64,000 nucleotides of DNA from Streptomyces sp. NBC_01314 (GTDB taxonomy: Bacteria > Actinomycetota > Actinomycetes > Streptomycetales > Streptomycetaceae). The DNA lies in NCBI RefSeq assembly GCF_041435215.1, contig NZ_CP108394.1, positions 744,001 through 808,000 of the forward strand, read 5' to 3'. The notes below the pieces were generated by a model. That model was not told the DNA's origin, searched no databases, and saw nothing but the letters and a program-made list of their open reading frames with translations. Position numbers and translations under genes: made by a program. Shown one piece after another: positions 1 through 64,000 of this stretch; the stretch's first letter is position 1, and the number at the start of each line of letters is the position of its first letter.

Positions 1-1587
<1,587 letters not shown>

Positions 1588-1591
<4 letters not shown>

Positions 1592-2355
1592 GGGTGGGTG
1601 TGGGCCATGGCGCCGGTGACCTCCGGGTGCGCGTGGGTGTGGCCGTGGTCGTGGTCGTGGTCGTGGAGCCGGCGGGCCATGACCGGCGCGTGGACGGGTA
1701 CGCCGTCCGCGGCCGCCATCGCCCTGTCGAGCAGAGCGCCGACCCCCCGCCCCAGGCGTGCCGAGGTCAGGATCACCTCGACTCCCGGATTGACCTGCTG
1801 CACGTTCGCGCGGAACGCGACCTCGTCGAACTCGACGGCCGCCGCGATGTCGGTCTTGGTGACCACGACCAGCTGGGCGAGGCCGAAGGCGGTGGGGTAC
1901 TTGAGCGGCTTGTCCTCGCCCTCCGTCACGGAGGCGAGGACGACCCTCAGCGTCTCCCCCAGGTCGTAGGAGGCAGGGCAGACGAGGTTGCCGACGTTCT
2001 CCACGAACAGCAGCCGGGTACCGTCGGGCAGCCATCCGTCCAGGTGCCCGGCGAGCATTCCCGCCTCCAGATGACACAGCCCGTCGGTGAGCACCTGCTT
2101 GACCGGGACGCCCGAACGCGCCAGACGTACCGCGTCGTTCTCGGTGGCGAGATCGGCGCTCAGCGCCGCTACGGGAACGGACCGCTCGCGTGCCCGCAGC
2201 AGTTCCTGCTCCAGCAGCGCGGTCTTGCCGCTGCCCGGACTGGACAGCAGATTGACGACCGCGGTGCCTCGCGCCGTGAGGGCGGCGCGCAGTTGGTGGG
2301 CGCTCGCGTCGTTCTTCGCGAGTACGGCCTGGCGCAGGTCGGCGACACGGCACAT
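1588..2355 (-). CDS. hypB: HypB, GTPase for nickel insertion
   Basis: HypB is a cytoplasmic GTPase that works with HypA to load nickel into the hydrogenase large subunit. 255 residues. Seen: Walker [15 protein letters not shown] (near residue 37), Mg-binding and switch region [12 protein letters not shown], the metal-site [28 protein letters not shown], and the guanine-specificity motif VVTKTDI. The odd point is the tail: a histidine-rich stretch ([13 protein letters not shown]) sits at the C-terminus, whereas the nickel-storage His-rich region of many HypB proteins is N-terminal. It starts 3 nt after the hypA stop and its own stop overlaps hypF. Confidence 0.95.
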
Positions 2356-2358
2356 GGT

Positions 2359-2757
2359 TCAGCGCTCCTCGGAGATCGGTTCGCGGGTGGGCGCGTGCGC
2401 GGAGCCGCCGTCCTCCCAGCGCACGTCGACGATCTGCAGTTCCCGGCCCGCGAGCAGGTCGGTACGCGTCCCCCCGCACGCCGGGCAGGTCAGCCGGGGC
2501 GGCATGCCGACGGCCCATTCGTGTGCGCAGGGGGTGCAGCGGGCCCGTCCCGGCACCGCTTCGGTGAGCAGTTCGGCGCCTTCCAGCAGGGTTCCGGCGC
2601 AGGCCAGTTCGAAGGAGAAGGCGAGCGCGTCGGGTACGACACCGGCGAGTTCGCCCACCTGGAGCCGTACCGAACGCACTGCCGTGATGCCCCCGGCCCG
2701 GTCGGCGGCCTCCGCGACCTGGTCGACGACGGCCAGCGCGACGGACATCTCATGCAT
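2359..2757 (-). CDS. hypA: HypA, nickel metallochaperone
   Basis: HypA hands nickel to the large subunit together with HypB. 132 residues, slightly longer than the usual ~115. Seen: the N-terminal MHEMSVA with the conserved nickel-binding His2, the [11 protein letters not shown] region, and a zinc site made of two C-x2-C pairs (CTPC and CPAC, near residues 75 and 91). The RBS GGAG lies about 8 nt upstream of the ATG. The gene follows a 146-nt gap after the small membrane peptide and is tightly followed by hypB, so hypA-hypB-hypF form one block. Confidence 0.93.
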
Positions 2758-2903
2758 GGGGTCTCCGTCCTTTTCGCTGCCTGCCTTCCGCCGGGGTTCA
2801 TTACAGGCGTGCGCACCCGGGTCGCCCGGCCCGGCACGCCGTCACGGGGCGGCAGGTACGCCGTTCGACGCAACCGCGCGGCGCACCAGCCGTCGTCCGT
2901 GGT

Positions 2904-3008
2904 TCACATCCGTCGGATCCGCAGGTAGCGCCTGATGTCCGGCAGCACCTCGGCGGCCACGGCGACCAGGGCGGCCACGGCCGCTCCACCGATGACGATC
3001 TTCTTCAT
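2904..3008 (-). CDS. 34-residue membrane peptide, DUF6893-like
   Basis: A 34-residue ORF: MKKIVIGG, an Ala/Val-rich hydrophobic segment of about 13 residues, VLPDIRRYLR and a basic end IRRM. A good RBS (AGGAGAG) sits 5-11 nt before the ATG, and the start is 11 nt downstream of the protease stop on the same strand. It looks like one membrane segment with a basic C-terminal tail. It resembles the small DUF6893-type proteins that I recall from actinobacterial hydrogenase loci; that match is from memory. The function is unknown. Its place in the operon suggests a membrane tether or maturation factor, which is inference. Confidence 0.7.
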   Translation of the reverse strand: MKKIVIGGAAVAALVAVAAEVLPDIRRYLRIRRM

Positions 3009-3019
3009 CCCGTCTCTCC

Positions 3020-3565
3020 TCATGTCGAAGCCTCAGCGGTTGAGGCCTGCACCACGGACGGCTCACCGTTCCGCAGCAGCTCTTCGATCAGCCGGACCGC
3101 CTCCGGTACCGCGTCGGACACCGGCGTGCTGAGGCCGATGCGCTCGTCCACCGAGGCCGGTTCGCATCCGACGACCAGGACGCGGCGTGGCGGCTCACCG
3201 CCGGTCCCGGCGCACAGAGTGCCCAGCAGCGCCAGAACCGTGTCGGGGGTCATCCGGTGGCCGTCCAGGGCGGGGGCGCCCGGCGACGGGTTCGGGCGGT
3301 CGACGTCGTGTTCGATGACGTACAGCGTGCCGGGGGCTTCGCCGCGTGCCGTGGCGTCCACGAGGACGAGGGTGTCGTAGCCGTCCAGAAGCTGATACGC
3401 GAGGTGCACGCCACGCACCCCGATGTCCACGACCTCGACGTGTCCGGGCAGGTCGCGCTCGGCGAGCCGGCGTGCGGTCTCCACACCGAAGCCGTCGTCG
3501 CCGAGGAAGATGTTGCCGATGCCGGCGACGAGAGTCCTGGAGCCCGGCTGCGCAGGGGGGTTCAT
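3020..3565 (-). CDS. Hydrogenase maturation endopeptidase, M52 (HyaD/HycI) family
   Basis: Nickel-dependent endopeptidase expected to cut the C-terminal extension of the large subunit after metal insertion. 181 residues. Seen: GIGNIFLGDDGFGVE near the N-terminus with the metal-binding Asp/Glu, the VVDIGVRGVHLAYQLLDGYDTLVLVDA core with the second acidic ligand, and GHRMTPD with a possible His ligand. This is the usual M52 layout and size. Its ATG overlaps the stop of the preceding 476-residue gene (ATGA), so the two are translationally coupled. The matching substrate, a large subunit with 23 residues after DPCLPCGVH, lies in the same operon. Confidence 0.9.
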   Translation of the reverse strand: MNPPAQPGSRTLVAGIGNIFLGDDGFGVETARRLAERDLPGHVEVVDIGVRGVHLAYQLLDGYDTLVLVDATARGEAPGTLYVIEHDVDRPNPSPGAPALDGHRMTPDTVLALLGTLCAGTGGEPPRRVLVVGCEPASVDERIGLSTPVSDAVPEAVRLIEELLRNGEPSVVQASTAEAST

Positions 3566-4992
3566 ACGCCGCCCTCCAGCGGTGTGACCTCGTCGGGCTG
3601 GAAGTACAGGAAGCGCCCCTGCTCGCGGCGGATGTCGGCGCCCGGGTCGCCCTCCACGGTGACCGCCAGGTGCACCCCGCCGTCGACGTCGTGCAGTACC
3701 GCCTCAACTGTGGCGGTGCGGCCCCGCAGGAAGATGTCCTGCGCGTCGGTGCGCCGAAGGCCCGGGTGCAGCTCGACGCGGCTTCCCCGGCCCACCGGCC
3801 GTCCGTCCACGACCACACGGTCCTGCGCCGGGTCGAAGCCCGCGTCGCTCGCGGGGTCCCACCAGGGCGTGTCGGGCCGGCCCACCCCGTACTCGTCGGG
3901 GAAGCCGTCGGTCGGGGCGGCCGGGCCGGGGCGGGTCACCTCGCGCAGGCTCCGTACCGCTCCGTGCAGCCGCTCCAGCACCTCGGCCGGCATCGAGTCC
4001 GCCAGCTCGATCACGGCGGCCGCCCGTTCGTCGGTGCCGCGGGCCTCGCGTTTCTCCTCGTCGGTGAGAGCCGCGGTGCGCAGCGCGAGGATCTCGTCGA
4101 TCTCCGTGGCGTCGTAGAGCGCGCCGGGGCTCTCCGGGGCGATGGCCGGATGGTCCTCCAGGATGATCGGCGAGGACAGCACGAGGTCGGCACGGCCGGG
4201 TTCACCGGCGAGTACGGGCCAGGTGTGCAGGTTGCGGCAGGCGGCGACCGCGCCCTTCGCCCACTCGGGGGGATCGGTCATCGACAGGAACGATCCGGCG
4301 CTGAGGGCCATCAGGAGGTGGGTGGCCACCAGGGAGTGCGGCAGTGCCGCTTCCCGGTCGGCGCCGTGTCCCTCGGGCGGTGTCCAGTCGCTGGTGTTCT
4401 CGACGACTGCGGTCAGCCGCAGGGTCCGGTAGGGACCGTCGAGTTCGCGGGCGGACAGCCGGACCGTCCCGCTGATCTCCTCGCGCCGCCGGAGCAGTCG
4501 GCCGACGGTACGGCCGGCCGCGTCCAGGACGGGTGCGGTGTCCTCCCGGGCCGGGAGCCGGAAGGCATGGGTGACGCCGTCGCCGAGGAGTTCGTCCACC
4601 GGCGCGATCACCTCCACACGTTCCTCGATCCCCTCGTCCCAGGGCACCAGCACCCGGTCGTCGAGGTCGAGTTCGGCGACGGTGTCGAAGCCGCCGTCCG
4701 GGCGGACCCGCTGCACCGTGCGCCGCCGGGCGTGCAGGAAGCGCACCTCGACCGAGAGGGTCGCGCCCGTTCTCGGTTCCATCAGGCATTCGGTGTGCTG
4801 GAAGTCGTGCTCCTCGCACTCGGCGCCCCAGGCGGGCGGCACGAGCACCCCGAACTGCCAGCGCAGCCGGTTCTTGGCCGCCGAGGCGCGGTACGGGTAG
4901 AGCACATAGCCCTCGAAGAGGACGGCGTCGGCCACCTGCCGGGCGAGGGCGAACCGCTCCTCGGTCTCGGCGGCGAACGCGGTGACGGTCAC
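3562..4992 (-). CDS. Conserved hydrogenase-operon protein of unknown function, 476 aa
   Basis: No family recognised. The open frame extends much further upstream (to about 6174), but the true start is taken as GTG 4992 because it overlaps the stop of the DUF6084-like gene (GTGA) and the upstream part is out-of-frame shadow. The protein opens VTVTAFAAETEERFALARQV, has no signal peptide or membrane segment, and is rich in acidic residues and Arg. It contains an HDFQHTEC stretch and ends in an immunoglobulin-like or ferredoxin-clamp-like section (GVGRPDTPWWDPASDAGF, then VAVTVEGDP-type strands). It sits between the DUF6084-like gene and the protease in a chain with no intergenic space, so it is probably a dedicated assembly or electron-transfer partner. 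This is inference. Confidence 0.8.
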   Translation of the reverse strand: MTVTAFAAETEERFALARQVADAVLFEGYVLYPYRASAAKNRLRWQFGVLVPPAWGAECEEHDFQHTECLMEPRTGATLSVEVRFLHARRRTVQRVRPDGGFDTVAELDLDDRVLVPWDEGIEERVEVIAPVDELLGDGVTHAFRLPAREDTAPVLDAAGRTVGRLLRRREEISGTVRLSARELDGPYRTLRLTAVVENTSDWTPPEGHGADREAALPHSLVATHLLMALSAGSFLSMTDPPEWAKGAVAACRNLHTWPVLAGEPGRADLVLSSPIILEDHPAIAPESPGALYDATEIDEILALRTAALTDEEKREARGTDERAAAVIELADSMPAEVLERLHGAVRSLREVTRPGPAAPTDGFPDEYGVGRPDTPWWDPASDAGFDPAQDRVVVDGRPVGRGSRVELHPGLRRTDAQDIFLRGRTATVEAVLHDVDGGVHLAVTVEGDPGADIRREQGRFLYFQPDEVTPLEGGV

Positions 4993-5681
4993 GGGTCGGT
5001 CCTTCCGGTGGTGCCGGTGAGCGCGCGGAACGGGTCGCTCGCGGGCGGGTCGGCGGCGGCGCTTGCGTCGAGCAGGGCCTTGAGGGTGGCTTCCCAGGAG
5101 GGCAGCGCGCGTCGGGAGCGGTAGGCGAGGAGGGCGTCCATGGTGTCGCGGGGCAGCCGGATCCAGCCGCAGCCGGGGAAGTGCTGCTCGACCATCTCCC
5201 GCCAGGCGGCGACCGGCATCCGGAACGCCGCCTCCCGGTCCCACGGGACCGGTTCGATCCGGAAGCCGGCGTCGCCGGTGAACGCCGTACCGGAGAAGAG
5301 CATCAGCAAGGGGACCTCGCCCTCGGTGAGGGCGTTGAGGTAGCGGGTGGCGGCGATCTCCATGTCGTAGGTGCAGGGCACGACGAGGTCGGTCTCGATC
5401 TCCCCGGTGAAGCTCGGAACCATCACCGAGACCTGGGCGAACTGCACGGGCTGGAGACTGCTGCCCCAGCGTGAGCGCTCGCCGAAGAGGTCCGCCAGCC
5501 CTTCGGCCTCGGCGGGCTCGTAGCCGCGTCGGGCGGGTTCGATGCGGATCTGGCAGCGCAGCGCGAGTGCGTGCACGCGCGCGTTGTCGGCGGCGGTGAC
5601 GCGCAGCCGGAAGACGAGGGTCGGTCCGGCGGCGTACCGGTCGGCGCGGACGCCGGTGCAGGCGAAGGAGAACTCCGTCAT
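4989..5681 (-). CDS. DUF6084-like hydrogenase-associated protein
   Basis: 230 residues with no signal peptide. Opens MTEFSFACTGVRADRYAAGP, then ALRCQIRIEPARRGYEPAEAEGL, DLFGERSRWGSSLQPVQFAQV, VPSFTGEIETDLVVPCTYD and a C-terminal PRDTMDALLAYRSRRALPSWE. This matches my memory of the DUF6084 family, which is found in high-affinity hydrogenase operons; no activity is known. The strand-rich, repetitive look suggests a beta-sandwich. Its start overlaps the DUF5947-like stop and its stop overlaps the next gene (GTGA). A role in assembly or regulation of the hydrogenase is inferred only from position. Confidence 0.75.
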   Translation of the reverse strand: MTEFSFACTGVRADRYAAGPTLVFRLRVTAADNARVHALALRCQIRIEPARRGYEPAEAEGLADLFGERSRWGSSLQPVQFAQVSVMVPSFTGEIETDLVVPCTYDMEIAATRYLNALTEGEVPLLMLFSGTAFTGDAGFRIEPVPWDREAAFRMPVAAWREMVEQHFPGCGWIRLPRDTMDALLAYRSRRALPSWEATLKALLDASAAADPPASDPFRALTGTTGRTDP

Positions 5682-6349
5682 GGCCGCACCGCCTCGTCCG
5701 ACGGGCGCGACGAATCGTCCGACGCGCCCCCCGGATCGTCAACGGGCCGGGCGCGGCGCGCGACCTCCGCGAAGAACACGTCCAGGGCAGCGCGTGCCTC
5801 GGCTCCGCCGTCGAAGCCCTGCCACAACAGGCGCATGCGGCCGACGAGTTCGTAGCAGATGTCGATCGGTACGAGGTGGGTCTCGCAGCGTCCGCCGGTG
5901 CGGCGCAGCAGCAGCGCCTCCACGTCGGGTTCGAGGAGTTCGGCCAGGCGGTTGCCGCCGAGGACGGCCGTCCAGGTGGCCGGTTCGAGTTCGCTCTCGG
6001 TGGCTCCGGCCGGGCTCGGGTAGAGGGCGACCAGCCGGTCGAGCGCGGCGTTGCGGAAGAGGAAGGCGACGCCGACCGGGATCTGCAACGCCTCCCACGC
6101 GCTGTCGTCGAGGCGGTGTCCGGGGTCGGTGAGGTAGCGGGCCGGGACCGTGCGGAAGCGGCCCGCGGCGGCACCCGGCTGTTCCATCAGCAGAGCGCAG
6201 GGGACGCAGGCACAGACGAGGGCGCGTTTCTCGGTGTCGACCAGGTGGCGGTGGTCCTCGGGCACCGCCACCGCGCACAGCTCGCACCGCTCCGGCCGCG
6301 GCGGACGTTCTGTCAGGAACCTTCTCAGACCGGCGGTGGCCGCGGTCAT
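5678..6349 (-). CDS. DUF5947-like cysteine-motif protein of the hydrogenase operon
   Basis: 223 residues. The ATG at 6349 was chosen because it overlaps the NifU-like stop (ATGA); the frame is open further upstream but without coding character. Near residue 18 lies a Cys cluster, RCELCAVAVPEDHRHL, followed by ALVCACVPCALLM, giving C-x2-C and C-x-C-x2-C with a His between them: a likely zinc site or Fe-S site. The rest has alternating helices and strands (LLEPDVEALLLRR, IDICYELVGRMRLLW). I recall this as DUF5947. With the adjacent NifU-like protein it may handle Fe-S clusters for the hydrogenase; that is inference. Confidence 0.75.
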   Translation of the reverse strand: MTAATAGLRRFLTERPPRPERCELCAVAVPEDHRHLVDTEKRALVCACVPCALLMEQPGAAAGRFRTVPARYLTDPGHRLDDSAWEALQIPVGVAFLFRNAALDRLVALYPSPAGATESELEPATWTAVLGGNRLAELLEPDVEALLLRRTGGRCETHLVPIDICYELVGRMRLLWQGFDGGAEARAALDVFFAEVARRARPVDDPGGASDDSSRPSDEAVRP

Positions 6350-6879
6350 CGGGCCCCCGTCGGTGCCGTGCTGATCTGGAGGAGCGTGGGCCCGGCGGGG
6401 GTGGTCTGCACGTCGACGGCCCTGACCTCGGGTGCGAAGCAGGCGAGCGCCGCCTCGGCGGCCTGCCGGGCGTCCGCGCCGGAGCCGCAACCGCACCCGC
6501 CACCCGCCCGGGCGCGCACCCGCAGCGTGCCGCTCCGCTCGTCGAAGTCCACGACCTCCAGGGTGTGTTCGCGGACGCTGTCGAGAGCGCGGACGATGCG
6601 GGTGTCGCGGTCCTCGGGGTGCAGGTCGTGCAGGACGAGCAGGCTCGCGACGAGTTCGTCGGCGAGCAGTCCCGCCGACGGTTCGCCGGGCGCGGAGGAC
6701 AGCAGTTGGAGGATACGGGCCAGGCCGGCACCGTAGAAGTCCATGAGGGAGCGGACGAGTTCCTCCGCCGCCGTGGCTGCGGCCGGGTCGCCGCTCGTGG
6801 CCAGTCGGTCCAGCACCTCCTCGACACGGCGTCCGGTCTGCTCGGCGTCGACGGGCCGGGCCGTCGTCGGCGCGCTCAT
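6346..6879 (-). CDS. NifU-like Fe-S protein of the hydrogenase operon
   Basis: 177 residues. The N-terminal half is helical (RRVEEVLDRLATSG, EELVRSLMDFYGAGLARIL). The C-terminal half looks like a NifU C-terminal domain, but the usual C-x2-C is embedded in a Gly-rich GGGCGCGSGADARQ near residue 130. It could bind an Fe-S cluster for delivery or act as an electron carrier for the hydrogenase. The start overlaps the large-subunit stop (ATGA), so its output is tied to that of the large subunit. NifU-like genes next to group 1h hydrogenases are a known pattern; which role it plays here is open. Confidence 0.82.
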   Translation of the reverse strand: MSAPTTARPVDAEQTGRRVEEVLDRLATSGDPAAATAAEELVRSLMDFYGAGLARILQLLSSAPGEPSAGLLADELVASLLVLHDLHPEDRDTRIVRALDSVREHTLEVVDFDERSGTLRVRARAGGGCGCGSGADARQAAEAALACFAPEVRAVDVQTTPAGPTLLQISTAPTGAR

Positions 6880-8660
6880 CCGCCCAGTCCGCTCAGGCCG
6901 GTGGGCACGTGCATCGACTTCACTGTCTTGCCGCCGCCGACGTACATGTGGACACCGCAGGGCAGACAGGGGTCGAAGCTGCGGACCGCGCGCATGATGT
7001 CGATGCCCTTGAAGTTCTCCGGGGTGTTCTCCTCGAAGATGGGCGTGTTCTGTACGGCGTCCTCGTACGGGCCGGGGGTGCCGAAGCTGTCCCTGGTGCT
7101 GGCGTTCCAGGGCGTGGGCGGGTACGGGTGGTAGTTGGCGATCTTGCCGTCGCGGATCACCATGTGGTGGGAGAGGACACCGCGGACCGCCTCGGTGAAG
7201 CCGACGCCGATGCTCTCGTCAGGAACCTCGAACTTCTCCCAGGTCTGAGTGCGTCCGGCGCGGACCTCCGCCAGGCCCTTCTCCGCGCAGTGCAGGGCGA
7301 CGGCGGCGGCGTACGCCTGGAAGTAGGTGCGGGCGCGGTTGCGTTCCAGCGCGTTGGACCACTGCGGGATCTTCCACTCGAAGGTGGTCTCCGGCTTGGT
7401 CATCGTGCGGGGCAGGTTGATGACCACGCTGTGGCCGGTGGCCTTGACGTACCCGATGTCGACGAGCCCGGACAGGGCGGTGGACCACAGGCGGGCGATG
7501 GGGCCGCCGCCGGTGTCCAGGGCGAGGTGGTCCTTGCCGTCGAACCAGCGGGGTGACATGACCCAGCTGTACTTGTCGTCGAAGTTCCGCTTCTGGGGGG
7601 CGGGGATGGTGTGCTGGTTCCACGGGTGGCGCGGGTCCACCGGGTTGCCGAGCGGGTCGTGGGTCACGAACTGCTCCTGGCCCTGCCAGTCCTCGTAGTA
7701 GGAGCTGCCCAGCAGGATGCGGATGCCGAGGTTGATCTCGGTGAGGTCGTTGGTGACGAGTTTGCCGTCGACGACGATGCCCGGGGTGACGAACATCTTC
7801 CGTCCCCAGTCGGTCATGTTGGCGTAGGTGAAGTCGCAGTACTCGGGGTCGTTGAGCGCGCCCCAGCAGCCGAGCATGACCCGGCGGCGGCCCACCTCCT
7901 CGTACCCGGGCAGGGCCTCGTAGAAGAAGTCGAACAGGTCGTCGTGCAGGGGCACGACGCGCTTCATGAACTCCACGTACCGCATCAGGCGGCTCATGTA
8001 GTCCGTGAAGAGCTGCACGGAGGCGATGGTGCCGACGCCGCCCGGGTAGAGCGTGGAGGGGTGCACATGGCGACCCTCCATCAGGCAGAACATCTCGCGG
8101 GTGTAGCGGCTGACCTGGAGGGCCTCGCGGTAGAACTCGCCCTCCAGGGGGTTCAGCGAGCGCATGATGTCGGCGATGGTGCGGTAACCGTGCTCGGCGG
8201 CGTGCGGGGCCTCGGTCCGCTCGGCGAGTTCGAGGACGCCGGGGTTGGTCTCCTTGACCATCTTCTCGCAGTAGTCGACCCCCACCAGGTTCTCCTGGAA
8301 GATGTTGTGGTCGAACATGTACTCCGCCGACTCGCCGAGGTTGATGATCCACTCGCCGAGGTGCGGGGGCTTCACTCCGTACGCCATGTTCTGCGCGTAC
8401 ACCGAGCAGGTGGCGTGGTTGTCGCCGCAGATGCCGCAGATGCGGCTGGTGATGAAGTGGGCGTCGCGGGGGTCCTTGCCGCGCATGAAGACGCTGTAGC
8501 CGCGGAAGACCGACGACGTGCTGTAGCACTCCGCGACCCGCTTCTGCTTGAAGTCGATCTTCGTGTGGATGCCCAGGCTGCCCACGATCCGGGTGATCGG
8601 GTCCCAGGCCATCTCCACCAGGCCACTGCCGTCGCCGGCCGTCTTCGTCTTCGGTGCCAT
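6876..8660 (-). CDS. hhyL: [NiFe] hydrogenase large subunit, group 1h
   Basis: Catalytic subunit that oxidises H2 at a NiFe(CN)2CO site. 594 residues. Both metal-binding motifs are intact: RICGICGDNH (Cys75, Cys78) and DPCLPCGVH (Cys565, Cys568, ending at His571). 23 residues follow His571 and should be removed by the M52 protease encoded in the operon. Long insertions and the motif context (SSVFRGYSVFMRGKDPRDAH) fit the high-affinity actinobacterial group 1h (formerly group 5) enzymes that scavenge atmospheric H2. It follows the small-subunit gene after a 120-nt spacer. A weak RBS (GAAGGG) lies about 12 nt upstream of the ATG. Confidence 0.96.
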   Translation of the reverse strand: MAPKTKTAGDGSGLVEMAWDPITRIVGSLGIHTKIDFKQKRVAECYSTSSVFRGYSVFMRGKDPRDAHFITSRICGICGDNHATCSVYAQNMAYGVKPPHLGEWIINLGESAEYMFDHNIFQENLVGVDYCEKMVKETNPGVLELAERTEAPHAAEHGYRTIADIMRSLNPLEGEFYREALQVSRYTREMFCLMEGRHVHPSTLYPGGVGTIASVQLFTDYMSRLMRYVEFMKRVVPLHDDLFDFFYEALPGYEEVGRRRVMLGCWGALNDPEYCDFTYANMTDWGRKMFVTPGIVVDGKLVTNDLTEINLGIRILLGSSYYEDWQGQEQFVTHDPLGNPVDPRHPWNQHTIPAPQKRNFDDKYSWVMSPRWFDGKDHLALDTGGGPIARLWSTALSGLVDIGYVKATGHSVVINLPRTMTKPETTFEWKIPQWSNALERNRARTYFQAYAAAVALHCAEKGLAEVRAGRTQTWEKFEVPDESIGVGFTEAVRGVLSHHMVIRDGKIANYHPYPPTPWNASTRDSFGTPGPYEDAVQNTPIFEENTPENFKGIDIMRAVRSFDPCLPCGVHMYVGGGKTVKSMHVPTGLSGLGG

Positions 8661-8780
8661 CAGTGTGCGTGCCCTTCGTTGCGTCGTTGCGCGGGAGGTT
8701 GGGGTGGGGGTGCGCGAAGCGGGGAGCGGACCACTCGCGGCTGCTTCGACCGCTACGGCCGCTTCGGCCGCTTCGACGGC
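8661..8780. repeat. Spacer between small- and large-subunit genes with a 9-bp micro-repeat
   Basis: The only real gap inside the hydrogenase structural operon. Between about 8742 and 8778 the motif GAAGCGGCC (minus strand) recurs in slightly varied form three to four times just after the small-subunit stop. No start codon with RBS lies inside except that of the large subunit. It may form a weak hairpin that affects processing; this is speculative. Confidence 0.4.
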
Positions 8781-9869
8781 TCACCACGGGGGCCGGTATC
8801 CGGTGGTGATCTTGTCTCCGGTACGGCGCCACTTGGGCTCCTTGTCCACCGTCTTGGCGGTGATCGACCGCAGCCTGCGGACGACGGCGCCGTACGCCCC
8901 GCTGGCGTTGCTGGAGAGCTTGGCGCCGGGGGGCTCGTCCATGAACGGCATGAACTTGTCGGGGAACCCGGGCATGGTGCAGGCGATGCAGATGCCGCCG
9001 ACGTTGGGGCAGCCGCCGATCCCGTTCATCCAGCCGCGCTTGGGCACATTGCACTTGACGACCGGGCCCCAGCAGCCGAGCTTGACCAGGCAGGTCGGCG
9101 AGTCGTACGACAGGGCGAACTGGCCCTGTTCGTAGTAGCCCGCGCGGTCGCAGCCCTCGTGCACGGTGGCCCCGAAGAGCCAGGTGGGACGCAGCTTGTC
9201 GTCCAGCGGGATCATCGGGGCGGAGCCGGCCGCCTGGTAGAGCAGGTAGGTGAGCGTCTCGGAGAAGTTGTCGGGCTGGATGGGACAGCCCGGGACGCAC
9301 ACGATGGGGATGCCTGCGTGGGACTTCCAGTCCCAGCCGAGGTAGTCCGGCACACCCATCGCACCGGTCGGGTTGCCCGCCATGGCGTGGATGCCGCCGT
9401 AGGTGGCGCACGTACCGATGGCGACGACCGCCAGCGCCTTCGGGGCGAGCCGGTCGATCCACTCGCTGGTGGTGATCGGCTGGCCGGTCTCCGGGTTGTC
9501 GCCGAAGCCGCACCAGTAGCCCTCGGGCTTGATCGACTCGTTGGGGATGGAGCCCTCGACGACCAGGACGAACGGATCGATCTCGCCCCGTTCCCCCTTG
9601 AAGAACCACTCGATGAACGTGTCCGAGCCGCCGACGGGCCCGCACTCGAAGTCGATGAGCGGCCAGTGGACGGCGATCTTCGGAAGGCCGGGCAGCACAC
9701 CGAGCACGATCTCCTCGATGCTGGGCTGCATGGCCGCCGTCAACGCGACCGAGTCACCGTCGCAGCTCAGGCCCGCGTTGATCCAGAGAATGTGGATCGT
9801 GGGTGTCTCGTCGGCGGGCGCGCCGCCTGCGTTCGCGGCATCGACTGTTCCCGGCGTCGCCTCAGTCAT
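8781..9869 (-). CDS. hhyS: [NiFe] hydrogenase small subunit, group 1h, Asp-type proximal cluster
   Basis: Electron-transfer subunit carrying three Fe-S clusters. 362 residues, no Tat signal peptide, so the enzyme should mature inside the cell. The first cluster motif reads LSCDGDS (Cys36, Asp39) in place of the usual C-T-G-C, and further ligands are seen in IGTCATYGG, CVPGCPIQP, VHEGCDRAGYYEQG, LGCWGPVVKCN and GGICIACTMPGF. Replacement of one proximal-cluster Cys by Asp is a reported feature of group 1h enzymes and is linked to oxygen insensitivity. A strong RBS (AGGAGG) lies 8 nt before the ATG. It is the first structural gene of the operon, after the hypX-side gap. Confidence 0.96.
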   Translation of the reverse strand: MTEATPGTVDAANAGGAPADETPTIHILWINAGLSCDGDSVALTAAMQPSIEEIVLGVLPGLPKIAVHWPLIDFECGPVGGSDTFIEWFFKGERGEIDPFVLVVEGSIPNESIKPEGYWCGFGDNPETGQPITTSEWIDRLAPKALAVVAIGTCATYGGIHAMAGNPTGAMGVPDYLGWDWKSHAGIPIVCVPGCPIQPDNFSETLTYLLYQAAGSAPMIPLDDKLRPTWLFGATVHEGCDRAGYYEQGQFALSYDSPTCLVKLGCWGPVVKCNVPKRGWMNGIGGCPNVGGICIACTMPGFPDKFMPFMDEPPGAKLSSNASGAYGAVVRRLRSITAKTVDKEPKWRRTGDKITTGYRPPW

Positions 9870-10007
9870 GGGACCGCCTCCTGGGGAGGTAAGGGATGAA
9901 ATCCTTTATTTCGACCGTCGCTCTTCTTCGTATCAGCCGTTCGGCCGTGATGAGACGTCATCGAGGGCCGTTCCGGTGACGCCGGCGGCCCAGCGGATCG
10001 GCCCGGT
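9870..10007 (-). promoter_or_regulatory. Upstream region of the hydrogenase operon with near-palindrome at 9949-9962
   Basis: 138 nt separate the hypX stop from the small-subunit ATG. At 9949-9962 lies GATGAGACGTCATC, which is the palindrome GATGACGTCATC with one inserted G. It lies about 80-93 nt upstream of the start and could be an operator. An AT-rich patch (9896-9913, ATGAAATCCTTTATTTCG on the plus strand) lies closer to the gene and may include the -10 region. No clear -10/-35 pair could be assigned. Confidence 0.4.
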
Positions 10008-11756
10008 TCACGCAACCGGGACAGGACCGAGGTGCGGCGGGGTGCATGTCGGCCGCTCCTTGTGGACGAAGGAGCGGCGCAGCGCGTGGTACGGGGCGTC
10101 GGGGTCGTCGAAGGTCCGGCGCATCCGGGCCAGCTCCTGTGCCCGGAAGCCGGCCAGCGGGGTCGCGCTCTCCAGCCGGTCCAGCTCCGTCTTCTTCACG
10201 GTGATCCGCGACGCCGTGGCCGGAAGCGCCGCCAGACGCGCCGCCAGGCCGCCGACCTCCCGTGCGAACGCGTCAGGGCCGCAGTCGAGCACCCGGTCGG
10301 CGAGCCCGAGGCGCAGCGCGCTCGCCGAGCTCACCGGCAGCGCCTCACGCATCAGCCGCTCCGCCGTCGCGGGACCCACCCTGCGCGGCAGCGTGTGCGT
10401 CCAGTACTCCGAGCCGTACAGACCCATCAGACGGTAGTGGGGGTTCAGCACGGCCCCCGAGCGGCACCACACCTCGTCGGCCGCCAGCGCGAGCATCACT
10501 CCGCCGGCCGCGGCGTTGCCCGCGATCGCCGCGACCACCAGCCGGTCCGTCGTCGTCAGGACCGCCTCGACCAGATCGTCGATGGCGTCGATGTTCGCCC
10601 AGGACTCGGCGGCGGGGTCGTCGGCGGCCTCGATGACGTTGAGGTGGATCCCGTTGGAGAAGAAGTCCCGTTCGCCGCCCAGCACCAGCACCGAGGTGGG
10701 CCGCGCGCACGCTTCCCGGTAGGCGTCCAGCAGTCGGCCGCACTGTTCCGTGCTCATGGCGCCGCCGGGGAAGGAGAACGAGAGGAAGCCGACGTTCCCG
10801 TCCTCCCGGTAGCGGATGTCCGCCCAGGTCCGGTGCCGCGTCTCGGGCAGGCGGGGCAGGGTGTGCTCGGGCAGCGGCGGCAGTCGGTCGCCCAGGGCCG
10901 ACACGGCAGGGAGCTTGAACGTGGGCGGCTGCCCCGGGCCGCGCCGGGGCCGCAGCTCCGGGATCCACACGGCGCCGTCCCTGGTGGCCCGGCACACCGC
11001 CCCGGCCCGGGTGGCCAGCAGCCCGCCCGGACGGCCGCGCAGCACGCTCTCGGGGTGACCGCCGTGCAGATACCACTCACCGCCGCACAGCACGTCCAGC
11101 ACACCGGGCTGCGAGTCGGCCGCCCTCAGCTTGCGCAGGACGTCCTGGGTGGAGTCCTCGGCCCAGTCGATCCGCCGGACGCTCTGATCGAGGTACGGAC
11201 GCGTGCGCGGGCGTGGGACGCCGTCGGACTCACCGGCGTAGGCGTCGGACTCGTCGGCGTAGGCCGTGCCTGCCGCGTCCTGTCGACAGGGCGCGTAGGT
11301 GCCCCCGGCGAAGCGCTCCACCGCGAGCAGGACCGCCTCGATCGCGGCGTCGGCGATCTCGCCCCGGTACAGCTCGCTCTTGCCCACCTGAGGAAGCCGG
11401 CACGCCACGGAGGCCCATACGTCACCGGCGTCCATCTCCCCGTCGGCCTGCAGGACGGTGACACCCCACTCTTCGACGCCCTCGTGGATCGCCCAGTCCA
11501 GGGAGGACGGTCCCCGGTCGCCCACGGGTCCGGGGTGGACGACGAGGCAGGTGTACGCCGACCACACCTCCTCGGGGATGGCCGTCCTCAGCATCGGCGC
11601 CACGACGAGCTGGGGTGCGTGCCGCCGCACGGCAGCCGACAACGGACTGCCCGGCAGGGCCAGTTCGACCGCCACGGTGTGGCCGTGGTCGCGCAGCTCG
11701 GCGTGGGTGCGCTGGGTGAGACTGTTGAACGCGCTGGCTAGGAGCAGGATGTGCAC
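10008..11756 (-). CDS. hypX: HypX, aerobic CO-ligand synthase
   Basis: HypX makes the CO ligand of the NiFe centre from N10-formyl-tetrahydrofolate under aerobic conditions. 582 residues in two parts: an N-terminal formyltransferase-like domain (VHPGPVGDRGPSSLDWAI, with the later VRRIDWAEDSTQDV), and a C-terminal enoyl-CoA-hydratase-like domain (GNVGFLSFSFPGGAMS, ERDFFSNGIHLNVIE, AAIAGNAAAGGVMLALAADE). The frame stays open to 11912, but GTG 11756 is preceded by GGAGG at 7 nt and gives the usual length. Its presence next to a hydrogenase that should work in air fits the family's role. Confidence 0.92.
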   Translation of the reverse strand: MHILLLASAFNSLTQRTHAELRDHGHTVAVELALPGSPLSAAVRRHAPQLVVAPMLRTAIPEEVWSAYTCLVVHPGPVGDRGPSSLDWAIHEGVEEWGVTVLQADGEMDAGDVWASVACRLPQVGKSELYRGEIADAAIEAVLLAVERFAGGTYAPCRQDAAGTAYADESDAYAGESDGVPRPRTRPYLDQSVRRIDWAEDSTQDVLRKLRAADSQPGVLDVLCGGEWYLHGGHPESVLRGRPGGLLATRAGAVCRATRDGAVWIPELRPRRGPGQPPTFKLPAVSALGDRLPPLPEHTLPRLPETRHRTWADIRYREDGNVGFLSFSFPGGAMSTEQCGRLLDAYREACARPTSVLVLGGERDFFSNGIHLNVIEAADDPAAESWANIDAIDDLVEAVLTTTDRLVVAAIAGNAAAGGVMLALAADEVWCRSGAVLNPHYRLMGLYGSEYWTHTLPRRVGPATAERLMREALPVSSASALRLGLADRVLDCGPDAFAREVGGLAARLAALPATASRITVKKTELDRLESATPLAGFRAQELARMRRTFDDPDAPYHALRRSFVHKERPTCTPPHLGPVPVA

Positions 11757-11953
11757 GGCTGCCTCCGGGCGGGCGAACGGCAGGCAGGGATGACCGCCGA
11801 CCGCGATCCTCGGCCATGGCGTCCCGCCGCCCCCGGCGGCAGACGGAGAGGTCATCCGAAAGCGGGCGCCCATCGGCCGTCCGGCCTCACCGGACCTCGC
11901 CCGCGACGGCACCCGCCGTCCCGGCTCACCTCGCGGTCAGCCCCGGCACACGA

Positions 11954-12211
11954 TCAACGTCGGCGCAGGCCGCTGGTGATGCGCTCCCACGGGGACCGGG
12001 TGGCACCGAAGTGGGTCTCGTGGGTCCAGATGTGGGTGCACGACCGGCACTGCAGATGGAGCAGGCTGCCGACATTGGAGAGCAGATAGCGCCAGTGCTC
12101 GGAGCAGGTACGGCCCTGCTCGCAGGTGGCGCACCCGCGCCGGTCGTCGCAGTTCGGGCAAGCCACCCAGGCGCGACGCCCGACGTCGGCCTGCGGGTCA
12201 AGCGGCAGCAC
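11954..12211 (-). CDS. Small zinc-ribbon protein upstream of hypX
   Basis: 85 residues beginning with GTG 12211, which is preceded by GGGGAGGCGG; it overlaps the end of the DUF6400-like gene by 14 nt. Metal-type Cys motifs: CPNCDDRRGCATC, EQGRTCSEH and LQCRSCTH, so two C-x2-C knuckles plus extra Cys and His residues. The body includes SEHWRYLLSNVGSLLHLQC and a basic end. The family is not recognised by name. Its position 197 nt upstream of hypX, on the same strand, suggests it may belong to the hydrogenase locus as a small nucleic-acid- or protein-binding factor. Confidence 0.65.
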   Translation of the reverse strand: MLPLDPQADVGRRAWVACPNCDDRRGCATCEQGRTCSEHWRYLLSNVGSLLHLQCRSCTHIWTHETHFGATRSPWERITSGLRRR

Positions 12212-12512
12212 GGCCGCCGCCTCCCCTCGAAAGCACACCGGCCGAGACCAGCTCGTCGTACACGCGCTGCTGCTCCGCGTCGAGACCGGAATACAGCAGC
12301 GCGTATGCCGCTTCCTCGCCGCGCAGCGCGGCCACGGGGTCCCAGTCGGCGCCGAGGGCGTCCAGGACATGAGCGCGCCGGAGCAGTTCGTGTGCACTCA
12401 GATCGACGTCGAAATCGATCATCGGGGAGGCATCAGGACGGTCGGCGGCAGGATCGCTCGCTGCGACGGGTTCGTCCGGTTCGCCGGGAAGGGCGCGGCC
12501 ATGGTGGGACAT
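12198..12512 (-). CDS. DUF6400-like small acidic protein
   Basis: 104 residues from ATG 12512 (MSHHGRALPGEP); an in-frame ATG at 12422 (MIDFDVDLSAHEL) is a possible shorter start, and neither has a strong RBS. The conserved-looking core is helical: LSAHELLRRAHVLDALGADWD, AALRGEEAAYALLYSGLDAEQQ and VYDELVSAGVL. I recall this pattern as DUF6400; no function is known. It is translationally coupled to the zinc-ribbon gene downstream, so the two probably act together. Confidence 0.6.
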   Translation of the reverse strand: MSHHGRALPGEPDEPVAASDPAADRPDASPMIDFDVDLSAHELLRRAHVLDALGADWDPVAALRGEEAAYALLYSGLDAEQQRVYDELVSAGVLSRGGGGRAAA

Positions 12513-12752
12513 GCGACCGAACGTAGGTAAGCGTTCCTGGCCCCGGCAAGAGCAGGTGGTCGAAGTCACACCCGCTGTCCATCATGCGCGAGGACGTCGG
12601 CAGCGAGCATGCGCATCCGCTCCCTCGCGGCCTGCCCGTTCGGTCCTCTCGGCCTCTTCGTCGAGTTGTCGGGTGGCATTGCTTGCCCACCGCGGCAGTT
12701 CGTGGCCGTGCGGGGGCGGCACAGGGGCGTACCTGCCGGCGGGGAGCGCCCC

Positions 12753-13370
12753 TCACAGGCCGGCGAAGAGGTCGTCCAGCGGGGCGGGCACCTGGTCGGG
12801 GGCGAGGGCTTCGACCAGGAGGCGGCCGTACCGGATCTTGCGGCCCTTCTTCGTGCCGAGGAAGCGCCGCAGCTGCTGGTGCCGGGGCCGGCCGTGCTGG
12901 GCGGGCTGCCGTAGGAAGGTCTGCCAGGGCCGCAGCTCGTCCTCGGCCTGGATGATCTGCTCGATCCGCGCCGTGCCCAGGGCGCGGATCAGCTCGTCCT
13001 CCAGATCCGCCGCGCAGACGAAGTGGCTCGGGCGCGGTGCCCAGGCCGGGTCGAGGCCCCGGTCGAAGAAGGGCTTCTCCCGCTCGTCGCACAGACCGAG
13101 CAGGCGCAGGCCGAGACCGGGCGGCCCGAGGAGCCCCGCGTAGCGGCCGACACTCATCGCCCCGCCCATGGACACCACACACACTCCCTCGCCCGCCAGG
13201 TCACGGCCCCGCTCCGCGGCCAGCGCCTCGACGGCCGCGAGGTCGCTCAGCCCTTCCAGCAGGACCGCCGTGTGCACCCCCAGAAGCTCCGCCAGCTCCC
13301 TCGCCGGCCGACCGGAGCCACCAGCCGCCCAGCCTGTGACCTCGTCGCGGAACATGCGCATGTCGACCAT
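12753..13370 (-). CDS. TOPRIM-domain (OLD-like) protein without an ATPase domain
   Basis: 205 residues. The central part resembles the TOPRIM fold of OLD-family nucleases: AVLLEGLSDLAAVEALA (acidic Glu at the strand end, near residue 38), CVVSMGGAMSVGRYAGLLG, and LGLCDEREKPFF, where the Asp-x-Glu stands in for DxD. The C-terminal half carries QQLRRFLGTKKGRKIRYGRLL, a basic patch that could bind nucleic acid. Full OLD nucleases have an N-terminal ATPase; none is encoded here. Three in-frame ATGs cluster at 13370, 13361 and 13355, none with a clear RBS. Stand-alone TOPRIM proteins of this size occur in Streptomyces; the substrate is unknown. Confidence 0.7.
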   Translation of the reverse strand: MVDMRMFRDEVTGWAAGGSGRPARELAELLGVHTAVLLEGLSDLAAVEALAAERGRDLAGEGVCVVSMGGAMSVGRYAGLLGPPGLGLRLLGLCDEREKPFFDRGLDPAWAPRPSHFVCAADLEDELIRALGTARIEQIIQAEDELRPWQTFLRQPAQHGRPRHQQLRRFLGTKKGRKIRYGRLLVEALAPDQVPAPLDDLFAGL

Positions 13371-13715
13371 GCCAGGAGTCTGCTACGTCCACCGACGGCG
13401 GCGCACGCGATATTCGGCGGTGCGACCACGCAGGCACGTCGTCGCACCGCACCGGTGCGCCGGCCCGGCTGGATCCCCTGGCCGCGTCCGCGCCGCTCGG
13501 CCGCACATGAAGGCCACCCTGACCACGGAGGTGGTTCGGACCGCGGCCGAAGACGCGGCGAACCCGGGCCGGCCCCGGCCCTTCCCGTCAACTGCGGCCT
13601 GGCGGCGGATACTTGTTCGGCCGCTGGGCCTAGGTCCGGCCCTAGGCCTGACCTAGGCCTGACCTAGGCCTTCAGCCTGTTACGCCGCCGTGGCGCCTCG
13701 CCTACCGTCCTCGCC
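13371..13715. repeat. Intergenic region with four CCTAGG palindromes at 11-12 bp spacing
   Basis: 345 nt between divergent genes. CCTAGG occurs at 13629-13634, 13641-13646, 13652-13657 and 13663-13668; the last three belong to direct repeats of CCTAGGCCTGA with an 11-bp period. CTAG is rare in Streptomyces DNA, so four copies in 40 bp, one helical turn apart, look deliberate. They end about 48 nt upstream of the ATG at 13716. An ACCAC-GGAG-GTGGT inverted repeat lies near 13521-13534. A 50-codon open frame (about 13507-13656) has no RBS and was not called. Confidence 0.6.
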
Positions 13716-14725
13716 ATGGATACGACGGGCATTCTCGACGAGGCGCTTCAGAGACTGCACAGCTCGGGGCGGAGCGGTTCGGGCGGCTCACCAATCACGC
13801 GCCGATGGCGGTCGAGGCCCTGGCCGCGCACGGTCGAGCCGGTTCGGTGCACCGGTGGCTCGACCTGTACGCGCACAAGCTTGAGGAGTTCCCGTCCGGC
13901 GTCGAGCCGGTCACGGACGCCAACTGGCGCTCGGCCCGCGGCGACGCGCGACGCGCCGCCGACTGGATCACCTACTTCGGCCATGAGATCGCCGATCGTT
14001 CCTGGCGTGATGTGCTGACCGAGTGGTGGCCCCGTCTTCTGCCCGGCCTGTACGGCGGCTCGACGCACCCGGTGATCAGGGTGGGCCACGCTGTGCGCAC
14101 TCTTCTGGCCGGTTCGGACACCGAGCCACGCCAGGTCGAACTCGCTCATGGTCTCGGCTATTGGGCCGCCCGTTATCACTCCGTCACGGGGGTCGCTCCG
14201 CTGCCCGGCGCCGACGGGGCGGCCGCGGCTCTCGACGAGGTGACACCCATCGCCGAACGGGAAGGCGGTTTCGCCGCCCGGCTCGGCCGCGTCACGGGCC
14301 TGCCGGTGTGGGCGCCCGCGATCACGGACGCGGATGAGGCTCGGCGCCACCTCAGCGAACTGGTGCGGGCGGCCACCCACCGATACGCCACCCACGGCCA
14401 TGGTGAGGAGACCATGCTGGTCCACGCGGCAACGGCCCCCAACGCCGTCCTGCGCGCCCTTCCCGCACTCCCGCGAGCCCTGTGGGTGCCGAGCCTGCGG
14501 GCGGCCTGGACGGCATCCGCGGCAGTGACCGCGATGTACGCGCCCCACGCGCCGGTCGCCTACACCCCGCCAGGCGCCTTCGCACCGGAAGAAGTCTTCG
14601 AACGAGCCCTGGCGCACGGTGACGAACATGTCATCAAACTGACCGACACGGCCCTCGACGTCGGCGACGAACGGGCGCTGGCGGCGGCTCTACGCTCCAT
14701 CGAGCTGAGCGAACCGCTGACCTGA
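13716..14725 (+). pseudogene. Questin-oxidase-like protein, frameshifted near the N-terminus
   Basis: Two frames join to a complete protein of about 336 residues. Frame one gives MDTTGILDEALQRLHSSG from ATG 13716; the protein continues in the +2 frame as ERFGRLTNHAPMAVEALAAH from 13772. One base is missing (or two extra) between 13764 and 13771, inside TCGGGGCGG. The rest (DWITYFGHEIADRSWRDVL, THPVIRVGHAVRTLL, HGLGYWAARYHSV, YATHGHGEETMLVHAATAPNA) matches the questin oxidase / DUF4243 family, related to GedK-type Baeyer-Villiger enzymes. An alternative start at 13805 has no RBS and would lose about 30 conserved residues. Sequencing error in the G-run cannot be excluded. Confidence 0.75.
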
Positions 14726-14761
14726 CCACTGCCGCAGATTCCCGGTTCGCGGCCACGAGTC

Positions 14762-14789
14762 CGGCCTCACGGCCGGGCTCGTGAGGCCG
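14762..14789. terminator. Bidirectional terminator hairpin
   Basis: Perfect inverted repeat CGGCCTCACG / CGTGAGGCCG with an 8-nt loop, in the gap between the convergent questin-oxidase-like and SapA-like genes. No U-tract, which is common for Streptomyces terminators. Confidence 0.6.
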
Positions 14790-14950
14790 CGAAGGGGCCC
14801 CGCATTGTCAGCGGCAGGCCGGCCGCACCGTGAGATCCCGCGCCGCCTGCGGCTCGTGAACGCCTTCCCGACGGCCGTCAGCGGCAAGGCCGCGATGTCG
14901 GACCACGGGAGGCGGCGGCGCGGGAACTCGCGGCCGGTTGATCAGCCGGG

Positions 14951-15400
14951 TCAGCGGACTTCAGTGACCCGGTGCTCCTTCAGGGAGGCGCAGTTGGAGT
15001 TCTCCACCGACACGTACACGTTGGCGATGCTGCCGCCCCAGCTCACGCAGTAGCCCTTCCCGTAGACGTAGGCCGGCCCCGCGTACGACGAGAAGGTCCC
15101 GTCGTCCCCGGCGAACTCGTCGGTGGCGGGGACATAGATGTACGTGGACATGTTCTTGAGCGTGCCCGGGTTGGCGCGGATCGTCGCGACGCAGTTCTTG
15201 CCGTTCTTGGAGTTGTACGTCAGGTAGACAGTGCCCAACGAACCGACGGGCGCCGAGTTCACGGTCTTGTAGGCGCTGCCGCAGACGCTCTGCGGGGTGA
15301 CGTTGGGTGCGGCTGATGCGGTCGTGCCGAACGCGGTGCCGGCGCCCACGGCCAGTGCCGCTAACGCCCCGACGGTCGCCACATTACGTATGTTCCTCAT
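14951..15400 (-). CDS. Secreted SapA-like (spore-associated) protein
   Basis: 149 residues with a Sec signal peptide (MRNIRNVATVGALAALAVGA, then cleavage probably after ASA near residue 30). The mature part has four Cys (VCGSAYKTVNS, NGKNCVATIR, GKGYCVSWGG, ENSNCASLKE) and a strand-rich body (GTVYLTYNSKNGKN, AGPAYVYGKG), suggesting a small disulfide-bonded beta-fold. This resembles the spore-associated protein A group of Streptomyces; the match is from memory. A purine-rich RBS (AAGGGGGA) lies 4 nt before the ATG. It is monocistronic and convergent to the questin-oxidase-like gene. Confidence 0.7.
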   Translation of the reverse strand: MRNIRNVATVGALAALAVGAGTAFGTTASAAPNVTPQSVCGSAYKTVNSAPVGSLGTVYLTYNSKNGKNCVATIRANPGTLKNMSTYIYVPATDEFAGDDGTFSSYAGPAYVYGKGYCVSWGGSIANVYVSVENSNCASLKEHRVTEVR

Positions 15401-15753
15401 ATTTCCCCCTTGGGTCTATGAGAGCTCTTTGCTCCCACTTGATGTGACCTTCGAGGGGCATGGATGGTTGCACCGGGTTCGCGCATAAATTTCGGGTGCC
15501 CCTGTCCGAACCGTCCGGGCCGATGGGGCTTCAGCTCCGGCAGCCACGTCAGGCTTAAACGCACATGCCACCCGAGCAGATCCTCAGACCGGCTCATGCG
15601 AAGCTATAGGTGCCACTATCCTTGCATCTGCGGCAGCATTATCTCCGGCGGCTGTCGTGATCAAGTCGTACGACGTGATCGTCGGGAGACCGTGGACGGT
15701 CCGCCAGGACAGCAGTGATCGTGTCCGTCAGGACCAGAGGGAGTGGACCCGTG
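15401..15753. promoter_or_regulatory. Divergent intergenic region upstream of modA
   Basis: 353 nt between the SapA-like gene and modA. A 10-bp palindrome GTCGTACGAC lies at 15665-15674. A loose dyad (ATGCGAAGCTAT ... ATCCTTGCAT, about 15597-15628) could be a molybdate-responsive site, but the arms match poorly. No convincing -10/-35 pair or other gene was found. Confidence 0.3.
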
Positions 15754-16581
15754 ATGACCCGTACCACGCACCGGAACCGGCGACCGATACGGCTGGCCGC
15801 CCTGGGCGCCACCGCTCTGTTGGCCCTGAGTGCCTGCTCGTCGTCCGGCGACTCCTCGTCGGCGAAGCCGGACTCCTCCGTGTCCGCCTCGTCGTCGGAC
15901 GAGTTGTCCGGCACGGTGACGGTGTTCGCCGCCGCGTCGCTGAAGGAGAGCTTCACGGCGCTGGGGAAGCGGTTCGAGGAAGAGCGCCCCGGTACGAAGG
16001 TCACCTTCAGCTTCGGCGGCAGCGACTCCCTCGCCGCGAGCATCACCGGCGGTGCTCCCGCCGACGTGTTCGCCTCGGCCAGCCCCAAGACGATGGCGAT
16101 CGTGACGGACGCGGGGGACGCGTCGGGGACACCCGCCACCTTCGTCCGCAACCGGCTGGAGATCGCGACCCTGCCGGGCAACCCCGACAAGATCGCCTCC
16201 CTCAAGAACCTCACCAAGTCCGGGCTGAAGGTCGTGCTGTGCGACAAGGAGGTGCCCTGTGGCGCCGCCGCCCAGAAGGCCCTGGACGCCGGCAAGCTGA
16301 AGCTCACCCCCGTCTCCTACGAGCAGGACGTCAAGGCCGCTCTGACGAAGGTCGAGCTGAAGGAGGCGGACGCCGCCGTCGTCTACAGGACCGATGTGCG
16401 CGCGGCGGGTGACAAGGTGGAGGGCGTGGAGTTCCCCGAGTCCGCCGACGCCGTCAACGACTACCCGATCGTCCGGCTCAAGGTCGCCCAGAACGCCGAG
16501 GCGGCCGAGGCGTTCATCGAACTGGTGCAGTCCGCCGGGGGCCAGCAGGTACTGACCGAGGCCGGGTTCCTCAAGCCGTGA
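15754..16581 (+). CDS. modA: ModA, molybdate-binding lipoprotein
   Basis: Substrate-binding protein of a molybdate ABC importer, anchored outside the membrane. 275 residues. A signal peptide with twin Arg-type basic start leads to the lipobox LLALSAC (Cys near residue 28), followed by a Ser/Asp-rich linker. The mature protein has TVTVFAAASLKESFTALG, the hallmark opening of ModA, FSFGGSDSLAASITGGAPADVFASAS, and the C-terminal VVYRTDV and YPIVRLK. A GAGGGAG RBS precedes the ATG; a GTG directly before it (15751) is an alternative. The stop overlaps the modB GTG start. Confidence 0.94.
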   Translation: MTRTTHRNRRPIRLAALGATALLALSACSSSGDSSSAKPDSSVSASSSDELSGTVTVFAAASLKESFTALGKRFEEERPGTKVTFSFGGSDSLAASITGGAPADVFASASPKTMAIVTDAGDASGTPATFVRNRLEIATLPGNPDKIASLKNLTKSGLKVVLCDKEVPCGAAAQKALDAGKLKLTPVSYEQDVKAALTKVELKEADAAVVYRTDVRAAGDKVEGVEFPESADAVNDYPIVRLKVAQNAEAAEAFIELVQSAGGQQVLTEAGFLKP

Positions 16582-17450
16582 CCCTCCCGACCGACAAGTC
16601 CGACGCCGCGGCCGACACCCGCCCGAGTGGGTTGCGGCGTCGGCGCGCCCGGACAGGCGGGCGCGGCGTCGGCCGGGGCGTGCCCCTGCCGCTGCTGGTG
16701 CCCGCGCTGCTCGGCCTGGCGTTCCTGATCGTGCCGCTGGTCGCGCTGCTCGTACGGGCCCCGTGGCGCAGCCTGCCCGAGCTGTTGACCAGCTCCGAGG
16801 TGTGGCAGGCGCTCCAGCTGTCCCTGGTCTGCGCCACCGCCGCCACCGCGGTGAGCCTGGTCATCGGCGTGCCGCTGGCCTGGCTGCTGGCCCGCGTCGA
16901 GTTCCCCGGACGCGGCCTCGTCCGTGCCCTGGTCACCCTGCCGCTGGTCCTGCCGCCGGTGGTCGGCGGTGTGGCACTGCTGATGGCGCTCGGCCGCAAC
17001 GGCATCGTCGGCAGGTCGCTGGACTCCTGGTTCGGGATCACGCTGCCGTTCACCACGGCGGGGGTCGTGGTCGCGGAGGCGTTCGTGGCGATGCCGTTCC
17101 TGGTCATCAGCGTCGAGGGCACCCTGCGGGCCGCCGACCCGCGTTTCGAGGAGGCTGCCGCCACGCTCGGCGCCTCCCGCTTCACCGCCTTCCGCCGGGT
17201 CACGCTCCCCCTGATCGCCCCGGGCATCGCGGCCGGCGCCGTGCTGGCCTGGGCGCGGGCGCTGGGTGAGTTCGGTGCGACGATCACCTTCGCGGGAAAC
17301 TTCCCGGGCCGTACCCAGACCATGCCGCTGGCCGTCTATCTGGCTCTGCAGAGCGACCCGGAGGCCGCCATCGCCCTCAGCCTGGTGCTGCTCGCCGTGT
17401 CCATCGCGGTGCTGGCGGGCCTGCGCGACCGTTGGATGACAGCAGGATGA
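16578..17450 (+). CDS. modB: ModB, molybdate ABC permease
   Basis: Membrane channel of the molybdate importer. 290 residues with about six hydrophobic segments, starting near residue 37 (PLLVPALLGLAFLIVPLVAL). The EAA loop that contacts the ATPase is visible: EEAAATLGASRFTAFRRVTL followed by PLIAPGIAAG. The end has LGEFGATITFAGNFPGRTQT, typical of ModB/CysT-type permeases. An Arg-rich N-terminal extension is cytoplasmic. The GTG start overlaps the modA stop (GTGA), and its stop overlaps modC (ATGA), so the three genes are translationally coupled. Confidence 0.93.
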   Translation: MTLPTDKSDAAADTRPSGLRRRRARTGGRGVGRGVPLPLLVPALLGLAFLIVPLVALLVRAPWRSLPELLTSSEVWQALQLSLVCATAATAVSLVIGVPLAWLLARVEFPGRGLVRALVTLPLVLPPVVGGVALLMALGRNGIVGRSLDSWFGITLPFTTAGVVVAEAFVAMPFLVISVEGTLRAADPRFEEAAATLGASRFTAFRRVTLPLIAPGIAAGAVLAWARALGEFGATITFAGNFPGRTQTMPLAVYLALQSDPEAAIALSLVLLAVSIAVLAGLRDRWMTAG

Positions 17451-18568
17451 CCGAGCCCCGATCCAGCAGAACGACCGGGCCCCGTCACGCCGCTGACGCC
17501 GCCCATGACGTCCGTGCCGACACCTCCGAGGAGGGCCTCGACGCCCACCTCGTCGTCGAGCGCGGCACCTTCCGTCTCGACGTGACGCTGAGCGTCGCGC
17601 CCGGCGAAGTCGTCGCCCTGCTCGGCCCGAACGGCGCGGGAAAGACCACGGCCCTGCGCACGCTGGCCGGCCTGACCCCGCTCTCCGGCGGCCGTCTGCG
17701 GCTGGACGGCACGGCGTTGGAGCGTACGCCGCCGGAGTCCCGCCCGGTAGGCGTCGTCTTCCAGGACTACCTGCTCTTTCCCCACCTGACCGCCCTGGAC
17801 AACGTGGCCTTCGGACCGCGCTGCCACGGCGCCACCAAGGCGGAAGCCCGCGCCCAGGCCGCCGAATGGCTCGACCGGCTGGGGCTCGCGGATCACGCCG
17901 GCGCCAAGCCGCGCAAACTGTCCGGCGGTCAGGCCCAGCGTGTCGCCCTGGCCCGCGCTCTGGCCACCCGCCCCCGCCTGCTGCTCCTGGACGAGCCACT
18001 GGCGGCGCTGGACGCCCGCACCCGCCTGGATGTCCGCGCCCAACTCCGGCGGCATCTGGCCGAGTTCGAGGCCGTCGCCGTCCTGGTCACGCACGATCCG
18101 CTGGACGCCATGGTGCTGGCCGACCGGCTGGTCGTCGTCGAGGACGGCCGGGTCGTCCAGGAAGGCTCCCCGTCCGACATCGCCCGCCATCCCCGTACGG
18201 ACTACATCGCCCAGTTGGTCGGCCTGAACCTCTACCGGGGCGAGGCCGACGGCCACACCGTACGTCTCGACGTCGGCCCGCTCATCACCACCACGGAGGT
18301 GCTGTCAGGCCCGGTCTTCGTGGCGTTCCCGCCGAGCGCGGTCACCCTCCACCGGGACCGTCCGACCGGCGTCAGCGCCCGCAACCTCTGGCGTTGCGAG
18401 GTCGCGGGCCTGGAGACACACGGCGACCAGATCCGCGCCGACCTCACGGGAGAGCTTCCGCTCGCGGCGGACCTGACCACGGTCGCCGCCGCCGAACTCG
18501 GCCTCCACCCGGGCTCGGAGGTCTGGGCGGCGGTGAAGGCGACGCAGACCCACGCCTACCCCGTCTGA
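17447..18568 (+). CDS. modC: ModC, molybdate ABC ATPase with TOBE-like tail
   Basis: ATPase that drives ModB. 373 residues. Walker A GPNGAGKTT (near residue 62), Q-loop VVFQDYLLFPHL, signature LSGGQAQRVALARAL, Walker B LLLLDEPL and H-loop LVTHDPLDAM are all intact. Residues from about 285 on (FVAFPPSAVTLH, NLWRCEVAGLETHGDQIR, ELGLHPGSEVWAAVKAT) form a molybdate-type TOBE domain that can sense the ligand. ATG 17447 was chosen for its ATGA overlap with modB; an upstream in-frame start is unlikely. The last gene of the modABC operon. Confidence 0.93.
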   Translation: MTEPRSSRTTGPRHAADAAHDVRADTSEEGLDAHLVVERGTFRLDVTLSVAPGEVVALLGPNGAGKTTALRTLAGLTPLSGGRLRLDGTALERTPPESRPVGVVFQDYLLFPHLTALDNVAFGPRCHGATKAEARAQAAEWLDRLGLADHAGAKPRKLSGGQAQRVALARALATRPRLLLLDEPLAALDARTRLDVRAQLRRHLAEFEAVAVLVTHDPLDAMVLADRLVVVEDGRVVQEGSPSDIARHPRTDYIAQLVGLNLYRGEADGHTVRLDVGPLITTTEVLSGPVFVAFPPSAVTLHRDRPTGVSARNLWRCEVAGLETHGDQIRADLTGELPLAADLTTVAAAELGLHPGSEVWAAVKATQTHAYPV

Positions 18569-18705
18569 GAACGCGCACGGGCGGGGCAGGGCCGCGTCCG
18601 CGGTTCGAAGCGACCGCCCGCCTGGCTCATCGCGGATGTGAGCGGCAGCGGACCATTGACGCCCGGCCCGACTACCGTGACCCGCACATAAGGGATACAG
18701 ATGAC

Positions 18706-18744
18706 ATGAGTGAGCAAGAACGGCACATCACCCCTTTCCTGTGA
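18706..18744 (+). CDS. Possible 12-codon leader peptide before the molbindin gene
   Basis: ATG 18706 to TGA 18744 encodes MSEQERHITPFL, ending 9 nt before the molbindin ATG. No strong RBS is seen (AGGGATACAG lies about 7-16 nt upstream). It could couple translation or be chance. Confidence 0.25.
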   Translation: MSEQERHITPFL

Positions 18745-18753
18745 GGCGTTCCC

Positions 18754-19173
18754 ATGAGCCTGAGCATCCGCAACCAGATCCCCGGCACCGTCGTCTCCGT
18801 CACTTCCGGCGAGGCCATGGCCACGGTCAAGGTCCGCCTCGACGGCGGCCAGGACCTCACCTCGGCGATCACCCTGGACGCCGTCAGGGAGCTGGGCCTC
18901 GCCGAGGGCTCCGCCGTGAGCGCCCTGGTCAAATCCACGGAGGTCTCGCTCGCGACCGGCTCCGTGGAGGGCCTGTCCATCCGCAACCGGCTGCCCGGCA
19001 CGGTGAGCGACATCGCCACCGGCGCCGCGATGGCCTCCGTCAAGGTCACCGTCGACGGCGGAGAACTGACCGCCGCCATCACCAAGGACGCCGTCAGCGA
19101 CCTCGGCCTGACCGTCGGAACGCCCGTCACCGCGCTGATCAAGTCGACCGAGGTCTCCCTCGCCACCGTGTGA
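18754..19173 (+). CDS. Molbindin with two Mop/TOBE domains
   Basis: Small cytoplasmic molybdate (or tungstate) store. 139 residues that are two copies of the ~68-residue Mop domain: LSIRNQIPGTVVSVTSGEAM ... VKSTEVSLAT and LSIRNRLPGTVSDIATGAAM ... IKSTEVSLAT. This is the dimop arrangement of ModG/molbindin II. It lies 185 nt after modC on the same strand, which fits a role in buffering molybdate imported by ModABC. The start is well placed after a weak GAGG RBS. Confidence 0.9.
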   Translation: MSLSIRNQIPGTVVSVTSGEAMATVKVRLDGGQDLTSAITLDAVRELGLAEGSAVSALVKSTEVSLATGSVEGLSIRNRLPGTVSDIATGAAMASVKVTVDGGELTAAITKDAVSDLGLTVGTPVTALIKSTEVSLATV

Positions 19174-19320
19174 CTCGGCGCCGGGACCGGCCGTCACCAC
19201 GACGCGGCCAGTCGGTCGGTCCGCAATGTTCCGCTCGCTTCCTGGCCGGCCACCGCCGAACCCGACGTACGGAAGGGCACCAGGGCGCGTGCGGCGGCGG
19301 GCGAGGTTACCTTCAGCGGT

Positions 19321-20526
19321 ATGGACGGTGATCTTGGACGCTGGCGCCGGTGCATGCTCGGCGGGGCGGTGTTCGCCGTATGCATGGCCGGCACGACCCT
19401 GCCGACTCCCCTCTACGGCCTCTACCAGGAGAAGTTCGGTTTCTCCGAGCTGACGGTCACCGTCGTCTACGCCGTCTACGCCTTCGGAGTCATCGGGGTG
19501 TTGCTGCTGGCGGGCAACGTCTCGGACTCCGTGGGCAGGCGCCCGGTGCTGCTGTGGGGCCTGGGATTCGCGGCCGCGAGTGCCGTCTGCTTCCTGTGCG
19601 CCACCGCGCTGGGCTGGCTGTACGCGGGGCGGTTGCTGTCGGGGCTGTCCGCCGGCCTGTTCACCGGGGCTGCCACGGCCTACGTGATGGAGTTGGCACC
19701 GCGTGGCGGTGCCTCGCGGGCCACGTTCGTGGCGACCGCCGCGAACATGGGCGGCCTCGGCTGCGGTCCGCTGCTCGCCGGGGTGCTCGCGCAGTACGCC
19801 GACTGGCCGCTGTACCTGCCGTTCGCCGTCCATCTCGCCCTGGTCGCCTGCTCGGCCGCCGTCCTGCTGCGGCTTCCGGAGACCGTGCGGGGGCGCCGAC
19901 CGCTGAGCACCGTACGACCGCAGCGGCCCAGCCTGCCCCCGCAGGTGCGGGTGGTCTTCGGGCCGGCGGCTGCCGCTTCCTTCGTGGGGTTCGCGCTGTT
20001 CGGGGTGTTCACGTCGGTCAGCCCGGCCTTCCTCGCCCAGTCCCTGGACGTCCACAACCACGCGGTGAGCGGGCTGGTCGTCGCACTTGCCTTCTTCTCC
20101 TCGACCGCCGGGCAGCTGGCAGTCGGCCGGGTCGGCATGGGCCGGTCGCTGCCCCTGGGCTGCGTCGGGCTCCTGGCGGGGCTGGCGCTGCTGGCCGGCG
20201 CGCTGCGATGGGACCTGCTGCCATTGGTGGTGCTGAGCGCCGTCGTCGGCGGGGCCGGGCAGGGGCTGGCGTTTCGGGGGGCACTGTCCGCCGTGGCCGC
20301 GGCGTCCGAGGCGGACCGGCGGGCGGCCGTGATCTCGGCGCTGTTCGTGGTGGCCTACACGGGTATCTCGGTACCGGTCATCGGCGTGGGGCTACTGGCG
20401 GAACCGCTCGGCCTGGAGGGCGCCGGGTTGGTGTTCATCGCTTGCATGGCTCTCCTGGTGTCAATCGCAGGCGTCTACCTGATGCGGCGACCGGTACCAA
20501 CGACGGAGGCCGACAGGGTGCCCTGA
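19321..20526 (+). CDS. MFS transporter
   Basis: 401 residues with about twelve hydrophobic segments. The first begins at residue 13 (LGGAVFAVCMAGTTLPTPLY). The loop 2-3 motif is GNVSDSVGRRPVLLWG (variant of the MFS motif A), and loop 4-5 carries RLLSGLSAGLFTGAATAYV. No large loops or extra domains. It resembles drug or metabolite exporters of the 12-TM class; the substrate cannot be told from sequence. Start ATG 19321 has only a distant GAGG. It stands alone, convergent with the ADP-ribosylglycohydrolase gene. Confidence 0.85.
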   Translation: MDGDLGRWRRCMLGGAVFAVCMAGTTLPTPLYGLYQEKFGFSELTVTVVYAVYAFGVIGVLLLAGNVSDSVGRRPVLLWGLGFAAASAVCFLCATALGWLYAGRLLSGLSAGLFTGAATAYVMELAPRGGASRATFVATAANMGGLGCGPLLAGVLAQYADWPLYLPFAVHLALVACSAAVLLRLPETVRGRRPLSTVRPQRPSLPPQVRVVFGPAAAASFVGFALFGVFTSVSPAFLAQSLDVHNHAVSGLVVALAFFSSTAGQLAVGRVGMGRSLPLGCVGLLAGLALLAGALRWDLLPLVVLSAVVGGAGQGLAFRGALSAVAAASEADRRAAVISALFVVAYTGISVPVIGVGLLAEPLGLEGAGLVFIACMALLVSIAGVYLMRRPVPTTEADRVP

Positions 20527-20661
20527 CCGCGCGTCCGGTCCGCTGACGTCCCCCGTCGCGGACTCGGTCGCTGGATGAACGACACCGCGGCTTTGCCGTG
20601 CACCGGGCCTGCCGTGGTCCCCGCACGACAAGCACCGGTGACCTCGTCGTCGGTGAACGCG

Positions 20662-21618
20662 TCACCCGCCGACGGTCCCGACCTGCTCAGCGCCGTTTCG
20701 GACCACCGTAGGGGCTTTCCAGCGGCTCCAAGCGGGGATGTCCTCTCGGGCTTCGCGCCACGCCGTTGGCAGCCCACCGGTGCCGGTGCGGGACGCGACG
20801 ACGCCTCCCGCGATCGCGCAGGTGGTGTCGCGGTCGCCCCACCCGGCAACGGTCTGCCACAGTGCCTCGCCCAGGTCGTTCAGATGTCCCGCGGCGGACC
20901 ACAGGGCGAACGGGACCGTGTCCGGAGCCGAGATCAGCGTCCCCGAGCCCAGTACGGACGCCGCGTGACGAACCGACGTACGGTCGGAGAAGTTCGCGGC
21001 CACCAGCAGCCGGGAACGGACGTCACTGTCCGGCACATGGTCGGCGACCTCACGCAGGAACTCCGAGCGTGGCGGGGCGTCCGCACTTTCGTCGGCGGCT
21101 GCCAGCGCCGCGGCGACCGCTACGGCCACAGCGCCGGCGACGGCCTCGGGATGAGCGTGCGTGGTCCGCGCGGACAGCCGGGCCTGCTCGCGGGCAGCCG
21201 GCAGATCGTCCCGGAACCAGGCTCCGAGGGGAGCGACCCGCATGGCGGCGCCGTTTCCGTGGGAACCCTGTCCCGCGAACTGCGCCGTGGTGATGGCCCG
21301 CCAGTCACCGCCCTCGCGAATGCTCCGGAGCACACCGTGCATCGACGGCCCGTATTTACGCCCCGGGTCCCGGTCGTACTCGGCGGCGAACTCATCCGCC
21401 AAACCGTCCGGGCGGATCTCACCATGGGTCATCAGGTGCGCGAACAGGACGAAGGCCATGGCGGAGTCGTCCGTCCACGGCCACGGCTGCGGACGCGGCT
21501 CCCGGGCAGCCCACTGCTCCTCGGCGTTCTCGTCGGAGCGCGTGAACCAGCTGTCGCCGAAGGCGTCGCCCATCACGAGGCCGTCCAGGCTGGCGTGTGC
21601 GCGCTGCGGGCTGGTCAT
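20662..21618 (-). CDS. ADP-ribosylglycohydrolase family protein
   Basis: 318 residues; hydrolyses ADP-ribose from proteins or small molecules in this family (DraG-type). Seen: LDGLVMGDAFGDSWF at the N-terminus, the metal-binding PWTDDSAMAF (near residue 50), GPSMHGVL, GSHGNGAAMRVAPLGAWF, AHPEAV, and the late metal-site GWGDRDTTCAIAGGVVAS. These cover all the usual Asp ligands. ATG 21618 was chosen over the longer open frame because of AGGAG 9 nt upstream. It is monocistronic; what protein or nucleotide it acts on is not evident from neighbours. Confidence 0.88.
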   Translation of the reverse strand: MTSPQRAHASLDGLVMGDAFGDSWFTRSDENAEEQWAAREPRPQPWPWTDDSAMAFVLFAHLMTHGEIRPDGLADEFAAEYDRDPGRKYGPSMHGVLRSIREGGDWRAITTAQFAGQGSHGNGAAMRVAPLGAWFRDDLPAAREQARLSARTTHAHPEAVAGAVAVAVAAALAAADESADAPPRSEFLREVADHVPDSDVRSRLLVAANFSDRTSVRHAASVLGSGTLISAPDTVPFALWSAAGHLNDLGEALWQTVAGWGDRDTTCAIAGGVVASRTGTGGLPTAWREAREDIPAWSRWKAPTVVRNGAEQVGTVGG

Positions 21619-21873
21619 CGGAAAGCTCCTCTGAGCGATGGGGTGGCCAGCGCATTCTCGTCGCAGACCAGCCACGCACGCGACTGTATTGCCGACCGCC
21701 GGCGAAGCCTCGACGGGCGGTGGCCAGCAGCTCGGGCGGCTCGCGCGATGTCTGACTCGGGGCCGAAGCTGTTCCAGGTCGTGCACGGCCGCCGGGCGGA
21801 CGCGGGGGCGGCCATGGAACCGGCCGGGCGGCGGCCCAAGGGGACGTCGGCCGGACACTGTCTCCGGTCGTCG

Positions 21874-22092
21874 ACCGCCATCTCAGCCATCGGTCTGCGC
21901 AAGTCGTACGGCGACAAGACCATCCTCGACGGTATCGATCTACGCATCCCGACCGGGTCCGTGTTCGCGCTGCTCGGGCCGAACGGCGCCGGGAAGACCA
22001 CCGCCGTGAAGATCCTTTCCACGCTCATCGGCGCCGTCGGCGGGCAGGCCCAGGTCGGTGCCGTTGTGGCCGATCCCACCGAAGTAGCCGGG
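21874..22092 (+). pseudogene. Fragment of a DrrA-type ABC transporter ATPase
   Basis: About 70 codons similar to the N-terminus of daunorubicin-resistance-type ATPases: TAISAIGLRKSYGDKTILDG, RIPTGSVFALLGPNGAGKTT (intact Walker A) and AVKILSTLIGA. After GGQAQVGAVVADPTEV the similarity ends, and no signature or Walker B follows. The original start codon is missing; the frame is open upstream without coding character. The fragment lies between the ADP-ribosylglycohydrolase start and an unrelated secreted protein, so it is a relic left by deletion. Confidence 0.7.
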
Positions 22093-22312
22093 ACGACCGC
22101 GCCACCTGCCTCCCACGGTTCGTCCCGCCCGAGGGCGGCGTACTCCGACACGTCCACGTCGGTGTACGCCGCCCCGTCGGCGTTCCTCCTGCTGCGCGCG
22201 TCCCTGTCGGCGCCGTTCGGCATGCTTTGTCACGTGCGTGGCTAGAACTTTGAGGTTCGCTGATTCACGGTGGTTCCTCCTATCCGCCCGACCCGCCTGG
22301 AGGGATCCAGCA

Positions 22313-23440
22313 GTGAGACGAAGGCGATTTGTGGCAGGAACGATCGGCGCGGTTTCGGGGGTCGCGCTCGGCCCGAAGCCGTCCCGGGCCGATGTGCCCG
22401 CACCCTCTAGGCAAGGCTGGCAGGCCGTGCCGGCACCCGGCAGCACTCCCGCCGCACAACTGCGCAGTATCGCCGCCGCCGGGCCCCGACTGGCCTGGGC
22501 CGTAGGCGAGGAGAGCCTTGCCCCGCAGTCCCAGCAGAGGGCGCTGGCCATGCTGTGGAACGGCAGCGTCTGGACCAAGACCGACCTGTCGCATCTCGGC
22601 CACACGCGGTTGAGCGACGTCGCCGGCGTCTGCTCGGCCGCGGCGTGGAGTGTGGGCCAGCCTGTGGGAAGCGGCAGCCCCCTGCTGCGCTGGGACGGGA
22701 CCACCTGGCGCGAAGCCGACTTCCCGGGCAGGGGCGAGCCGGACGTTCGGCTCAACTCGGTGGCGGTCGGCCCCGACCGACAGGTATGGATCTGCGGCAG
22801 CCGAGGCGGCGCGGCCCGTCTGCTGCATGGCAACGGTCGACGGTGGCGATGGGTGGACCCGCTGCCCGTCGCGAGCGTGTATCTCTACCGGGTCGTGGTG
22901 CGCTCGCCGGGCGAAGTCTGGGTGAGCGGAGACCAGTCGAACGGTGGAGGCTGGTCCGGACTGGTGGCCCGCTGGGACGGGAAGTGGACGGTCCTCCCTC
23001 CGATCGCGGGTCTGCGTCTGGGCATCGCCGATCTGCACTCGGCCGGTCCGGACGACGTATGGGCGGTGGGCACCGAGGCCGGTGCGGGCGGGCCAGTGGG
23101 CCGGCCCGGCAACCCCGCACTGAGCCACTGGGACGGCACGGCCTGGACCCGGTTGGAACCGGGCTTCACACTCGGGTCGTTGACCGCGATCGCGGGCGAC
23201 GCGCGGGGCCGCGCGGCATGGATATCGGGCTGGAACTTCCAGGACCAGAGCCGCAGTACGTACCTACGCCGGGACGGCGAGACCTGGACCGTCGTCCGGG
23301 GCCCGGCAGGCACGGCTCCGGCGCCGTATCTCAACGACGTGACGTCCGTTCCCGGCACCACCGGATTCTGGTCGGTGGGCATGACCCGTCCCGCCCCCTA
23401 TCCCCCGACCGAGGCGTACGCCGAACACCTGCAAGCCTGA
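22313..23440 (+). CDS. Secreted beta-propeller-like protein
   Basis: 375 residues from GTG 22313, with GGAGG 9 nt upstream. The N-terminus RRRRFVAGTIGAVSGVALG is a twin-Arg or Sec signal. The body is built from repeats of about 45 residues with Trp-Asp-Gly signatures: LAWAVGEES, MLWNGSVWTKTDL, LLRWDGTTWREADF, LVARWDGKWTVLP, DVWAVGTEAG, LSHWDGTAWTRLE, YLRRDGETWTVVR. This is the pattern of a secreted propeller or galactose-oxidase-like repeat protein without a catalytic motif. No partner gene is adjacent. The function is unknown; binding to a surface or ligand is a guess. Confidence 0.7.
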   Translation: MRRRRFVAGTIGAVSGVALGPKPSRADVPAPSRQGWQAVPAPGSTPAAQLRSIAAAGPRLAWAVGEESLAPQSQQRALAMLWNGSVWTKTDLSHLGHTRLSDVAGVCSAAAWSVGQPVGSGSPLLRWDGTTWREADFPGRGEPDVRLNSVAVGPDRQVWICGSRGGAARLLHGNGRRWRWVDPLPVASVYLYRVVVRSPGEVWVSGDQSNGGGWSGLVARWDGKWTVLPPIAGLRLGIADLHSAGPDDVWAVGTEAGAGGPVGRPGNPALSHWDGTAWTRLEPGFTLGSLTAIAGDARGRAAWISGWNFQDQSRSTYLRRDGETWTVVRGPAGTAPAPYLNDVTSVPGTTGFWSVGMTRPAPYPPTEAYAEHLQA

Positions 23441-23840
23441 CGCGCATCCGACACAGAGCTGGGCTCGAAGCGCGACCCTCGTGGGTCGACCGCGACATGA
23501 CCGACCGTCCGGGCCCAGCGCCGGCCGCGTGGCGTTGGTCGCCGGTGACCTCTCGCCGACGACCGGCGCACGGCCGCACGGCCGTCCAGCCGCCCCGGCC
23601 ATCGCCGACCCACTCACCGCCCGACTCCAGCACGCATACATCACCGTGCGAGCACCTCCGTGCTCTGGCAGGCCACCAGGCGCCATTGCTCAGGCGTCCT
23701 GATCGCATGGCGACCACACGACACACGTCCAATCGCGCAGCCACATATAGGTACGCGTACTCAGGTGCAGGCCGCTCTTCAACGACATCGTTGACCTCAA
23801 CAGGCCGGACAACACCGTGTCGTATCAAAGGAGTTCAGAA
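23441..23840. other. Gene-free stretch
   Basis: 400 nt. It holds a GTACGCGTAC palindrome (23751-23760), a GTTGA-CC-TCAAC inverted repeat near 23788, and the RBS of the next gene (AAAGGAG). No coding signal was found. Confidence 0.5.
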
Positions 23841-24188
23841 ATGGCCGCCTCCTCGCGCGCCCTGTCCCAGACCCTTCGCCACCACTTGGTGAACCCCGTT
23901 GCCCTTGGCTATCTGGCGGTCGTGGCCGCCGTCGGCGTCTGGGTCGGGGTGGACGCCCTCTTCGTCGAGCACGCGGACGCCGGTTTCGCGGGGATCTGGC
24001 TCTTCGTCGTCACCGCCCCGACGTCGTTTCTCTTCACGGCCCTCCCCGGTGCGCTGCCCTTCGTGGGGGTCGCCGTCGGAGCCGCTGCCCAGGCGTTCGT
24101 ACTCGGCGGCGCGTACCGCTGGTTCCTCCACCGGCCCACGCACCGCCACGCACGGCGCGACGCCGGTCTCGGCAACGGCAACGCCTGA
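23841..24188 (+). CDS. Small membrane protein, SCO4225-like
   Basis: 115 residues with AGGAG 8 nt before ATG 23841. Three hydrophobic segments are visible: PVALGYLAVVAAVGVWVGVD, FAGIWLFVVTAPTSFLFTAL and LPFVGVAVGAAAQAFVLGGA, with an acidic loop (LFVEHADAG) and a basic, His-rich C-terminus. It resembles the SCO4225-type membrane proteins of Streptomyces as I recall them. The function is unknown. Monocistronic, convergent with the methyltransferase gene. Confidence 0.7.
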   Translation: MAASSRALSQTLRHHLVNPVALGYLAVVAAVGVWVGVDALFVEHADAGFAGIWLFVVTAPTSFLFTALPGALPFVGVAVGAAAQAFVLGGAYRWFLHRPTHRHARRDAGLGNGNA

Positions 24189-24253
24189 CACGGTCGGATG
24201 GACCTCCGCACAATGGGCTTCGGCACAGCTTTCGGACCTCCTCAGAGGCGACG

Positions 24254-25012
24254 TCAGATGGCTTGGAGCCGGAAGTGCAGTAGGTCGGTGACGTCGGCAG
24301 AAGCCGGCTTGCCATCCGAATCGGTGACCGCGGTCACGGTCAGGCCGGCGGTCGTGACCAGCTTCTCGAAGTGGTCCCGGGGGTACCAATGCATGATCCA
24401 CGGGCGTTCCACGATGGTGTTGTCCGAGCCGTGGTGCCGTTCGTAGCGAAGAAGCGTCGTCTGTGTCCGGGCTGTCTCGTCGCGTTGCTCGGCTACGACG
24501 GATACCCGGAGCTCGGCGCCGTCGGCTGCGGTGGCCGTGCGCACCTGGCCGATCTGTTCGGCAGGGGTCGGTGCGGGAGTGAACAGGGGGACAAGAGCGG
24601 TGCCGCCCTCCGCCAGATGAGCTTGGATGCCGTGCAGGGCGGCGAGCGCTGTGGCGTCATCGGGGAGCAGGGTGAAGGTCGGCCCGGCGAGAAAGATCGC
24701 CCGGTAGCGGCGGGGCAGATTCAAAGCCTCCATCCGCTGGTGGAACACGGTGGCACGAATGTCTTGTTCGTCTGCCCGGCACCGGAGCCGCTCCAGCATG
24801 TCGGCGGAGGAGTCGACGCCGTCGACGTCCAGACCACGCCGGCGCAGTTCGAGCAGGGGATCACCGTCTCCGCACCCCAGCTCCAGTGCCGGCATGCCGG
24901 CTTCCTGGATGAAGTCTGCGTAGGGTTCGGGGTCTTGGGAGTAGGACTTCAGCGGTCCGTAGAGTTCCGCGACGATCCCGGTGTAGAAGTCAGCTGGGTT
25001 CACGCTGGTCAC
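24254..25012 (-). CDS. Class I SAM-dependent methyltransferase
   Basis: 252 residues. Motif I ALELGCGDGDPLLEL (near residue 45), motif II VDGVDSSADMLERL with the ribose-binding Asp, and a motif IV-like YRAIFLAGPTFTLLPDD. The C-terminal half is a beta-sheet extension (RTQTTLLRYERHH, MHWYPRDHFEKLV). The frame opens at 25039, but GTG 25012 (VTSVNPADFYTGIVAELYGP) looks a better family start; neither has a strong RBS. The substrate is not evident. Confidence 0.82.
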   Translation of the reverse strand: MTSVNPADFYTGIVAELYGPLKSYSQDPEPYADFIQEAGMPALELGCGDGDPLLELRRRGLDVDGVDSSADMLERLRCRADEQDIRATVFHQRMEALNLPRRYRAIFLAGPTFTLLPDDATALAALHGIQAHLAEGGTALVPLFTPAPTPAEQIGQVRTATAADGAELRVSVVAEQRDETARTQTTLLRYERHHGSDNTIVERPWIMHWYPRDHFEKLVTTAGLTVTAVTDSDGKPASADVTDLLHFRLQAI

Positions 25013-25039
25013 CCTACGCAGCCCCTGACGTAGGTTCAC

Positions 25040-25219
25040 TTGAATATCGAGGGCGGGTCACTGCAGCAGGATCATCCCCTCGACCAGACGTTGCGAACGG
25101 ATCCGCGCGAGCAGCGGCACCCGTCAAGCGGACCGATCGACCGGCTGTTGGACGAGCACGGTGCGATGGAGGTGACGGTGGTGGACTTCGGAGACGTGAC
25201 GATCCGTCCGGCCGACTAG
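25040..25219 (+). other. Short open frame with coding-like composition
   Basis: Up to 60 codons ending LLDEHGAMEVTVVDFGDVTI then RPAD and TAG at 25217. Third positions are mostly G or C, as in real genes here, but the only start in reach is a TTG at 25040 with no RBS. It may be the tail of a lost gene. The following 240 nt (25220-25462) hold only a GCATCAGGC micro-repeat near 25396-25420. Confidence 0.25.
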
Positions 25220-25462
25220 CAGGTCAAGGTCTACCCGTTGCGATGGCCTGTCGTATGCCTGCAAGACGGTGGCATTGCTTCAACCACATGCTCGGCTGCC
25301 TCCACCACCGCCATTCACACCAGGTCCGTTCGGCGAGGCAACCGCTTCGCCAACCAACTCCCGACAGAGCATCCAGATGCCCACTGCTGCCTGACGCATC
25401 AGGCGCATCAGGCGCATCGGATGCCTTCCTGCCCCGCGCACGAGGGTCCGGGCGGCCTCCCG

Positions 25463-26026
25463 CTATTGCTGTGCGAGGGCTTTGAGCCAGTCCTCGACGG
25501 TGACGACATCTGCCCACTGTGGGAACAGCTTTTCGGTGAGCATCATGTGCACCTCGGGGTCGGGGTCCAGGCAGGCATCCGCCAGGACGGTGAGGCCGAA
25601 GTCCAGGTCGATGGCGTGCCACAGAGTGGACAGCACTACAGCGCTGGTAGCGATGCCGGTGAGAACAAGGCTGTCGATGTCGCGAGCCCTGAGTACCAGG
25701 TCGAGGTCGCTGCCCGAGAACGCGCTCCCCCGCCTCTTGGTAACCACCACGTCGCCCTGCTGGGGCGCGACGTCGTCATGGATCTCGGTGCCAGGAACCC
25801 CCTCGATGAACAGCCCGGCCCGCACGACGTTGGTCATCACCCTGTTGCGAGGACTGACTTCCGGATCGCCCGGCCGTAACCCCATCACCACGTAGATCAC
25901 GGGGATGCCTGCGGCCCGGGCACCGTCGATCGCGCCGCGCAAGCGCGGCAGATATCCGGACCCGCCGCCGATCATGGCCACGACGTCCCGTTGGACGTCC
26001 ATCACCAGAAGCGCGCTGCTCGCCAT
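25463..26026 (-). CDS. Isochorismatase-fold hydrolase lacking the catalytic Cys
   Basis: 187 residues of the isochorismatase/cysteine-hydrolase fold: LLVMDVQRDVVA (catalytic Asp near residue 9), PVIYVVMGLRPGDPE, VVTKRRGSAFSGSDLD (catalytic Lys) and LVLTGIATSAVVLSTLWHA. In nicotinamidase-like members the last motif carries the nucleophile Cys; here the position is Ala or Val. Members without Cys include true isochorismatases, which use Asp-Lys-Gly chemistry, so it may hydrolyse a vinyl ether rather than an amide, or be inactive. Monocistronic. The frame is intact. Confidence 0.8.
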   Translation of the reverse strand: MASSALLVMDVQRDVVAMIGGGSGYLPRLRGAIDGARAAGIPVIYVVMGLRPGDPEVSPRNRVMTNVVRAGLFIEGVPGTEIHDDVAPQQGDVVVTKRRGSAFSGSDLDLVLRARDIDSLVLTGIATSAVVLSTLWHAIDLDFGLTVLADACLDPDPEVHMMLTEKLFPQWADVVTVEDWLKALAQQ

Positions 26027-26168
26027 GCTTGCCGTCCCTTCTCCGTCGGAAAACTAGAGCAAGTCTCATGGATCGACCGAGCCACGGTGGAAGTTTCGGA
26101 GATCCTCAGTAGGTTGAGCGAAGTCCCTAAGGACATGCCTGAGCGGCTCCCATGTCGCTGCCCGTGAC

Positions 26169-26785
26169 GTACGGGCACGTGGGTACGAGGTCGTCATCGG
26201 CGAGCGCATGGGCGGCTCGGAGCGCGTAGATGCCCCCAGCCGCCGACCGCGCGCGGGAACTGATGGCGATGCTGACCGGCCCCGCCGTGGAGCGGAGAGA
26301 CCGCGATTGGCCTGATTCCGCTGCTCGGCCGCGCGAGGCGGAGCCGACCTGACTACCAGCACGTGGACCCGGACCCGCTCGACGGCATCGGTGACATGCA
26401 GGCCGAGGAAAGGCTGATCGGGGGCTGCATCGAGGCGATGTGCAACCTCGCGGGGCCGGATGACCTCGATGTCACCGCGTGCGCCCGCGAGGAGTCCCCG
26501 GATCGCCTGATCGCCGGATCCTCTTACGTGGAGGATGCCGACAGGGCGTCTTCACGATCTGCCGAACACTCCACATACACGCGGATCGCCGGATTCTTCG
26601 ACCGGGTGAACACGATCCTCGTGGGTCGGACCAGCGCACCGGGTCAGAGCTACCTCAGCCACCACCATGAGGCGGTCCTCGACGCGCTCGGCTCCCTCAA
26701 CGTGCCGAGCATCGGCGACGTCGAGTGCGGCCACATTCCGCGCTACATGCCGATCCTCAACGGGGCACACGGTCGGTGTCGGTTC
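26169..26785 (+). pseudogene. Decayed S66 peptidase (LD-carboxypeptidase/MccF-like)
   Basis: Pieces of one S66-family protein appear in order in different frames: RARGYEVVIGERMGGSERVD (from about 26169), AADRARELMAMLTGPAVE (about 26238), ETAIGLIPLLG (about 26297), a jump across roughly 100 missing residues, MQAEERLIGGCIEAMCNLAG (from about 26396), GVFTICRTLH in another frame (about 26545), then RIAGFFDRVNTILVGRTSAP, HHEAVLDALGSLN and IGDVECGHIPRYMPILNGAH. So there are at least four frameshifts and an internal deletion. The gene cannot make a working peptidase. It abuts the 3' end of the membrane protein gene on the other strand. Confidence 0.75.
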
Positions 26786-26788
26786 AGC

Positions 26789-27820
26789 TCACTCGTCGTT
26801 TCTGGTGTTCTCGCTCGGCAGGAACGTCTGGCGTGCCCAGAGGCTCAGCAGCGCCAGCGCACCGACCAACAGCGGCACCGGGTCACGGGCAGGAGGAGCC
26901 ACCACATATCCCAGCGCCGTGACCGTGCAGACCGTCAGGGGAATGAAGGCCGCCGCACCCTCTATCCCCCATCGCAACGTCGGCTGAGCAGCGCCCAGGA
27001 CGCTCGCCCCGCCGGGCACCCAAGGGCCGACAGCGAGCACCAGAAGGCCCACGGTATTGCAGGTGTCGACCAGCTGACAGGACATCGTCCCGGGGCTGTA
27101 CGGGCCGACCGTCCACAGTCGCAGGGTGTCGCCGATCAGCATGAGGGACAGCCCGCCGATCCCCACCCACAAGGTGACTCTCCGGTCGCTCCGTACGAGA
27201 CGGCACAGGGCGAACAGAAAGCTGAGGAACACGACCTCCGAGGTCCACAGGACACCGACCATCCCCGTCCCCAGCCGCCAGCCGTCACTCGGCCCCCGCA
27301 GCAGTACCCATCCCGTCATGAACACGGCTCCGGCTGTGACGACCCCGTCAAGCACACGCCGCAGCAACACCCGCCGGCCTGTGCCGGCGTCGGCCGCGAC
27401 CACCAGACCGGCCATGCCCAGGCCGACCGCCAGCGTCACTCCGGTGACCAACACCGAACCGAGCAGCGATCGCTCGTCCTGTCCCGATCCCGGAGGGGGA
27501 GCCGACAGCACGCTGACCGCCCCCCGGTACACGCCCCCGGCTGCCGCCGAACCCCCCAACAGCAGCAGGCGCGTCCGCACCCGCCCGCTCGCCCCCCACG
27601 CACGGAGCACCAGGGAGGCCGCCAACGCCCAGCAACCGGTGGACGGCCCGGAAGCCACCATCCGCGCCGCCGTGCTCCCGGCCGCCCACGGCCCGCTGAA
27701 AGTCAGCGCTGTTCCCACGAGACAGGCCACGCCCACCGCGCACCAGGCCCACAGGCCGTTTCGATGCAAGCGACCCACCCGGGCGCTGAGCACGTCCGGC
27801 GACTTCCCCAACCCCGACAT
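26789..27820 (-). CDS. Multi-span membrane protein, possible truncated diguanylate-cyclase sensor
   Basis: 343 residues from ATG 27820 (weak RBS GGAAAGG); an in-frame GTG at 27904 is possible. About nine to ten hydrophobic segments fill the protein, in pairs such as GLWAWCAVGVACLVGTALTF and LVGALALLSLWARQTFLPSE. It ends SLWARQTFLPSENTRNDE. In Streptomyces GGDEF/EAL proteins with a similar membrane sensor, the last helix is followed by an R-Q-x-x-x-x-x-E-N linker into PAS or GGDEF; here the stop comes at exactly that point, and the next DNA is the S66 relic. It may therefore be the sensor half of a broken signalling gene, or a true stand-alone sensor. Confidence 0.6.
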   Translation of the reverse strand: MSGLGKSPDVLSARVGRLHRNGLWAWCAVGVACLVGTALTFSGPWAAGSTAARMVASGPSTGCWALAASLVLRAWGASGRVRTRLLLLGGSAAAGGVYRGAVSVLSAPPPGSGQDERSLLGSVLVTGVTLAVGLGMAGLVVAADAGTGRRVLLRRVLDGVVTAGAVFMTGWVLLRGPSDGWRLGTGMVGVLWTSEVVFLSFLFALCRLVRSDRRVTLWVGIGGLSLMLIGDTLRLWTVGPYSPGTMSCQLVDTCNTVGLLVLAVGPWVPGGASVLGAAQPTLRWGIEGAAAFIPLTVCTVTALGYVVAPPARDPVPLLVGALALLSLWARQTFLPSENTRNDE

Positions 27821-28104
27821 CAGGCGCGCCTTTCCACCGGTCCCCCGCCCGCAGGGCCTTCCCTCAGCCCTCGGATCATTCAGAAACCGTAGAAGACGCG
27901 CCACCTGCCCCGAACTGAACCAGGGGTCTATTCACTCGTACTGCGTAAGGGAGGAGAGGTCACCGGTCTCGGCTTCGCGCGGCCGTCACCAACGGCTTCG
28001 CCACCGTCTGCGCCCATACCGAACCAACGGGCGACGTCCGAATGTTCCTGTCCGGCCCGCGGTGTGTTCCGCCGCGGACACCGGACGTCCGGCAGTATGC
28101 CCCT

Positions 28105-28539
28105 GTGTCTCTCATACCCGGAACCCATGACCGCGCCGTCGAACCGGCACGGATCCGTCTGGTGGCGGCCGGGGCCGCGGTGGTGACCGTCGGCGCGGGG
28201 CTGGGACTCCGGGCGGTGGCCGCGGGAAGCCTGGCCAAGTACGGCGGGGACGCGCTGTACACGGTCCTGATTCTCACCCTCGTGCTGGTGGTGGCGCCAC
28301 GAGTAACGCCCCTGACGGCCGCCGTAAGCGCACTGGCCGTCAGTTGGGGGGTCGAGTTCCTGCAACTCAGCGAGGTGACGGCGGAGCTCGCCCAACGCAG
28401 CGCCGCCGCCCGCCTCGTGCTCGGTTCCACCTTCAACCCACCCGACCTGTTCTGGTACGCGGTCGGTGCGGCGGCGGGCTGCCTCGTCCACACCGCAGCG
28501 GTCCACCACCTGTCCCGTCGGCGTGCGGGGGCCGGTTGA
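28105..28539 (+). CDS. DUF2809-like small membrane protein
   Basis: 144 residues from GTG 28105; the frame is open back to 28042. Four hydrophobic segments: RLVAAGAAVVTVGAGLGLRA, ALYTVLILTLVLVVAPRVTP, LTAAVSALAVSWGVEFLQL and LFWYAVGAAAGCLVHTAAV. The conserved-looking SWGVEFLQLSEVTAELAQR and LGSTFNPPDLFWYAVGA match DUF2809 membrane proteins. The function is unknown. No clear RBS; a TAGT-like -10 just upstream might make it leaderless. It converges with the esterase gene. Confidence 0.75.
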   Translation: MSLIPGTHDRAVEPARIRLVAAGAAVVTVGAGLGLRAVAAGSLAKYGGDALYTVLILTLVLVVAPRVTPLTAAVSALAVSWGVEFLQLSEVTAELAQRSAAARLVLGSTFNPPDLFWYAVGAAAGCLVHTAAVHHLSRRRAGAG

Positions 28540-28547
28540 CAGCACGC

Positions 28548-28589
28548 GAAGGGCAGCCGACCTTGCCCAGCGCTGGTCAGCTGCCCTTC
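28548..28589. terminator. Bidirectional terminator between DUF2809-like gene and esterase
   Basis: Perfect 10-bp arms GAAGGGCAGC (28548-28557) and GCTGCCCTTC (28580-28589) with a 22-nt loop, lying 9 nt after the DUF2809-like stop and before the esterase stop. It should end transcription from both sides. Confidence 0.65.
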
Positions 28590-28632
28590 CCTTCTCCGCG
28601 TGTGACGCGAAAGCGGCCGTTCCGCACCGCGT

Positions 28633-29361
28633 CTACACCGCGCAGGCCCGGACGAACGCGTCAGCCAGTTCGGCGGGGCGGGTGAAGAGTGCCTCGTGGC
28701 TGCCCGGGGTCTCGATGACCAGCGGGTTCTTGAGCCGCGGCAGGAAGCGGTCGGCCCAGGCCCACTCGCCGGGAAGGGCGAGGTCTTCGGTGGCCAGAAT
28801 GTAGGCGGTGGGGATGTCGAGTGCGGCGAACGCCGTCGTGTCCGGCTTCTCGGTGAAGGTGCCCAGGGGCTGCGGGACGAGCAGGGAGTGGATCAGACGC
28901 TGGGTCTCCTCACTGGCGTCCTGCATGAACGCCTGCTGGAAGACCTCGAAGGGGAACGTCACGGTGTCGTTGCCGGAGGCGGCCGCCACGGCGTGGAACA
29001 TCTCGCCGTAGTGCGGCGGGCACGCGTCGATCAGGGACTCGCCGTCGTTCGGGACGAACGCGTTCCAGAAGACCAGGCGCCGTATCCGGGCCGCGAGCTT
29101 CGGCGCCGCGCCGGTCAGGACGTATCCGCCCCAGCTGTGGCCGAGCAGGGTGATGTCGGTCAGCCCGGCGCGTTCGACGTAGTCCACGAGGCTGTTCACA
29201 CAGTCGGTGAGGGTCACGCCGCGCGGGTCGTCGTCAGCGCCCAGCCCGGCCAGGGTGGGGGTGTGCACCTGGTGGCCGGCGGCTCTCAGCTCGTTCGCGA
29301 CCGGGCGCCAGGCCCATCCGCCGTGACAGGCTCCGGTCACCAGGACGAAGGTCTCGCTCAT
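28633..29361 (-). CDS. Alpha/beta hydrolase, similar to methyl-salicylate esterases
   Basis: 242 residues. Opens FVLVTGACHGGWAWRPVANE, close to the FVLVHGACHGGW opening of plant MES/SABP2-type esterases. Nucleophile elbow GHSWGGYV (Ser near residue 75), a likely Asp at ATEDLAL and catalytic His at TPGSHEALF. AGGAG lies 8 nt before the ATG. It is the last gene of the salicylate operon, 47 nt after the maleylpyruvate isomerase stop. A role in freeing salicylate from an ester, or in releasing gentisate from its CoA thioester, would fit the neighbours; both are inference. Confidence 0.82.
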   Translation of the reverse strand: MSETFVLVTGACHGGWAWRPVANELRAAGHQVHTPTLAGLGADDDPRGVTLTDCVNSLVDYVERAGLTDITLLGHSWGGYVLTGAAPKLAARIRRLVFWNAFVPNDGESLIDACPPHYGEMFHAVAAASGNDTVTFPFEVFQQAFMQDASEETQRLIHSLLVPQPLGTFTEKPDTTAFAALDIPTAYILATEDLALPGEWAWADRFLPRLKNPLVIETPGSHEALFTRPAELADAFVRACAV

Positions 29362-29408
29362 GTCGATCTCCTTTGATCGATGGATTTACTCGATGGGACA
29401 CAGTCGGC

Positions 29409-30158
29409 TCACAACCAGCTTGGGATTGCCGGCAGTTCACCAGTGACGTGCAGTTCTTGGGTTCCGCTCCGGCCGGTGAGCCAAGCGGCGACGGCGTACG
29501 GCGGTCCGCCGACCGTGGTGCCGGGGGCGGGCGTGCCGAGGACGACGCTGTCGTGGCCGTCCGCCGACAGTTCGGCACCGGTGCCCGGGCCGAGGCGGGC
29601 CGACATCCACCCGGCCACATCGCGTACGAGGGCCCAGGCGAAGTCGGGCGGCAGCGCGTCCACGCCGATACCGACGTGCAGATCGACCAGGTGGATCCAC
29701 ACTTCGCGGGCCCGCAGCCACGGCACTTCCGACGCCGGGATCGCGCGGCCCAACCCGCTGAGGACCGTGGCCGACCAGGCCTCGTCCGACAACGACTCGG
29801 CGGCCCTCCGGAAGCGGGCGGCGGACTCCCGTACGTCGTCCCGCTGGTCCACCAGGGACCGTCCGGCGCCCGCCTCGATGTCCGTGGCGCGTTGGTCCGG
29901 CGAGGCGTACATGGGTGTACGGATCCCGGTCCCGGCCCAGGTCAGCAGGTTGACCAGGGCGTCGGCGTTGCGGGCGAGGTGGGTGAGGAGGTGGCCGCGG
30001 GTCCAGCCGGGGAGGGCGGACGGTTCGGTCACCGCGTCGGCGGGCAGCGCGTCGACCGCTTGCTGCAGTGCGAGCTGCCCCGCCTCGACCCAGGACAGAG
30101 ACCTGACGACGGGGACGGAAACGGGAACGGGGGCGGAGGCGGAGGCGGGATCGGTCAC
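29409..30158 (-). CDS. Maleylpyruvate isomerase, mycothiol-dependent type
   Basis: Converts maleylpyruvate, the gentisate ring-cleavage product, to fumarylpyruvate. 249 residues. The N-terminal DinB-like helical domain has the metal-site pattern LPGWTRGHLLTHLARNADAL (His near residue 54), DQRDDVRESAARF, and WLRAREVWIHLVDLHVGIG (second His pair). The C-terminal domain ends GTQELHVTGELPAIPSWL. This is the mycothiol-dependent actinobacterial form. GTG 30158 overlaps the stop of the fumarylpyruvate hydrolase gene (GTGA), so the two are coupled. Confidence 0.88.
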   Translation of the reverse strand: MTDPASASAPVPVSVPVVRSLSWVEAGQLALQQAVDALPADAVTEPSALPGWTRGHLLTHLARNADALVNLLTWAGTGIRTPMYASPDQRATDIEAGAGRSLVDQRDDVRESAARFRRAAESLSDEAWSATVLSGLGRAIPASEVPWLRAREVWIHLVDLHVGIGVDALPPDFAWALVRDVAGWMSARLGPGTGAELSADGHDSVVLGTPAPGTTVGGPPYAVAAWLTGRSGTQELHVTGELPAIPSWL

Positions 30159-30988
30159 GGTTTGTCCTCGACGACCGTGTTGACGCACTCCCCGATGCCC
30201 TCCACCACGGTCCGTACGAGCTGACCGGGTTTCAGGAACACCTTGGGATCGCGGGCCGCGCCGACCCCGCCCGGTGTACCGGTGAGGACGAGGTCGCCCG
30301 GCTCCAGTGTCGTGAACGTGCTGAGGTACGCGGCGATGTCCGCCGGGGTGAAGAGCAGGTCGGACGTGCGCGAGCGCTGCATGACCTCGCCGTCCACCTC
30401 AAGGCGGATCTCCAGGTCGGCCGCGTCGTCGATCTCGTCCCCCGTCACCAGCCAGGGGCCGGCCGGGGTGCTGGCCTCCCACGCCTTGCCCTGCAACCAC
30501 TGCGGGGTACGCCACTGCCAGTCCCGCATGGAGATGTCGTTGACGACGGTGTAGCCGGCGATCGCGGCCGCAGCCTCCTCCTTGGTGGCCCGACGGCGCA
30601 GCCGGGAGCCGATGACGAAGCCGAGTTCGGCCTCCCAGTCCAGCTCCTCCGTCTCGCCCGGGTGAACGATGTCGTCGCGGGCGCCGAGCAGGACGTTGGC
30701 GAACTTGCCGAAGAGGGCCGGGTACGACGGCATCTCCCGGCCCATCTCCGCGATGTGGCCGCGGTAGTTGTGGCCCACGCAGAAGATCTTGGCCGGGGTG
30801 GTGACGACGGGAGCGAGGTCGAGTGCGGCCGTGTCGTGCGCCGGGCCGTCGGCGGCGGCCGCGTGAGCGCGCCAGTCGGGGCGGCGCAGCAGGGCGGCGA
30901 CGTCGGGGGCGCCGGTCTCCACGGCTCTGGCGCCGTCGAGGCGGACGGCCGCCGTGCCGGTGGCGGTGCGGATGGTGGCGAGCTTCAT
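30155..30988 (-). CDS. Fumarylpyruvate hydrolase (FAH family)
   Basis: Splits fumarylpyruvate to fumarate and pyruvate, the last step of the gentisate route. 277 residues. Seen: KIFCVGHNYRGHIAEMG, the metal-binding ELDWEAELGFVIGSRLRR, YTVVNDISMRDWQ, and LEPGDLVLTGTPGGVG near the C-terminus; these carry the usual Glu/Glu/Asp ligands. ATG 30988 was chosen for its overlap with the gentisate dioxygenase stop (ATGA); the frame is open upstream without coding character. Confidence 0.92.
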   Translation of the reverse strand: MKLATIRTATGTAAVRLDGARAVETGAPDVAALLRRPDWRAHAAAADGPAHDTAALDLAPVVTTPAKIFCVGHNYRGHIAEMGREMPSYPALFGKFANVLLGARDDIVHPGETEELDWEAELGFVIGSRLRRRATKEEAAAAIAGYTVVNDISMRDWQWRTPQWLQGKAWEASTPAGPWLVTGDEIDDAADLEIRLEVDGEVMQRSRTSDLLFTPADIAAYLSTFTTLEPGDLVLTGTPGGVGAARDPKVFLKPGQLVRTVVEGIGECVNTVVEDKP

Positions 30989-32115
30989 GCGCGGGTGCTC
31001 CCGGTGTTCCCAGCCGCTTGCGGCTTCTCGGTCGTTTCGGTGCGGGCGAGGTTGAGCGCTTCGTAGAGGGGCGTGTCGCTGAAGGTGAACAGGTCGAGCT
31101 GCGTGTGGGCGGCGATGCTGAGCGCGCACCAGGAGGGGACGGCGATCAGGTCGCCGGCGGTCACCTCGATCACGCGGTCGTCGAGGGTGACGGTGCCGCT
31201 GCCGCGGAAGACCTGCCAGACCGAGGAGCCCACCGTGCGGCGGGTGGCGGTGGCCGAGCGCGGGCGCAGGCGGTGCATCTCGGTGCGCAGACTGGCCAGG
31301 GCGTCGCGGCCGGTGGCGGGGTTGGTGAAGCGGATGCCGGCGTGGCCGGGCTCGATGACGCCGGGGTGTCCTTCGTCCGCCAGCTCCAGCTGGGCGGTGA
31401 GCGCGTCGTCGGTGTCGGCCCAGCGGTAGGCCATGAGCGGGGAGTCGGGGCTGTCCTCGGCCGCGATCGGGCGCAGCCCGGGGTGGCCCCACAGCCGCTC
31501 GTTGCGCGACCGGGTCGGGGTCGAGCGGTCGGACACCCCGTCCTCGCCGAACTCGAAGAACCCGGCGTCCAGGCGATGTACGAGCGGGATGTCGAGGCCG
31601 TCGAGCCAGACCATCGGCGCGTCGCCGACGTGATGGTGGCCGTGCCAGTGCATCGACGGGGTGAGCAGCAGGTCCCCGGGCCGCATCTCCACGGCGTCGC
31701 CGTTGACGACCGTCCACACGCCCTCACCCTCCAGGATGAACCGGAACGCGCCCTGCGAGTGGCGGTGCGCGGGGGCGACCTCGCGCGGGCCCAGATACTG
31801 AATCGCCGCCCAGAGATTGGGAGTCGCGTACGGCCGTCCGGGCAGGCCGGGGTTGGCGAGGGCGATGGCGCGGCGCTCACCGCCGCGCCCGACCGGCACC
31901 AGGTCTCCGGACCGGCGGGCGAGCGGCAGCAGGGTGTCCCACTGCCAGACGTGCGGGACCGCTTCGGGCTGCGGGGTCATCGGCATGAGGGTGCCGATCT
32001 CGGTCCACAGCGGGATGAGCCCGGCCGCCGCGAATCCGTCGTACAGCTTCCGGAGTTCGGGGTCCGTCTCCTCCGGGGCTATGACGGGCGCGGTGCCGAC
32101 GGTGTCACTGGTCAT
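30985..32115 (-). CDS. Gentisate 1,2-dioxygenase
   Basis: Opens the gentisate ring with O2 to give maleylpyruvate. 376 residues, two cupin domains. The N-terminal cupin carries the iron ligands: PAHRHSQGAFRFILEGEGVW and MHWHGHHHVGD; the second cupin (SSVWQVFRGSGTVTLDDRVI, DLIAVPSWCALSIAA) lacks a full His set, as is usual. ATG 32115 overlaps the end of the AMP-ligase gene by 11 nt. It sits between the ligase and the hydrolase in one operon. It would correspond to SdgD of the Streptomyces sp. WA46 salicylate pathway, if that comparison from memory holds. Confidence 0.93.
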   Translation of the reverse strand: MTSDTVGTAPVIAPEETDPELRKLYDGFAAAGLIPLWTEIGTLMPMTPQPEAVPHVWQWDTLLPLARRSGDLVPVGRGGERRAIALANPGLPGRPYATPNLWAAIQYLGPREVAPAHRHSQGAFRFILEGEGVWTVVNGDAVEMRPGDLLLTPSMHWHGHHHVGDAPMVWLDGLDIPLVHRLDAGFFEFGEDGVSDRSTPTRSRNERLWGHPGLRPIAAEDSPDSPLMAYRWADTDDALTAQLELADEGHPGVIEPGHAGIRFTNPATGRDALASLRTEMHRLRPRSATATRRTVGSSVWQVFRGSGTVTLDDRVIEVTAGDLIAVPSWCALSIAAHTQLDLFTFSDTPLYEALNLARTETTEKPQAAGNTGSTRA

Positions 32116-33778
32116 CGGGGCTTCCTTCGGCGTCGAGCCGGCGCGTGATGTCGGCACGCAGCGCCTTCTTGTCGATCTTTCCGACCTTGGTCGCGGCGAG
32201 TTCGGGGACCGTCACCAACCGGTCCGGGAACTTGAAGCGCGCGACACCGGCGCGCTCCATGAGGTGGTGGACGTCGCCGAGGGTCACCGTGTGGCCGGGT
32301 TCCGGTACGACGTAGAGGCAGACCCGCTCGCCGAGCCGGTCGTCGGGCATCGCCACCGCGGCGGCGCGGGCGATGCCGGGGGTCTGGTAGGCGAAGTTCT
32401 CGATCTCCTCGGCGGAGATGTTCTCCCCGCCTCGGATGATCATGTCCTTGTCGCGGCCCTCGACGACCAGGTTGCCGTCGGGCAGCAGCCGCACGATGTC
32501 ACCGGTGCGGTACCAGCCGTCCTCGGTGAACGCGCGGGCGTTCTGTTCCTCGGCGCGGTAGTAGCCGCGCGGGGTGTACGGCCCTCGGGTGAGCAGCACG
32601 CCCGGGGTCCCGTCGGGGACGGGGTCGCCCAGTTCGTCGACGACGAGGATCTCGTCGTCCTCGCACATGGGGCGCCCCTGCGTCGTACAGATGACGTCCT
32701 CGGGGTCCTCCGGGCGCGTGTAGTTGAGCAGCCCCTCGGCCATCCCGAACACCTGCTGGAGTGTGCAGCCCAGTTCGGGACGCACCCGGCGGGCCACGTG
32801 ATCGGCGAGCCGGGAGCCGCCGACCTGCAGCAGACGCAGTGAGCTCAGGTCGGTTCCGGGTTGTTCGCGGTGGTGGTCGAGCCAGCGCTGGGCGATGGCC
32901 GGAACCAGGGCCGAAGCGGTGACGCTCTCCTGCTCGATCAGCGGGAACGCCTTCTCCGGGTTGGGGGAGCCCAGCACCACCCGGCCGCCGTTCAGCAGTA
33001 CGCCCAGCAGGCCCGGACAGGCGAGCGGGAAGTTGTGCCCGAGGGGCAGCGCGGCGAGGTAGACCGTGTCGGCGCCGAACGCACAGACCTCGGCGCTGCG
33101 ACGGGCGTTGTAGACGTAGTCGTCGTGCGTGCGGGCGATGAGCTTGGGCAGCCCGGTGGTCCCGCCGGAGAGCAGGAAGACGGCGATCGAGCGGCTGTCG
33201 GGCCGGTACGCGTCCACGGCGGCCCGGTCCTCGGGCGTGCCGGGCGCGGCGCACAACTCCCGCAGGTCCACGGCGTCGTCGTCGGGTTTGTCGCCGAGTA
33301 CGAGGATGTGCCGAAGGGTGGGCGAGTCGTCGGCGACCTCGAAGGCCATCGACTGGTGGTCGTGGTCCTTGAGGACGTCCGGCACCGCGATGGCCACGGC
33401 CTCGCTGTGCTCGACGAGGTAACCGATCTCGTGTCTGCGGTGCCCGGGCAGTGCCATCACCGGGATGACGCCGAGACGCAGACAGGCGTAGGTGAGGATC
33501 ACGAACTCGGCGGTGTTGGGGAGTTGCACCACGAGCCGGTCGTCCGGGCGGAGCCCGAGGGCGGCCAGGCGGAGGGCCACGGCGTCCGCCCGTTCGGTGA
33601 GTTGACGGTATGTCAGCCGCCGCTCGCCGTCGACGAGCGCGACCGCGCCGGGGGCGGCGTCGGCGGCGGCGTGGAGCCGGTCGCCGATGGCGTGACCTTC
33701 CCAGTAGCCCTTCGCGGTGTAGCGCTCGGCGTATTCCGCGGGCCAGGGGACAGCGCCGTTGCTGCTCGGCCTTGGCAT
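32105..33778 (-). CDS. Salicylate (aryl acid) AMP ligase
   Basis: Adenylate-forming enzyme expected to activate salicylate. 557 residues. Core motifs: FLLSGGTTGLPKLIARTHDDY (phosphate loop, near residue 190, longer stretch not quoted), QQVFGMAEGLLNYTR, GYYRAEEQ, WYRTGDIVRLLPDGNLVVEG, RGGENISAEEIE and the C-terminal catalytic Lys in TKVGKIDKKALR. The opening (PWPAEYAERYTAKGYWEG) and overall layout match aryl-AMP ligases of the EntE/DhbE type. In this operon it should make salicylyl-AMP for the CoA step. Its ATG has GAGGAGA upstream. Confidence 0.88.
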   Translation of the reverse strand: MPRPSSNGAVPWPAEYAERYTAKGYWEGHAIGDRLHAAADAAPGAVALVDGERRLTYRQLTERADAVALRLAALGLRPDDRLVVQLPNTAEFVILTYACLRLGVIPVMALPGHRRHEIGYLVEHSEAVAIAVPDVLKDHDHQSMAFEVADDSPTLRHILVLGDKPDDDAVDLRELCAAPGTPEDRAAVDAYRPDSRSIAVFLLSGGTTGLPKLIARTHDDYVYNARRSAEVCAFGADTVYLAALPLGHNFPLACPGLLGVLLNGGRVVLGSPNPEKAFPLIEQESVTASALVPAIAQRWLDHHREQPGTDLSSLRLLQVGGSRLADHVARRVRPELGCTLQQVFGMAEGLLNYTRPEDPEDVICTTQGRPMCEDDEILVVDELGDPVPDGTPGVLLTRGPYTPRGYYRAEEQNARAFTEDGWYRTGDIVRLLPDGNLVVEGRDKDMIIRGGENISAEEIENFAYQTPGIARAAAVAMPDDRLGERVCLYVVPEPGHTVTLGDVHHLMERAGVARFKFPDRLVTVPELAATKVGKIDKKALRADITRRLDAEGSPDDQ

Positions 33779-33789
33779 GATCGTTCTCC

Positions 33790-35832
33790 TCAGGTGCGGT
33801 CGGCCGTGTGCACGATCACGGCGTCCAGGGCGATCAGCCCGTCGGCGGTGAGGCGCAGGGGGTTGATCTCGATCTCGGCGGTGTGCGGACTCGCGGCCAG
33901 GGCGGCGGCGAGTGCCGACACGACCCGCCCGAACTCGGCCCGGTCGAGCACCGGCCCGCCGCGCCAGCCGTCGAGCAGGGCGCGCGCGGCCAGGTCGTCG
34001 GGCATCCCGGAGGCCTCGGCCGCGGAGAGCGGGGCGAGCCGGATCGCCACGTCGGCGAGCGCCTCGGCGGCCGTGCCCCCCAGCCCGGCGAGCACGACCG
34101 GCCCGAACACGGGGTCCCGTCGTACGCCGAGCACGAGGTCGACGCCGGCCGGGGCCATCGCCTCCACCAGGTAGCGGTGGTCGGGGCCGATGGCGTCCAG
34201 CGCCGCGTCGAGTTCGTCGGGGGTGCGGACGCCCAGGTGGACTCCGCCGATCTCCGTCTTGTGGAGGATCGCGGCGTCGAGCACCTTGACCGCTACGGGT
34301 CCGCCCAGCAGGCGCAGGGCGTAGTGGGCGTGGGCGCGGGTGTCGCAGGCGACGCGGTCGGGGGTGCGGATGCCGAGCCCTGTGAGGCAGGACTTCGCCG
34401 CGTCCTCGTCCAGGGGGCCGGCGGGCAAGGAGGCGGCCGTCTCCCGCGAGGGCGCGTCGGCGCGCACGGCCCGCTGACGGGCATGCGTCACCAGTGCCCG
34501 TACGGCATTGGCGGCCGATGCCGGTCCGGTCAGCGCCGGAATCCCCGCCTTGTGCAGCCGTGCCCGCTGCTCGGCGACGTCCTCGGGCAGGCCGCCGACG
34601 GCCACCACGGCCGGGGACCGGGAGCCGAGGCCGGCGTCCTGCGCGGCCGAGGCGAGGTCGACGCTGTCGGGCTCGGTCAGGGCGTAGACGGCGAGCAGGT
34701 CCACCGCCGGATCCGCGGCCGTGGCGTCGAGGACACGGGCGAAGGTCTCGCCTGGCCGACCGGTGTCGACGGGGTTGCGCTGGTAGGTGAGCGGGGGCAG
34801 CAGCTCGCCGAGCGTGCGCTGTGTGCTCGCGGCCAGCTCCGGCATCCGGACTCCGTCGGTGCCCGCCCGGTCCGCGAGCAGCAGCCCCGGCCCGGCCTGG
34901 GCGGTCACGATCGCGAGCCCAGGGTCCGGATGCGGCCGCAGCTGGACACGCGACAGCGCGGTGAGCGCGTCGACCATCTCCCGTTCGTCGTCGACGACCA
35001 CCGCCCCGGCCTGCCGCAGCGCGGCACGTGTGGTCCGCCAGGAGGTGGCGAGCGCGCCGGTGTGCGAGCGGGCGAAGTCACCGACGTCGCTGCGGCCGAC
35101 GACCAGCGCCACGACCGGCTTGGCCAGGGCCACCAGGCGTACGGCGTCGACCAGCCGTGGCCCGTCCGGAACCGTCTCCAGGTGCAGTGCGACGGCTGTC
35201 GTACGGCCGTCCCCCACGAGGTGTTCCAGGACGTCCGCGGCGGTGACGTCGAGGCCTGCCCCGATACCGACGCCGAGGCTGATGCCGTTCCCGGCGGCTA
35301 CCAGGTCGAAGGAGAGCGCGTGGTTGACGCCGCCGCTGGCCGCGACGACCGCGATGTCCCCGGGCGGCAGCTGCCCGGCCGCGGGCACGAAGCTGGCCGT
35401 CAGTTGGAGGTGGGGGGCGAAGAAGCCGGAGGTGTTGGGACCGAGCAGGCGGATCCCCGTGTCCTGGGCGACGCGGCGCAGGTCCTCCGCGTGCTGCTCG
35501 CCCTCCGGGCCCGCCTCGCCGAAACCGCCGGCGCAGACGAGCGCGGCACGGCAGCCCGCGGCGGCGGCCTCGGCCAGTGCCTGGGCGCAGCCGGCCGCGG
35601 GTACGCAGAGTACGGCCAGGTCGAGCCGTCCGTCGGTGTGCGCGGCGGCTTCCGCGACCGAGGCGTACACACCCTCGTCGGGCTCCGGGCGCCGCGCGTT
35701 GACCAGGGCACGGGCTCCGGGGAAGCGGGCCAGCGAACGGGCCATGGCGGCGCCCAGCTTGCCGCTCTGCCGTGAGGCGCCGATCACCACCACACCCTCG
35801 GGCGCGAACATCGGCGTCAGGTTCGTGCTCAT
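33790..35832 (-). CDS. NDP-forming acyl-CoA ligase, probable salicylyl-CoA synthetase
   Basis: 680 residues with the domain order of ADP-forming acetyl-CoA-synthetase-like enzymes: CoA-binding Rossmann domain (MFAPEGVVVIGASRQSGKLG), succinyl-CoA-ligase-like domains (LLGPNTSGFFAP, VAASGGVNHALSFDLVAAGN, VALHLETVPDG), and a C-terminal ATP-grasp part (GPVAVKVLDAAILHKTEIGG, GVDLVLGVRRDPVFGPVVLA, AEIEINPLRL). It lies between the AMP ligase and the hydroxylase and its ATG overlaps the hydroxylase stop (ATGA). It should hand CoA to the activated salicylate. The pairing of an AMP ligase with this type of CoA ligase is known from salicylate degradation in Streptomyces. Confidence 0.82.
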   Translation of the reverse strand: MSTNLTPMFAPEGVVVIGASRQSGKLGAAMARSLARFPGARALVNARRPEPDEGVYASVAEAAAHTDGRLDLAVLCVPAAGCAQALAEAAAAGCRAALVCAGGFGEAGPEGEQHAEDLRRVAQDTGIRLLGPNTSGFFAPHLQLTASFVPAAGQLPPGDIAVVAASGGVNHALSFDLVAAGNGISLGVGIGAGLDVTAADVLEHLVGDGRTTAVALHLETVPDGPRLVDAVRLVALAKPVVALVVGRSDVGDFARSHTGALATSWRTTRAALRQAGAVVVDDEREMVDALTALSRVQLRPHPDPGLAIVTAQAGPGLLLADRAGTDGVRMPELAASTQRTLGELLPPLTYQRNPVDTGRPGETFARVLDATAADPAVDLLAVYALTEPDSVDLASAAQDAGLGSRSPAVVAVGGLPEDVAEQRARLHKAGIPALTGPASAANAVRALVTHARQRAVRADAPSRETAASLPAGPLDEDAAKSCLTGLGIRTPDRVACDTRAHAHYALRLLGGPVAVKVLDAAILHKTEIGGVHLGVRTPDELDAALDAIGPDHRYLVEAMAPAGVDLVLGVRRDPVFGPVVLAGLGGTAAEALADVAIRLAPLSAAEASGMPDDLAARALLDGWRGGPVLDRAEFGRVVSALAAALAASPHTAEIEINPLRLTADGLIALDAVIVHTADRT

Positions 35833-37346
35833 GCCTGCTCCCCCGCCACCAGGTCGGCGCGCCCGGACAGCAGCAGCGTCTCGGCCCGGTCGTCATCCAT
35901 CGTGTCCTCGACGATCAGTGCGGGTACACCGTGCTCCAGCCGGACCTGTTCGGCGAGCAGCGACCGGGTGAGCGGGGTTCCGCCGTGCACGGCGACCAGA
36001 TCCGGAGGCAGGTCGCCACTCAGGGCGTCGGCCAACTCGTCGTACATCTCCGCTAGTTGAGCCTCGTCCTCCGGTGCGGGGAGCCACAGGCACCTCTCGG
36101 AACGCAACGCCGCGAGCTCCGCCGCGGTCAGCCACCGTCCGCTGAACTCCCGGAACGGCGTGTCCAGGGGATCCAGTCCTTCGTGCGCCGCGCGCCAGCC
36201 CTGTAGGGCCTGTTCGACGAACTCAGGGTCGCGGCGCGCGATCCGTTCCTTGCCGATGCTGCGGGAGATGAAGTGGAAGGCGAACTGCGTCGGTTCGAAC
36301 GCGTGGTGGTAGCGCCCGAAGTGCTCCCACCACGACAGGCTCGGCCGGGCCGCGCCCTGGATCTTCGCCACTGAGGGCTGCCGTGCCGCCTCGTACGCGT
36401 TCAGGGCGCTCGCGAGGTCGTCACGGTGGGCGAGGAGGCTGTCGGCGAGGGCGATCGCGTCCTCCATGGCCATCTTGGTGCCGGAGCCGACGGAGAAGTG
36501 CGCGGTGTGCGCGGCGTCGCCGAGCAGGACGACGTTGCCGCTGTGCCAGCGCTGGGTGCGCTGGGTGCGGAAGTTGCCCCAGCGGGAATTGTTGACCAGG
36601 AGTTCGTGCCCGTCGATCTGCTCGGCGAAGAGCTTCTCCAGGTACTGCTTGGTCTTCTCGTCGCTCGGGCCGGGCGGTTGCGCGGTGTCGAACTCGTCGA
36701 GCCCTGCCCGCCGCCAGGACTTCTCGTCGGTCTCGACGATGAAGGTGCTGACGCTGTCGCTGATCGGGTAGCCGTGCACGGCGAAGGTGCCGTGCGGGCC
36801 GTGCTCGTGCACGAAGGTCAGGCCGTCGAAGAGGTAGTTCGTGCCGAACCAGATGAACTTGGCCGTCGCGACCTCCACCTCCGGCACGAGCACATCGGCG
36901 AGACGGTCGCGGAACCGGGAGTTCGCCCCGTCGGCGGCCACGATCAGGTCGTAGTCGGCCAGTTGCGCGGGGTCCGCGGGAACCTCATGGCTGAACCGGA
37001 GCTCGACGCCGACCTCCTCGGCCCGCCGGTGCAGCAGCGTGAGCAGAGCCTTGCGGGTGATGGCGGCCATGCCGTTGCCACCGCACCGGATCCGCTGCCC
37101 CTTCAGCCGCACCTCGATGTCGCCCCAGTGGCGGCCGTGCTCCGCGAGCGCGGTGCGCAGCACGGGATCCGCCGCGTGGATGGCGGCCAGCGTCGCGTCC
37201 GAGAACACCACACCGAAGCCGAAGGTGTCCTCCGGGCGGTTCCGCTCGAAGACCGTCACCTCGACCGACGGGTCCGCCTGCTTGATGAGCGCCCCGAAGA
37301 ACAGCCCACCGGGCCCGCCTCCCACGCAAGCGATCCGAGTAACCAT
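35829..37346 (-). CDS. FAD monooxygenase, probable salicylyl-CoA 5-hydroxylase
   Basis: Hydroxylates the ring of salicylyl-CoA to give gentisyl-CoA. 505 residues. FAD motifs: ACVGGGPGGLFFGALI at the N-terminus, YDLIVAADGANSRFRDRLA (DG motif), and VVLLGDAAHTAHFSVGSGTK (GD motif). The C-terminal part (ERCLWLPAPEDEAQLAEMYD and beyond) is longer than in simple p-hydroxybenzoate hydroxylases, as in SdgC-type and related CoA-thioester hydroxylases. ATG 37346 has GGAGG 8 nt upstream. First gene of the salicylate operon, divergent from the PaaX-like regulator. Confidence 0.86.
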   Translation of the reverse strand: MVTRIACVGGGPGGLFFGALIKQADPSVEVTVFERNRPEDTFGFGVVFSDATLAAIHAADPVLRTALAEHGRHWGDIEVRLKGQRIRCGGNGMAAITRKALLTLLHRRAEEVGVELRFSHEVPADPAQLADYDLIVAADGANSRFRDRLADVLVPEVEVATAKFIWFGTNYLFDGLTFVHEHGPHGTFAVHGYPISDSVSTFIVETDEKSWRRAGLDEFDTAQPPGPSDEKTKQYLEKLFAEQIDGHELLVNNSRWGNFRTQRTQRWHSGNVVLLGDAAHTAHFSVGSGTKMAMEDAIALADSLLAHRDDLASALNAYEAARQPSVAKIQGAARPSLSWWEHFGRYHHAFEPTQFAFHFISRSIGKERIARRDPEFVEQALQGWRAAHEGLDPLDTPFREFSGRWLTAAELAALRSERCLWLPAPEDEAQLAEMYDELADALSGDLPPDLVAVHGGTPLTRSLLAEQVRLEHGVPALIVEDTMDDDRAETLLLSGRADLVAGEQA

Positions 37347-37539
37347 GACTTCTGCCTCCACGTCGAGTACAAGCCCAGACTCAGGCCCGGACGCATCTTG
37401 TGTCAATGGATACACGACCGTCAATAATTTGTTGCGCAATGACAAGATCGATCTTTGCCTGAAAGCCCCTGGAGACAAGGGTCCAGCCCAGCGGATGACT
37501 CATCATTGCGACGGCCGTCCGTATGACATAGTCGATTCC
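37347..37539. promoter_or_regulatory. Divergent promoter region of the salicylate operon and its regulator
   Basis: For the minus-strand operon: -35 TTGACA (37401-37406) and a weak -10 TGAGTC (37378-37383), spacer 17. The -35 lies inside a GTGT...ACAC dyad (37400-37415), a likely operator. For the regulator: TTGCGA (37505-37510), 16 nt, CATAGT (37527-37532), which would place the transcript start at or next to the GTG. A TTGCGCAA palindrome lies near 37432-37439. All are by-eye assignments. Confidence 0.4.
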
Positions 37540-38349
37540 GTGAAGCCTCGATCAATCGTCTTCGACCTGTTCGGTGACTACGTCCGCTACCGCGGCGGCG
37601 CCGCCCGGCTGCGCACCATCAGCACACTGATGGGCTGCTTCGGTGTCGGCGAGAGCACGGTGCGGGTGGCTCTCGCGCGCCTGCGCAAGGAGGGCTGGTT
37701 CGACGTCCGGCGCGAGGGCAGGGAGACGCTGTACGCGCTCAACAGGCGCAGTCTCCAGCTTCTCGACGAGGGCCGCTCACGCATCTTCGACCGGACACCG
37801 TCCGACTGGGACCGACACTGGTACATGGTCATCTACTCGGTCCCCGAGAGTGAGCGCGGTGTGCGCGACCGCATCCGCAAGGACCTCGCCTGGCTGGGCT
37901 TCGGCCCTCTGGCCCCGTCGACGTACGTCTCCCCGCACGACCGGCTCCAGCAGGTCCGGGAGAAGTTCGCGGACGAGCCGGCCATCCGCCTGGACACCCT
38001 GCGCTGCCAGTCGGGCGGGCTGCCGGTCGACCGTGAGATGGCGGCGCGCAGCTGGGACCTCGCCGCCCTCAACGAGGACTACCGGGAGCTGCTGCGCACC
38101 TACCGCGGCCGCATGGCGTCGTACCGGGCCGGACACCTCAGCCCCGAGGAGGCCCTGGTCGAGCGCATGCGGCTGACCTACGACTACCGCAAGTTCCCCT
38201 TCCGCGACCCGGACCTGCCGACCGAACTCCTCCCCGCGGGCTGGGTGGGCCGAGAAGCACACGAGATGTTCCTGGAGGCCCACGAGATCCTCGGCCCGTC
38301 GGCCGAGACGCACTACGACGAGGTGGCCGGCCCACGCCCCATCGAGTAG
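37540..38349 (+). CDS. PaaX-like transcriptional regulator
   Basis: 269 residues. Opens VKPRSIVFDLFGDYVRYRGG, the classic start of PaaX-family repressors, followed by a winged HTH (GVGESTVRVALARLRKEGWF, near residue 33) and the PaaX C-terminal domain (HWYMVIYSVPESERGVRDRI, FGPLAPSTYVSPHD, FPFRDPDLPTELLPAGWVG). PaaX-type proteins usually bind an aryl-CoA thioester; here salicylyl-CoA or gentisyl-CoA is the natural candidate. GTG 37540 was chosen by family start; no RBS is seen, and a -10-like box 8 nt upstream suggests a leaderless transcript. A longer start at ATG 37495 is possible. Confidence 0.88.
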   Translation: MKPRSIVFDLFGDYVRYRGGAARLRTISTLMGCFGVGESTVRVALARLRKEGWFDVRREGRETLYALNRRSLQLLDEGRSRIFDRTPSDWDRHWYMVIYSVPESERGVRDRIRKDLAWLGFGPLAPSTYVSPHDRLQQVREKFADEPAIRLDTLRCQSGGLPVDREMAARSWDLAALNEDYRELLRTYRGRMASYRAGHLSPEEALVERMRLTYDYRKFPFRDPDLPTELLPAGWVGREAHEMFLEAHEILGPSAETHYDEVAGPRPIE

Positions 38350-38355
38350 GGCGCT

Positions 38356-38377
38356 ACGAGCTGGTACCCCAGCTCGT
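38356..38377. terminator. Terminator after the PaaX-like gene
   Basis: Perfect 9-bp hairpin ACGAGCTGG / CCAGCTCGT with loop TACC, 6 nt after the regulator stop and before the convergent SpoIIE gene. No U-tract. Confidence 0.65.
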
Positions 38378-38533
38378 GCGACGCCGCGGCCACGGGTCGT
38401 GCGGTCCGCGGGTCACCTCGGTGTGTCGTCGCCGCGACGCAGGGCGATGCCGACAGCTCCCCGAAGCCCCGACAGGTCCGGCCTGTCGGACAGAGCCGCG
38501 TGCGGTACGCAGTACATGGAGCCGGGCTCCGGT

Positions 38534-40600
38534 TCACGTGCGGGTGCGGACGCGGACGCGGACGCGGACCAGCAGGAGTGCGACATCGTCGTCGGGCTGC
38601 GGGCGCAGGGCACCGAGGAGGGCATCGCTGGTCTGTTCCAGGCCGGTGCTGCTCGGGGACTGGAGAAGACGAGTCAGGGTGGTGAGTCCGGCGTCGATCG
38701 GTTCTGTTCGGTTCTCGACCAGTCCGTCCGTGTAGAGAGCGAGCAGCGAGCCGGGAGTGAGTTCCAGTTCCACGGTGCCGAAGTCCACGCCGCCCACTCC
38801 GAGCGGTACGCCGCCGGGGATGTCGACGAGGCGCGCGGTGCCGTCGGCCGTCACCAGGATGGGCGGCAGGTGACCGGCGCTGGACAGGGTGCAGGTGCCG
38901 CGCTTCAGGTCGCACACGGCATACACGCACGTGGCGATGGAGTCTCCGAGCGAGCCGGTGATGTCGTCGAGATGCCGCAGCAGTTCTGCGGGCTCCAGGT
39001 CAAGGCGGGCGAGCGCACGGGTGGCGGAGCTCAGCTGCCCCATGATCGCGGCGGCAGGGACGCCTTTCCCCATCACGTCTCCCACGACGAGCCCGGTTCG
39101 CCCCGGGCCCAGTGGGAGGACGTCGTACCAGTCGCCGCCCACGTCACTCAGGGCGGGGCGGTATCGGGCGGCGATGTCGAGTCCCTCCCGCTGGACCGGT
39201 GCGGCGGGGAGCAGGCTGCGCTGCAGCGTCAGGGCGGCGGCGCGTTCGCGGCCGTAGAGGCGTGCGTTGTCGATGCAGATGGCGGCTCGCGCGGCCAGTT
39301 CCGAGGCGAGAAGGCAGTCCTGATCGTCGAAGGGGCGGTCGTTGACCGTGCGGTACAGGCTGAGGGTGCCGAGCACGCTGCCCCGGGCCATCAGCGGCAG
39401 CGCCATGTAGGAGTGGACGCCTGCCGCGAGGAGGGCACGGGCGGCGGGTTCGTCCCGGGCGATCCGCCGCATCGAGCGTTCATCCACACGCTCGACCAGA
39501 ACCGGCCGGGCGGTGCGGACGCACTGGGTGATGGTTCTCGACGATCCGTGGGTGGCCAGTCCGCCGACCGGGTCGGCGGCGTGAATCGCGTCGGAGGGGT
39601 AACCGGCCGCCACGGCCAGCGCACGGAACTCGGCCGGGGAATCTCCGGTGACAGGGACCACGCTGCCGAGGGTCACAACGGATTCCAGGATGTCCACGGC
39701 AGCAAGATCCGCCACATGCGGCACGGTGACGTCCGCCAGTTCCCGCGCGGTCCGCCTCAGGTCCAGCGTCGTGCCGATCCGTACCCCGGCGTCCGCGATC
39801 ACGGCCAGGCGCCGGCGTGCCTGGGCCACCTCGGCGGCGGCACGCTGGCGTTCCGTGACGTCCAGGACGGCCATGGCGAGGCCGAGTACCCGGCCGCTCG
39901 TGTCCTCGATGCGGTGGTACGACTCGGAGAACGTACGGTCCTCGGCATCCGCAGCCGTGTGGCCGACGGTCTGCTGATCAAGCAGGGGCCTGCCGGTCTC
40001 CAGGACGTGCCGCATCCGGCCCTCGATGGCGTCCACCTCCAGATCCGGCAGCACGTCACCCACCCGGCGGCCCACCAAAGCCGACTCCGGCACCCCGTTC
40101 ATACGCTCCAGAGCGGGATTGACGCCGACCCACCGCAGGGCGGTGTCGAAGACAGCGATACCCACCGGTGTCTGGTTGACGAGGCTGTGGGAGAGAGCCA
40201 GATCCCGCTCGACGCTCCGCACGGTCATCGCGTCCGCCGCCAGCCCGAGCAGGTGCGGCTTCCCCTCACTGTCGAGCAACCGCATCGTACGGAACTCCAC
40301 GGCACGTTCCCCGCCGTCACGGTGCCGCAGCGGAAACACACCTGTCCACCGGGACCCCGAGCTGACCTGGGTGAAGAGTTCCCGGGCTCGCGTCCGGTTC
40401 TCGGACGCGACCAGCAGCAGGTCGGAGCGCTGCCCGAGTGCCTCCTGCGCGGAGTAGCCGAGCAGCTGCTCCATCGCGGGGCTCCACAACGCGATACGAC
40501 CGCCCGCGTCCAGAACCACCGACGCGACGTGCAACAGGTCCAGCAGCCCGCCGGGCGTCGCCAGGATCTCGTCGTCATGCGTGGTCGCATCCCCGTGCAT
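38534..40600 (-). CDS. PAS-PAS-GAF-SpoIIE (PP2C) phosphatase
   Basis: 688 residues. Domains in order: PAS (LLHVASVVLDAGGRIALWSP, residues ~20-125), second PAS (LVNQTPVGIAVFDTALRWVG, ~145-260), GAF (LAVIADAGVRIGTTLDLRRT, ~270-440), then a PP2C/SpoIIE domain with metal ligands DVGGDWYDVLPL, VVGDVMGKGVPAAA, LYTDGLVE and a final DDDVALLLV. No anti-sigma kinase domain is present. Such proteins dephosphorylate anti-anti-sigma factors in response to ligand or redox signals. The C-terminus is the odd repeat RVRVRVRTRT encoded by short tandem repeats (38537-38570). ATG 40600 has AGGAG 10 nt upstream. Confidence 0.88.
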   Translation of the reverse strand: MHGDATTHDDEILATPGGLLDLLHVASVVLDAGGRIALWSPAMEQLLGYSAQEALGQRSDLLLVASENRTRARELFTQVSSGSRWTGVFPLRHRDGGERAVEFRTMRLLDSEGKPHLLGLAADAMTVRSVERDLALSHSLVNQTPVGIAVFDTALRWVGVNPALERMNGVPESALVGRRVGDVLPDLEVDAIEGRMRHVLETGRPLLDQQTVGHTAADAEDRTFSESYHRIEDTSGRVLGLAMAVLDVTERQRAAAEVAQARRRLAVIADAGVRIGTTLDLRRTARELADVTVPHVADLAAVDILESVVTLGSVVPVTGDSPAEFRALAVAAGYPSDAIHAADPVGGLATHGSSRTITQCVRTARPVLVERVDERSMRRIARDEPAARALLAAGVHSYMALPLMARGSVLGTLSLYRTVNDRPFDDQDCLLASELAARAAICIDNARLYGRERAAALTLQRSLLPAAPVQREGLDIAARYRPALSDVGGDWYDVLPLGPGRTGLVVGDVMGKGVPAAAIMGQLSSATRALARLDLEPAELLRHLDDITGSLGDSIATCVYAVCDLKRGTCTLSSAGHLPPILVTADGTARLVDIPGGVPLGVGGVDFGTVELELTPGSLLALYTDGLVENRTEPIDAGLTTLTRLLQSPSSTGLEQTSDALLGALRPQPDDDVALLLVRVRVRVRTRT

Positions 40601-40975
40601 GCGAGCCGCTCCTTCCGGCGCGGCAGGGGCACCACCGTTGTTCCGCCCGCCATCCAATGAGGTCAGAGTACGACCGGAGCAGCGGAACCGCCTCGCGGGA
40701 GCGGCTCGCGAGCCATGCACCGTCGGCCCCTCCTCGACGCGCCGACGTCACCGGGACGGTCGGCCGGTGTGAGGATCAGCCGTCCTGTGGAGTCGGCCAG
40801 TGTGAGGGGCCGACCGGCGTGTGGAATCGGCCAGTGTGACGGGCCGGCCGCCTGTGCGGCAGGAGGCGATCCCACAGCGCATGCGGTCCACCGGCAAGTC
40901 GTACTCGGCGGCTGCGTCCTGCTACCGGTCGCCGTACGCGCTGCCGTCTTCGGCGCCCCGACCACTCGCCAGTGC
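40601..40975. repeat. Gene-free stretch with a 34-bp imperfect direct repeat
   Basis: Two copies of a 34-bp unit start at 40786 and 40820 (TGTGGAGTCGGCCAGTGTGA versus TGTGGAATCGGCCAGTGTGA, then GGGGCCGAC versus CGGGCCGGC); partial copies flank them (from about 40766 and 40853). The stretch lies between the sugar-binding protein stop and the SpoIIE start. No gene is seen. Confidence 0.6.
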
Positions 40976-42118
40976 CTATTTCTCCCAGATCTTGCGGTAA
41001 GCCTGACGGTAGCCGTCCGAGTCCCAGGACAGTGCACCGCCACTGTTGTCCGCGGTGGTGACGTGGACCGGGGCGACGTATTTGCTGGCCGGCTCGCCCG
41101 CGAAGGCGCGGTTGAATTCGTCGATGATCTGCCATCCCTGTTCGGACAGGGGCTCGGGCACGGTGGCGGCCTGGAACTGCTTGCCGTTGATGCGCTGAAA
41201 GGCTGACGGGTCGCCGTCGCCGGCACCGATGTTGAACGGAGCGCCGCCGCCCTGGCGACCGGCGGCGCGCAGCGCTGGTGCCGCGTGGTCGAAGTACAGG
41301 TCGTTGATGGCGGCGGAGTAGGTCCATCTGTCACCGAAGCGGGAGTGGAGCGAGGAGACCTTTTCGACGGTGCGGCTGTTGGCCTCCGGGATGGGGATGT
41401 CCTCGTAGCTCAGCAACTCGACGTCGGAGCAGGTGGCGAGCTTCTTCTTGATCAGATCAGACTTTCGCTTGGCGAAGGGGATCGAGGCGTCGGTGAACAG
41501 CACCACACCCGCACGACCGTTGGAGCGGGCGATGATCCATTCGGCGCTGATCTCCGCGACTTCCTCGACCTTGGTGGTGACATTGCTGAAGAGCTTCGGA
41601 TCCTTGCTGGGGCCGGGGGCGGCCGTGGCGTGCCAGCCGATCAGCGGGATGCCCGCGGCGTCCGCCTGCTCGACCTGCCTGGTCACGGACTTGGGGTCGA
41701 AGCCACCGATGACGATGCCGGAAGGCTTGAGAGCGAGGGCCTCGGCGAAAGCCGCCCGGATACCGGCGGGCGTACCCTGCCCGTCGATGGTGCGGACGTC
41801 CCAGCCGACGACCTTGGCCGCTTCCTGCACGCCCCTGGCGACGCCGGAGACACCGGGGTTGGTCATGGTCTGGGCGACGTAGGCGATGGTCCTGCCGGAG
41901 ACGGCCTCAGGTCCGGTGGTGGGGCCGCCCCAGGGAGCGTTGGTGTCCTCGGCCTCTTTGACAGCCTGTTTCGCCTCGGCGAGGACAGCGGGGCAACCCG
42001 GCTCCCGTGAACCGACAGTGGACGCGTCGGTGGTCGAACCGCTTTCGCAGCCGGTGACAACAGTGGCCACGACCAGGAACGTGACGGCTGCCGCAGTCGG
42101 TTTGCGGGTGGAGTGCAC
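40976..42118 (-). CDS. Orphan sugar-type ABC substrate-binding lipoprotein
   Basis: 380 residues. Signal peptide with lipobox VVTGC (Cys near residue 24). The mature part has the periplasmic-binding-protein (ribose type) pattern: TIAYVAQTMTNPGVSGVARG, EAAKVVGWDVRTIDGQGTPA, ALALKPSGIVIGGFDPKSV, AAGIPLIGWHATAAPG, and the hinge YSAAINDLYFDHAAPALRAA. No permease or ATPase lies nearby. It is divergent from the conservon, with a 19-bp palindrome between them, so it may feed a ligand signal to that system rather than a transporter; that is speculative. Confidence 0.85.
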   Translation of the reverse strand: MHSTRKPTAAAVTFLVVATVVTGCESGSTTDASTVGSREPGCPAVLAEAKQAVKEAEDTNAPWGGPTTGPEAVSGRTIAYVAQTMTNPGVSGVARGVQEAAKVVGWDVRTIDGQGTPAGIRAAFAEALALKPSGIVIGGFDPKSVTRQVEQADAAGIPLIGWHATAAPGPSKDPKLFSNVTTKVEEVAEISAEWIIARSNGRAGVVLFTDASIPFAKRKSDLIKKKLATCSDVELLSYEDIPIPEANSRTVEKVSSLHSRFGDRWTYSAAINDLYFDHAAPALRAAGRQGGGAPFNIGAGDGDPSAFQRINGKQFQAATVPEPLSEQGWQIIDEFNRAFAGEPASKYVAPVHVTTADNSGGALSWDSDGYRQAYRKIWEK

Positions 42119-42534
42119 GGGGTCTCCTCAACAGGACACGGGGGCGTACGGGTTGGGCGTGGGGGAGGAGAACAATCCGGCAGAGGGCCGGAATCGCAAC
42201 GGCGGCAGCACCTCGGGCCGTTGCCCGGGCGGTTGTCGCGGTGGGAATGTAGCAGGGCCCCGCCAGTTCCTCCACGGCGGTGGCACCGCTCGGTAGGCGG
42301 GCGCGAACAATTTGTAATCAAGTCTTGATTACGTACAGGCTCAAAGCGATCACACAGACGATAGTCTCCGACCGACCGGATCCGGACACGTGACGAGATC
42401 CAGTAGCTCACGTCATGTGTCCGATCGCTCACGCATGCCGGCGTCGCGAGAACGCCGGTCCCGTTCCCGGTCGTTGACGGTCCTGCGGCAACAGCCCTGC
42501 GGTCGCCGCTCACACGAACATCGAAGGAGGCAGC
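42119..42534. promoter_or_regulatory. Divergent intergenic region with a 19-bp palindrome
   Basis: 416 nt between the sugar-binding protein and cvnA. GTAATCAAGTCTTGATTAC at 42314-42332 is a perfect 8-bp inverted repeat around GTC, in an AT-rich patch, about 200 nt from either start. It is a strong operator candidate. The cvnA RBS (AAGGAGG) lies at 42523-42529. Confidence 0.65.
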
Positions 42535-44988
42535 GTGCCCGCGAACACAGTGGAGCAGCCGCCCGGGCGCACGGACCGGACTCCTGTGTTCCGCCGGCGG
42601 GCGGTATCCGTTCTCGCCCGGTGGCCGTTCCGGCGAAAACTCAACGTGCTCGTCATCGCGCCCATCGCGGTCGTCGGCGTACTGCTCGGCATCGGCGTCG
42701 CCGGTCAGATCGAGCAGGTCCGCGACGCCGACCGGATCGCTGAACTGGTGCGCGACAGTGAACAGGTCGCCGCACTCATCAACGACATACAGGCCGAACA
42801 CCGGTTGGCACTCCTGCTGTCCGTACAGTACGAGGCGGACCGCCCCGGAGCCGACCAGCCGTCGACCGCCGCCTACCGTGAGGCACAGCAAGCCACCGAC
42901 GCGCGGGTCGCGGCCGTGCGGTCCGCGTTCGGATCGAGCCTTCCGTCCGAGGAGACACAGGCGCTCGAGTACATCGCCAGCCTTGACGCCCTGCGCGAGA
43001 AGCTCGATCGGGGCTATGTCCCCGCCGCGAACATCGACCCCGCGTACGACGCCGCGGTCGGATACCTCATCGACGGCATCGGACTCGACGGCTTCTCCGC
43101 GACCTCGGAGTCCTCGGTGACCAATCTGCTGGACGCGGCGCTACGCGCTGACGCGGCTCACGCGGCTTTCGAGAGCGCCGTGTTCTCCGCACAGACCCGT
43201 GACGCGAACGCCCTCACCGAGTACTCGCGCGCGGTCGGCGCCCATGAGCTCTACACGTACCAGTCGGACCGCTTCAGCCGTATGGCCACGCCGGATCAGG
43301 TCCTGAGCATGGCCGGCATCGAGCGCGGCGCCGAACAGAACGACATCACATCCCAGTTCGCGGAACTCCAGGTCGATCCGGGCTCCCTGCAGTCGCAGAC
43401 CACGCGGGAACTGCGCGAGAAGATCGCCGCCGGAGAACGGCAGGCCGACACGCGCCTCGGCATCACCCGGACGCTGATCAGGCAGACCGCGGCCCAGGCC
43501 GACTCCCTGTCCTCGAACGCCCTGGGCAAGGCATGGTTGATGCTCGGTGTGGCCGTGCTCGGCTTCGCCGCGTGGCTGGCGTTCTGTGTCCTGGTCCGGC
43601 GCTCGGTCATCCGCCCCCTCATGGCCCTGACCGGCTCCGCCCAGCAGGTGGTCGAGGCCGCGGACGAGGAACTCGCCCGGGTCGCGGACGACGAGTCCGC
43701 CGACGGCACCCCGTTCCGGCCGCAGGCCATCCCGGTCCCGGTCCGCGACGACATCGGCGAGCTGGCCGAGGCGTTCAACCATGTGCAGGTCACCGCCGCC
43801 GCACTGCTGGAGCGGCAGGTACTGAGCCGCCGCAACGTCGCCGAGATGTTCGGCAACGTCGGACGCCGGGTCAGCAATCTGACCACACGCCAGCTGTCGC
43901 TCATCGATGCCGTGGAACGCGAGGAGACCGACCCCGACCTTCTCGACCGGCTCTACCGCATCGACCACATCGCCGTACGGCTCCAGCGCAACGCCGACAG
44001 CCTGATGCTGCTCGCCGGAATCCGGGAGACCGACGTCGAGGCCCGGCCGACCCCTCTGGTCGACGTCATACGCTCCGGCCTCGGCCGGATCGAGGGATAC
44101 CAACGGGTGTCCCTGCGTTCCGAGACGGACATCACCGTAGGGCCCGACATCATCGGCGACCTGACGCTGATGCTCGCGGAACTGCTGGAGAACGCGGTCT
44201 CCTTCTCCCCGTCACACACTCCTGTCGAAGTGGTCGTGCGGCCCGGCACGGATGTCACCAAGGACGGCGGGGCGCTGGTCGAGGTCATCGACCACGGCCT
44301 CGGAATGAGTGCGGAACGCCTCGCCGAGGAGAACGCCCGCCTCGTCCGCCGGGAACGGCTCGACCTCGTACCGACCAAGGTGCTCGGACTCTTCGTGGTC
44401 GGCAGCCTCGCCCGCCATCTCGGACTCCATGTCACCCTGAGCCGTACACCGGGCGGTGGTGTCACCAGTACCGTCTGGATCCCCTCCGTGCTCCTGCTGA
44501 CGATGAGCCCCGTGGACGCCGCACCGCCCGCTGCCACGGGTCCGACCAAAATCATGGCGGCGCTCACGACGAGACCCGCCGGGCAGGCCGTCGTACCCGA
44601 AACCGCACCAGCCACCGCCATAGCCCCCGAACGGCGGCCGATCACCCTGTCACCGCAGGGTGACCTGCCGCGACGCGTCCCGCCCCGCCTCGACGCGGAG
44701 AGGACCGCCACGCCGGAGGGTCCTGTGCCGGGAGCCACCCGACCACTGCGGCGGCGGGTCCGGGGCGCGACGCTCACCGTGTCCACCCCGACGGCCGACC
44801 GGAGCATCTCCTCCGTGCGGCAGCCTGTCGACGCGGACGCCGTCCGCTCGGAACTCGACGAGTTCGAGGCCGCCGTCCGCAGGGCGGACCAGGACAGTGC
44901 CTCGCCCACGGACAGAACCGGCACCACCGCAAGAGCAGAAACCCCAGAAGGCCAGAAGGAGACGGGCAGTGACCACGTCGACAGGTGA
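42535..44988 (+). CDS. cvnA: CvnA-type sensor protein with histidine-kinase-like ATPase
   Basis: First gene of a conservon. 817 residues. After a short basic N-terminus a membrane helix (LNVLVIAPIAVVGVLLGIGV, from residue 36) leads to a large extracellular nitrate/nitrite-sensing-like helical domain (to about 335), then a second helix (AWLMLGVAVLGFAAWLAFCV), a HAMP-like linker (VRDDIGELAEAFNHVQ), a degenerate dimerisation part, and an ATPase domain (LAELLENAVSFSPSHTPVEV N-box, VIDHGLGMS G1, VLGLFVVGSLARHLGL). The last ~150 residues are a disordered Pro/Thr-rich tail. GTG start with AAGGAGG at 6 nt. Confidence 0.93.
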   Translation: MPANTVEQPPGRTDRTPVFRRRAVSVLARWPFRRKLNVLVIAPIAVVGVLLGIGVAGQIEQVRDADRIAELVRDSEQVAALINDIQAEHRLALLLSVQYEADRPGADQPSTAAYREAQQATDARVAAVRSAFGSSLPSEETQALEYIASLDALREKLDRGYVPAANIDPAYDAAVGYLIDGIGLDGFSATSESSVTNLLDAALRADAAHAAFESAVFSAQTRDANALTEYSRAVGAHELYTYQSDRFSRMATPDQVLSMAGIERGAEQNDITSQFAELQVDPGSLQSQTTRELREKIAAGERQADTRLGITRTLIRQTAAQADSLSSNALGKAWLMLGVAVLGFAAWLAFCVLVRRSVIRPLMALTGSAQQVVEAADEELARVADDESADGTPFRPQAIPVPVRDDIGELAEAFNHVQVTAAALLERQVLSRRNVAEMFGNVGRRVSNLTTRQLSLIDAVEREETDPDLLDRLYRIDHIAVRLQRNADSLMLLAGIRETDVEARPTPLVDVIRSGLGRIEGYQRVSLRSETDITVGPDIIGDLTLMLAELLENAVSFSPSHTPVEVVVRPGTDVTKDGGALVEVIDHGLGMSAERLAEENARLVRRERLDLVPTKVLGLFVVGSLARHLGLHVTLSRTPGGGVTSTVWIPSVLLLTMSPVDAAPPAATGPTKIMAALTTRPAGQAVVPETAPATAIAPERRPITLSPQGDLPRRVPPRLDAERTATPEGPVPGATRPLRRRVRGATLTVSTPTADRSISSVRQPVDADAVRSELDEFEAAVRRADQDSASPTDRTGTTARAETPEGQKETGSDHVDR

Positions 44989-45445
44989 CAGCACCCCCGA
45001 ACAGGCAAAGCCCACCGACCTGCGAGCCGCGGCAGCCGACTTCACCTGGTTGCTCGACCGTTTCGCCACGGACACCGCCGGTGTCGTCGACGCCATCGCG
45101 GTGTCGTCCGACGGCCTGCTGATCGCTGTCGCCCAACTACGCGACAGGGCCGACTCCGAACGGCTCGCCGCAATCGTGTCCGGTGTCACGAGTCTCGCCG
45201 CCGGTGTCTCCGGCAACTACAGTCTGGGCGGCCTCAACAAGGTCATCATCGACCTGGAGGGCGGCCACGTACTGGTGTCGGCCGTCGGCAACGGCGCCGT
45301 ACTCGGTGTGGTCGCCTCCAAGGAGGCGAAACTGGGCAACATCGCCTACGAGATGACCCTCTTCGCCAATCGCGCCGGGGCCGCGCTCACCCCCCAACTC
45401 GTGATGGAGCTGAAGAACAGCGTCGGCTCCACACCGGCCGGCTGA
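44969..45445 (+). CDS. cvnB: CvnB, Roadblock/LC7 protein
   Basis: 158 residues of the Roadblock/LC7 fold: DFTWLLDRFATDTAGVVDAI, AVSSDGLLIAVAQLRDRADS, LAAIVSGVTSLAAGVSGNYS, VIIDLEGGHVLVSAVGNGAV and GNIAYEMTLFANRAGAALTP. In conservons CvnB works with the GTPase CvnD, in the manner of MglB. GTG 44969 overlaps the cvnA 3' end by 20 nt, so the two are coupled. Confidence 0.92.
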   Translation: MTTSTGDSTPEQAKPTDLRAAAADFTWLLDRFATDTAGVVDAIAVSSDGLLIAVAQLRDRADSERLAAIVSGVTSLAAGVSGNYSLGGLNKVIIDLEGGHVLVSAVGNGAVLGVVASKEAKLGNIAYEMTLFANRAGAALTPQLVMELKNSVGSTPAG

Positions 45446-45472
45446 CCCAGCCCCGCAAGGTAGGAGGTCGCC

Positions 45473-45919
45473 ATGGCCGACGGTGAGCAGGAACCACATG
45501 AGGCAGCAGAGGACACCTGGGACAGCTCGCCGGAGCCGGCAGGCCGCGCACCTGCGGTCCGGCCGTTCCTCCTGACCGCCGGCCGAGTGTCCGGGGCAGG
45601 CACCGCCGCGCCGATCCCGATCGAGACCCAGATCGTGTCGACCTCGGCCGGTCTCTCCGTCCTCGGCACACTCGCCTTCGAACACCACGACATCGTCGCC
45701 GCCTGCCGACGGCCGCAGTCGGTGGCGGAACTGGCCGCCCACCTGCGACTGCACCTCAACGTGGTCCGGGTGCTCTCCGAGGATCTGTGTGCCGCCGGGC
45801 ATCTGGCGGTCCACGTGCCGAACGCCGGGACCGCCCAGGACATCTCCGTACTGCGAAGGGTTATCAATGGTCTCCGTGCCGTCCCCGACTCACGGGGCAC
45901 ACTCCGCGACAGCGGCTGA
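45473..45919 (+). CDS. cvnC: CvnC, DUF742 protein
   Basis: 148 residues with the DUF742 pattern: VRPFLLTAGRVSGAG, IPIETQIVSTSAG, HHDIVAACRRPQSVAELAAH and LRLHLNVVRVLSEDLCAAGH, which resembles a winged-helix. RBS AGGAGG lies 7 nt upstream of the ATG. The last 53 nt overlap cvnD. Confidence 0.92.
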   Translation: MADGEQEPHEAAEDTWDSSPEPAGRAPAVRPFLLTAGRVSGAGTAAPIPIETQIVSTSAGLSVLGTLAFEHHDIVAACRRPQSVAELAAHLRLHLNVVRVLSEDLCAAGHLAVHVPNAGTAQDISVLRRVINGLRAVPDSRGTLRDSG

Positions 45920-46481
45920 GCAGCCGCCACTACCGGTCAAGCTCGTCATCGCCGGCGGCTTCGGGGTCGGCAAGACCACCACGGTGGGCTCGATCTCCGA
46001 GATACGACCGCTCACCACGGAGGCCGCGATCACCGAGGTCGCGGCGGGGGTGGACGATCTCTCACACACTCCCGACAAGACCACCACCACCGTCGCCATG
46101 GACTTCGGCTGCATCACCCTCGATCCGACCCTGAAGCTGTACCTGTTCGGGACGCCGGGCCAGGACCGGTTCGGCTTCATGTGGGACGACGTGGTCGAGG
46201 GCGCTCTCGGAGCCCTGGTCATCGTGGACACCCGCCGCCTCGACGACTGCTACGCGGCCGTGGACTACTTCGAGCACAAACGCATCCCCTTCGCGGTCGC
46301 CGTCAACGCGTTCGACGGGGAGGTCGAGCACGACCTGGACGAGGTGCGCTGGGCACTGGACATCGCCGAACACATACCGCTGATCGTCTTCGACGCCCGC
46401 AGGACCGGCTCCGTCCGTGACGCGCTCCTCGTCGTACTCGACGTCGCCCTCTCCCGCGCCGAAACCGCCGCCGCGACCTGA
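45867..46481 (+). CDS. cvnD: CvnD, small GTPase
   Basis: 204 residues. P-loop VIAGGFGVGKTTTVGSI (near residue 25), switch-like TTEAAITEVAAGVDDLSHTP, G3-like LFGTPGQDRFGF, and the base-recognition motif replaced by AVNAFDG (NxFD instead of NKxD), as is normal for conservon GTPases. It is thought to act with CvnA-C as a membrane-bound G-protein-like switch. ATG 45867 with GAAGGG 9 nt upstream; it overlaps cvnC by 53 nt. Confidence 0.92.
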   Translation: MVSVPSPTHGAHSATAAEQPPLPVKLVIAGGFGVGKTTTVGSISEIRPLTTEAAITEVAAGVDDLSHTPDKTTTTVAMDFGCITLDPTLKLYLFGTPGQDRFGFMWDDVVEGALGALVIVDTRRLDDCYAAVDYFEHKRIPFAVAVNAFDGEVEHDLDEVRWALDIAEHIPLIVFDARRTGSVRDALLVVLDVALSRAETAAAT

Positions 46482-46531
46482 CCGCGCTGTCCACCACCTG
46501 AGAGGTCCACCAGCCGGTCCACTCACCCCCG

Positions 46532-46563
46532 CCGCGTCGACGACACTGCGACGGGGTTTTCTT
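46532..46563 (+). terminator. Terminator after the conservon
   Basis: CCG-CGTCG / CGACG-GGG stem with one mismatch and a 9-nt loop, followed by TTTTCTT, 50 nt after the cvnD stop. Confidence 0.5.
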
Positions 46564-46675
46564 CGCGGTCTGTCGACGGTACAGGCCGTGCGGTTACGGG
46601 GAATGCGCACGGCAGGCCGCTGCGTTCGGTCTACAGCCACGCTTACGCCCCTGCTTCGTCCAGGAGACCTCTGCC

Positions 46676-47389
46676 ATGTCAGAGCTGAAGATCGACGCTG
46701 TCGTGTTCGACGTTCTCGGCACACTCGTCGATGAACCCGCCGGTATCCGTGCCGGCATTCGTGCACTCGACCCCTCGCTCGACGGCCCCGGGGTCGAGCG
46801 GCTTCTGTCGCTGTGGCAGCAACACATCGACCGCGAGCAACGTCGCGTCCTCGACGGCGTCCGGCCCTATCTCACCAGCGACGCCCTCGGCCTGGAGGCC
46901 GCCCGGCTCGTCGCCGACGCCGTCGGAGTCGACGATCCGACCACCGTGGCAACGCTGGCCCTGTCAGGTCGCAGACTCCCGCCGTGGCCCGACACCGTGC
47001 CGGGGCTCGCCCGACTCGCCGAACGGTACCCGCTGATCGGACTCTCCAACGCGAGCCGGACGGCGCTGCTGGGGCTCAACGCCCACGCCGGACTGCGCTG
47101 GCACCAGGCCCTGTCCGCCGAGGAGGCCCGGACCTACAAACCGGACCCAGCCGTCTACCAGTTGGCTGTCACCGTTTCCGGGTGCCCGCCGGAGCGGCTG
47201 CTGAAGGTCGCCGCCCACGCCTGGGACCTGCGCGGAGCACAGCGCCTCGGCCTGCGCACCGCCTACGTCGCCCGCCCCGTCGGCGACCCACCCACTTCCT
47301 CGGACGGGTTCGACCTGCACGCCGACGACCTGGCCGGCTTGGCCGACCAACTCGACCAACTCGACGACGCTCAGAGGCATACCGGGTAG
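46676..47389 (+). CDS. Haloacid-dehalogenase type II-like hydrolase
   Basis: 237 residues of the HAD superfamily, close to L-2-haloacid dehalogenases. Motif I VVFDVLGTLVDE (nucleophile Asp11; the usual second Asp is replaced, as in dehalogenases), motif II LIGLSNASRTALL (Ser), motif III Lys in ARTYKPDPAVYQLA, motif IV VAAHAWDLRGAQRLGLRTAY. A cap domain follows motif I. The substrate is uncertain. RBS CAGGAGA precedes the ATG. Confidence 0.85.
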   Translation: MSELKIDAVVFDVLGTLVDEPAGIRAGIRALDPSLDGPGVERLLSLWQQHIDREQRRVLDGVRPYLTSDALGLEAARLVADAVGVDDPTTVATLALSGRRLPPWPDTVPGLARLAERYPLIGLSNASRTALLGLNAHAGLRWHQALSAEEARTYKPDPAVYQLAVTVSGCPPERLLKVAAHAWDLRGAQRLGLRTAYVARPVGDPPTSSDGFDLHADDLAGLADQLDQLDDAQRHTG

Positions 47390-47627
47390 GTCGTCGGCGG
47401 AGCCGGAGCCGAGGCCGAGGGCCTGCAGAGGATCATTGTGTTGCTTTCCGCTCTGAATGGGGTGAGATGCGGCGCCGCACCACCGGCGATATCATGGACA
47501 TAACAGCCGCGCGAGCTCAGTGACCGGTGGCCGAATTTCCGTAGCGTTCCATGCGTTCCTCGCATTCCCTCGTGTGCCTTCGCCTGTCTTGGTGTGCCTT
47601 CACACTGCGGGAAAGGAGATTGCAACG

Positions 47628-49379
47628 ATGAGCCAGACGGACACTCTCATCGCCATCGCGAAGACCGAAGTGGGATACCACGAAGGTTTCTCGCACGGTC
47701 ACTACAACAACCATCAGAAGTTTTCCCCGGCCGTTCCCGGGCTGGAGTGGTCACAGAACCAGGCATGGTGTCAGACCTTTCAGTCCTGGGCCTTCCAGCA
47801 GGCCGGCGTGAAGAGTCTGGCACCTGTGACCGCCTCTTGCCCGACGGCTGTCAACTGGTACAAGAACCGCGGGAGGTTCTCGTACTATCCGGCGATCGGG
47901 GCGATGGTGTTCTTCGGTCACTCGGGAGGCCAACACGTCGGACTCGTCCACAAGTACGACGCGGATTATGCGTACACCATCGAAGGGAACACCAACGCCA
48001 ACGGTTCGTCCGAGGGCGACGGGGTGTACCTGAAAAAGCGTGCCCGCCGGGACAGTTATCTCTACGGATACGGACTGCCGAAATTCGCGGAGGGAATCGT
48101 CACGGCGGATCCGGGCTTGAAGAACAAGCCCGGATATACCTACATGCCCGCTGCCTCGTCCCATGAGTCCGATGCGCTGGCCGTGGCAGAGGCCGAAGAG
48201 GCGCTGCCGTGGGTGTCCTCGGTCCAGCTCACCTGGGCGGCCGCTCACCCCACCGCCGAGGAGCAGGCCGCGGAAAGCGGCGACGGCACCACGGCGGACG
48301 ATGTCGCTCTCGTGCAGGACGCGTTGGAGAAGGTCATGGGCGTCGCCCCGGACGACCCGCACTCCGTGTTCGAGGCGGAGACGCAGGAGCTCTTCGAGCG
48401 ATTCCGCATGGAGAAGCTGGGCCACTCCGAGACGGACAGCCACGGCGTGCCGAGCACGCAGGAGTTGGTCGAACTGGGCAAGCGGTCAGAGCTGTTCAAC
48501 GTCAGGGCGGGTTCGTCCCCGGCCGCGGAGCAGCCCTGGATCAGCCTGAACCAGGTGGTCTGGGCCTCGACGCACAGCGCCCAGGAGGAGCAGGCGCAGC
48601 CGGGCGGGGACGCCAGCCCGAGGGCCGATGTGGCTCTGGTGCAGGACGGGCTGGAGAGGGTCATGCACACGGACGTGGCCGATGAACGCGGGATCTTCGA
48701 GACCGCCACGCAGACCCTCTACGACGAGTTTCGTCGTACGGTGCTGCACTTCTCCGGCAGTGACGCCGTCGGGACACCCGGCATGCAGTCACTGACGGAA
48801 CTCGGGCAGAGCGCAGGACTGTTCCGGGTACGTACCGGTTTCCCGGTGGGCGGGACGGGTGGTACCGGTGTCGATGCCATGGGGCAGATCGACCCGAAGC
48901 AGGTGACGTTCCATCGGTGCACAGCCGAGGGCACGCTGGAGGACTGGATCGCGCAGGCGAGTACAGCGGCCGGAGTCCAGGCGAGCAACTACTGGGTGAA
49001 GGGCTTCCAGACAGCCGTCGTGCGCGAGTCGTCCGGCAACCCCAACGCCTGCAACATGTGGGACTCCAACGCCAAAACACCTCCCGGCTTCAGCAAGGTC
49101 AAGGACTTCGGTGACGGCTATCTGGGCGATGGGCGGATCGTGAGACTGAACGGCGCGCTCACACATTTCCAGTGTTCCCGGGGCATCGTGCAGTGCATCC
49201 CGCAGACATTCGCCCAACGCCACGCTCCCGGTACCTCGGTGAACATCTACGACCCCGTGGCATGCATCGCCGCCGCGATGCGGTACGTGCGCGCCCGGTA
49301 CGGCGTCGCCATCGACGGTTCCAATCTCGCCAGGAAGGTTCAGCAGTTCGACCCCAACCGGGATCCCCGCGGGTACTGA
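47628..49379 (+). CDS. CHAP amidase plus lytic-transglycosylase-like protein without signal peptide
   Basis: 583 residues. Residues 1-170 form a CHAP domain (WSQNQAWCQTFQSWAFQQAG with Cys48; GGQHVGLVHKY with the His). Residues ~185-310 and ~311-410 are two copies of a module: PWVSSVQLTWAAAHPTAEEQ ... VALVQDALEKVM ... VELGKRSELFNVRAG versus PWISLNQVVWASTHSAQEEQ ... VALVQDGLERVM ... TELGQSAGLFRVRTG. The C-terminus (from ~435) is a transglycosylase-like domain (GFQTAVVRESSGNPNACNMW, SRGIVQCIPQTFAQRHAPGT, YDPVACIAAAMRYVRARYGV). AAAGGAG lies 10 nt before ATG 47628. No signal peptide or membrane segment, so it is a phage-like lysin or a cargo for another export route. Confidence 0.85.
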   Translation: MSQTDTLIAIAKTEVGYHEGFSHGHYNNHQKFSPAVPGLEWSQNQAWCQTFQSWAFQQAGVKSLAPVTASCPTAVNWYKNRGRFSYYPAIGAMVFFGHSGGQHVGLVHKYDADYAYTIEGNTNANGSSEGDGVYLKKRARRDSYLYGYGLPKFAEGIVTADPGLKNKPGYTYMPAASSHESDALAVAEAEEALPWVSSVQLTWAAAHPTAEEQAAESGDGTTADDVALVQDALEKVMGVAPDDPHSVFEAETQELFERFRMEKLGHSETDSHGVPSTQELVELGKRSELFNVRAGSSPAAEQPWISLNQVVWASTHSAQEEQAQPGGDASPRADVALVQDGLERVMHTDVADERGIFETATQTLYDEFRRTVLHFSGSDAVGTPGMQSLTELGQSAGLFRVRTGFPVGGTGGTGVDAMGQIDPKQVTFHRCTAEGTLEDWIAQASTAAGVQASNYWVKGFQTAVVRESSGNPNACNMWDSNAKTPPGFSKVKDFGDGYLGDGRIVRLNGALTHFQCSRGIVQCIPQTFAQRHAPGTSVNIYDPVACIAAAMRYVRARYGVAIDGSNLARKVQQFDPNRDPRGY

Positions 49380-49751
49380 CGGCGAGGCCGGACAAGTACG
49401 ACGAGCGGCGCGCCCGGTTTCGAATGTGGACAACCGCAGGGACGAGGTCGTCGACGGACAGGTGCAGCCGGTTGCGGACGTCCACCGCGGGTGTGGCGGC
49501 GCCCACGGGGGCGGCATGGCTCATACCGACGTCGCCGCTGTGCGAGTGCCGCCGACGGGGGCGCCGCAGCAATCAGGCACACGGGAGCATCGAGTGGTTG
49601 CGACCGTTCCCGCTCTGCCCTGTCCTCGGCGCTCCTGCAACGACGCTCCGCCGGCACGACGCCACCGCACTGGCCGGCCTTCACCCTGCGCTGCCGAACG
49701 ATGCCGTCCCGGCCCGAGTGCCGGAAAACGTATGTCGCCATCCGACGGCAC
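49380..49751. other. Gene-free stretch after the CHAP gene
   Basis: About 370 nt with open frames in several phases but no RBS, no family resemblance and mixed codon use. It grades into the IS relic. Confidence 0.4.
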
Positions 49752-49905
49752 GGACCCCTTGTCTTGGACGAGATCGCGGTGGACGGCACCATCATCAAGG
49801 CGCCCGGCTGTGGTGAGGCGGCCGGACGGCCGCCCGTAGACCGGGCCAGGCAAGGCTTCGATTCGGCGTCTTCGCAGGTAGCGATGGGTACGGCGGTGCT
49901 GTATG
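49752..49905 (+). mobile_element. Relic of an IS5-type transposase
   Basis: One frame reads LVLDEIAVDGTIIKAPGCGE then AAGRPPVDRARQGF, close to the V-D-G/S...G-x-S-P-V-D-R-x-x-x-G catalytic region of IS5-family transposases. The rest of the element and its ends are lost. The first catalytic Asp (VDG) remains. Confidence 0.5.
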
Positions 49906-49998
49906 CCCTGTCGCCGACGACACGGCCGGGCCCAGTCCGGTGCCGTCGGCCCAGCGGATGGACAACCGGCTTAATCCAGGGCCGATCCTGCGCTCACA

Positions 49999-50310
49999 TC
50001 AGAAATCGGCGTAAGGCTGCCGCACCGGATCCTTGTCGCGGGCTGCGGGTCCGGTACCTGCCCTGTGCGCGGATGCGGCGCGGCGGTACTCCGCGTTGAC
50101 GCGCTGGGCTTCTTCGAGCAGGTCTCCGAGGATGACGATGCGGCAGGAGGCCTCAATGGTGCGCAGGCGTGCACGAGTTCGCGAGCACGCACGGCGATGC
50201 ACAGCTGGTGGCGGGAGTAGGGGCGACGACCGCCCTCGGAGCGCAGCGGTGCGCTGAGGCGGGCTTCGCCGACGGCGCGGAGGAAGGCGGGGGGTGGTGC
50301 CGGGTATTTC
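49999..50310 (-). pseudogene. Decayed MerR-family regulator
   Basis: Two frames together give a MerR-type helix-turn-helix: FLRAVGEARLSAPLRSEGGR then RPYSRHQLCIAVRARELVHA in one frame, and IEASCRIVILGDLLEEAQRV with NAEYRRAA in another. The break is near 50170. The start and first helix are lost or altered. It is on the minus strand, and the next gene upstream is gvpU on the other strand. Confidence 0.6.
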
Positions 50311-50603
50311 CGCGGCCCGGCCCATTCCGAGACTCAGGTTCGGCGCTTGGCGGGACCCACCCACAGGCGCGTAGCCCGTCGGGCTTCCCGTGACGCCGCC
50401 GGCGCACGGGATACACGAGGGCCGCTGCACACTGGACGGCTGCGCCCCCTGACCAGAACGGTGGCACCGGCGGTGTCGGCCAACTTATGGTCAGCCTCCT
50501 CGCCCGTGCCACCACGGTCACCCGCCGGGCCTCCGGCTACAAGACCGTGAGCGCCGGCCTTGCCCGATAGCGCCACCACTGCACCAGCGAGACGGCCGGC
50601 GAA

Positions 50604-50609
50604 TATAAT
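50604..50609 (+). promoter_or_regulatory. Perfect -10 box directly before gvpU
   Basis: TATAAT, the full consensus, ends 7 nt before the ATG at 50617, so the transcript should start at or next to the ATG and be leaderless. The -35 candidate (GCACCA, 17 nt upstream) is weak. Confidence 0.6.
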
Positions 50610-50616
50610 CTGCCCC

Positions 50617-50973
50617 ATGTCGAAGCCTGACGAGCTGCTGGTTGACGTCGCCGCCTTGGTGGAGTCCGGGCAGAGCAATCAGATGTCCCTGACCGTGGTC
50701 ACCGGTGGTGCAGTCATCACCGGTCGGCTGGCTCCCGAAGCAGTGTGGAGGCAGAGGGTGTCGGATGTGCTCATGGATTCGGACCGCTTGGGCGAATTCT
50801 CCGCCGTCTTCAAATCTCCCGCGAAGCACGGGCCGCCTACCCATCTGCACTTCCATGTCGCCCGGATCCTGCAGGGCACGGTGGGCATCCCGGAGACGGG
50901 CGGGATGTACCGTGTCGCGATCGAGGACGTCAGCGCCTGGACCATGGGCGACTTCAGCTATTCCGACCACTGA
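50617..50973 (+). CDS. gvpU: GvpU-like gas-vesicle accessory protein
   Basis: 118 residues: MSKPDELLVDVAALVESGQS, then QMSLTVVTGGAVITGRLAPE, a charged helix (RVSDVLMDSDRLGEFSAVFK), THLHFHVARILQGT and DVSAWTMGDFSYSDH. This fits GvpU, whose members carry LTV-GG--I-G-L strands. No other gas-vesicle gene lies in the window. ATG 50617 has no RBS but a TATAAT box just upstream. The name is from memory of the family; confidence in the fold is moderate. Confidence 0.65.
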   Translation: MSKPDELLVDVAALVESGQSNQMSLTVVTGGAVITGRLAPEAVWRQRVSDVLMDSDRLGEFSAVFKSPAKHGPPTHLHFHVARILQGTVGIPETGGMYRVAIEDVSAWTMGDFSYSDH

Positions 50974-51252
50974 ACGATCACTGTGGCGGGAACTATTACA
51001 AGCAGTGCGGGGCCCGACCGGCGTGCGCCGGGTCTGTGACTGACTGCTTCATCGGGCCACCGAGCACTGCAATGAGCCACTTCGGCGCGCAACGACAGTG
51101 CAACGACGAATTCAGACGCGACCTGTCGGTTCCGTTCGAGTTCCGCGCCGAAGACGGACCGATCCAAGAGCCCGGGCGGCCGGAGGCGCATCTCGACCGT
51201 CCGGGCTCTTCACCTCTTCGGTGCGGTACGCTCCCTCGCCCGTTCAGACCCA
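50974..51252. other. Gene-free stretch
   Basis: About 280 nt after gvpU without coding signal. The minus-strand frame here (to 50996) continues the secreted-protein relic but shows no family resemblance. Confidence 0.35.
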
Positions 51253-51393
51253 TCCGCGGCTGGTTCGCGCCGACAATGCACGTCGACCGCTCCAGAGGCG
51301 CGGCGTTGGCGATGGGCGCTCCGGCGACAGAATCGGCAGAACGGCGGCTGCGGCGACGGCCGCCCTTCTCTTGGCGAGAGCACTTGACCTCAT
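51253..51393 (-). pseudogene. Frameshifted start of a secreted protein
   Basis: ATG 51393, with GAAGGA 8 nt upstream, opens MRSSALAKRRAAVAAAAVLP then the frame runs out of sense; shifting by one base gives AGAPIANAAPLERSTCIVGA, which completes a signal peptide with an A-N-A-A cleavage site. The shift is near 51335. It carries a LacI-type operator 24 nt upstream (51417-51428), so the ancestral gene was probably part of the sugar regulon. Confidence 0.5.
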
Positions 51394-51416
51394 GGACGTT
51401 CCTTCGCCGAGCGGGA

Positions 51417-51428
51417 TGAAACGATTCA
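51417..51428. promoter_or_regulatory. LacI-type operator 1
   Basis: TGAAACGATTCA, one mismatch from the palindrome TGAAACGTTTCA. It lies upstream of the minus-strand secreted-protein relic and 320 nt upstream of lacI. Confidence 0.6.
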
Positions 51429-51746
51429 ATTCAGGGTGTGATACCGGCGGCCGATACCTGTGGGCAAGCTTCGGAGCGCCGCGACGAGCGAGGTGCCGAG
51501 TCGACCCGGTAGACCGATCACCCCACCTGAAGGCCGTGATTCGCCGGTCGCGGTAGGCCGTCCCCGAGAGCCTGACGCCCGGCCGCAACACGACGGATGC
51601 CCTCCGGCTTCGTGTAACGTGCCACGAAGAGATGCCCCACAGACTGAGGCAGGAAGGCCGAAGCCGTCAAGCCGTCTGCGAGTAACGTTCCCGAAACGCC
51701 GGACGGGGCAGACCGGTGCACGGCAGCGGAGAGGCGGGGACCCCCA

Positions 51747-52790
51747 GTGCAACCAGCAGGCGGCTCGAAGCGGGTCACCATCACCGATGTCGGGCGCAGC
51801 GCGGGTGTGTCGACCTCGGCGGTGTCGAAGGTGCTGAACAACGCCTACGGGGTGAGTCCCGCGATGCGTGAGCGGGTGCAGCGGGCCATGGCCGAGCTGG
51901 GCTACCGCCCGCACGCCGCCGCCCGCGGCATGCGGGGACGCACCTACACGCTCGGCGTGCTGCTCGCGAGCATCCGCAACGCCTTCTACGCCGACCTCCT
52001 GGACGGCGTGAACACCGCTCTGCGGGGCACCGAGTACGCCCTCTTCCTCGGCTCCAGCGGCTCCTCCGAGATGGAGGAGCAGACCAGGCTGATCCACGCC
52101 ATGGTGGACCGGCAGATGGACGGCCTGATCCTGATCGCGCCCGCCGTCGCCCGCACGGAGGTGGTGCGCATCGCGGCCGAGGTGCCGACCGTGGTCATCG
52201 GCCACCACGACCCCTCCCCCGCGTACGACTGCGTGGTCAACCAGGACGGAGCCGGCGTCGACCTGGTCATCGACCACCTGGTCGCCCTGGGACACCGGGA
52301 CATCGCCCACATATCGCACCCCACGGTACGCGGCAGCCAGTGGGAACAACGCCCCGAACACCACGTCCGCGCCGCCTACCGCACCGCGATGACCCGCCAC
52401 GGCCTGGCCGACCTGACCCGCGTGGTGCACTCCGGATACTCCGACACAGGCGGCTACACCGGCGCCAGAGAACTGCTCACCTCCACCCGCCCGCCCACCG
52501 CCATCTTCGCCGGCGCGGACGTCGCCGCGACCGGCGTCTTCCGTGCTGCCGCCGAACTCGGCCTGCGCATCCCCGACGACCTCTCCCTCGCCGGATACAA
52601 CAACACCTCCGTCGCCGCACTCACCCCCGTCAACCTCACCAGCGTCGACCAGGCGGGCCCCATGATGGGCGAAACCGCCGCCCGACTGCTCCTGGAACGC
52701 ATCGAAAAGCGCCGCGACCGCGCCGTCGTCACGGCATCGACACCCCACCTCGTGACACGCGGCACCACCGCACCGCCGCCAGGCGCCTGA
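51747..52790 (+). CDS. LacI-family transcriptional regulator
   Basis: 347 residues. The HTH is RVTITDVGRSAGVSTSAVSK then VLNNAYGVSPAMRERV, with the LacI hinge ELGYRPHAAARGMRG. The effector domain has YTLGVLLASIRNAFYADLLD, DGLILIAPAVART, DLVIDHLVALGHRDIAHIS, PPTAIFAGADVAATGVFRAA and LSLAGYNNTSVAALTPVNLT. GTG 51747 is the start; GGAGAGG lies ~12 nt upstream. Four similar operators lie within 7 kb, including those in front of both GH78 genes, so it is the likely local repressor, relieved by rhamnose or a rhamnoside. Confidence 0.92.
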   Translation: MQPAGGSKRVTITDVGRSAGVSTSAVSKVLNNAYGVSPAMRERVQRAMAELGYRPHAAARGMRGRTYTLGVLLASIRNAFYADLLDGVNTALRGTEYALFLGSSGSSEMEEQTRLIHAMVDRQMDGLILIAPAVARTEVVRIAAEVPTVVIGHHDPSPAYDCVVNQDGAGVDLVIDHLVALGHRDIAHISHPTVRGSQWEQRPEHHVRAAYRTAMTRHGLADLTRVVHSGYSDTGGYTGARELLTSTRPPTAIFAGADVAATGVFRAAAELGLRIPDDLSLAGYNNTSVAALTPVNLTSVDQAGPMMGETAARLLLERIEKRRDRAVVTASTPHLVTRGTTAPPPGA

Positions 52791-52912
52791 TCAGCCGACG
52801 TCTTCGCCGGGGCGTGCGACCTGTGGCGAGCGGGCGGCATCGAACCCGCTCGATGCGCGCCGCATTTTTCTGCGCTTCCCTCTTGACGTGGCGGACATCT
52901 CCGCCCCAGGGT

Positions 52913-52924
52913 TGAGTCGTTTCA
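52913..52924. promoter_or_regulatory. LacI-type operator 2
   Basis: TGAGTCGTTTCA (reverse TGAAACGACTCA), two mismatches from TGAAACGTTTCA, 42 nt upstream of the ATG of the truncated GH78 gene. It overlaps a CGTTT-C-AAACG dyad (52918-52928) and an AACGT-GGA-ACGTT dyad follows (52926-52938). TTGACG at 52883-52888 may be a -35. Confidence 0.55.
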
Positions 52925-52966
52925 AACGTGGAACGTTGCACATGATAGTGAAGCGAGGCGGCCGAC

Positions 52967-53218
52967 ATGGGCCCAGAGCGTCCGGAGCCCGGCACCGAGG
53001 TGGTGTCGGTCCGCTTCGAGCACCGCAAGGACACGCTCGGCGTCGGCACCCCTGAACCTCGGCTGTCGTGGCAGGTCCGCACCGATGACCCTGCCTGGCG
53101 GCGGACGGCGTACCAGGTCAGGTCGGAGTGCGGCCCCACGGCACAGGTCGACTCGCCCGAGCAGGTGCTGGTGCTGGTGCTGGTGCCGCGCCCCCTCGCC
53201 GCCCTGGCCCCCGGCTGA
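52967..53218 (+). pseudogene. Truncated alpha-L-rhamnosidase (GH78), N-terminus only
   Basis: 84 codons similar to the start of non-secreted GH78 enzymes: VSVRFEHRKDTLGVGTPEPR then LSWQVRTDDPAWRRTAYQV and VDSPEQVLV. The frame then slips in a GTGCTG repeat (53165-53183, reading LVLVLV) and stops at 53218. The rest of the gene is missing; the next 200 nt hold no GH78 sequence before the secreted enzyme begins. The promoter-side operator is intact. Confidence 0.7.
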
Positions 53219-53419
53219 ACCGGCTGCCACCACCGGCTGCGGTACCAGACCACGACGTCACCGCACCGCTCTCGCCGAAGACGGCGGCGCCGACGCTGCC
53301 GGCGCCCTGAAGTCCTTGCTGACGGCACGGCGGGCCGACGTCCATCACGCACATCGTGCTTCGCGGCGACGACACAGGCCGCGTACCCCTACTGCCTGAA
53401 CGATCCAGATGGAGATGCC
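53219..53419. other. Gap before the secreted rhamnosidase
   Basis: 200 nt with no gene. A GGAG-containing RBS lies 6 nt before ATG 53420. No clear promoter was assigned. Confidence 0.4.
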
Positions 53420-56400
53420 ATGGTCCGTAAACGCTCACTTCTGTTGGTACTCCTCAGAGGGCTTCTCGTATGCGCCGTGGTCGGAGGCACGGCGGTCCTA
53501 CCCGGCTCCGTCTCCCCCGCCGCGTCGGCCTCGGACTCGTCGTTCTCCATAAAGGCGCTGACCACCAACGGCCGGGTGAACCCGCTGGGCATCGGAGATG
53601 AGGACCCGGTCTTCGGCTGGCAGTCGACGTCGGACCGGCGGGCAACCTCGCAGAAGGCCTACGAGATCCAAGTCGGACGCACGCCGGGGTCGGCCGATGT
53701 GTGGTCGTCCGGCAAGGTGGCGTCCGACCGCCAGGTCGGTGTCCGGTACGGCGGTCCCGATCTGAAGCCGGCCACACGGTACTACTGGCGGGTGCGGGCC
53801 TGGGACGACAGGAAGACCGCGAGCGCGTGGAGCGCGCACGCGTCCTTCGAGACAGGCCTGCTGGACTCCGGCGACTGGGACGACGCCCAGTGGATCACTC
53901 GTCCCGCGGCTCCGAGCGAGCTGGACAAGTGGACCGACTACGTCGCCACGGTCGACTTCAAGATCGACAGCAATGCCTTCGGCATGTTCCTGCGGGCCTC
54001 CGACGCGAGCAACGGTTACATGTGGCAGTTCAACGTCACGGGCCCGACCCCCATGCTGAGACTGCACCAGCAGGTCAAGGGCAACTACAGCGTGGTGCAG
54101 GAAATAGACCTCGCGCCCTACGGTTTCACCAACGCCAGTCTCCTCGCCGGCCGGCACACCGTCCGCTACGACGTGGTGGGCACCACCATCAAGACGACTC
54201 TCGACGGCAAGCTGGTCAACACCTTCACGGACGCCACGTTCAGCAAGGGCTACATCGGTTTCCGCACCCACGGATGCTGCGGCGAACGGGGAACCGTCTA
54301 CGACGCCGTCGTGACCGGCACCGACGGCGGCACGCTGCTCGACACCGACTTCGCCGCCGACCAGAACCCGTTCACCGGCGGTGAGATCGTCGACTCCGCC
54401 CTCGTGGTCTCCGGCACCACGGACGCCCTCGGCGGGCCCGCGGTCCGGCCGCTGCCACTGCTGCGAAAGGGCTTCGCGACCAAGGCCGGCAAGAAGGTCG
54501 CCTCCGCACGCGTCTACGCCTCGGCGCTCGGCGTCTACGAGCTGGAGATCAACGGCAAGCCGGTCGGCGACCAGGTACTCGCCCCGGGCTGGACGAACTA
54601 CCACAAGCGCATCCAGTCCCAGACCTACGACGTGACGAAGTTGCTCGCCCGCGGCCCGAACGCGATCGGCGCATCCCTGGCGAACGGCTGGTGGGCCGGC
54701 AAGGTCGGACTCGGCTGGAGCCACCAGTACGGGGACGCCCCCGCTCTCGTGGCGAAGCTGCGCATCACCTACACCGACGGCTCCATCCAGTGGATCGCCA
54801 CGGACGGTTCGTGGAAGTCGGCGGACGGCCCCTACGTCAAGGCCGACCTGCAGGACGGCGAGACCTACGACGCCCGTCTGAAGCCGTCGGGCTGGAGCCG
54901 GCCCGGATTCGACGACGCGAAGTGGGAGCCCGCCGCGAGCCTGGAACCCCGCACCGCCCTGCTGGTCCCGCAGAGCGACGAGCCGGTCCGCCGGACCCAG
55001 GTCCTCAAGGCCCGCAAGATGACCGAGCCCACCACCGGAACCTACGTCTACGACCTCGGTCAGAACATGGTCGGCGTGTCCCGGCTGGCCCTCACCGGAT
55101 CCGCCGGCCAGACCGTCAAGATCCGCTACGCGGAGGTGCTCAACAAGAACGGCACCCTCTACACCGACAACTTCCGCACCGCCCGGGTCACCGACCGCTA
55201 CGTCTTCGCCAAGACCGGGACGGTGACCTACGAGCCCACCTTCACCCAGCACGGGTTCCGCTACATCGAGATCACCGGGGTGAGCAAGGCTCCCGCGCTC
55301 TCCGACGTCAAGGGTGTCGTGTGGGGGTCCGACCTCCCGTCCACCGGCGCGCTGAAGACCTCTGACACCATGCTGAACCAGTTGGTGAGCAACATCTCCT
55401 GGAGTCAGCGGGGCAACTTCCTCTCCATCCCCACCGACACCCCGGCCCGCGACGAACGCCTGGGATGGACGGGAGACATCAGCCTGTTCGCACCGACGGC
55501 CAACTACCTGGTCGACACCCGGGCGTTCCTGTCCCACTGGATGGCGGACGTCCGCAACTCCCAGTACGCCAACGGTGACCTGCCCGCGGTCGTACCGACC
55601 CCGCAGGGCCAGTTCGGCGACAGCGGTGTCGGCTGGTCCGACGTGATGATCACCGTGCCCTACTCCGTGTGGCGCTCCTACGACGACACCCGCATCCTGC
55701 GGGAGAACTACCCCGCCATGCAGAAGTTCTTCCAGTTCGTGCGCGACAGCGCCGGAGCGGACCTTCTCGAACCCGGCCGCACCACGTTCTTCACCAACGA
55801 CTGGCTGCACCTGGACGACCCCACCGAGCAGGGAATCCTGGGCACGGCCTACTACGCCGAGAACGCCCGCATGATGGCGGAGATCGCCAAGGCCCTGGGC
55901 GACGACGCGGGTGCGTCCGACTACAGCAAGCTCTCCGCCGACATCCGTGACGCCTTCACCAAGGCCTACGTCGCAGCCGACGGCACCGTCAAGCGCAACT
56001 CGCAGACCGGATACGCGATGGCCCTCGGCATGGACCTCGTCTCGGACCCGGCCCTGGTCGAGAAGGTCGGCGAGAAGTTCGTGGCCAAACTGGCGCTCAC
56101 CGACAACCACCTGCGGACCGGCTTCATCGGCACACCGCTGCTGCTCCCCGCGCTGAGCAAAATAGGCCGGGACGACCTCGCCTACAAGATGCTGCTCCAC
56201 AAGGACTACCCGTCCTGGGGCTACGAGGTCGCCAACGGTGCCACCACCATGTGGGAGCGCTGGAACTCGATCATGCCCAACGGCGACTTCGGCCCGGTCG
56301 ACATGAACTCCTTCAACCACTACGCCTACGGCGCCGTGGGCGACTGGATGTTCCAGAACATCGGTGGCCTCTCCGCGATCGAGCCCGGTTACAAGCGCTC

Positions 56401-56719
56401 CCGCATCGCGCCGATGCCCGGCGGAAACCTGACCAAAGGCTCAGGAAGCCTCGCCACCGTCTACGGCCCTCTCTCCTCGAAGTGGAGCACCCGCAACGGC
56501 ACTCTCGACCTGAAGGTGAGCGTGCCGGTCAACACCGTCGCGGAGGTTCACGTGCCGTCGAAGACCCGCGAAGCGGTCACCGAGGGCGGCCGACCGGCCG
56601 CCGCCGCCAAGGGAGTCCGATTCCTCCGGATGGAGAACGGGGCCGCCGTGTTCGAGGTCGGGTCGGGCTCCTACCGCTTCGGCGTCCGCGGCGGCGACAC
56701 CAAGGAGGCCACCGGGTAA
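53420..56719 (+). CDS. Secreted alpha-L-rhamnosidase, GH78
   Basis: 1099 residues with a Sec signal peptide (SLLLVLLRGLLVCAVVGGTA, cleavage after ASA near residue 40). Domain order: Fn3-like (VFGWQSTSDRRATSQKAYEI), a concanavalin-type CBM module (YVATVDFKIDSNAFGMFLRA ... GCCGERGTVYDAVVTG), the GH78 N-terminal domains (VYASALGVYELEINGKPVGD, LGQNMVGVSRLALTG), the (alpha/alpha)6 catalytic domain and a C-terminal beta domain. Catalytic-site motif DTPARDERLGWTGDISLF holds the acidic residues and GATTMWERWNS the second Glu. It cuts terminal rhamnose from plant or gum polysaccharide outside the cell. It resembles the S. avermitilis Rha78A layout. Confidence 0.93.
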   Translation: MVRKRSLLLVLLRGLLVCAVVGGTAVLPGSVSPAASASDSSFSIKALTTNGRVNPLGIGDEDPVFGWQSTSDRRATSQKAYEIQVGRTPGSADVWSSGKVASDRQVGVRYGGPDLKPATRYYWRVRAWDDRKTASAWSAHASFETGLLDSGDWDDAQWITRPAAPSELDKWTDYVATVDFKIDSNAFGMFLRASDASNGYMWQFNVTGPTPMLRLHQQVKGNYSVVQEIDLAPYGFTNASLLAGRHTVRYDVVGTTIKTTLDGKLVNTFTDATFSKGYIGFRTHGCCGERGTVYDAVVTGTDGGTLLDTDFAADQNPFTGGEIVDSALVVSGTTDALGGPAVRPLPLLRKGFATKAGKKVASARVYASALGVYELEINGKPVGDQVLAPGWTNYHKRIQSQTYDVTKLLARGPNAIGASLANGWWAGKVGLGWSHQYGDAPALVAKLRITYTDGSIQWIATDGSWKSADGPYVKADLQDGETYDARLKPSGWSRPGFDDAKWEPAASLEPRTALLVPQSDEPVRRTQVLKARKMTEPTTGTYVYDLGQNMVGVSRLALTGSAGQTVKIRYAEVLNKNGTLYTDNFRTARVTDRYVFAKTGTVTYEPTFTQHGFRYIEITGVSKAPALSDVKGVVWGSDLPSTGALKTSDTMLNQLVSNISWSQRGNFLSIPTDTPARDERLGWTGDISLFAPTANYLVDTRAFLSHWMADVRNSQYANGDLPAVVPTPQGQFGDSGVGWSDVMITVPYSVWRSYDDTRILRENYPAMQKFFQFVRDSAGADLLEPGRTTFFTNDWLHLDDPTEQGILGTAYYAENARMMAEIAKALGDDAGASDYSKLSADIRDAFTKAYVAADGTVKRNSQTGYAMALGMDLVSDPALVEKVGEKFVAKLALTDNHLRTGFIGTPLLLPALSKIGRDDLAYKMLLHKDYPSWGYEVANGATTMWERWNSIMPNGDFGPVDMNSFNHYAYGAVGDWMFQNIGGLSAIEPGYKRSRIAPMPGGNLTKGSGSLATVYGPLSSKWSTRNGTLDLKVSVPVNTVAEVHVPSKTREAVTEGGRPAAAAKGVRFLRMENGAAVFEVGSGSYRFGVRGGDTKEATG

Positions 56720-56897
56720 CCGACCCACCTGGTGGCGAACCGGAAGGCTCCGGACACGCCGACGGCAAGCCGGCGGGCCTTTGTTTCCACCATGTCCATG
56801 AACATGGATCCACGTCCGGCTCCCCGTCGAAGGGTGTTCCGGCTCCACGACCCCCGGTCGCGCTTGCCGGCCGGACAGCGGTCGCTGTCACTGACGT

Positions 56898-56938
56898 CGA
56901 TCCCCTGCCGACACAGATCCTGTGTCGGCAGGGGATCG
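56898..56938. terminator. Perfect 19-bp hairpin
   Basis: CGATCCCCTGCCGACACAG (56898-56916), loop ATC, then its exact complement to 56938. No U-tract. Strong enough to stop transcription; it may also be a relic of a mobile element end or a site for a DNA-binding protein. Confidence 0.6.
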
Positions 56939-57023
56939 TGGCCTCCAGAACCCTGTAGCGGCCCTGAAGTCCGCTCCCATCGGCTGTGGCGAGGCACGGG
57001 CGCAGCCGAGTCGCAGCCAGAGG

Positions 57024-57069
57024 GGCCAGGCGGCCAGGCGGCCAGGCGGCCAGGCGGCCAGGCGGCCAG
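57024..57069. repeat. Octamer tandem repeat
   Basis: GGCCAGGC repeated 5.75 times without a mismatch. It lies in a gene-free stretch. Likely replication slippage. Confidence 0.7.
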
Positions 57070-57269
57070 AGAGCGAACACACGAACCGCTTTCCCGTGGC
57101 AACGGTTCCCTCCGCCGCATCGTCCAAGACGAAGATCCGCTTTCGCCGTCCTCGCCACGCACGATTGCCCCGCCACCCTCGCCGTCGGCCAACCGTCAAC
57201 CCCTCAGCGCACTCTCCCCGTTGATACGCAGACCCCCGGGACGAGTTTGCCGAGCCTGGCTGACGTCGT

Positions 57270-57366
57270 CAGTCACAGCTCGATCTTCATCGCCCATGAC
57301 CTCGCCGAAGCACTCAAGGTCGGTGACCGGATCGCGATCACGCGTGACGAAGAGTTCGTTCAGTAG
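57270..57366 (+). pseudogene. C-terminal fragment of a ProV/OpuAA-type ABC ATPase
   Basis: One frame ends SSIFIAHDLAEALKVGDRIA then ITRDEEFVQ and TAG, close to the H-loop region of glycine-betaine/proline ABC ATPases (FITHDLDEA--LGDRIAIM-DG-IVQ). Walker A, signature and Walker B are all missing upstream. Confidence 0.55.
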
Positions 57367-57581
57367 GAACGCGTGAATTCGAGACCCCCGGACGGCCCGG
57401 GTCAGCGGCCGCCCCCAGCAGGTGAGGCTTCGTCGCAGCCCCTTGCCGAGCCCATGATCCATGGCTACTCGGAACTGCCCCGACCTTGAGCGGTCACCGA
57501 CTCTCCGGCCGGCGTCCGCGCCGATCGGCATACCGATGTCGCTCGGCGCCAGGATGTCCGCGACAAGTAGCCGCGATCGCA

Positions 57582-57593
57582 TAAAACGTTTCA
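57582..57593. promoter_or_regulatory. LacI-type operator 3
   Basis: TAAAACGTTTCA, one mismatch from TGAAACGTTTCA, about 510 nt upstream of the large GH78-like gene. Its core AAACGTTT is a perfect palindrome. It may act with operator 4 by looping. Confidence 0.5.
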
Positions 57594-58001
57594 CACCCCG
57601 ACTGGGCACGACATCGGACACGCCCCTACGAGAGCCGCACCAAAAGGCATACGACAGCGGGAAGTTCGGTTTCCCTGAACCTGTTCGAGAGCTGGATCCC
57701 GAACCTGTTCCAGAGCTGGATACGGAGCTGGATCCGGCCCCGTCCGCCCGCGGCCTTTCCAACGCCGACCATCATCCGACGGAATCGCCGAGGCGTCGCC
57801 GCAAGACGATACCGGCTGAGGACACAGGCCTCAGGTGCAGGTCACAGTGGACAGACAGCTCCTCCTCGCTCCACCGGGCGGGCCACCGACTCCGCGGAGT
57901 CCCTTCACGCGGTCACCCAGTGGGGTCTGCCGCGGTCCGCGCCTATCAGACGCGCACAAAACTTTCCTTCGCTAATCGGTTTCAGCAATGTGACGGGAAC
58001 G
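57594..58001. other. Gene-free stretch between operator 3 and the promoter
   Basis: About 400 nt. The open frame through it lacks a start with RBS and shows no family resemblance. Two near-copies of GAACCTGTTC...GAGCTGGAT lie near 57678-57730 (micro-repeat). Confidence 0.4.
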
Positions 58002-58030
58002 TTGACAGTCCCGCATATGCCCCTCAGGAT
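58002..58030 (+). promoter_or_regulatory. Promoter of the large GH78-like gene
   Basis: -35 TTGACA (58002-58007), 17-nt spacer, -10 CAGGAT (58025-58030). The expected transcript start is near 58037, giving a ~63-nt leader that contains operator 4. Confidence 0.6.
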
Positions 58031-58077
58031 GTCAGCCACTCCACTCCACCCCTGGCTGGAAACTCCCCCCTGCCGAT

Positions 58078-58089
58078 TGAAACGTATCA
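58078..58089. promoter_or_regulatory. LacI-type operator 4
   Basis: TGAAACGTATCA, one mismatch from TGAAACGTTTCA, inside TTGA-AACGTA-TCAA, 11 nt upstream of the GTG start and about 41 nt after the expected transcript start: a roadblock position. Confidence 0.65.
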
Positions 58090-58099
58090 AGGATCGCCC

Positions 58100-61000
58100 G
58101 TGCAGCCTGTCGCCCCTCTCTTCCCCATAGCCAGAAGCCGCCGAAGAGCCAGCAGAGCCGGCACTCCTCGCGCTCTCCTGCTGGTGGTGCTCACCGCCTG
58201 GTTCGCCCTCGTCGGCGGCTTGACCGGACAGCTACCCCTGGCAATCGCCGCTCAGGACGCTCCCACAAGGCTGACCGTGAACAGCCTGACCACGCCCGTC
58301 GACGTGGCCCCCGACTCCACACCGCAGCTCGGCTGGCAGGTCGGCGACGACCGGCAGACCGCTTACCAGGTCCAGGTCGCCACCACCTCCGCGGCGCTGA
58401 CCGGAACCCCTGACGTATGGGACTCGGGCCAGGTCACCTCCACGGCCAACGGCAACGTCTCCTACGACGGCCCGGCTCTGACGAGCTCCTCCCGCTACTC
58501 CTGGCGTATCCGCACCTGGGACTCCTCGGATACAGCTTCCCCCTGGTCGGCAGCCGCCTCCTTCGGCACCGGACCGGGCACCACCTGGTCCGGGGCCACC
58601 CCGGTCTGGAGCGGCACCCCGACCGCATGGACCGACTACACCTTCCGGGGCAGCTTCGTCATCAACGCCAAGTACGCCAGTGTCACCTTCCGCGCCCAGA
58701 ACACCAGCAACTACTACCTGTGGCAGTTCAAGGGCAACGGCGAGAACACCATCGCCCCCCAGGTCCAGAAGAACGGCACCTTCACCGCCCTCAAGACCGC
58801 CCAGACCCTCCCCCTCACCCTCACCACCGGCTCCACCTACGACTTCAAGATCGTCGCCTCCGGCTCGACCTTCACCACCTCCCTCAAGGCACACTCCGAC
58901 ACCACCTGGACACAGGTCGACACCACCACCGACACCACGTTCAACTCGGGCGGCATCGGGTTCCGCACCGGGCTGACCGAGCAGGCCACCTTCGACGACA
59001 TCACCGTGACGGACAGCGGTGACCAGTCCCTTTACAGCAACGACTTCAACGACTCCGACAACGCCGACTTCACCTGCGGCACGATCCTGAGCGACGCGCT
59101 GTTCGTCGACAAGGCGAAGAACTGCGGCACCGGGTTCCCGACCGCCTGGACGAACTACACGTTCCAGGGCAGCTTCGTCATCAACGCCAAGTACGCCAGT
59201 GTCACCTTCCGCGCCCAGAACACCAGCAACTACTACCTGTGGCAGTTCAAGGGCAACGGCGAGAACACCATCGCCCCCCAGGTCCAGAAGAACGGCACCT
59301 TCTCCGCCCTCAAGACCGCCCAGGCCCTCCCCCTCACCCTCACCACCGGCTCCACCTACGACTTCAAGATCGTCGCCTCCGGCTCGACCTTCACCACCTC
59401 CCTCAAGGCACACTCCGACACCACCTGGACACAGGTCGACACCACCACCGACACCACCTTCTCCGCCGGTGGCATCGGGTTCCGCACCGGCAGCACCGAG
59501 CAGGCCACCTACGACGACCTCACCGTCACCGACCCCAACAACCGCACGCTGTACAGCAACGACTTCAGCGACGCCACCAACGCCGACTTCACCTGCGGCA
59601 CCATCACGAGCGGCGCGCTGGCCGTCGGCACGAGCAAGAACTGCGGCACCGGGCTGCTGACGGTTCCGAGCTGGACCTTCCTCCGCGGCACCACCAAGCT
59701 GGCCACCGGCAAGAGCGTCGCCTGGGCCCACCTGTACGCCACGGGCGCCTCCACCACCCCGGCACGGCAGTACGTCTACAAGCTGTGGGTCAACGGCAGC
59801 TTCGTCGGCGTCGGCCCGACCCGCTCGGTCGGCTCCGAGGCCCGCTACGACGGCTACGACGTCACATCCCTGCTGAACGCGGGCGCCACCAACACCATCG
59901 GCGCGCTCGCCTACACCACCAGCAGCCAACGCTTCCTCGCCAAACTGGTGGTCCGGTACACCGACGGCACCACCAAGACCTTCGGCACGGGTTCCCACTG
60001 GAAGGCCCTCGACGGCACCCCGATCCTGCCGAACGTCGGCTCCATCGGCACCAGTTACTACACGGCACCCAAGGAGAACTTCGACGCCCGCCGCTACCCG
60101 TTCGGCTTCGCCACGCCCTCCTTCGACGCCTCCGCCTGGCCCTCGGCGGTCACCAAGAGCGCCTTCACCGACCTCCAGCCGACGCCCACCGCGAAGGTCC
60201 GGCAGACGTTCAAGACGCCCGTCTCGGTCACCGAGTACTCCTCCGGCAACTACTTCATCGACTACGGCCGCACCTGGATCGGTGGTCTGTCCCTGAACCT
60301 GACCGGCACCTCCGGGCAGGTGGTCGACATCCGCTACGGCGAGGTCACCTCCGGCACCAACACGGTCAAGTACCAGACGTCGGGCGGCAACACCTACCAG
60401 GACAAGTGGGTCCTGAAGTCCGGCAGCCAGCAGCTGGAAACCTGGGGCCCGCGCGTCTTCCGGTACGTCCAGGTCATCGGCGCCCCCACCGGGCTGACCG
60501 AGACCGACTTCAAGGCCGAGGCGTACCTCTACCCGTTCGACGAGTCGGCAGGCGTCTTCGACTCCTCCGACACCTCGCTCAACAAGGTCTGGGCGCTGTC
60601 CCGCAACACCATCGAGGCGACCAACCTGAACCTGTACGTCGACTCGTGGGAGCGCGAACGCGACATCTACGAGGCCGACACCTACCTCCAGCTCATGGGC
60701 CACCTCTACACCGGCGGCGACGCGACACTGGGCGACTACTCGCTGAGCTTCCTGAAGTCCAACCGCACCTGGCCCACCGAGTGGCCCATGTACGTCATCC
60801 TGGCCATGCACGACAGCTATGAGACGACCGGCAACACCACCCCGCTGTCCGCCGCGTACACCGCGCTGCAGGGCAAGCTGCCGGACGAGTGGTTCGAGTC
60901 CTCGACCGGCCTGATCCACAAGACGACCGGTAGCTCGGGTGCCAGCAGCTGCAACGACTGCGACATCGTCGACTGGCCCACCTCCGAGCGCGACGGTTAC

Positions 61001-61903
61001 GTCTTCACCTCCTACAACACCGTCATCAACGCCATCGCCTTCCGCTCCTACGAGGACATGGCCGACATCGCCACCGCGCTGGGCAAGAGCTCGGACGCCG
61101 CCACCTACACGGCCAAGGCCGACGCCATCAAGGACGCGGTCAACGCACGGATGTGGGACTCCACCAAGGGGGCCTACCGTGACGGGCTGAAGAACGACGG
61201 AACGGTGATCGACCACTACGCCGTCCAGGCCAGCGCCTTCGCCACCGCGCTCGGCATAGCCGACTCCTCGAAGGCCGCGCAGGTGGCCACCTACCTGGGC
61301 AGCCGCGGCATGGCGTGCAGCGTGTACTGCGCCCCGTTCGTCATCCAGTCCCTGTACAAGGGCAACCGGCCCGACCTCGCCCACACCATGCTGACGTCGA
61401 CCGGCACCCGCAGCTGGATGAACATGATCAACGACGGGGCGGGTGCCACCATGGAGGCCTGGGACCTGTCGCTGAAGTCCAACACCACCTACTCCCACCC
61501 GTGGGCGGCGTCTCCCTCCTTCACCATCCCCCAGAGCATGTTCGGTATCCAGCCCAGCACCCCGGGCTACCGGACCTTCCAGGTCAAGCCGCAGCCGACC
61601 TCGGTCACGTGGGCCAACGTCACTGTTCCCACCGCACAGGGCACCATCGGCGCCGCTTACGACACCACCAGCGGCGGACGCGTCGACATCGGCGCGAACG
61701 TCCCGGCCAACACGACCGCCTCGGTGTACCTGCCCGGCGGCACGGCGGGCACGAACAGCGTCTTCATGGACGGCGACAGCGTCGACGCCACGTACGACAA
61801 CGGCTTCATGCGCGTCGACGACGTCAAGCCGGGCTGCCATGTCCTCACCACGAGCTCCGACAGCACTCCGTACAGCAACACCAGACTGACCGACATCTGC
61901 TGA
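58100..61903 (+). CDS. Large secreted GH78-like protein with duplicated lectin-like module
   Basis: 1267 residues from GTG 58100 (AAGGA 7 nt upstream). Signal peptide ALLLVVLTAWFALVGGLTGQ (residues ~26-45, cleavage after IAA). Then Fn3-like (LGWQVGDDRQTAYQVQVATT), two almost identical 173-residue concanavalin/laminin-G-like modules (SFVINAKYASVTFRAQNTSN in both), a GH78 N-terminal part (WAHLYATGASTTPARQYVYK, DYGRTWIGGLSLNLTG), the (alpha/alpha)6 domain and a C-terminal beta domain. The active-site stretch reads DSWERERDIYEADTYLQLMG instead of DERLGWTGD, and the second Glu is in GATMEAWDLS. A rhamnosidase or related exo-glycosidase; substrate may differ from the 1099-residue enzyme. Confidence 0.88.
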   Translation: MQPVAPLFPIARSRRRASRAGTPRALLLVVLTAWFALVGGLTGQLPLAIAAQDAPTRLTVNSLTTPVDVAPDSTPQLGWQVGDDRQTAYQVQVATTSAALTGTPDVWDSGQVTSTANGNVSYDGPALTSSSRYSWRIRTWDSSDTASPWSAAASFGTGPGTTWSGATPVWSGTPTAWTDYTFRGSFVINAKYASVTFRAQNTSNYYLWQFKGNGENTIAPQVQKNGTFTALKTAQTLPLTLTTGSTYDFKIVASGSTFTTSLKAHSDTTWTQVDTTTDTTFNSGGIGFRTGLTEQATFDDITVTDSGDQSLYSNDFNDSDNADFTCGTILSDALFVDKAKNCGTGFPTAWTNYTFQGSFVINAKYASVTFRAQNTSNYYLWQFKGNGENTIAPQVQKNGTFSALKTAQALPLTLTTGSTYDFKIVASGSTFTTSLKAHSDTTWTQVDTTTDTTFSAGGIGFRTGSTEQATYDDLTVTDPNNRTLYSNDFSDATNADFTCGTITSGALAVGTSKNCGTGLLTVPSWTFLRGTTKLATGKSVAWAHLYATGASTTPARQYVYKLWVNGSFVGVGPTRSVGSEARYDGYDVTSLLNAGATNTIGALAYTTSSQRFLAKLVVRYTDGTTKTFGTGSHWKALDGTPILPNVGSIGTSYYTAPKENFDARRYPFGFATPSFDASAWPSAVTKSAFTDLQPTPTAKVRQTFKTPVSVTEYSSGNYFIDYGRTWIGGLSLNLTGTSGQVVDIRYGEVTSGTNTVKYQTSGGNTYQDKWVLKSGSQQLETWGPRVFRYVQVIGAPTGLTETDFKAEAYLYPFDESAGVFDSSDTSLNKVWALSRNTIEATNLNLYVDSWERERDIYEADTYLQLMGHLYTGGDATLGDYSLSFLKSNRTWPTEWPMYVILAMHDSYETTGNTTPLSAAYTALQGKLPDEWFESSTGLIHKTTGSSGASSCNDCDIVDWPTSERDGYVFTSYNTVINAIAFRSYEDMADIATALGKSSDAATYTAKADAIKDAVNARMWDSTKGAYRDGLKNDGTVIDHYAVQASAFATALGIADSSKAAQVATYLGSRGMACSVYCAPFVIQSLYKGNRPDLAHTMLTSTGTRSWMNMINDGAGATMEAWDLSLKSNTTYSHPWAASPSFTIPQSMFGIQPSTPGYRTFQVKPQPTSVTWANVTVPTAQGTIGAAYDTTSGGRVDIGANVPANTTASVYLPGGTAGTNSVFMDGDSVDATYDNGFMRVDDVKPGCHVLTTSSDSTPYSNTRLTDIC
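58621..59658 (+). repeat. 519-bp tandem duplication inside the GH78-like gene
   Basis: 58621-59139 and 59140-59658 align at an offset of exactly 519 bp (173 codons). The core (58649 to about 58938 against 59168 to about 59457) is almost identical at DNA level, including third codon positions; the edges have diverged. This points to a recent duplication or gene conversion. Confidence 0.85.
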
Positions 61904-61919
61904 GCACCGACCTTCCCGG

Positions 61920-61954
61920 ACTGGGGCGCCCCGGATCTTCCGGGGCGCCCCAGT
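61920..61954 (+). terminator. Terminator after the GH78-like gene
   Basis: Perfect hairpin CTGGGGCGCCCCGGA / TCCGGGGCGCCCCAG, extended by one A-T pair, loop TCT, 16 nt after the stop codon. No U-tract. The next 260 nt hold no other gene or clear promoter. Confidence 0.8.
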
Positions 61955-62216
61955 GTCAGGCCTGGGCCGGGAACAGGCCCCACCGCGGCGGTCACCAGAA
62001 CCCGTCTGACGCCTCGTCACATACAGTGTTGCGGCTTTTCGGGATCAGGCGGTCGTGGGGACGAGCTTCCATTGCCGACGGCCCGAATCCGACGCCCAGG
62101 ACAACGGCTTGATGTCACCTACGCGGGGCAGTCCGACAGAGCGCACACTGTTCGCCATATCGAAGGTCGGCGTCAGCAATCTTGTCATGCACATGCCTTG
62201 ATTAGGAGGACGTCCA

Positions 62217-62939
62217 GTGGAGGGATGCAACTTCACCCGGCGGGCGATGTTGGCCGCGGCGGCCGGGGGGATCGCGGTGCTTGGTTCCGGGGCATTCACC
62301 GGCACTGCCCAGGCGTCGGCGGGATCGGCTGAGAAAAGGGCCGCCGACCCGCCGACCGGGACGGTGCGAGTGTTCTGGCTCAAGCCCTCGGATGTGGCCA
62401 ACGACGCGCGGTACCCCAACGGCATCACCGGCGTCATGCGGGAATCACAGCGCTTCTACCGCCAGGAACTCGGCGTGACGTTCAAGCTGAACAACCCGGC
62501 GGTGGAAGTGGTCCAGGGCAATCACGGGCGGGCCTGGTACGAGAACACGCCGAACGGCGGCGAGGAGTACTGGTGGGTGGTCTTCAACATGCAGCAGGAG
62601 CTGATGGCCAGGTTCGGTCTCAGGTCCCCTGACTCGCGCTGGCTGTGCGTCGGCGAGGTCAGCGCCGAGAAGGCGGGCGTCTCCGGCGGCGGTGCGGGGG
62701 GCGGCTGGGTGCTCCTCAGCGGCCACGATGCCGCCGGTGCCGCCGGGACCAACGGCGCGATGAACCGGTGGTACGGCGGCATGGTGCACGAGTTGGGCCA
62801 CGCCTTCGGTCTGCCCGACTCCTCGCGCACCGACGGCACACCGATGTCCGCCTCGTTCTACGACTACCCGAACTGCCACTTCGACCAGCAGCAGAAGAAC
62901 GGGATACGGAACGGCCCCTACGGCAGCTTCCTGTCGTGA
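62217..62939 (+). CDS. Secreted metzincin-like zinc protease
   Basis: 240 residues. Twin-Arg signal FTRRAMLAAAAGGIAVLGSG, cleavage near AQASA (residue ~35). The zinc motif is MVHELGHAFGLPD, i.e. HExxHxxGxxD as in metzincins, near residue 197, followed by a possible Met-turn GTPMSASFYD. GTG 62217 has TAGGAGGA 7 nt upstream. The catalytic part before the motif (RVFWLKPSDVANDARYPNGI, WYENTPNGGEEYWWVVFNMQ) is not from a family I can name. It lies between the GH78-like gene and an IclR regulator; a role in polysaccharide use is not evident. Confidence 0.78.
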   Translation: MEGCNFTRRAMLAAAAGGIAVLGSGAFTGTAQASAGSAEKRAADPPTGTVRVFWLKPSDVANDARYPNGITGVMRESQRFYRQELGVTFKLNNPAVEVVQGNHGRAWYENTPNGGEEYWWVVFNMQQELMARFGLRSPDSRWLCVGEVSAEKAGVSGGGAGGGWVLLSGHDAAGAAGTNGAMNRWYGGMVHELGHAFGLPDSSRTDGTPMSASFYDYPNCHFDQQQKNGIRNGPYGSFLS

Positions 62940-63175
62940 GCCGCCGGGTGCCCGCCCCCGGGAACCGACGACGATCGAGCGGGCCGAGCCTGGGCTCCTG
63001 CGGCACCGGTGCCCTCCTCGAACAGCGACGTCAGGCGCGAGGGCGGCTGCGGCCGTATTGAGGAAACGCGCCTCGGCTCGAGCGGCGTGACCCAGAAAGA
63101 ACAGAAAGCCTTAAAACGGCTCAATTGTTATGACAGATTTCCTCAGGGAGTGGACGACTCTGTATCTTGTGCCAT
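62940..63175. promoter_or_regulatory. Upstream region of the IclR gene
   Basis: 236 nt. An AT-rich patch (AAAACGGCTCAATTGTTATG, 63113-63132) lies about 45-60 nt before the start and may hold the operator or promoter. No firm -10/-35 pair. Confidence 0.35.
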
Positions 63176-63961
63176 GTGAGCGACGGGCGCAGGCAAGGAC
63201 GAGACAATTCGGTCCATTCGGTAGACAGGGCGATCTCGATCCTGCAGGTACTTTCCCAGCGCGGCGTGGCCGGCGTCACAGAAATCGCCAACGAGATCTC
63301 CGTACACAAGTCAACGGTGTCTCGGCTGATCGCGACTCTGGAGGCCAGAGGGCTGGTCGAGCAGGCCTCCACGCGAGGTGGGTACCGCCTGGCCTACGGC
63401 GTCCTGCGCCTGGCCGAGGGAGTGAACAAGCAGCACGATCTGACCGTGATCAGTCGTGTCGTGTGCAACCGCCTCGCGGAGGAACTGAAGGAGACCATCA
63501 TCGTCGCGGTGCACGAGGGCCGCACAGTGGTCTCCATCGACCAGGTGAACGGCTCGGACTCACTCACCATCGTGAACCGGGTCGGACAGAGTCACCCTCT
63601 GCACCCGACTTCTGCCGGCAAGGTCTTTCTCGCGTACATGCCCCGCACCGAACTGCAGACCTACCTCGACGCAGAATTGGAACGCCTCACCCCGCACACG
63701 ATTGTCGATCCGGACGTCCTGGCGAGCGAGCTGGAGACCGTGCGCAAACTCGGTTATGCCCGAGTCGACGAGGAACAGGAGATCGGGCTCGCGGCCGTCG
63801 CGGCGCCGATTCGAGCGCACGACGGTCAGGTCGCCGCCACCCTGGTGGTCTCCGGTCCCGCGTTCCGCATCAACGAGGACACGATTCCCGGCATAGTCGA
63901 ACACCTGCTGTCGGCCGCCGCGGAGATCTCGGAGCGAAACGGGTATCGGAAAGCCGGCTGA
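63176..63961 (+). CDS. IclR-family transcriptional regulator
   Basis: 261 residues. Winged HTH VHSVDRAISILQVLSQRGVA then VTEIANEISVHKSTVSRLIA and TLEARGLVEQ. Effector domain: RVVCNRLAEELKETIIVAVH, GQSHPLHPTSAGKVFLAYMP (the typical P-L-H-x-T-S-x-G-K), GYARVDEEQEIGLAAVAAPI and VVSGPAFRI. GTG 63176 was chosen; a TTG three codons upstream is an alternative. No RBS is seen. It may control genes to the right of the window or the metzincin gene; neither can be shown here. Confidence 0.9.
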   Translation: MSDGRRQGRDNSVHSVDRAISILQVLSQRGVAGVTEIANEISVHKSTVSRLIATLEARGLVEQASTRGGYRLAYGVLRLAEGVNKQHDLTVISRVVCNRLAEELKETIIVAVHEGRTVVSIDQVNGSDSLTIVNRVGQSHPLHPTSAGKVFLAYMPRTELQTYLDAELERLTPHTIVDPDVLASELETVRKLGYARVDEEQEIGLAAVAAPIRAHDGQVAATLVVSGPAFRINEDTIPGIVEHLLSAAAEISERNGYRKAG

Positions 63962-64000
63962 GTCGTACTGTCGACGGCCGAGGACAACACCTGTCGGCAG

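Follow-up and report, generated by a model that had tools for sequence, protein, structure and literature searches.

The gene block that follows the hydrogenase genes hhyS and hhyL in Streptomyces sp. NBC_01314 may be a kit dedicated to the biogenesis and membrane docking of the cytoplasmic group 1h hydrogenase HhySL, a reading to which we assign a probability of about 0.5. Next to their hydrogenase genes, bacteria that live on the trace H2 in air carry this fixed set of accessory genes, which are poorly understood; bacteria with group 1h enzymes account for much of the removal of H2 from the atmosphere. The block lies in a 64,000-nt stretch of DNA (the window) and has a sixth member just after the protease gene, a DUF6893 micropeptide that the sequence-only reading had missed. 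Judged from sequence, what appears to be new is this sixth member, the two-domain make-up of a 476-aa protein, and the loss of cysteines in the HhyE-like protein as against the invariant ligands of the DUF5947 protein.

Organization of the hhy block

All genes of the block are on the reverse strand. The small-subunit gene, hhyS (8781..9869; Pfam PF14720 and PF01058), is separated by 120 nt from the large-subunit gene, hhyL (6876..8660; PF00374), whose product bears the L2 motif SFDPCLPCGVH, described as conserved in group 1h/5 [NiFe]-hydrogenases (PMC5364354). Downstream of hhyL lie genes for a 177-aa HhyE-like protein with a degenerate NifU-like domain (6346..6879), a 223-aa DUF5947 protein (5678..6349; PF19372, 247.1 bits, E = 1.1e-73), a 230-aa DUF6084 protein (4989..5681; PF19562, 323.2 bits, E = 9e-97), both exceeding the 25-bit cutoff, a 476-aa two-domain protein with a GTG start (3562..4992), and a hydrogenase maturation protease of the HycI/TIGR00072 type (3020..3565; HycI Pfam match, E = 9.6e-15; TIGR00072, 119.2 bits against an NCBIfam cutoff of 47.45). 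They are followed by the gene for the hydrophobic, 34-aa DUF6893 micropeptide (2904..3008), hypA (2359..2757; PF01155), hypB (1588..2355; PF02492 and sequence), and hypF (1..1591; translated by eye), which is cut by the window edge and whose start codon is not fixed. All five consecutive junctions from hhyL to the protease gene are 4-nt overlaps (ATGA, ATGA, ATGA, GTGA, and ATGA), confirming the unbroken start-stop coupling proposed earlier.

Conservation and co-occurrence with hhyL

We collected genome loci via the 476-aa family and used the best 80 of 553 confirmed; the full set comprised 86 loci. Most loci with both hhyS and hhyL were chosen through the 476-aa protein, so counts within loci are conditional on its gene. 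On this basis (best 80 of 553), and with automatically chosen starts, overlaps were found between hhyL and the NifU-like gene in 38 of 75 loci, between the NifU-like and DUF5947 genes in 52 of 79, between the DUF5947 and DUF6084 genes in 58 of 81, between the DUF6084 and 476-aa genes in 55 of 83, and between the 476-aa and protease genes in 37 of 85. Because the same neighbors overlap in many other loci, the overlaps in the window are not due to chance. Both hhyS and hhyL were present in 69 of the 86 loci (best 80 of 553), all of which contain the NifU-like, DUF5947, and 476-aa genes (69/69 each), with the protease gene in 68 and the DUF6084 gene in 67; on the same best-80-of-553 basis, the gene order recurs in about 10 phylum-level groups. 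hhyL was not found in nine of the 86 loci, in all of which the first ORF of the block lies no more than 122 nt from a contig edge.

A profile of hhyL over 198 actinobacterial genomes is independent of this locus selection. Twenty-five genomes were hhyL positive (match of at least 65% identity), four of them with a partial hhyL only (G107, G184, G028, and G087). The 476-aa and DUF5947 genes were each present in 22 of these 25 genomes and the DUF6084 gene in 21, versus 1 of the 173 other genomes for each gene. In the profile that the sequence-only reading had proposed, the distribution of the three uncharacterized genes coincides almost entirely with that of group 1h hhyL, and the widespread occurrence without hhyL that would speak against a link was not seen. 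The one outsider (G189) and one miss (G042) both end at contig edges; in the misses G107 and G184, hhyL is present only as a fragment within a longer contig. None of the three genes was found in the seven genomes whose best hydrogenase match is 41 to 45% identical or in the eight with weaker hydrogenase matches.

Co-occurrence with hhyL therefore bears out the idea of a group 1h-specific module; that the module is obligatory is not borne out. DUF6084 is missing from a variant cluster (L008, G128, and G171), and in G322 the 476-aa gene adjoins hypA and a PF00374 match is absent. The published Methylacidiphilum cluster consists of hhyS, hhyL, and hupD, and further accessory genes lie at a distance of 4.6 kb; as described, this group 1h enzyme is membrane associated and its cluster is without the four uncharacterized genes, which counts against the kit.

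HhyE-like, DUF5947, and 476-aa proteins

The HhyE-like protein, encoded directly after hhyL, has family-level similarity to NifU: a profile built from its relatives recovers solved NifU/NFU structures with E values down to 8.6e-23, and the Pfam NifU model gives no match to the window protein even at an E value of 1. In the window protein, the NifU CxxC is replaced by CxC, with one aligned cysteine; no CxxC occurs anywhere in the 177 residues, and the two extra CxxC motifs of a C-terminal extension are likewise absent. Among 53 relatives (51 of 74 candidates and two plasmid sequences), 24 have the entire NifU CxxC, 19 have one aligned cysteine, and 10 have none; 12 of the 53 have three CxxC motifs, the NifU one and two further. 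An Fe-S relay in this protein therefore cannot be general. Because the window protein has CxC, the NifU-like label, taken earlier to give it a guessable role, yields no guessable Fe-S role here. The 24 relatives that keep both cysteines of the NifU domain, together with the two further CxxC motifs in 12 of 53, fit electron transfer in those proteins, which counts against the kit. In M. smegmatis, hhyE knockout is reported to abolish activity, hhyE being required for H2 consumption; the mutants are inactive even with nitroblue tetrazolium as acceptor, and the authors consider assembly or scaffold roles to be compatible as well (PMC6883350). HhyE is the only block protein for which we found biochemical data in the literature.

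Codons 22 to 51 of the DUF5947 gene (6197..6286, reverse strand) specify invariant residues C22, C25, H33, H35, C46, C48, and C51: these five cysteines and two histidines are kept in 55 of 55 aligned sequences (from 78 candidates). Set beside the degenerate HhyE-like protein, this tells which protein to purify first.

The 476-aa protein has no significant match in Pfam and none to any helicase family at an E value of 1. Its alignment used 63 of 80 candidates, and that of DUF6084 used 63 of 78. The protein consists of two domains, which are separate ORFs in 16 loci; the SH3-like C-terminal domain spans approximately residues 390 to 476 (3565..3825, reverse strand) and is the part with its own ORF in these other loci. 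The main domain bears a tentative resemblance to the N-terminal half of DrmA, the helicase of the DISARM defense system. In the AF2 model, the lowest-confidence segments (29-31 and 285-295) fall within or next to strongly conserved regions, the pattern predicted for parts that become ordered upon binding a partner.

DUF6893 micropeptide

The window peptide matches Pfam DUF6893 (PF21833) with 53.1 bits (cutoff, 24.6). A DUF6893 peptide ending at a stop codon lies near the protease gene in 79 of the 86 loci (best 80 of 553), although in L009 and L080 it is just before that gene rather than after it. Its C terminus reads D-x-x-R-Y-[LIM]-[RK]-[IM]-R-x-Met-COOH, with Tyr at −7 in 85 of 85 peptides, Arg at −8 in 82 of 85, and Met at −1 in 84 of 85. 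Our seeds came from a pattern search of the same loci, and the resulting model is not independent of them; the Pfam model is independent of it and matches the peptides of Cupriavidus necator with 38.9 bits and of M. intracellulare with 48.8 bits, above the 24.6-bit cutoff. Elsewhere, 1.62 Mb of sequence gave two matches, including one within the split hhy cluster of L047, and the best E value of a shuffled-tail control was 14. Maximum 17-residue hydropathy exceeds 1.6 in 91% of 85 peptides, and the mean charge is +2.9 on the C-terminal side versus +1.0 on the N-terminal side. No peptide was detected in variant clusters L008, L126, and L127, in Kribbella L079, or in the fetched stretches of the hhyL-positive genomes G100, G103, G124, and G182; such peptide-less group 1h clusters count against an anchor. 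In G195 and G150, the peptide adjoins the protease gene and hyp genes where an intact hhyL is lacking, so its link could be with maturation and not with the enzyme.

The literature describes group 1h enzymes as having neither helix nor signal peptide and states that it is unknown how they reach the membrane and the quinone pool. Membrane association seems essential to their high affinity, and the accessible portions of the same sources name no membrane anchor (PMC7174314; PMC13332983). The DUF6893 peptide is a direct candidate for this anchor; its gene, of 105 bases, has a fixed position in the operon, which makes the membrane-docking question testable.

Role of the block

We infer the functional assignments in the block, as well as the topology of the peptide and its binding to HhySL. 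The DUF6893 helix would sit in the inner membrane, where the conserved tail DxxRYxRIRxM-COOH may dock the finished HhySL so that electrons reach menaquinone. Co-occurrence with hhyL, broad conservation of the block, the hhyE mutants, the DUF5947 ligands, the 476-aa model, and conservation of the peptide count for such a kit. An extended form, to which we give somewhat less than even odds, joins these parts: the peptide (∼33 to 36 residues, single helix) would hold the group 1h enzyme at the membrane, with its free C terminus, RY-x-R-I-R-x-Met-COOH, plugging into the enzyme; the four uncharacterized proteins would build up the enzyme on this peptide, with the 476-aa protein reusing a chassis domain that DrmA also has; and, as the peptide easily goes unannotated, enzyme overproduced without it would be soluble and of low affinity.

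The block could instead be an electron-transfer module, in which the HhyE-like and, above all, DUF5947 proteins would carry redox centers between HhyS and menaquinone while the 476-aa and DUF6084 proteins position the relay. The invariant DUF5947 ligands are consistent with this, as is the lack of a cytochrome b gene from the operon in the part of the window inspected, and Islam et al. (2019) proposed HhyE and MSMEG_2717/PHG067 as acceptors from their shared operon, essentiality, Fe-S motifs, and co-migration (PMC6883350). We nonetheless think it rather unlikely. Less probable again is that the micropeptide partners the maturation protease or an assembly step, for example by retaining the still immature large subunit on the membrane, and is not a subunit of the finished enzyme. 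Its place beside the protease gene, on either side of it (L009 and L080) and also in G150 and G195, which lack hhyL or have a different type of hydrogenase, would suit such a partner, whereas L008 is a peptide-less group 1h cluster with its own protease, and the short transmembrane proteins of groups 1l and 1m are encoded close to the structural genes and taken as parts of those systems (PMC9561532). That the genes merely travel together, as a frozen operon whose uncharacterized members have general functions, we regard as highly improbable: the block is plasmid-borne in several hosts and G322 has its 476-aa gene beside hypA, but each gene follows hhyL across the 198 genomes and hhyE is essential for activity (PMC6883350).

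Comparison with known systems

The block had also been put forward as the best candidate in the window for an undescribed system, which does not hold, since C. necator pHG1 (H16_RS31840 to RS31870) has the same order of small subunit, large subunit, NifU-like, DUF5947, DUF6084, uncharacterized protein, and protease, recent papers already mention the four uncharacterized coding sequences, and hhyE has already been knocked out. The C. necator NifU-like protein has neither CxxC cysteine, unlike the CxC of the window protein, and the hyp genes are in a different order. A DUF6893 peptide of 33 residues begins 34 nt beyond the protease gene and is absent from the listed gene table; its presence counts against an anchor, as descriptions of this Hyd-1h make it a cytoplasmic, low-affinity enzyme.

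An M. intracellulare plasmid carries the same block as the window. Its HhyE has 301 aa and three CxxC motifs, versus 177 aa and CxC only, and its peptide lies between the 476-aa homolog and the protease instead of after the protease.

The likeness to DrmA (PDB 7s9v) is limited by the weak match of the window 476-aa protein itself (E = 0.049) and by a profile of 12 DrmA N termini, which gave no significant match; DrmA also has tandem RecA helicase domains, whereas the 476-aa protein is without helicase domains.

Short predicted transmembrane proteins, like DUF6893, are described in other high-affinity hydrogenase clusters, namely, HylTM1-5 of group 1l and two single-helix proteins of group 1m (PMC9561532). 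HylTM1-5 are encoded between the subunit genes and the group 1m proteins have 82 to 92 aa; the DUF6893 peptide is encoded beside the protease gene and has ∼34 aa and a C-terminal motif of its own.

Gene block and its link to hhyL

Close Streptomyces relatives of the encoded proteins suggest that the window's host is a streptomycete. On the minus strand of the window (G000:C1:744001-808000, within an 11.3-Mb genome), the genes run hhyS, hhyL, NifU-like (HhyE-like), DUF5947, DUF6084, a 476-aa gene, protease, a 34-aa gene, hypA, hypB, and hypF (the last called by eye). From hhyL through protease (window 3020-8660), all five junctions are 4-nt overlaps, confirming the chain of overlapping genes proposed in the sequence-only reading. 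HhyL carries SFDPCLPCGVH, described as the L2 motif conserved in group 1h/5 (PMC5364354). Identical gene order is annotated on C. necator plasmid pHG1 and on plasmids of Mycobacterium intracellulare, Methylocystis parvus, and Streptomyces fungicidicus.

We compared 86 loci: the window, five plasmid loci, and the best 80 of 553 loci found by scanning genomes for the 476-aa family. In this set, HMMs matched the small subunit in 69 loci, the large subunit in 77, NifU-like in 79, DUF5947 in 83, DUF6084 in 84, the 476-aa gene in 86, and protease in 85; genes are missing largely because contigs are short. Loci with both subunit genes had NifU-like, DUF5947, and the 476-aa gene in 69 of 69, protease in 68, and DUF6084 in 67. 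The block is divided into two parts in L047; L061 lacks a DUF6084 match and has hhySL located separately. On the S. cattleyicolor plasmid (L008), the 476-aa gene lies upstream of hhyS and DUF6084 has no match; genomes G128 and G171 (L126 and L127) share this gene order and the missing DUF6084. An ORF with a hemerythrin domain adjoins the 476-aa gene in L008. Long HhyE with three CxxC occurs in 12 of 53 sequences (L009 8476-9381 and relatives); the others are shorter or Cys-poor, and the long and other forms alternate across phyla.

Among 198 actinobacterial genomes, 25 were hhyL-positive (match at ≥65% identity; four of these partial). The 476-aa gene and DUF5947 were each present in 22 of the 25 and DUF6084 in 21, versus 1 of 173 other genomes in every case (Fisher p <1e-22, a guide only since the genomes are related). 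This profile supports the proposed tie of the three unknown genes to the hydrogenase. In G189, which has block genes without hhyL, the block lies at the extreme end of a contig, and DUF5947 stops at base 6,873 of 6,878. The hhyL-positive G042 had no match to the 476-aa gene or DUF5947 in these searches; its DUF6084 stops at 30,820 of 30,824 of the contig. G107 and G184 have hhyL only as a fragment inside longer contigs; these partial copies (G107:C7 and G184:C264), without block genes, are probably relics. The three genes were absent from all 7 genomes whose best hydrogenase match had 41 to 45% identity and from all 8 with still weaker matches. One real exception came from a separate search: in G322 (L142 16286-17915; G322:C49), a 476-aa homologue (49% identity) stands directly ahead of a gene matching HypA in Pfam at E 9.9e-22; the genome, 99% complete, has no PF00374 match. 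This homologue may be a relic or have another use.

According to Islam et al. 2019 (PMC6883350), M. smegmatis needs hhyE to consume H2, and nitroblue tetrazolium fails to compensate for its absence; they name MSMEG_2717/PHG067 as a further acceptor candidate and report a shorter HhyE in some species. Four unknown-function CDS are described beside hhyL, and the NifU domain was undetectable in one methanotroph (PMC12319191); S. avermitilis hydrogenase genes form one monocistronic and two polycistronic units (PMC4767420). For Methylacidiphilum, hydrogenase subunits are described that lack both a transmembrane helix and a signal peptide, yet most activity is in membranes; this membrane association seems indispensable to high affinity, and the R. 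eutropha enzyme is given as a cytoplasmic one with low affinity (PMC7174314). The block is thus known but uncharacterised, contrary to its earlier billing as a candidate for an undescribed system.

A micropeptide gene beside the protease

A 34-codon ORF (window 2904-3008, minus strand; MKKIVIGGAAVAALVAVAAEVLPDIRRYLRIRRM) begins 11 nt past the protease stop, with AGGAG preceding its ATG; its score for Pfam DUF6893 is 53.1 bits, where the cut-off is 24.6. The four annotated plasmid records list no gene at this site, their gene table being self-described as incomplete.

An HMM built from 16 seeds, drawn from the same 86 loci as were searched, with one refinement round on its own matches, was used to search the end of each of 30,931 open frames (1.62 Mb). 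Peptides were counted as near the protease if they lay no more than 900 nt before or 800 nt after the protease end, with E ≤1 and the match ending at the stop codon. This gave 85 peptides in 79 of 86 loci, two in each of six loci; E was ≤0.01 in 83 and ≤1e-6 in 72. Only two matches lay away from the protease in the 86 loci: one in the split cluster of L047, the other weak (E 0.37) and about 2.9 kb from the protease in L048. The other uncounted loci were L045 (protease not seen), L071 and L075 (stretch stops at the protease), and L008 and L079, where the HMM found no micropeptide. The controls are this near absence of off-site matches, a search with tails that had been shuffled (E 14 at best), and the DUF6893 model of Pfam itself, by which the C. 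necator peptide scores 38.9 bits and the M. intracellulare one 48.8 bits, both matches. Tail conservation is strong: Tyr at −7 in 85 of 85 peptides, Met at −1 in 84, Asp/Glu at −11 in 83, and Arg at −8 in 82. Among close copies (63 pairs, 25 sequences), the three codon positions differ 453, 265, and 646 times, with 602 non-synonymous and 419 synonymous codon differences, a modest test whose pattern fits coding sequence.

The doubled genes are in L031, L037, L039, L056, L066, and L084, all non-streptomycete; in L192 (G140), about 0.8 kb separates two such genes. Such pairs possibly reflect a membrane part built from two different peptides.

With group labels assigned by hand from record titles, micropeptide-positive loci comprise Betaproteobacteria 10/10, Alphaproteobacteria 7/7, a further Proteobacteria MAG 1/1, Chloroflexota 10/10, Acidobacteriota 4/5, Planctomycetota MAGs 2/2, Eremiobacterota 2/3, Dormibacterota-like 3/3, Myxococcota 1/1, and Actinomycetota 39/44. 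DUF6893 exceeded its cut-off in 19 of the 198 actinobacterial genomes: 16 of the 25 hhyL-positive ones, together with G150, G195, and G189, whose block sits at a contig edge. In G195 it accompanies protease and (by eye) hyp genes, with a PF00374 gene elsewhere. In G150, what remains beside it is part of hhyS, the protease, and a HypB gene, with other [NiFe] hydrogenase genes elsewhere; this stretch (L183; G150:C1:2943000-2955000), in which hhyL was not found, is a degraded hhy locus. Nine hhyL-positive genomes fell below the cut-off (G042, G100, G103, G107, G124, G128, G171, G182, and G184), and our HMM found no micropeptide in fetched stretches of G100, G103, G124, G128, G171, and G182. The variant clusters L008, L126, and L127 (S. 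cattleyicolor plasmid, G128, and G171) lack both DUF6084 and a detectable micropeptide. Extra DUF6893 copies lie distant from the block and protease, two in G189 and one in G092 (L187 6045-6143; L186 2134-2250; L185 2208-2561); two of the three have the tails QRYKQLRDM and QRYQQLRDM.

Proposed role of the block

We favour reading the block as an assembly kit with membrane docking for HhySL, inferring every functional step. HhyE-like, DUF5947, DUF6084, and the 476-aa protein would help build and hold HhySL, the protease would mature HhyL, and the micropeptide would keep the finished enzyme at the membrane. Mean charge is +2.9 on the C-terminal side of the micropeptide versus +1.0 on the N-terminal side; under the positive-inside rule, this agrees with a tail in the cytoplasm.

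Three main observations count against this reading: hhy clusters without the peptide exist, the C. necator enzyme is soluble, and peptide copies stay beside the protease where hhyL is gone.

Comparison with known small membrane proteins

Our literature search covered mainly papers outside subscription, leaving out those on the C. necator group 5 enzyme; within it we found no small membrane protein for group 1h, no mention of DUF6893, and no paper joining "hydrogenase" with DUF5947, DUF6084, or DUF6893. Small membrane proteins encoded with hydrogenases are a known kind, because group 1l hydrogenase clusters are described as encoding the short transmembrane proteins HylTM1-5, and group 1m clusters two of 82 to 92 aa (PMC9561532).
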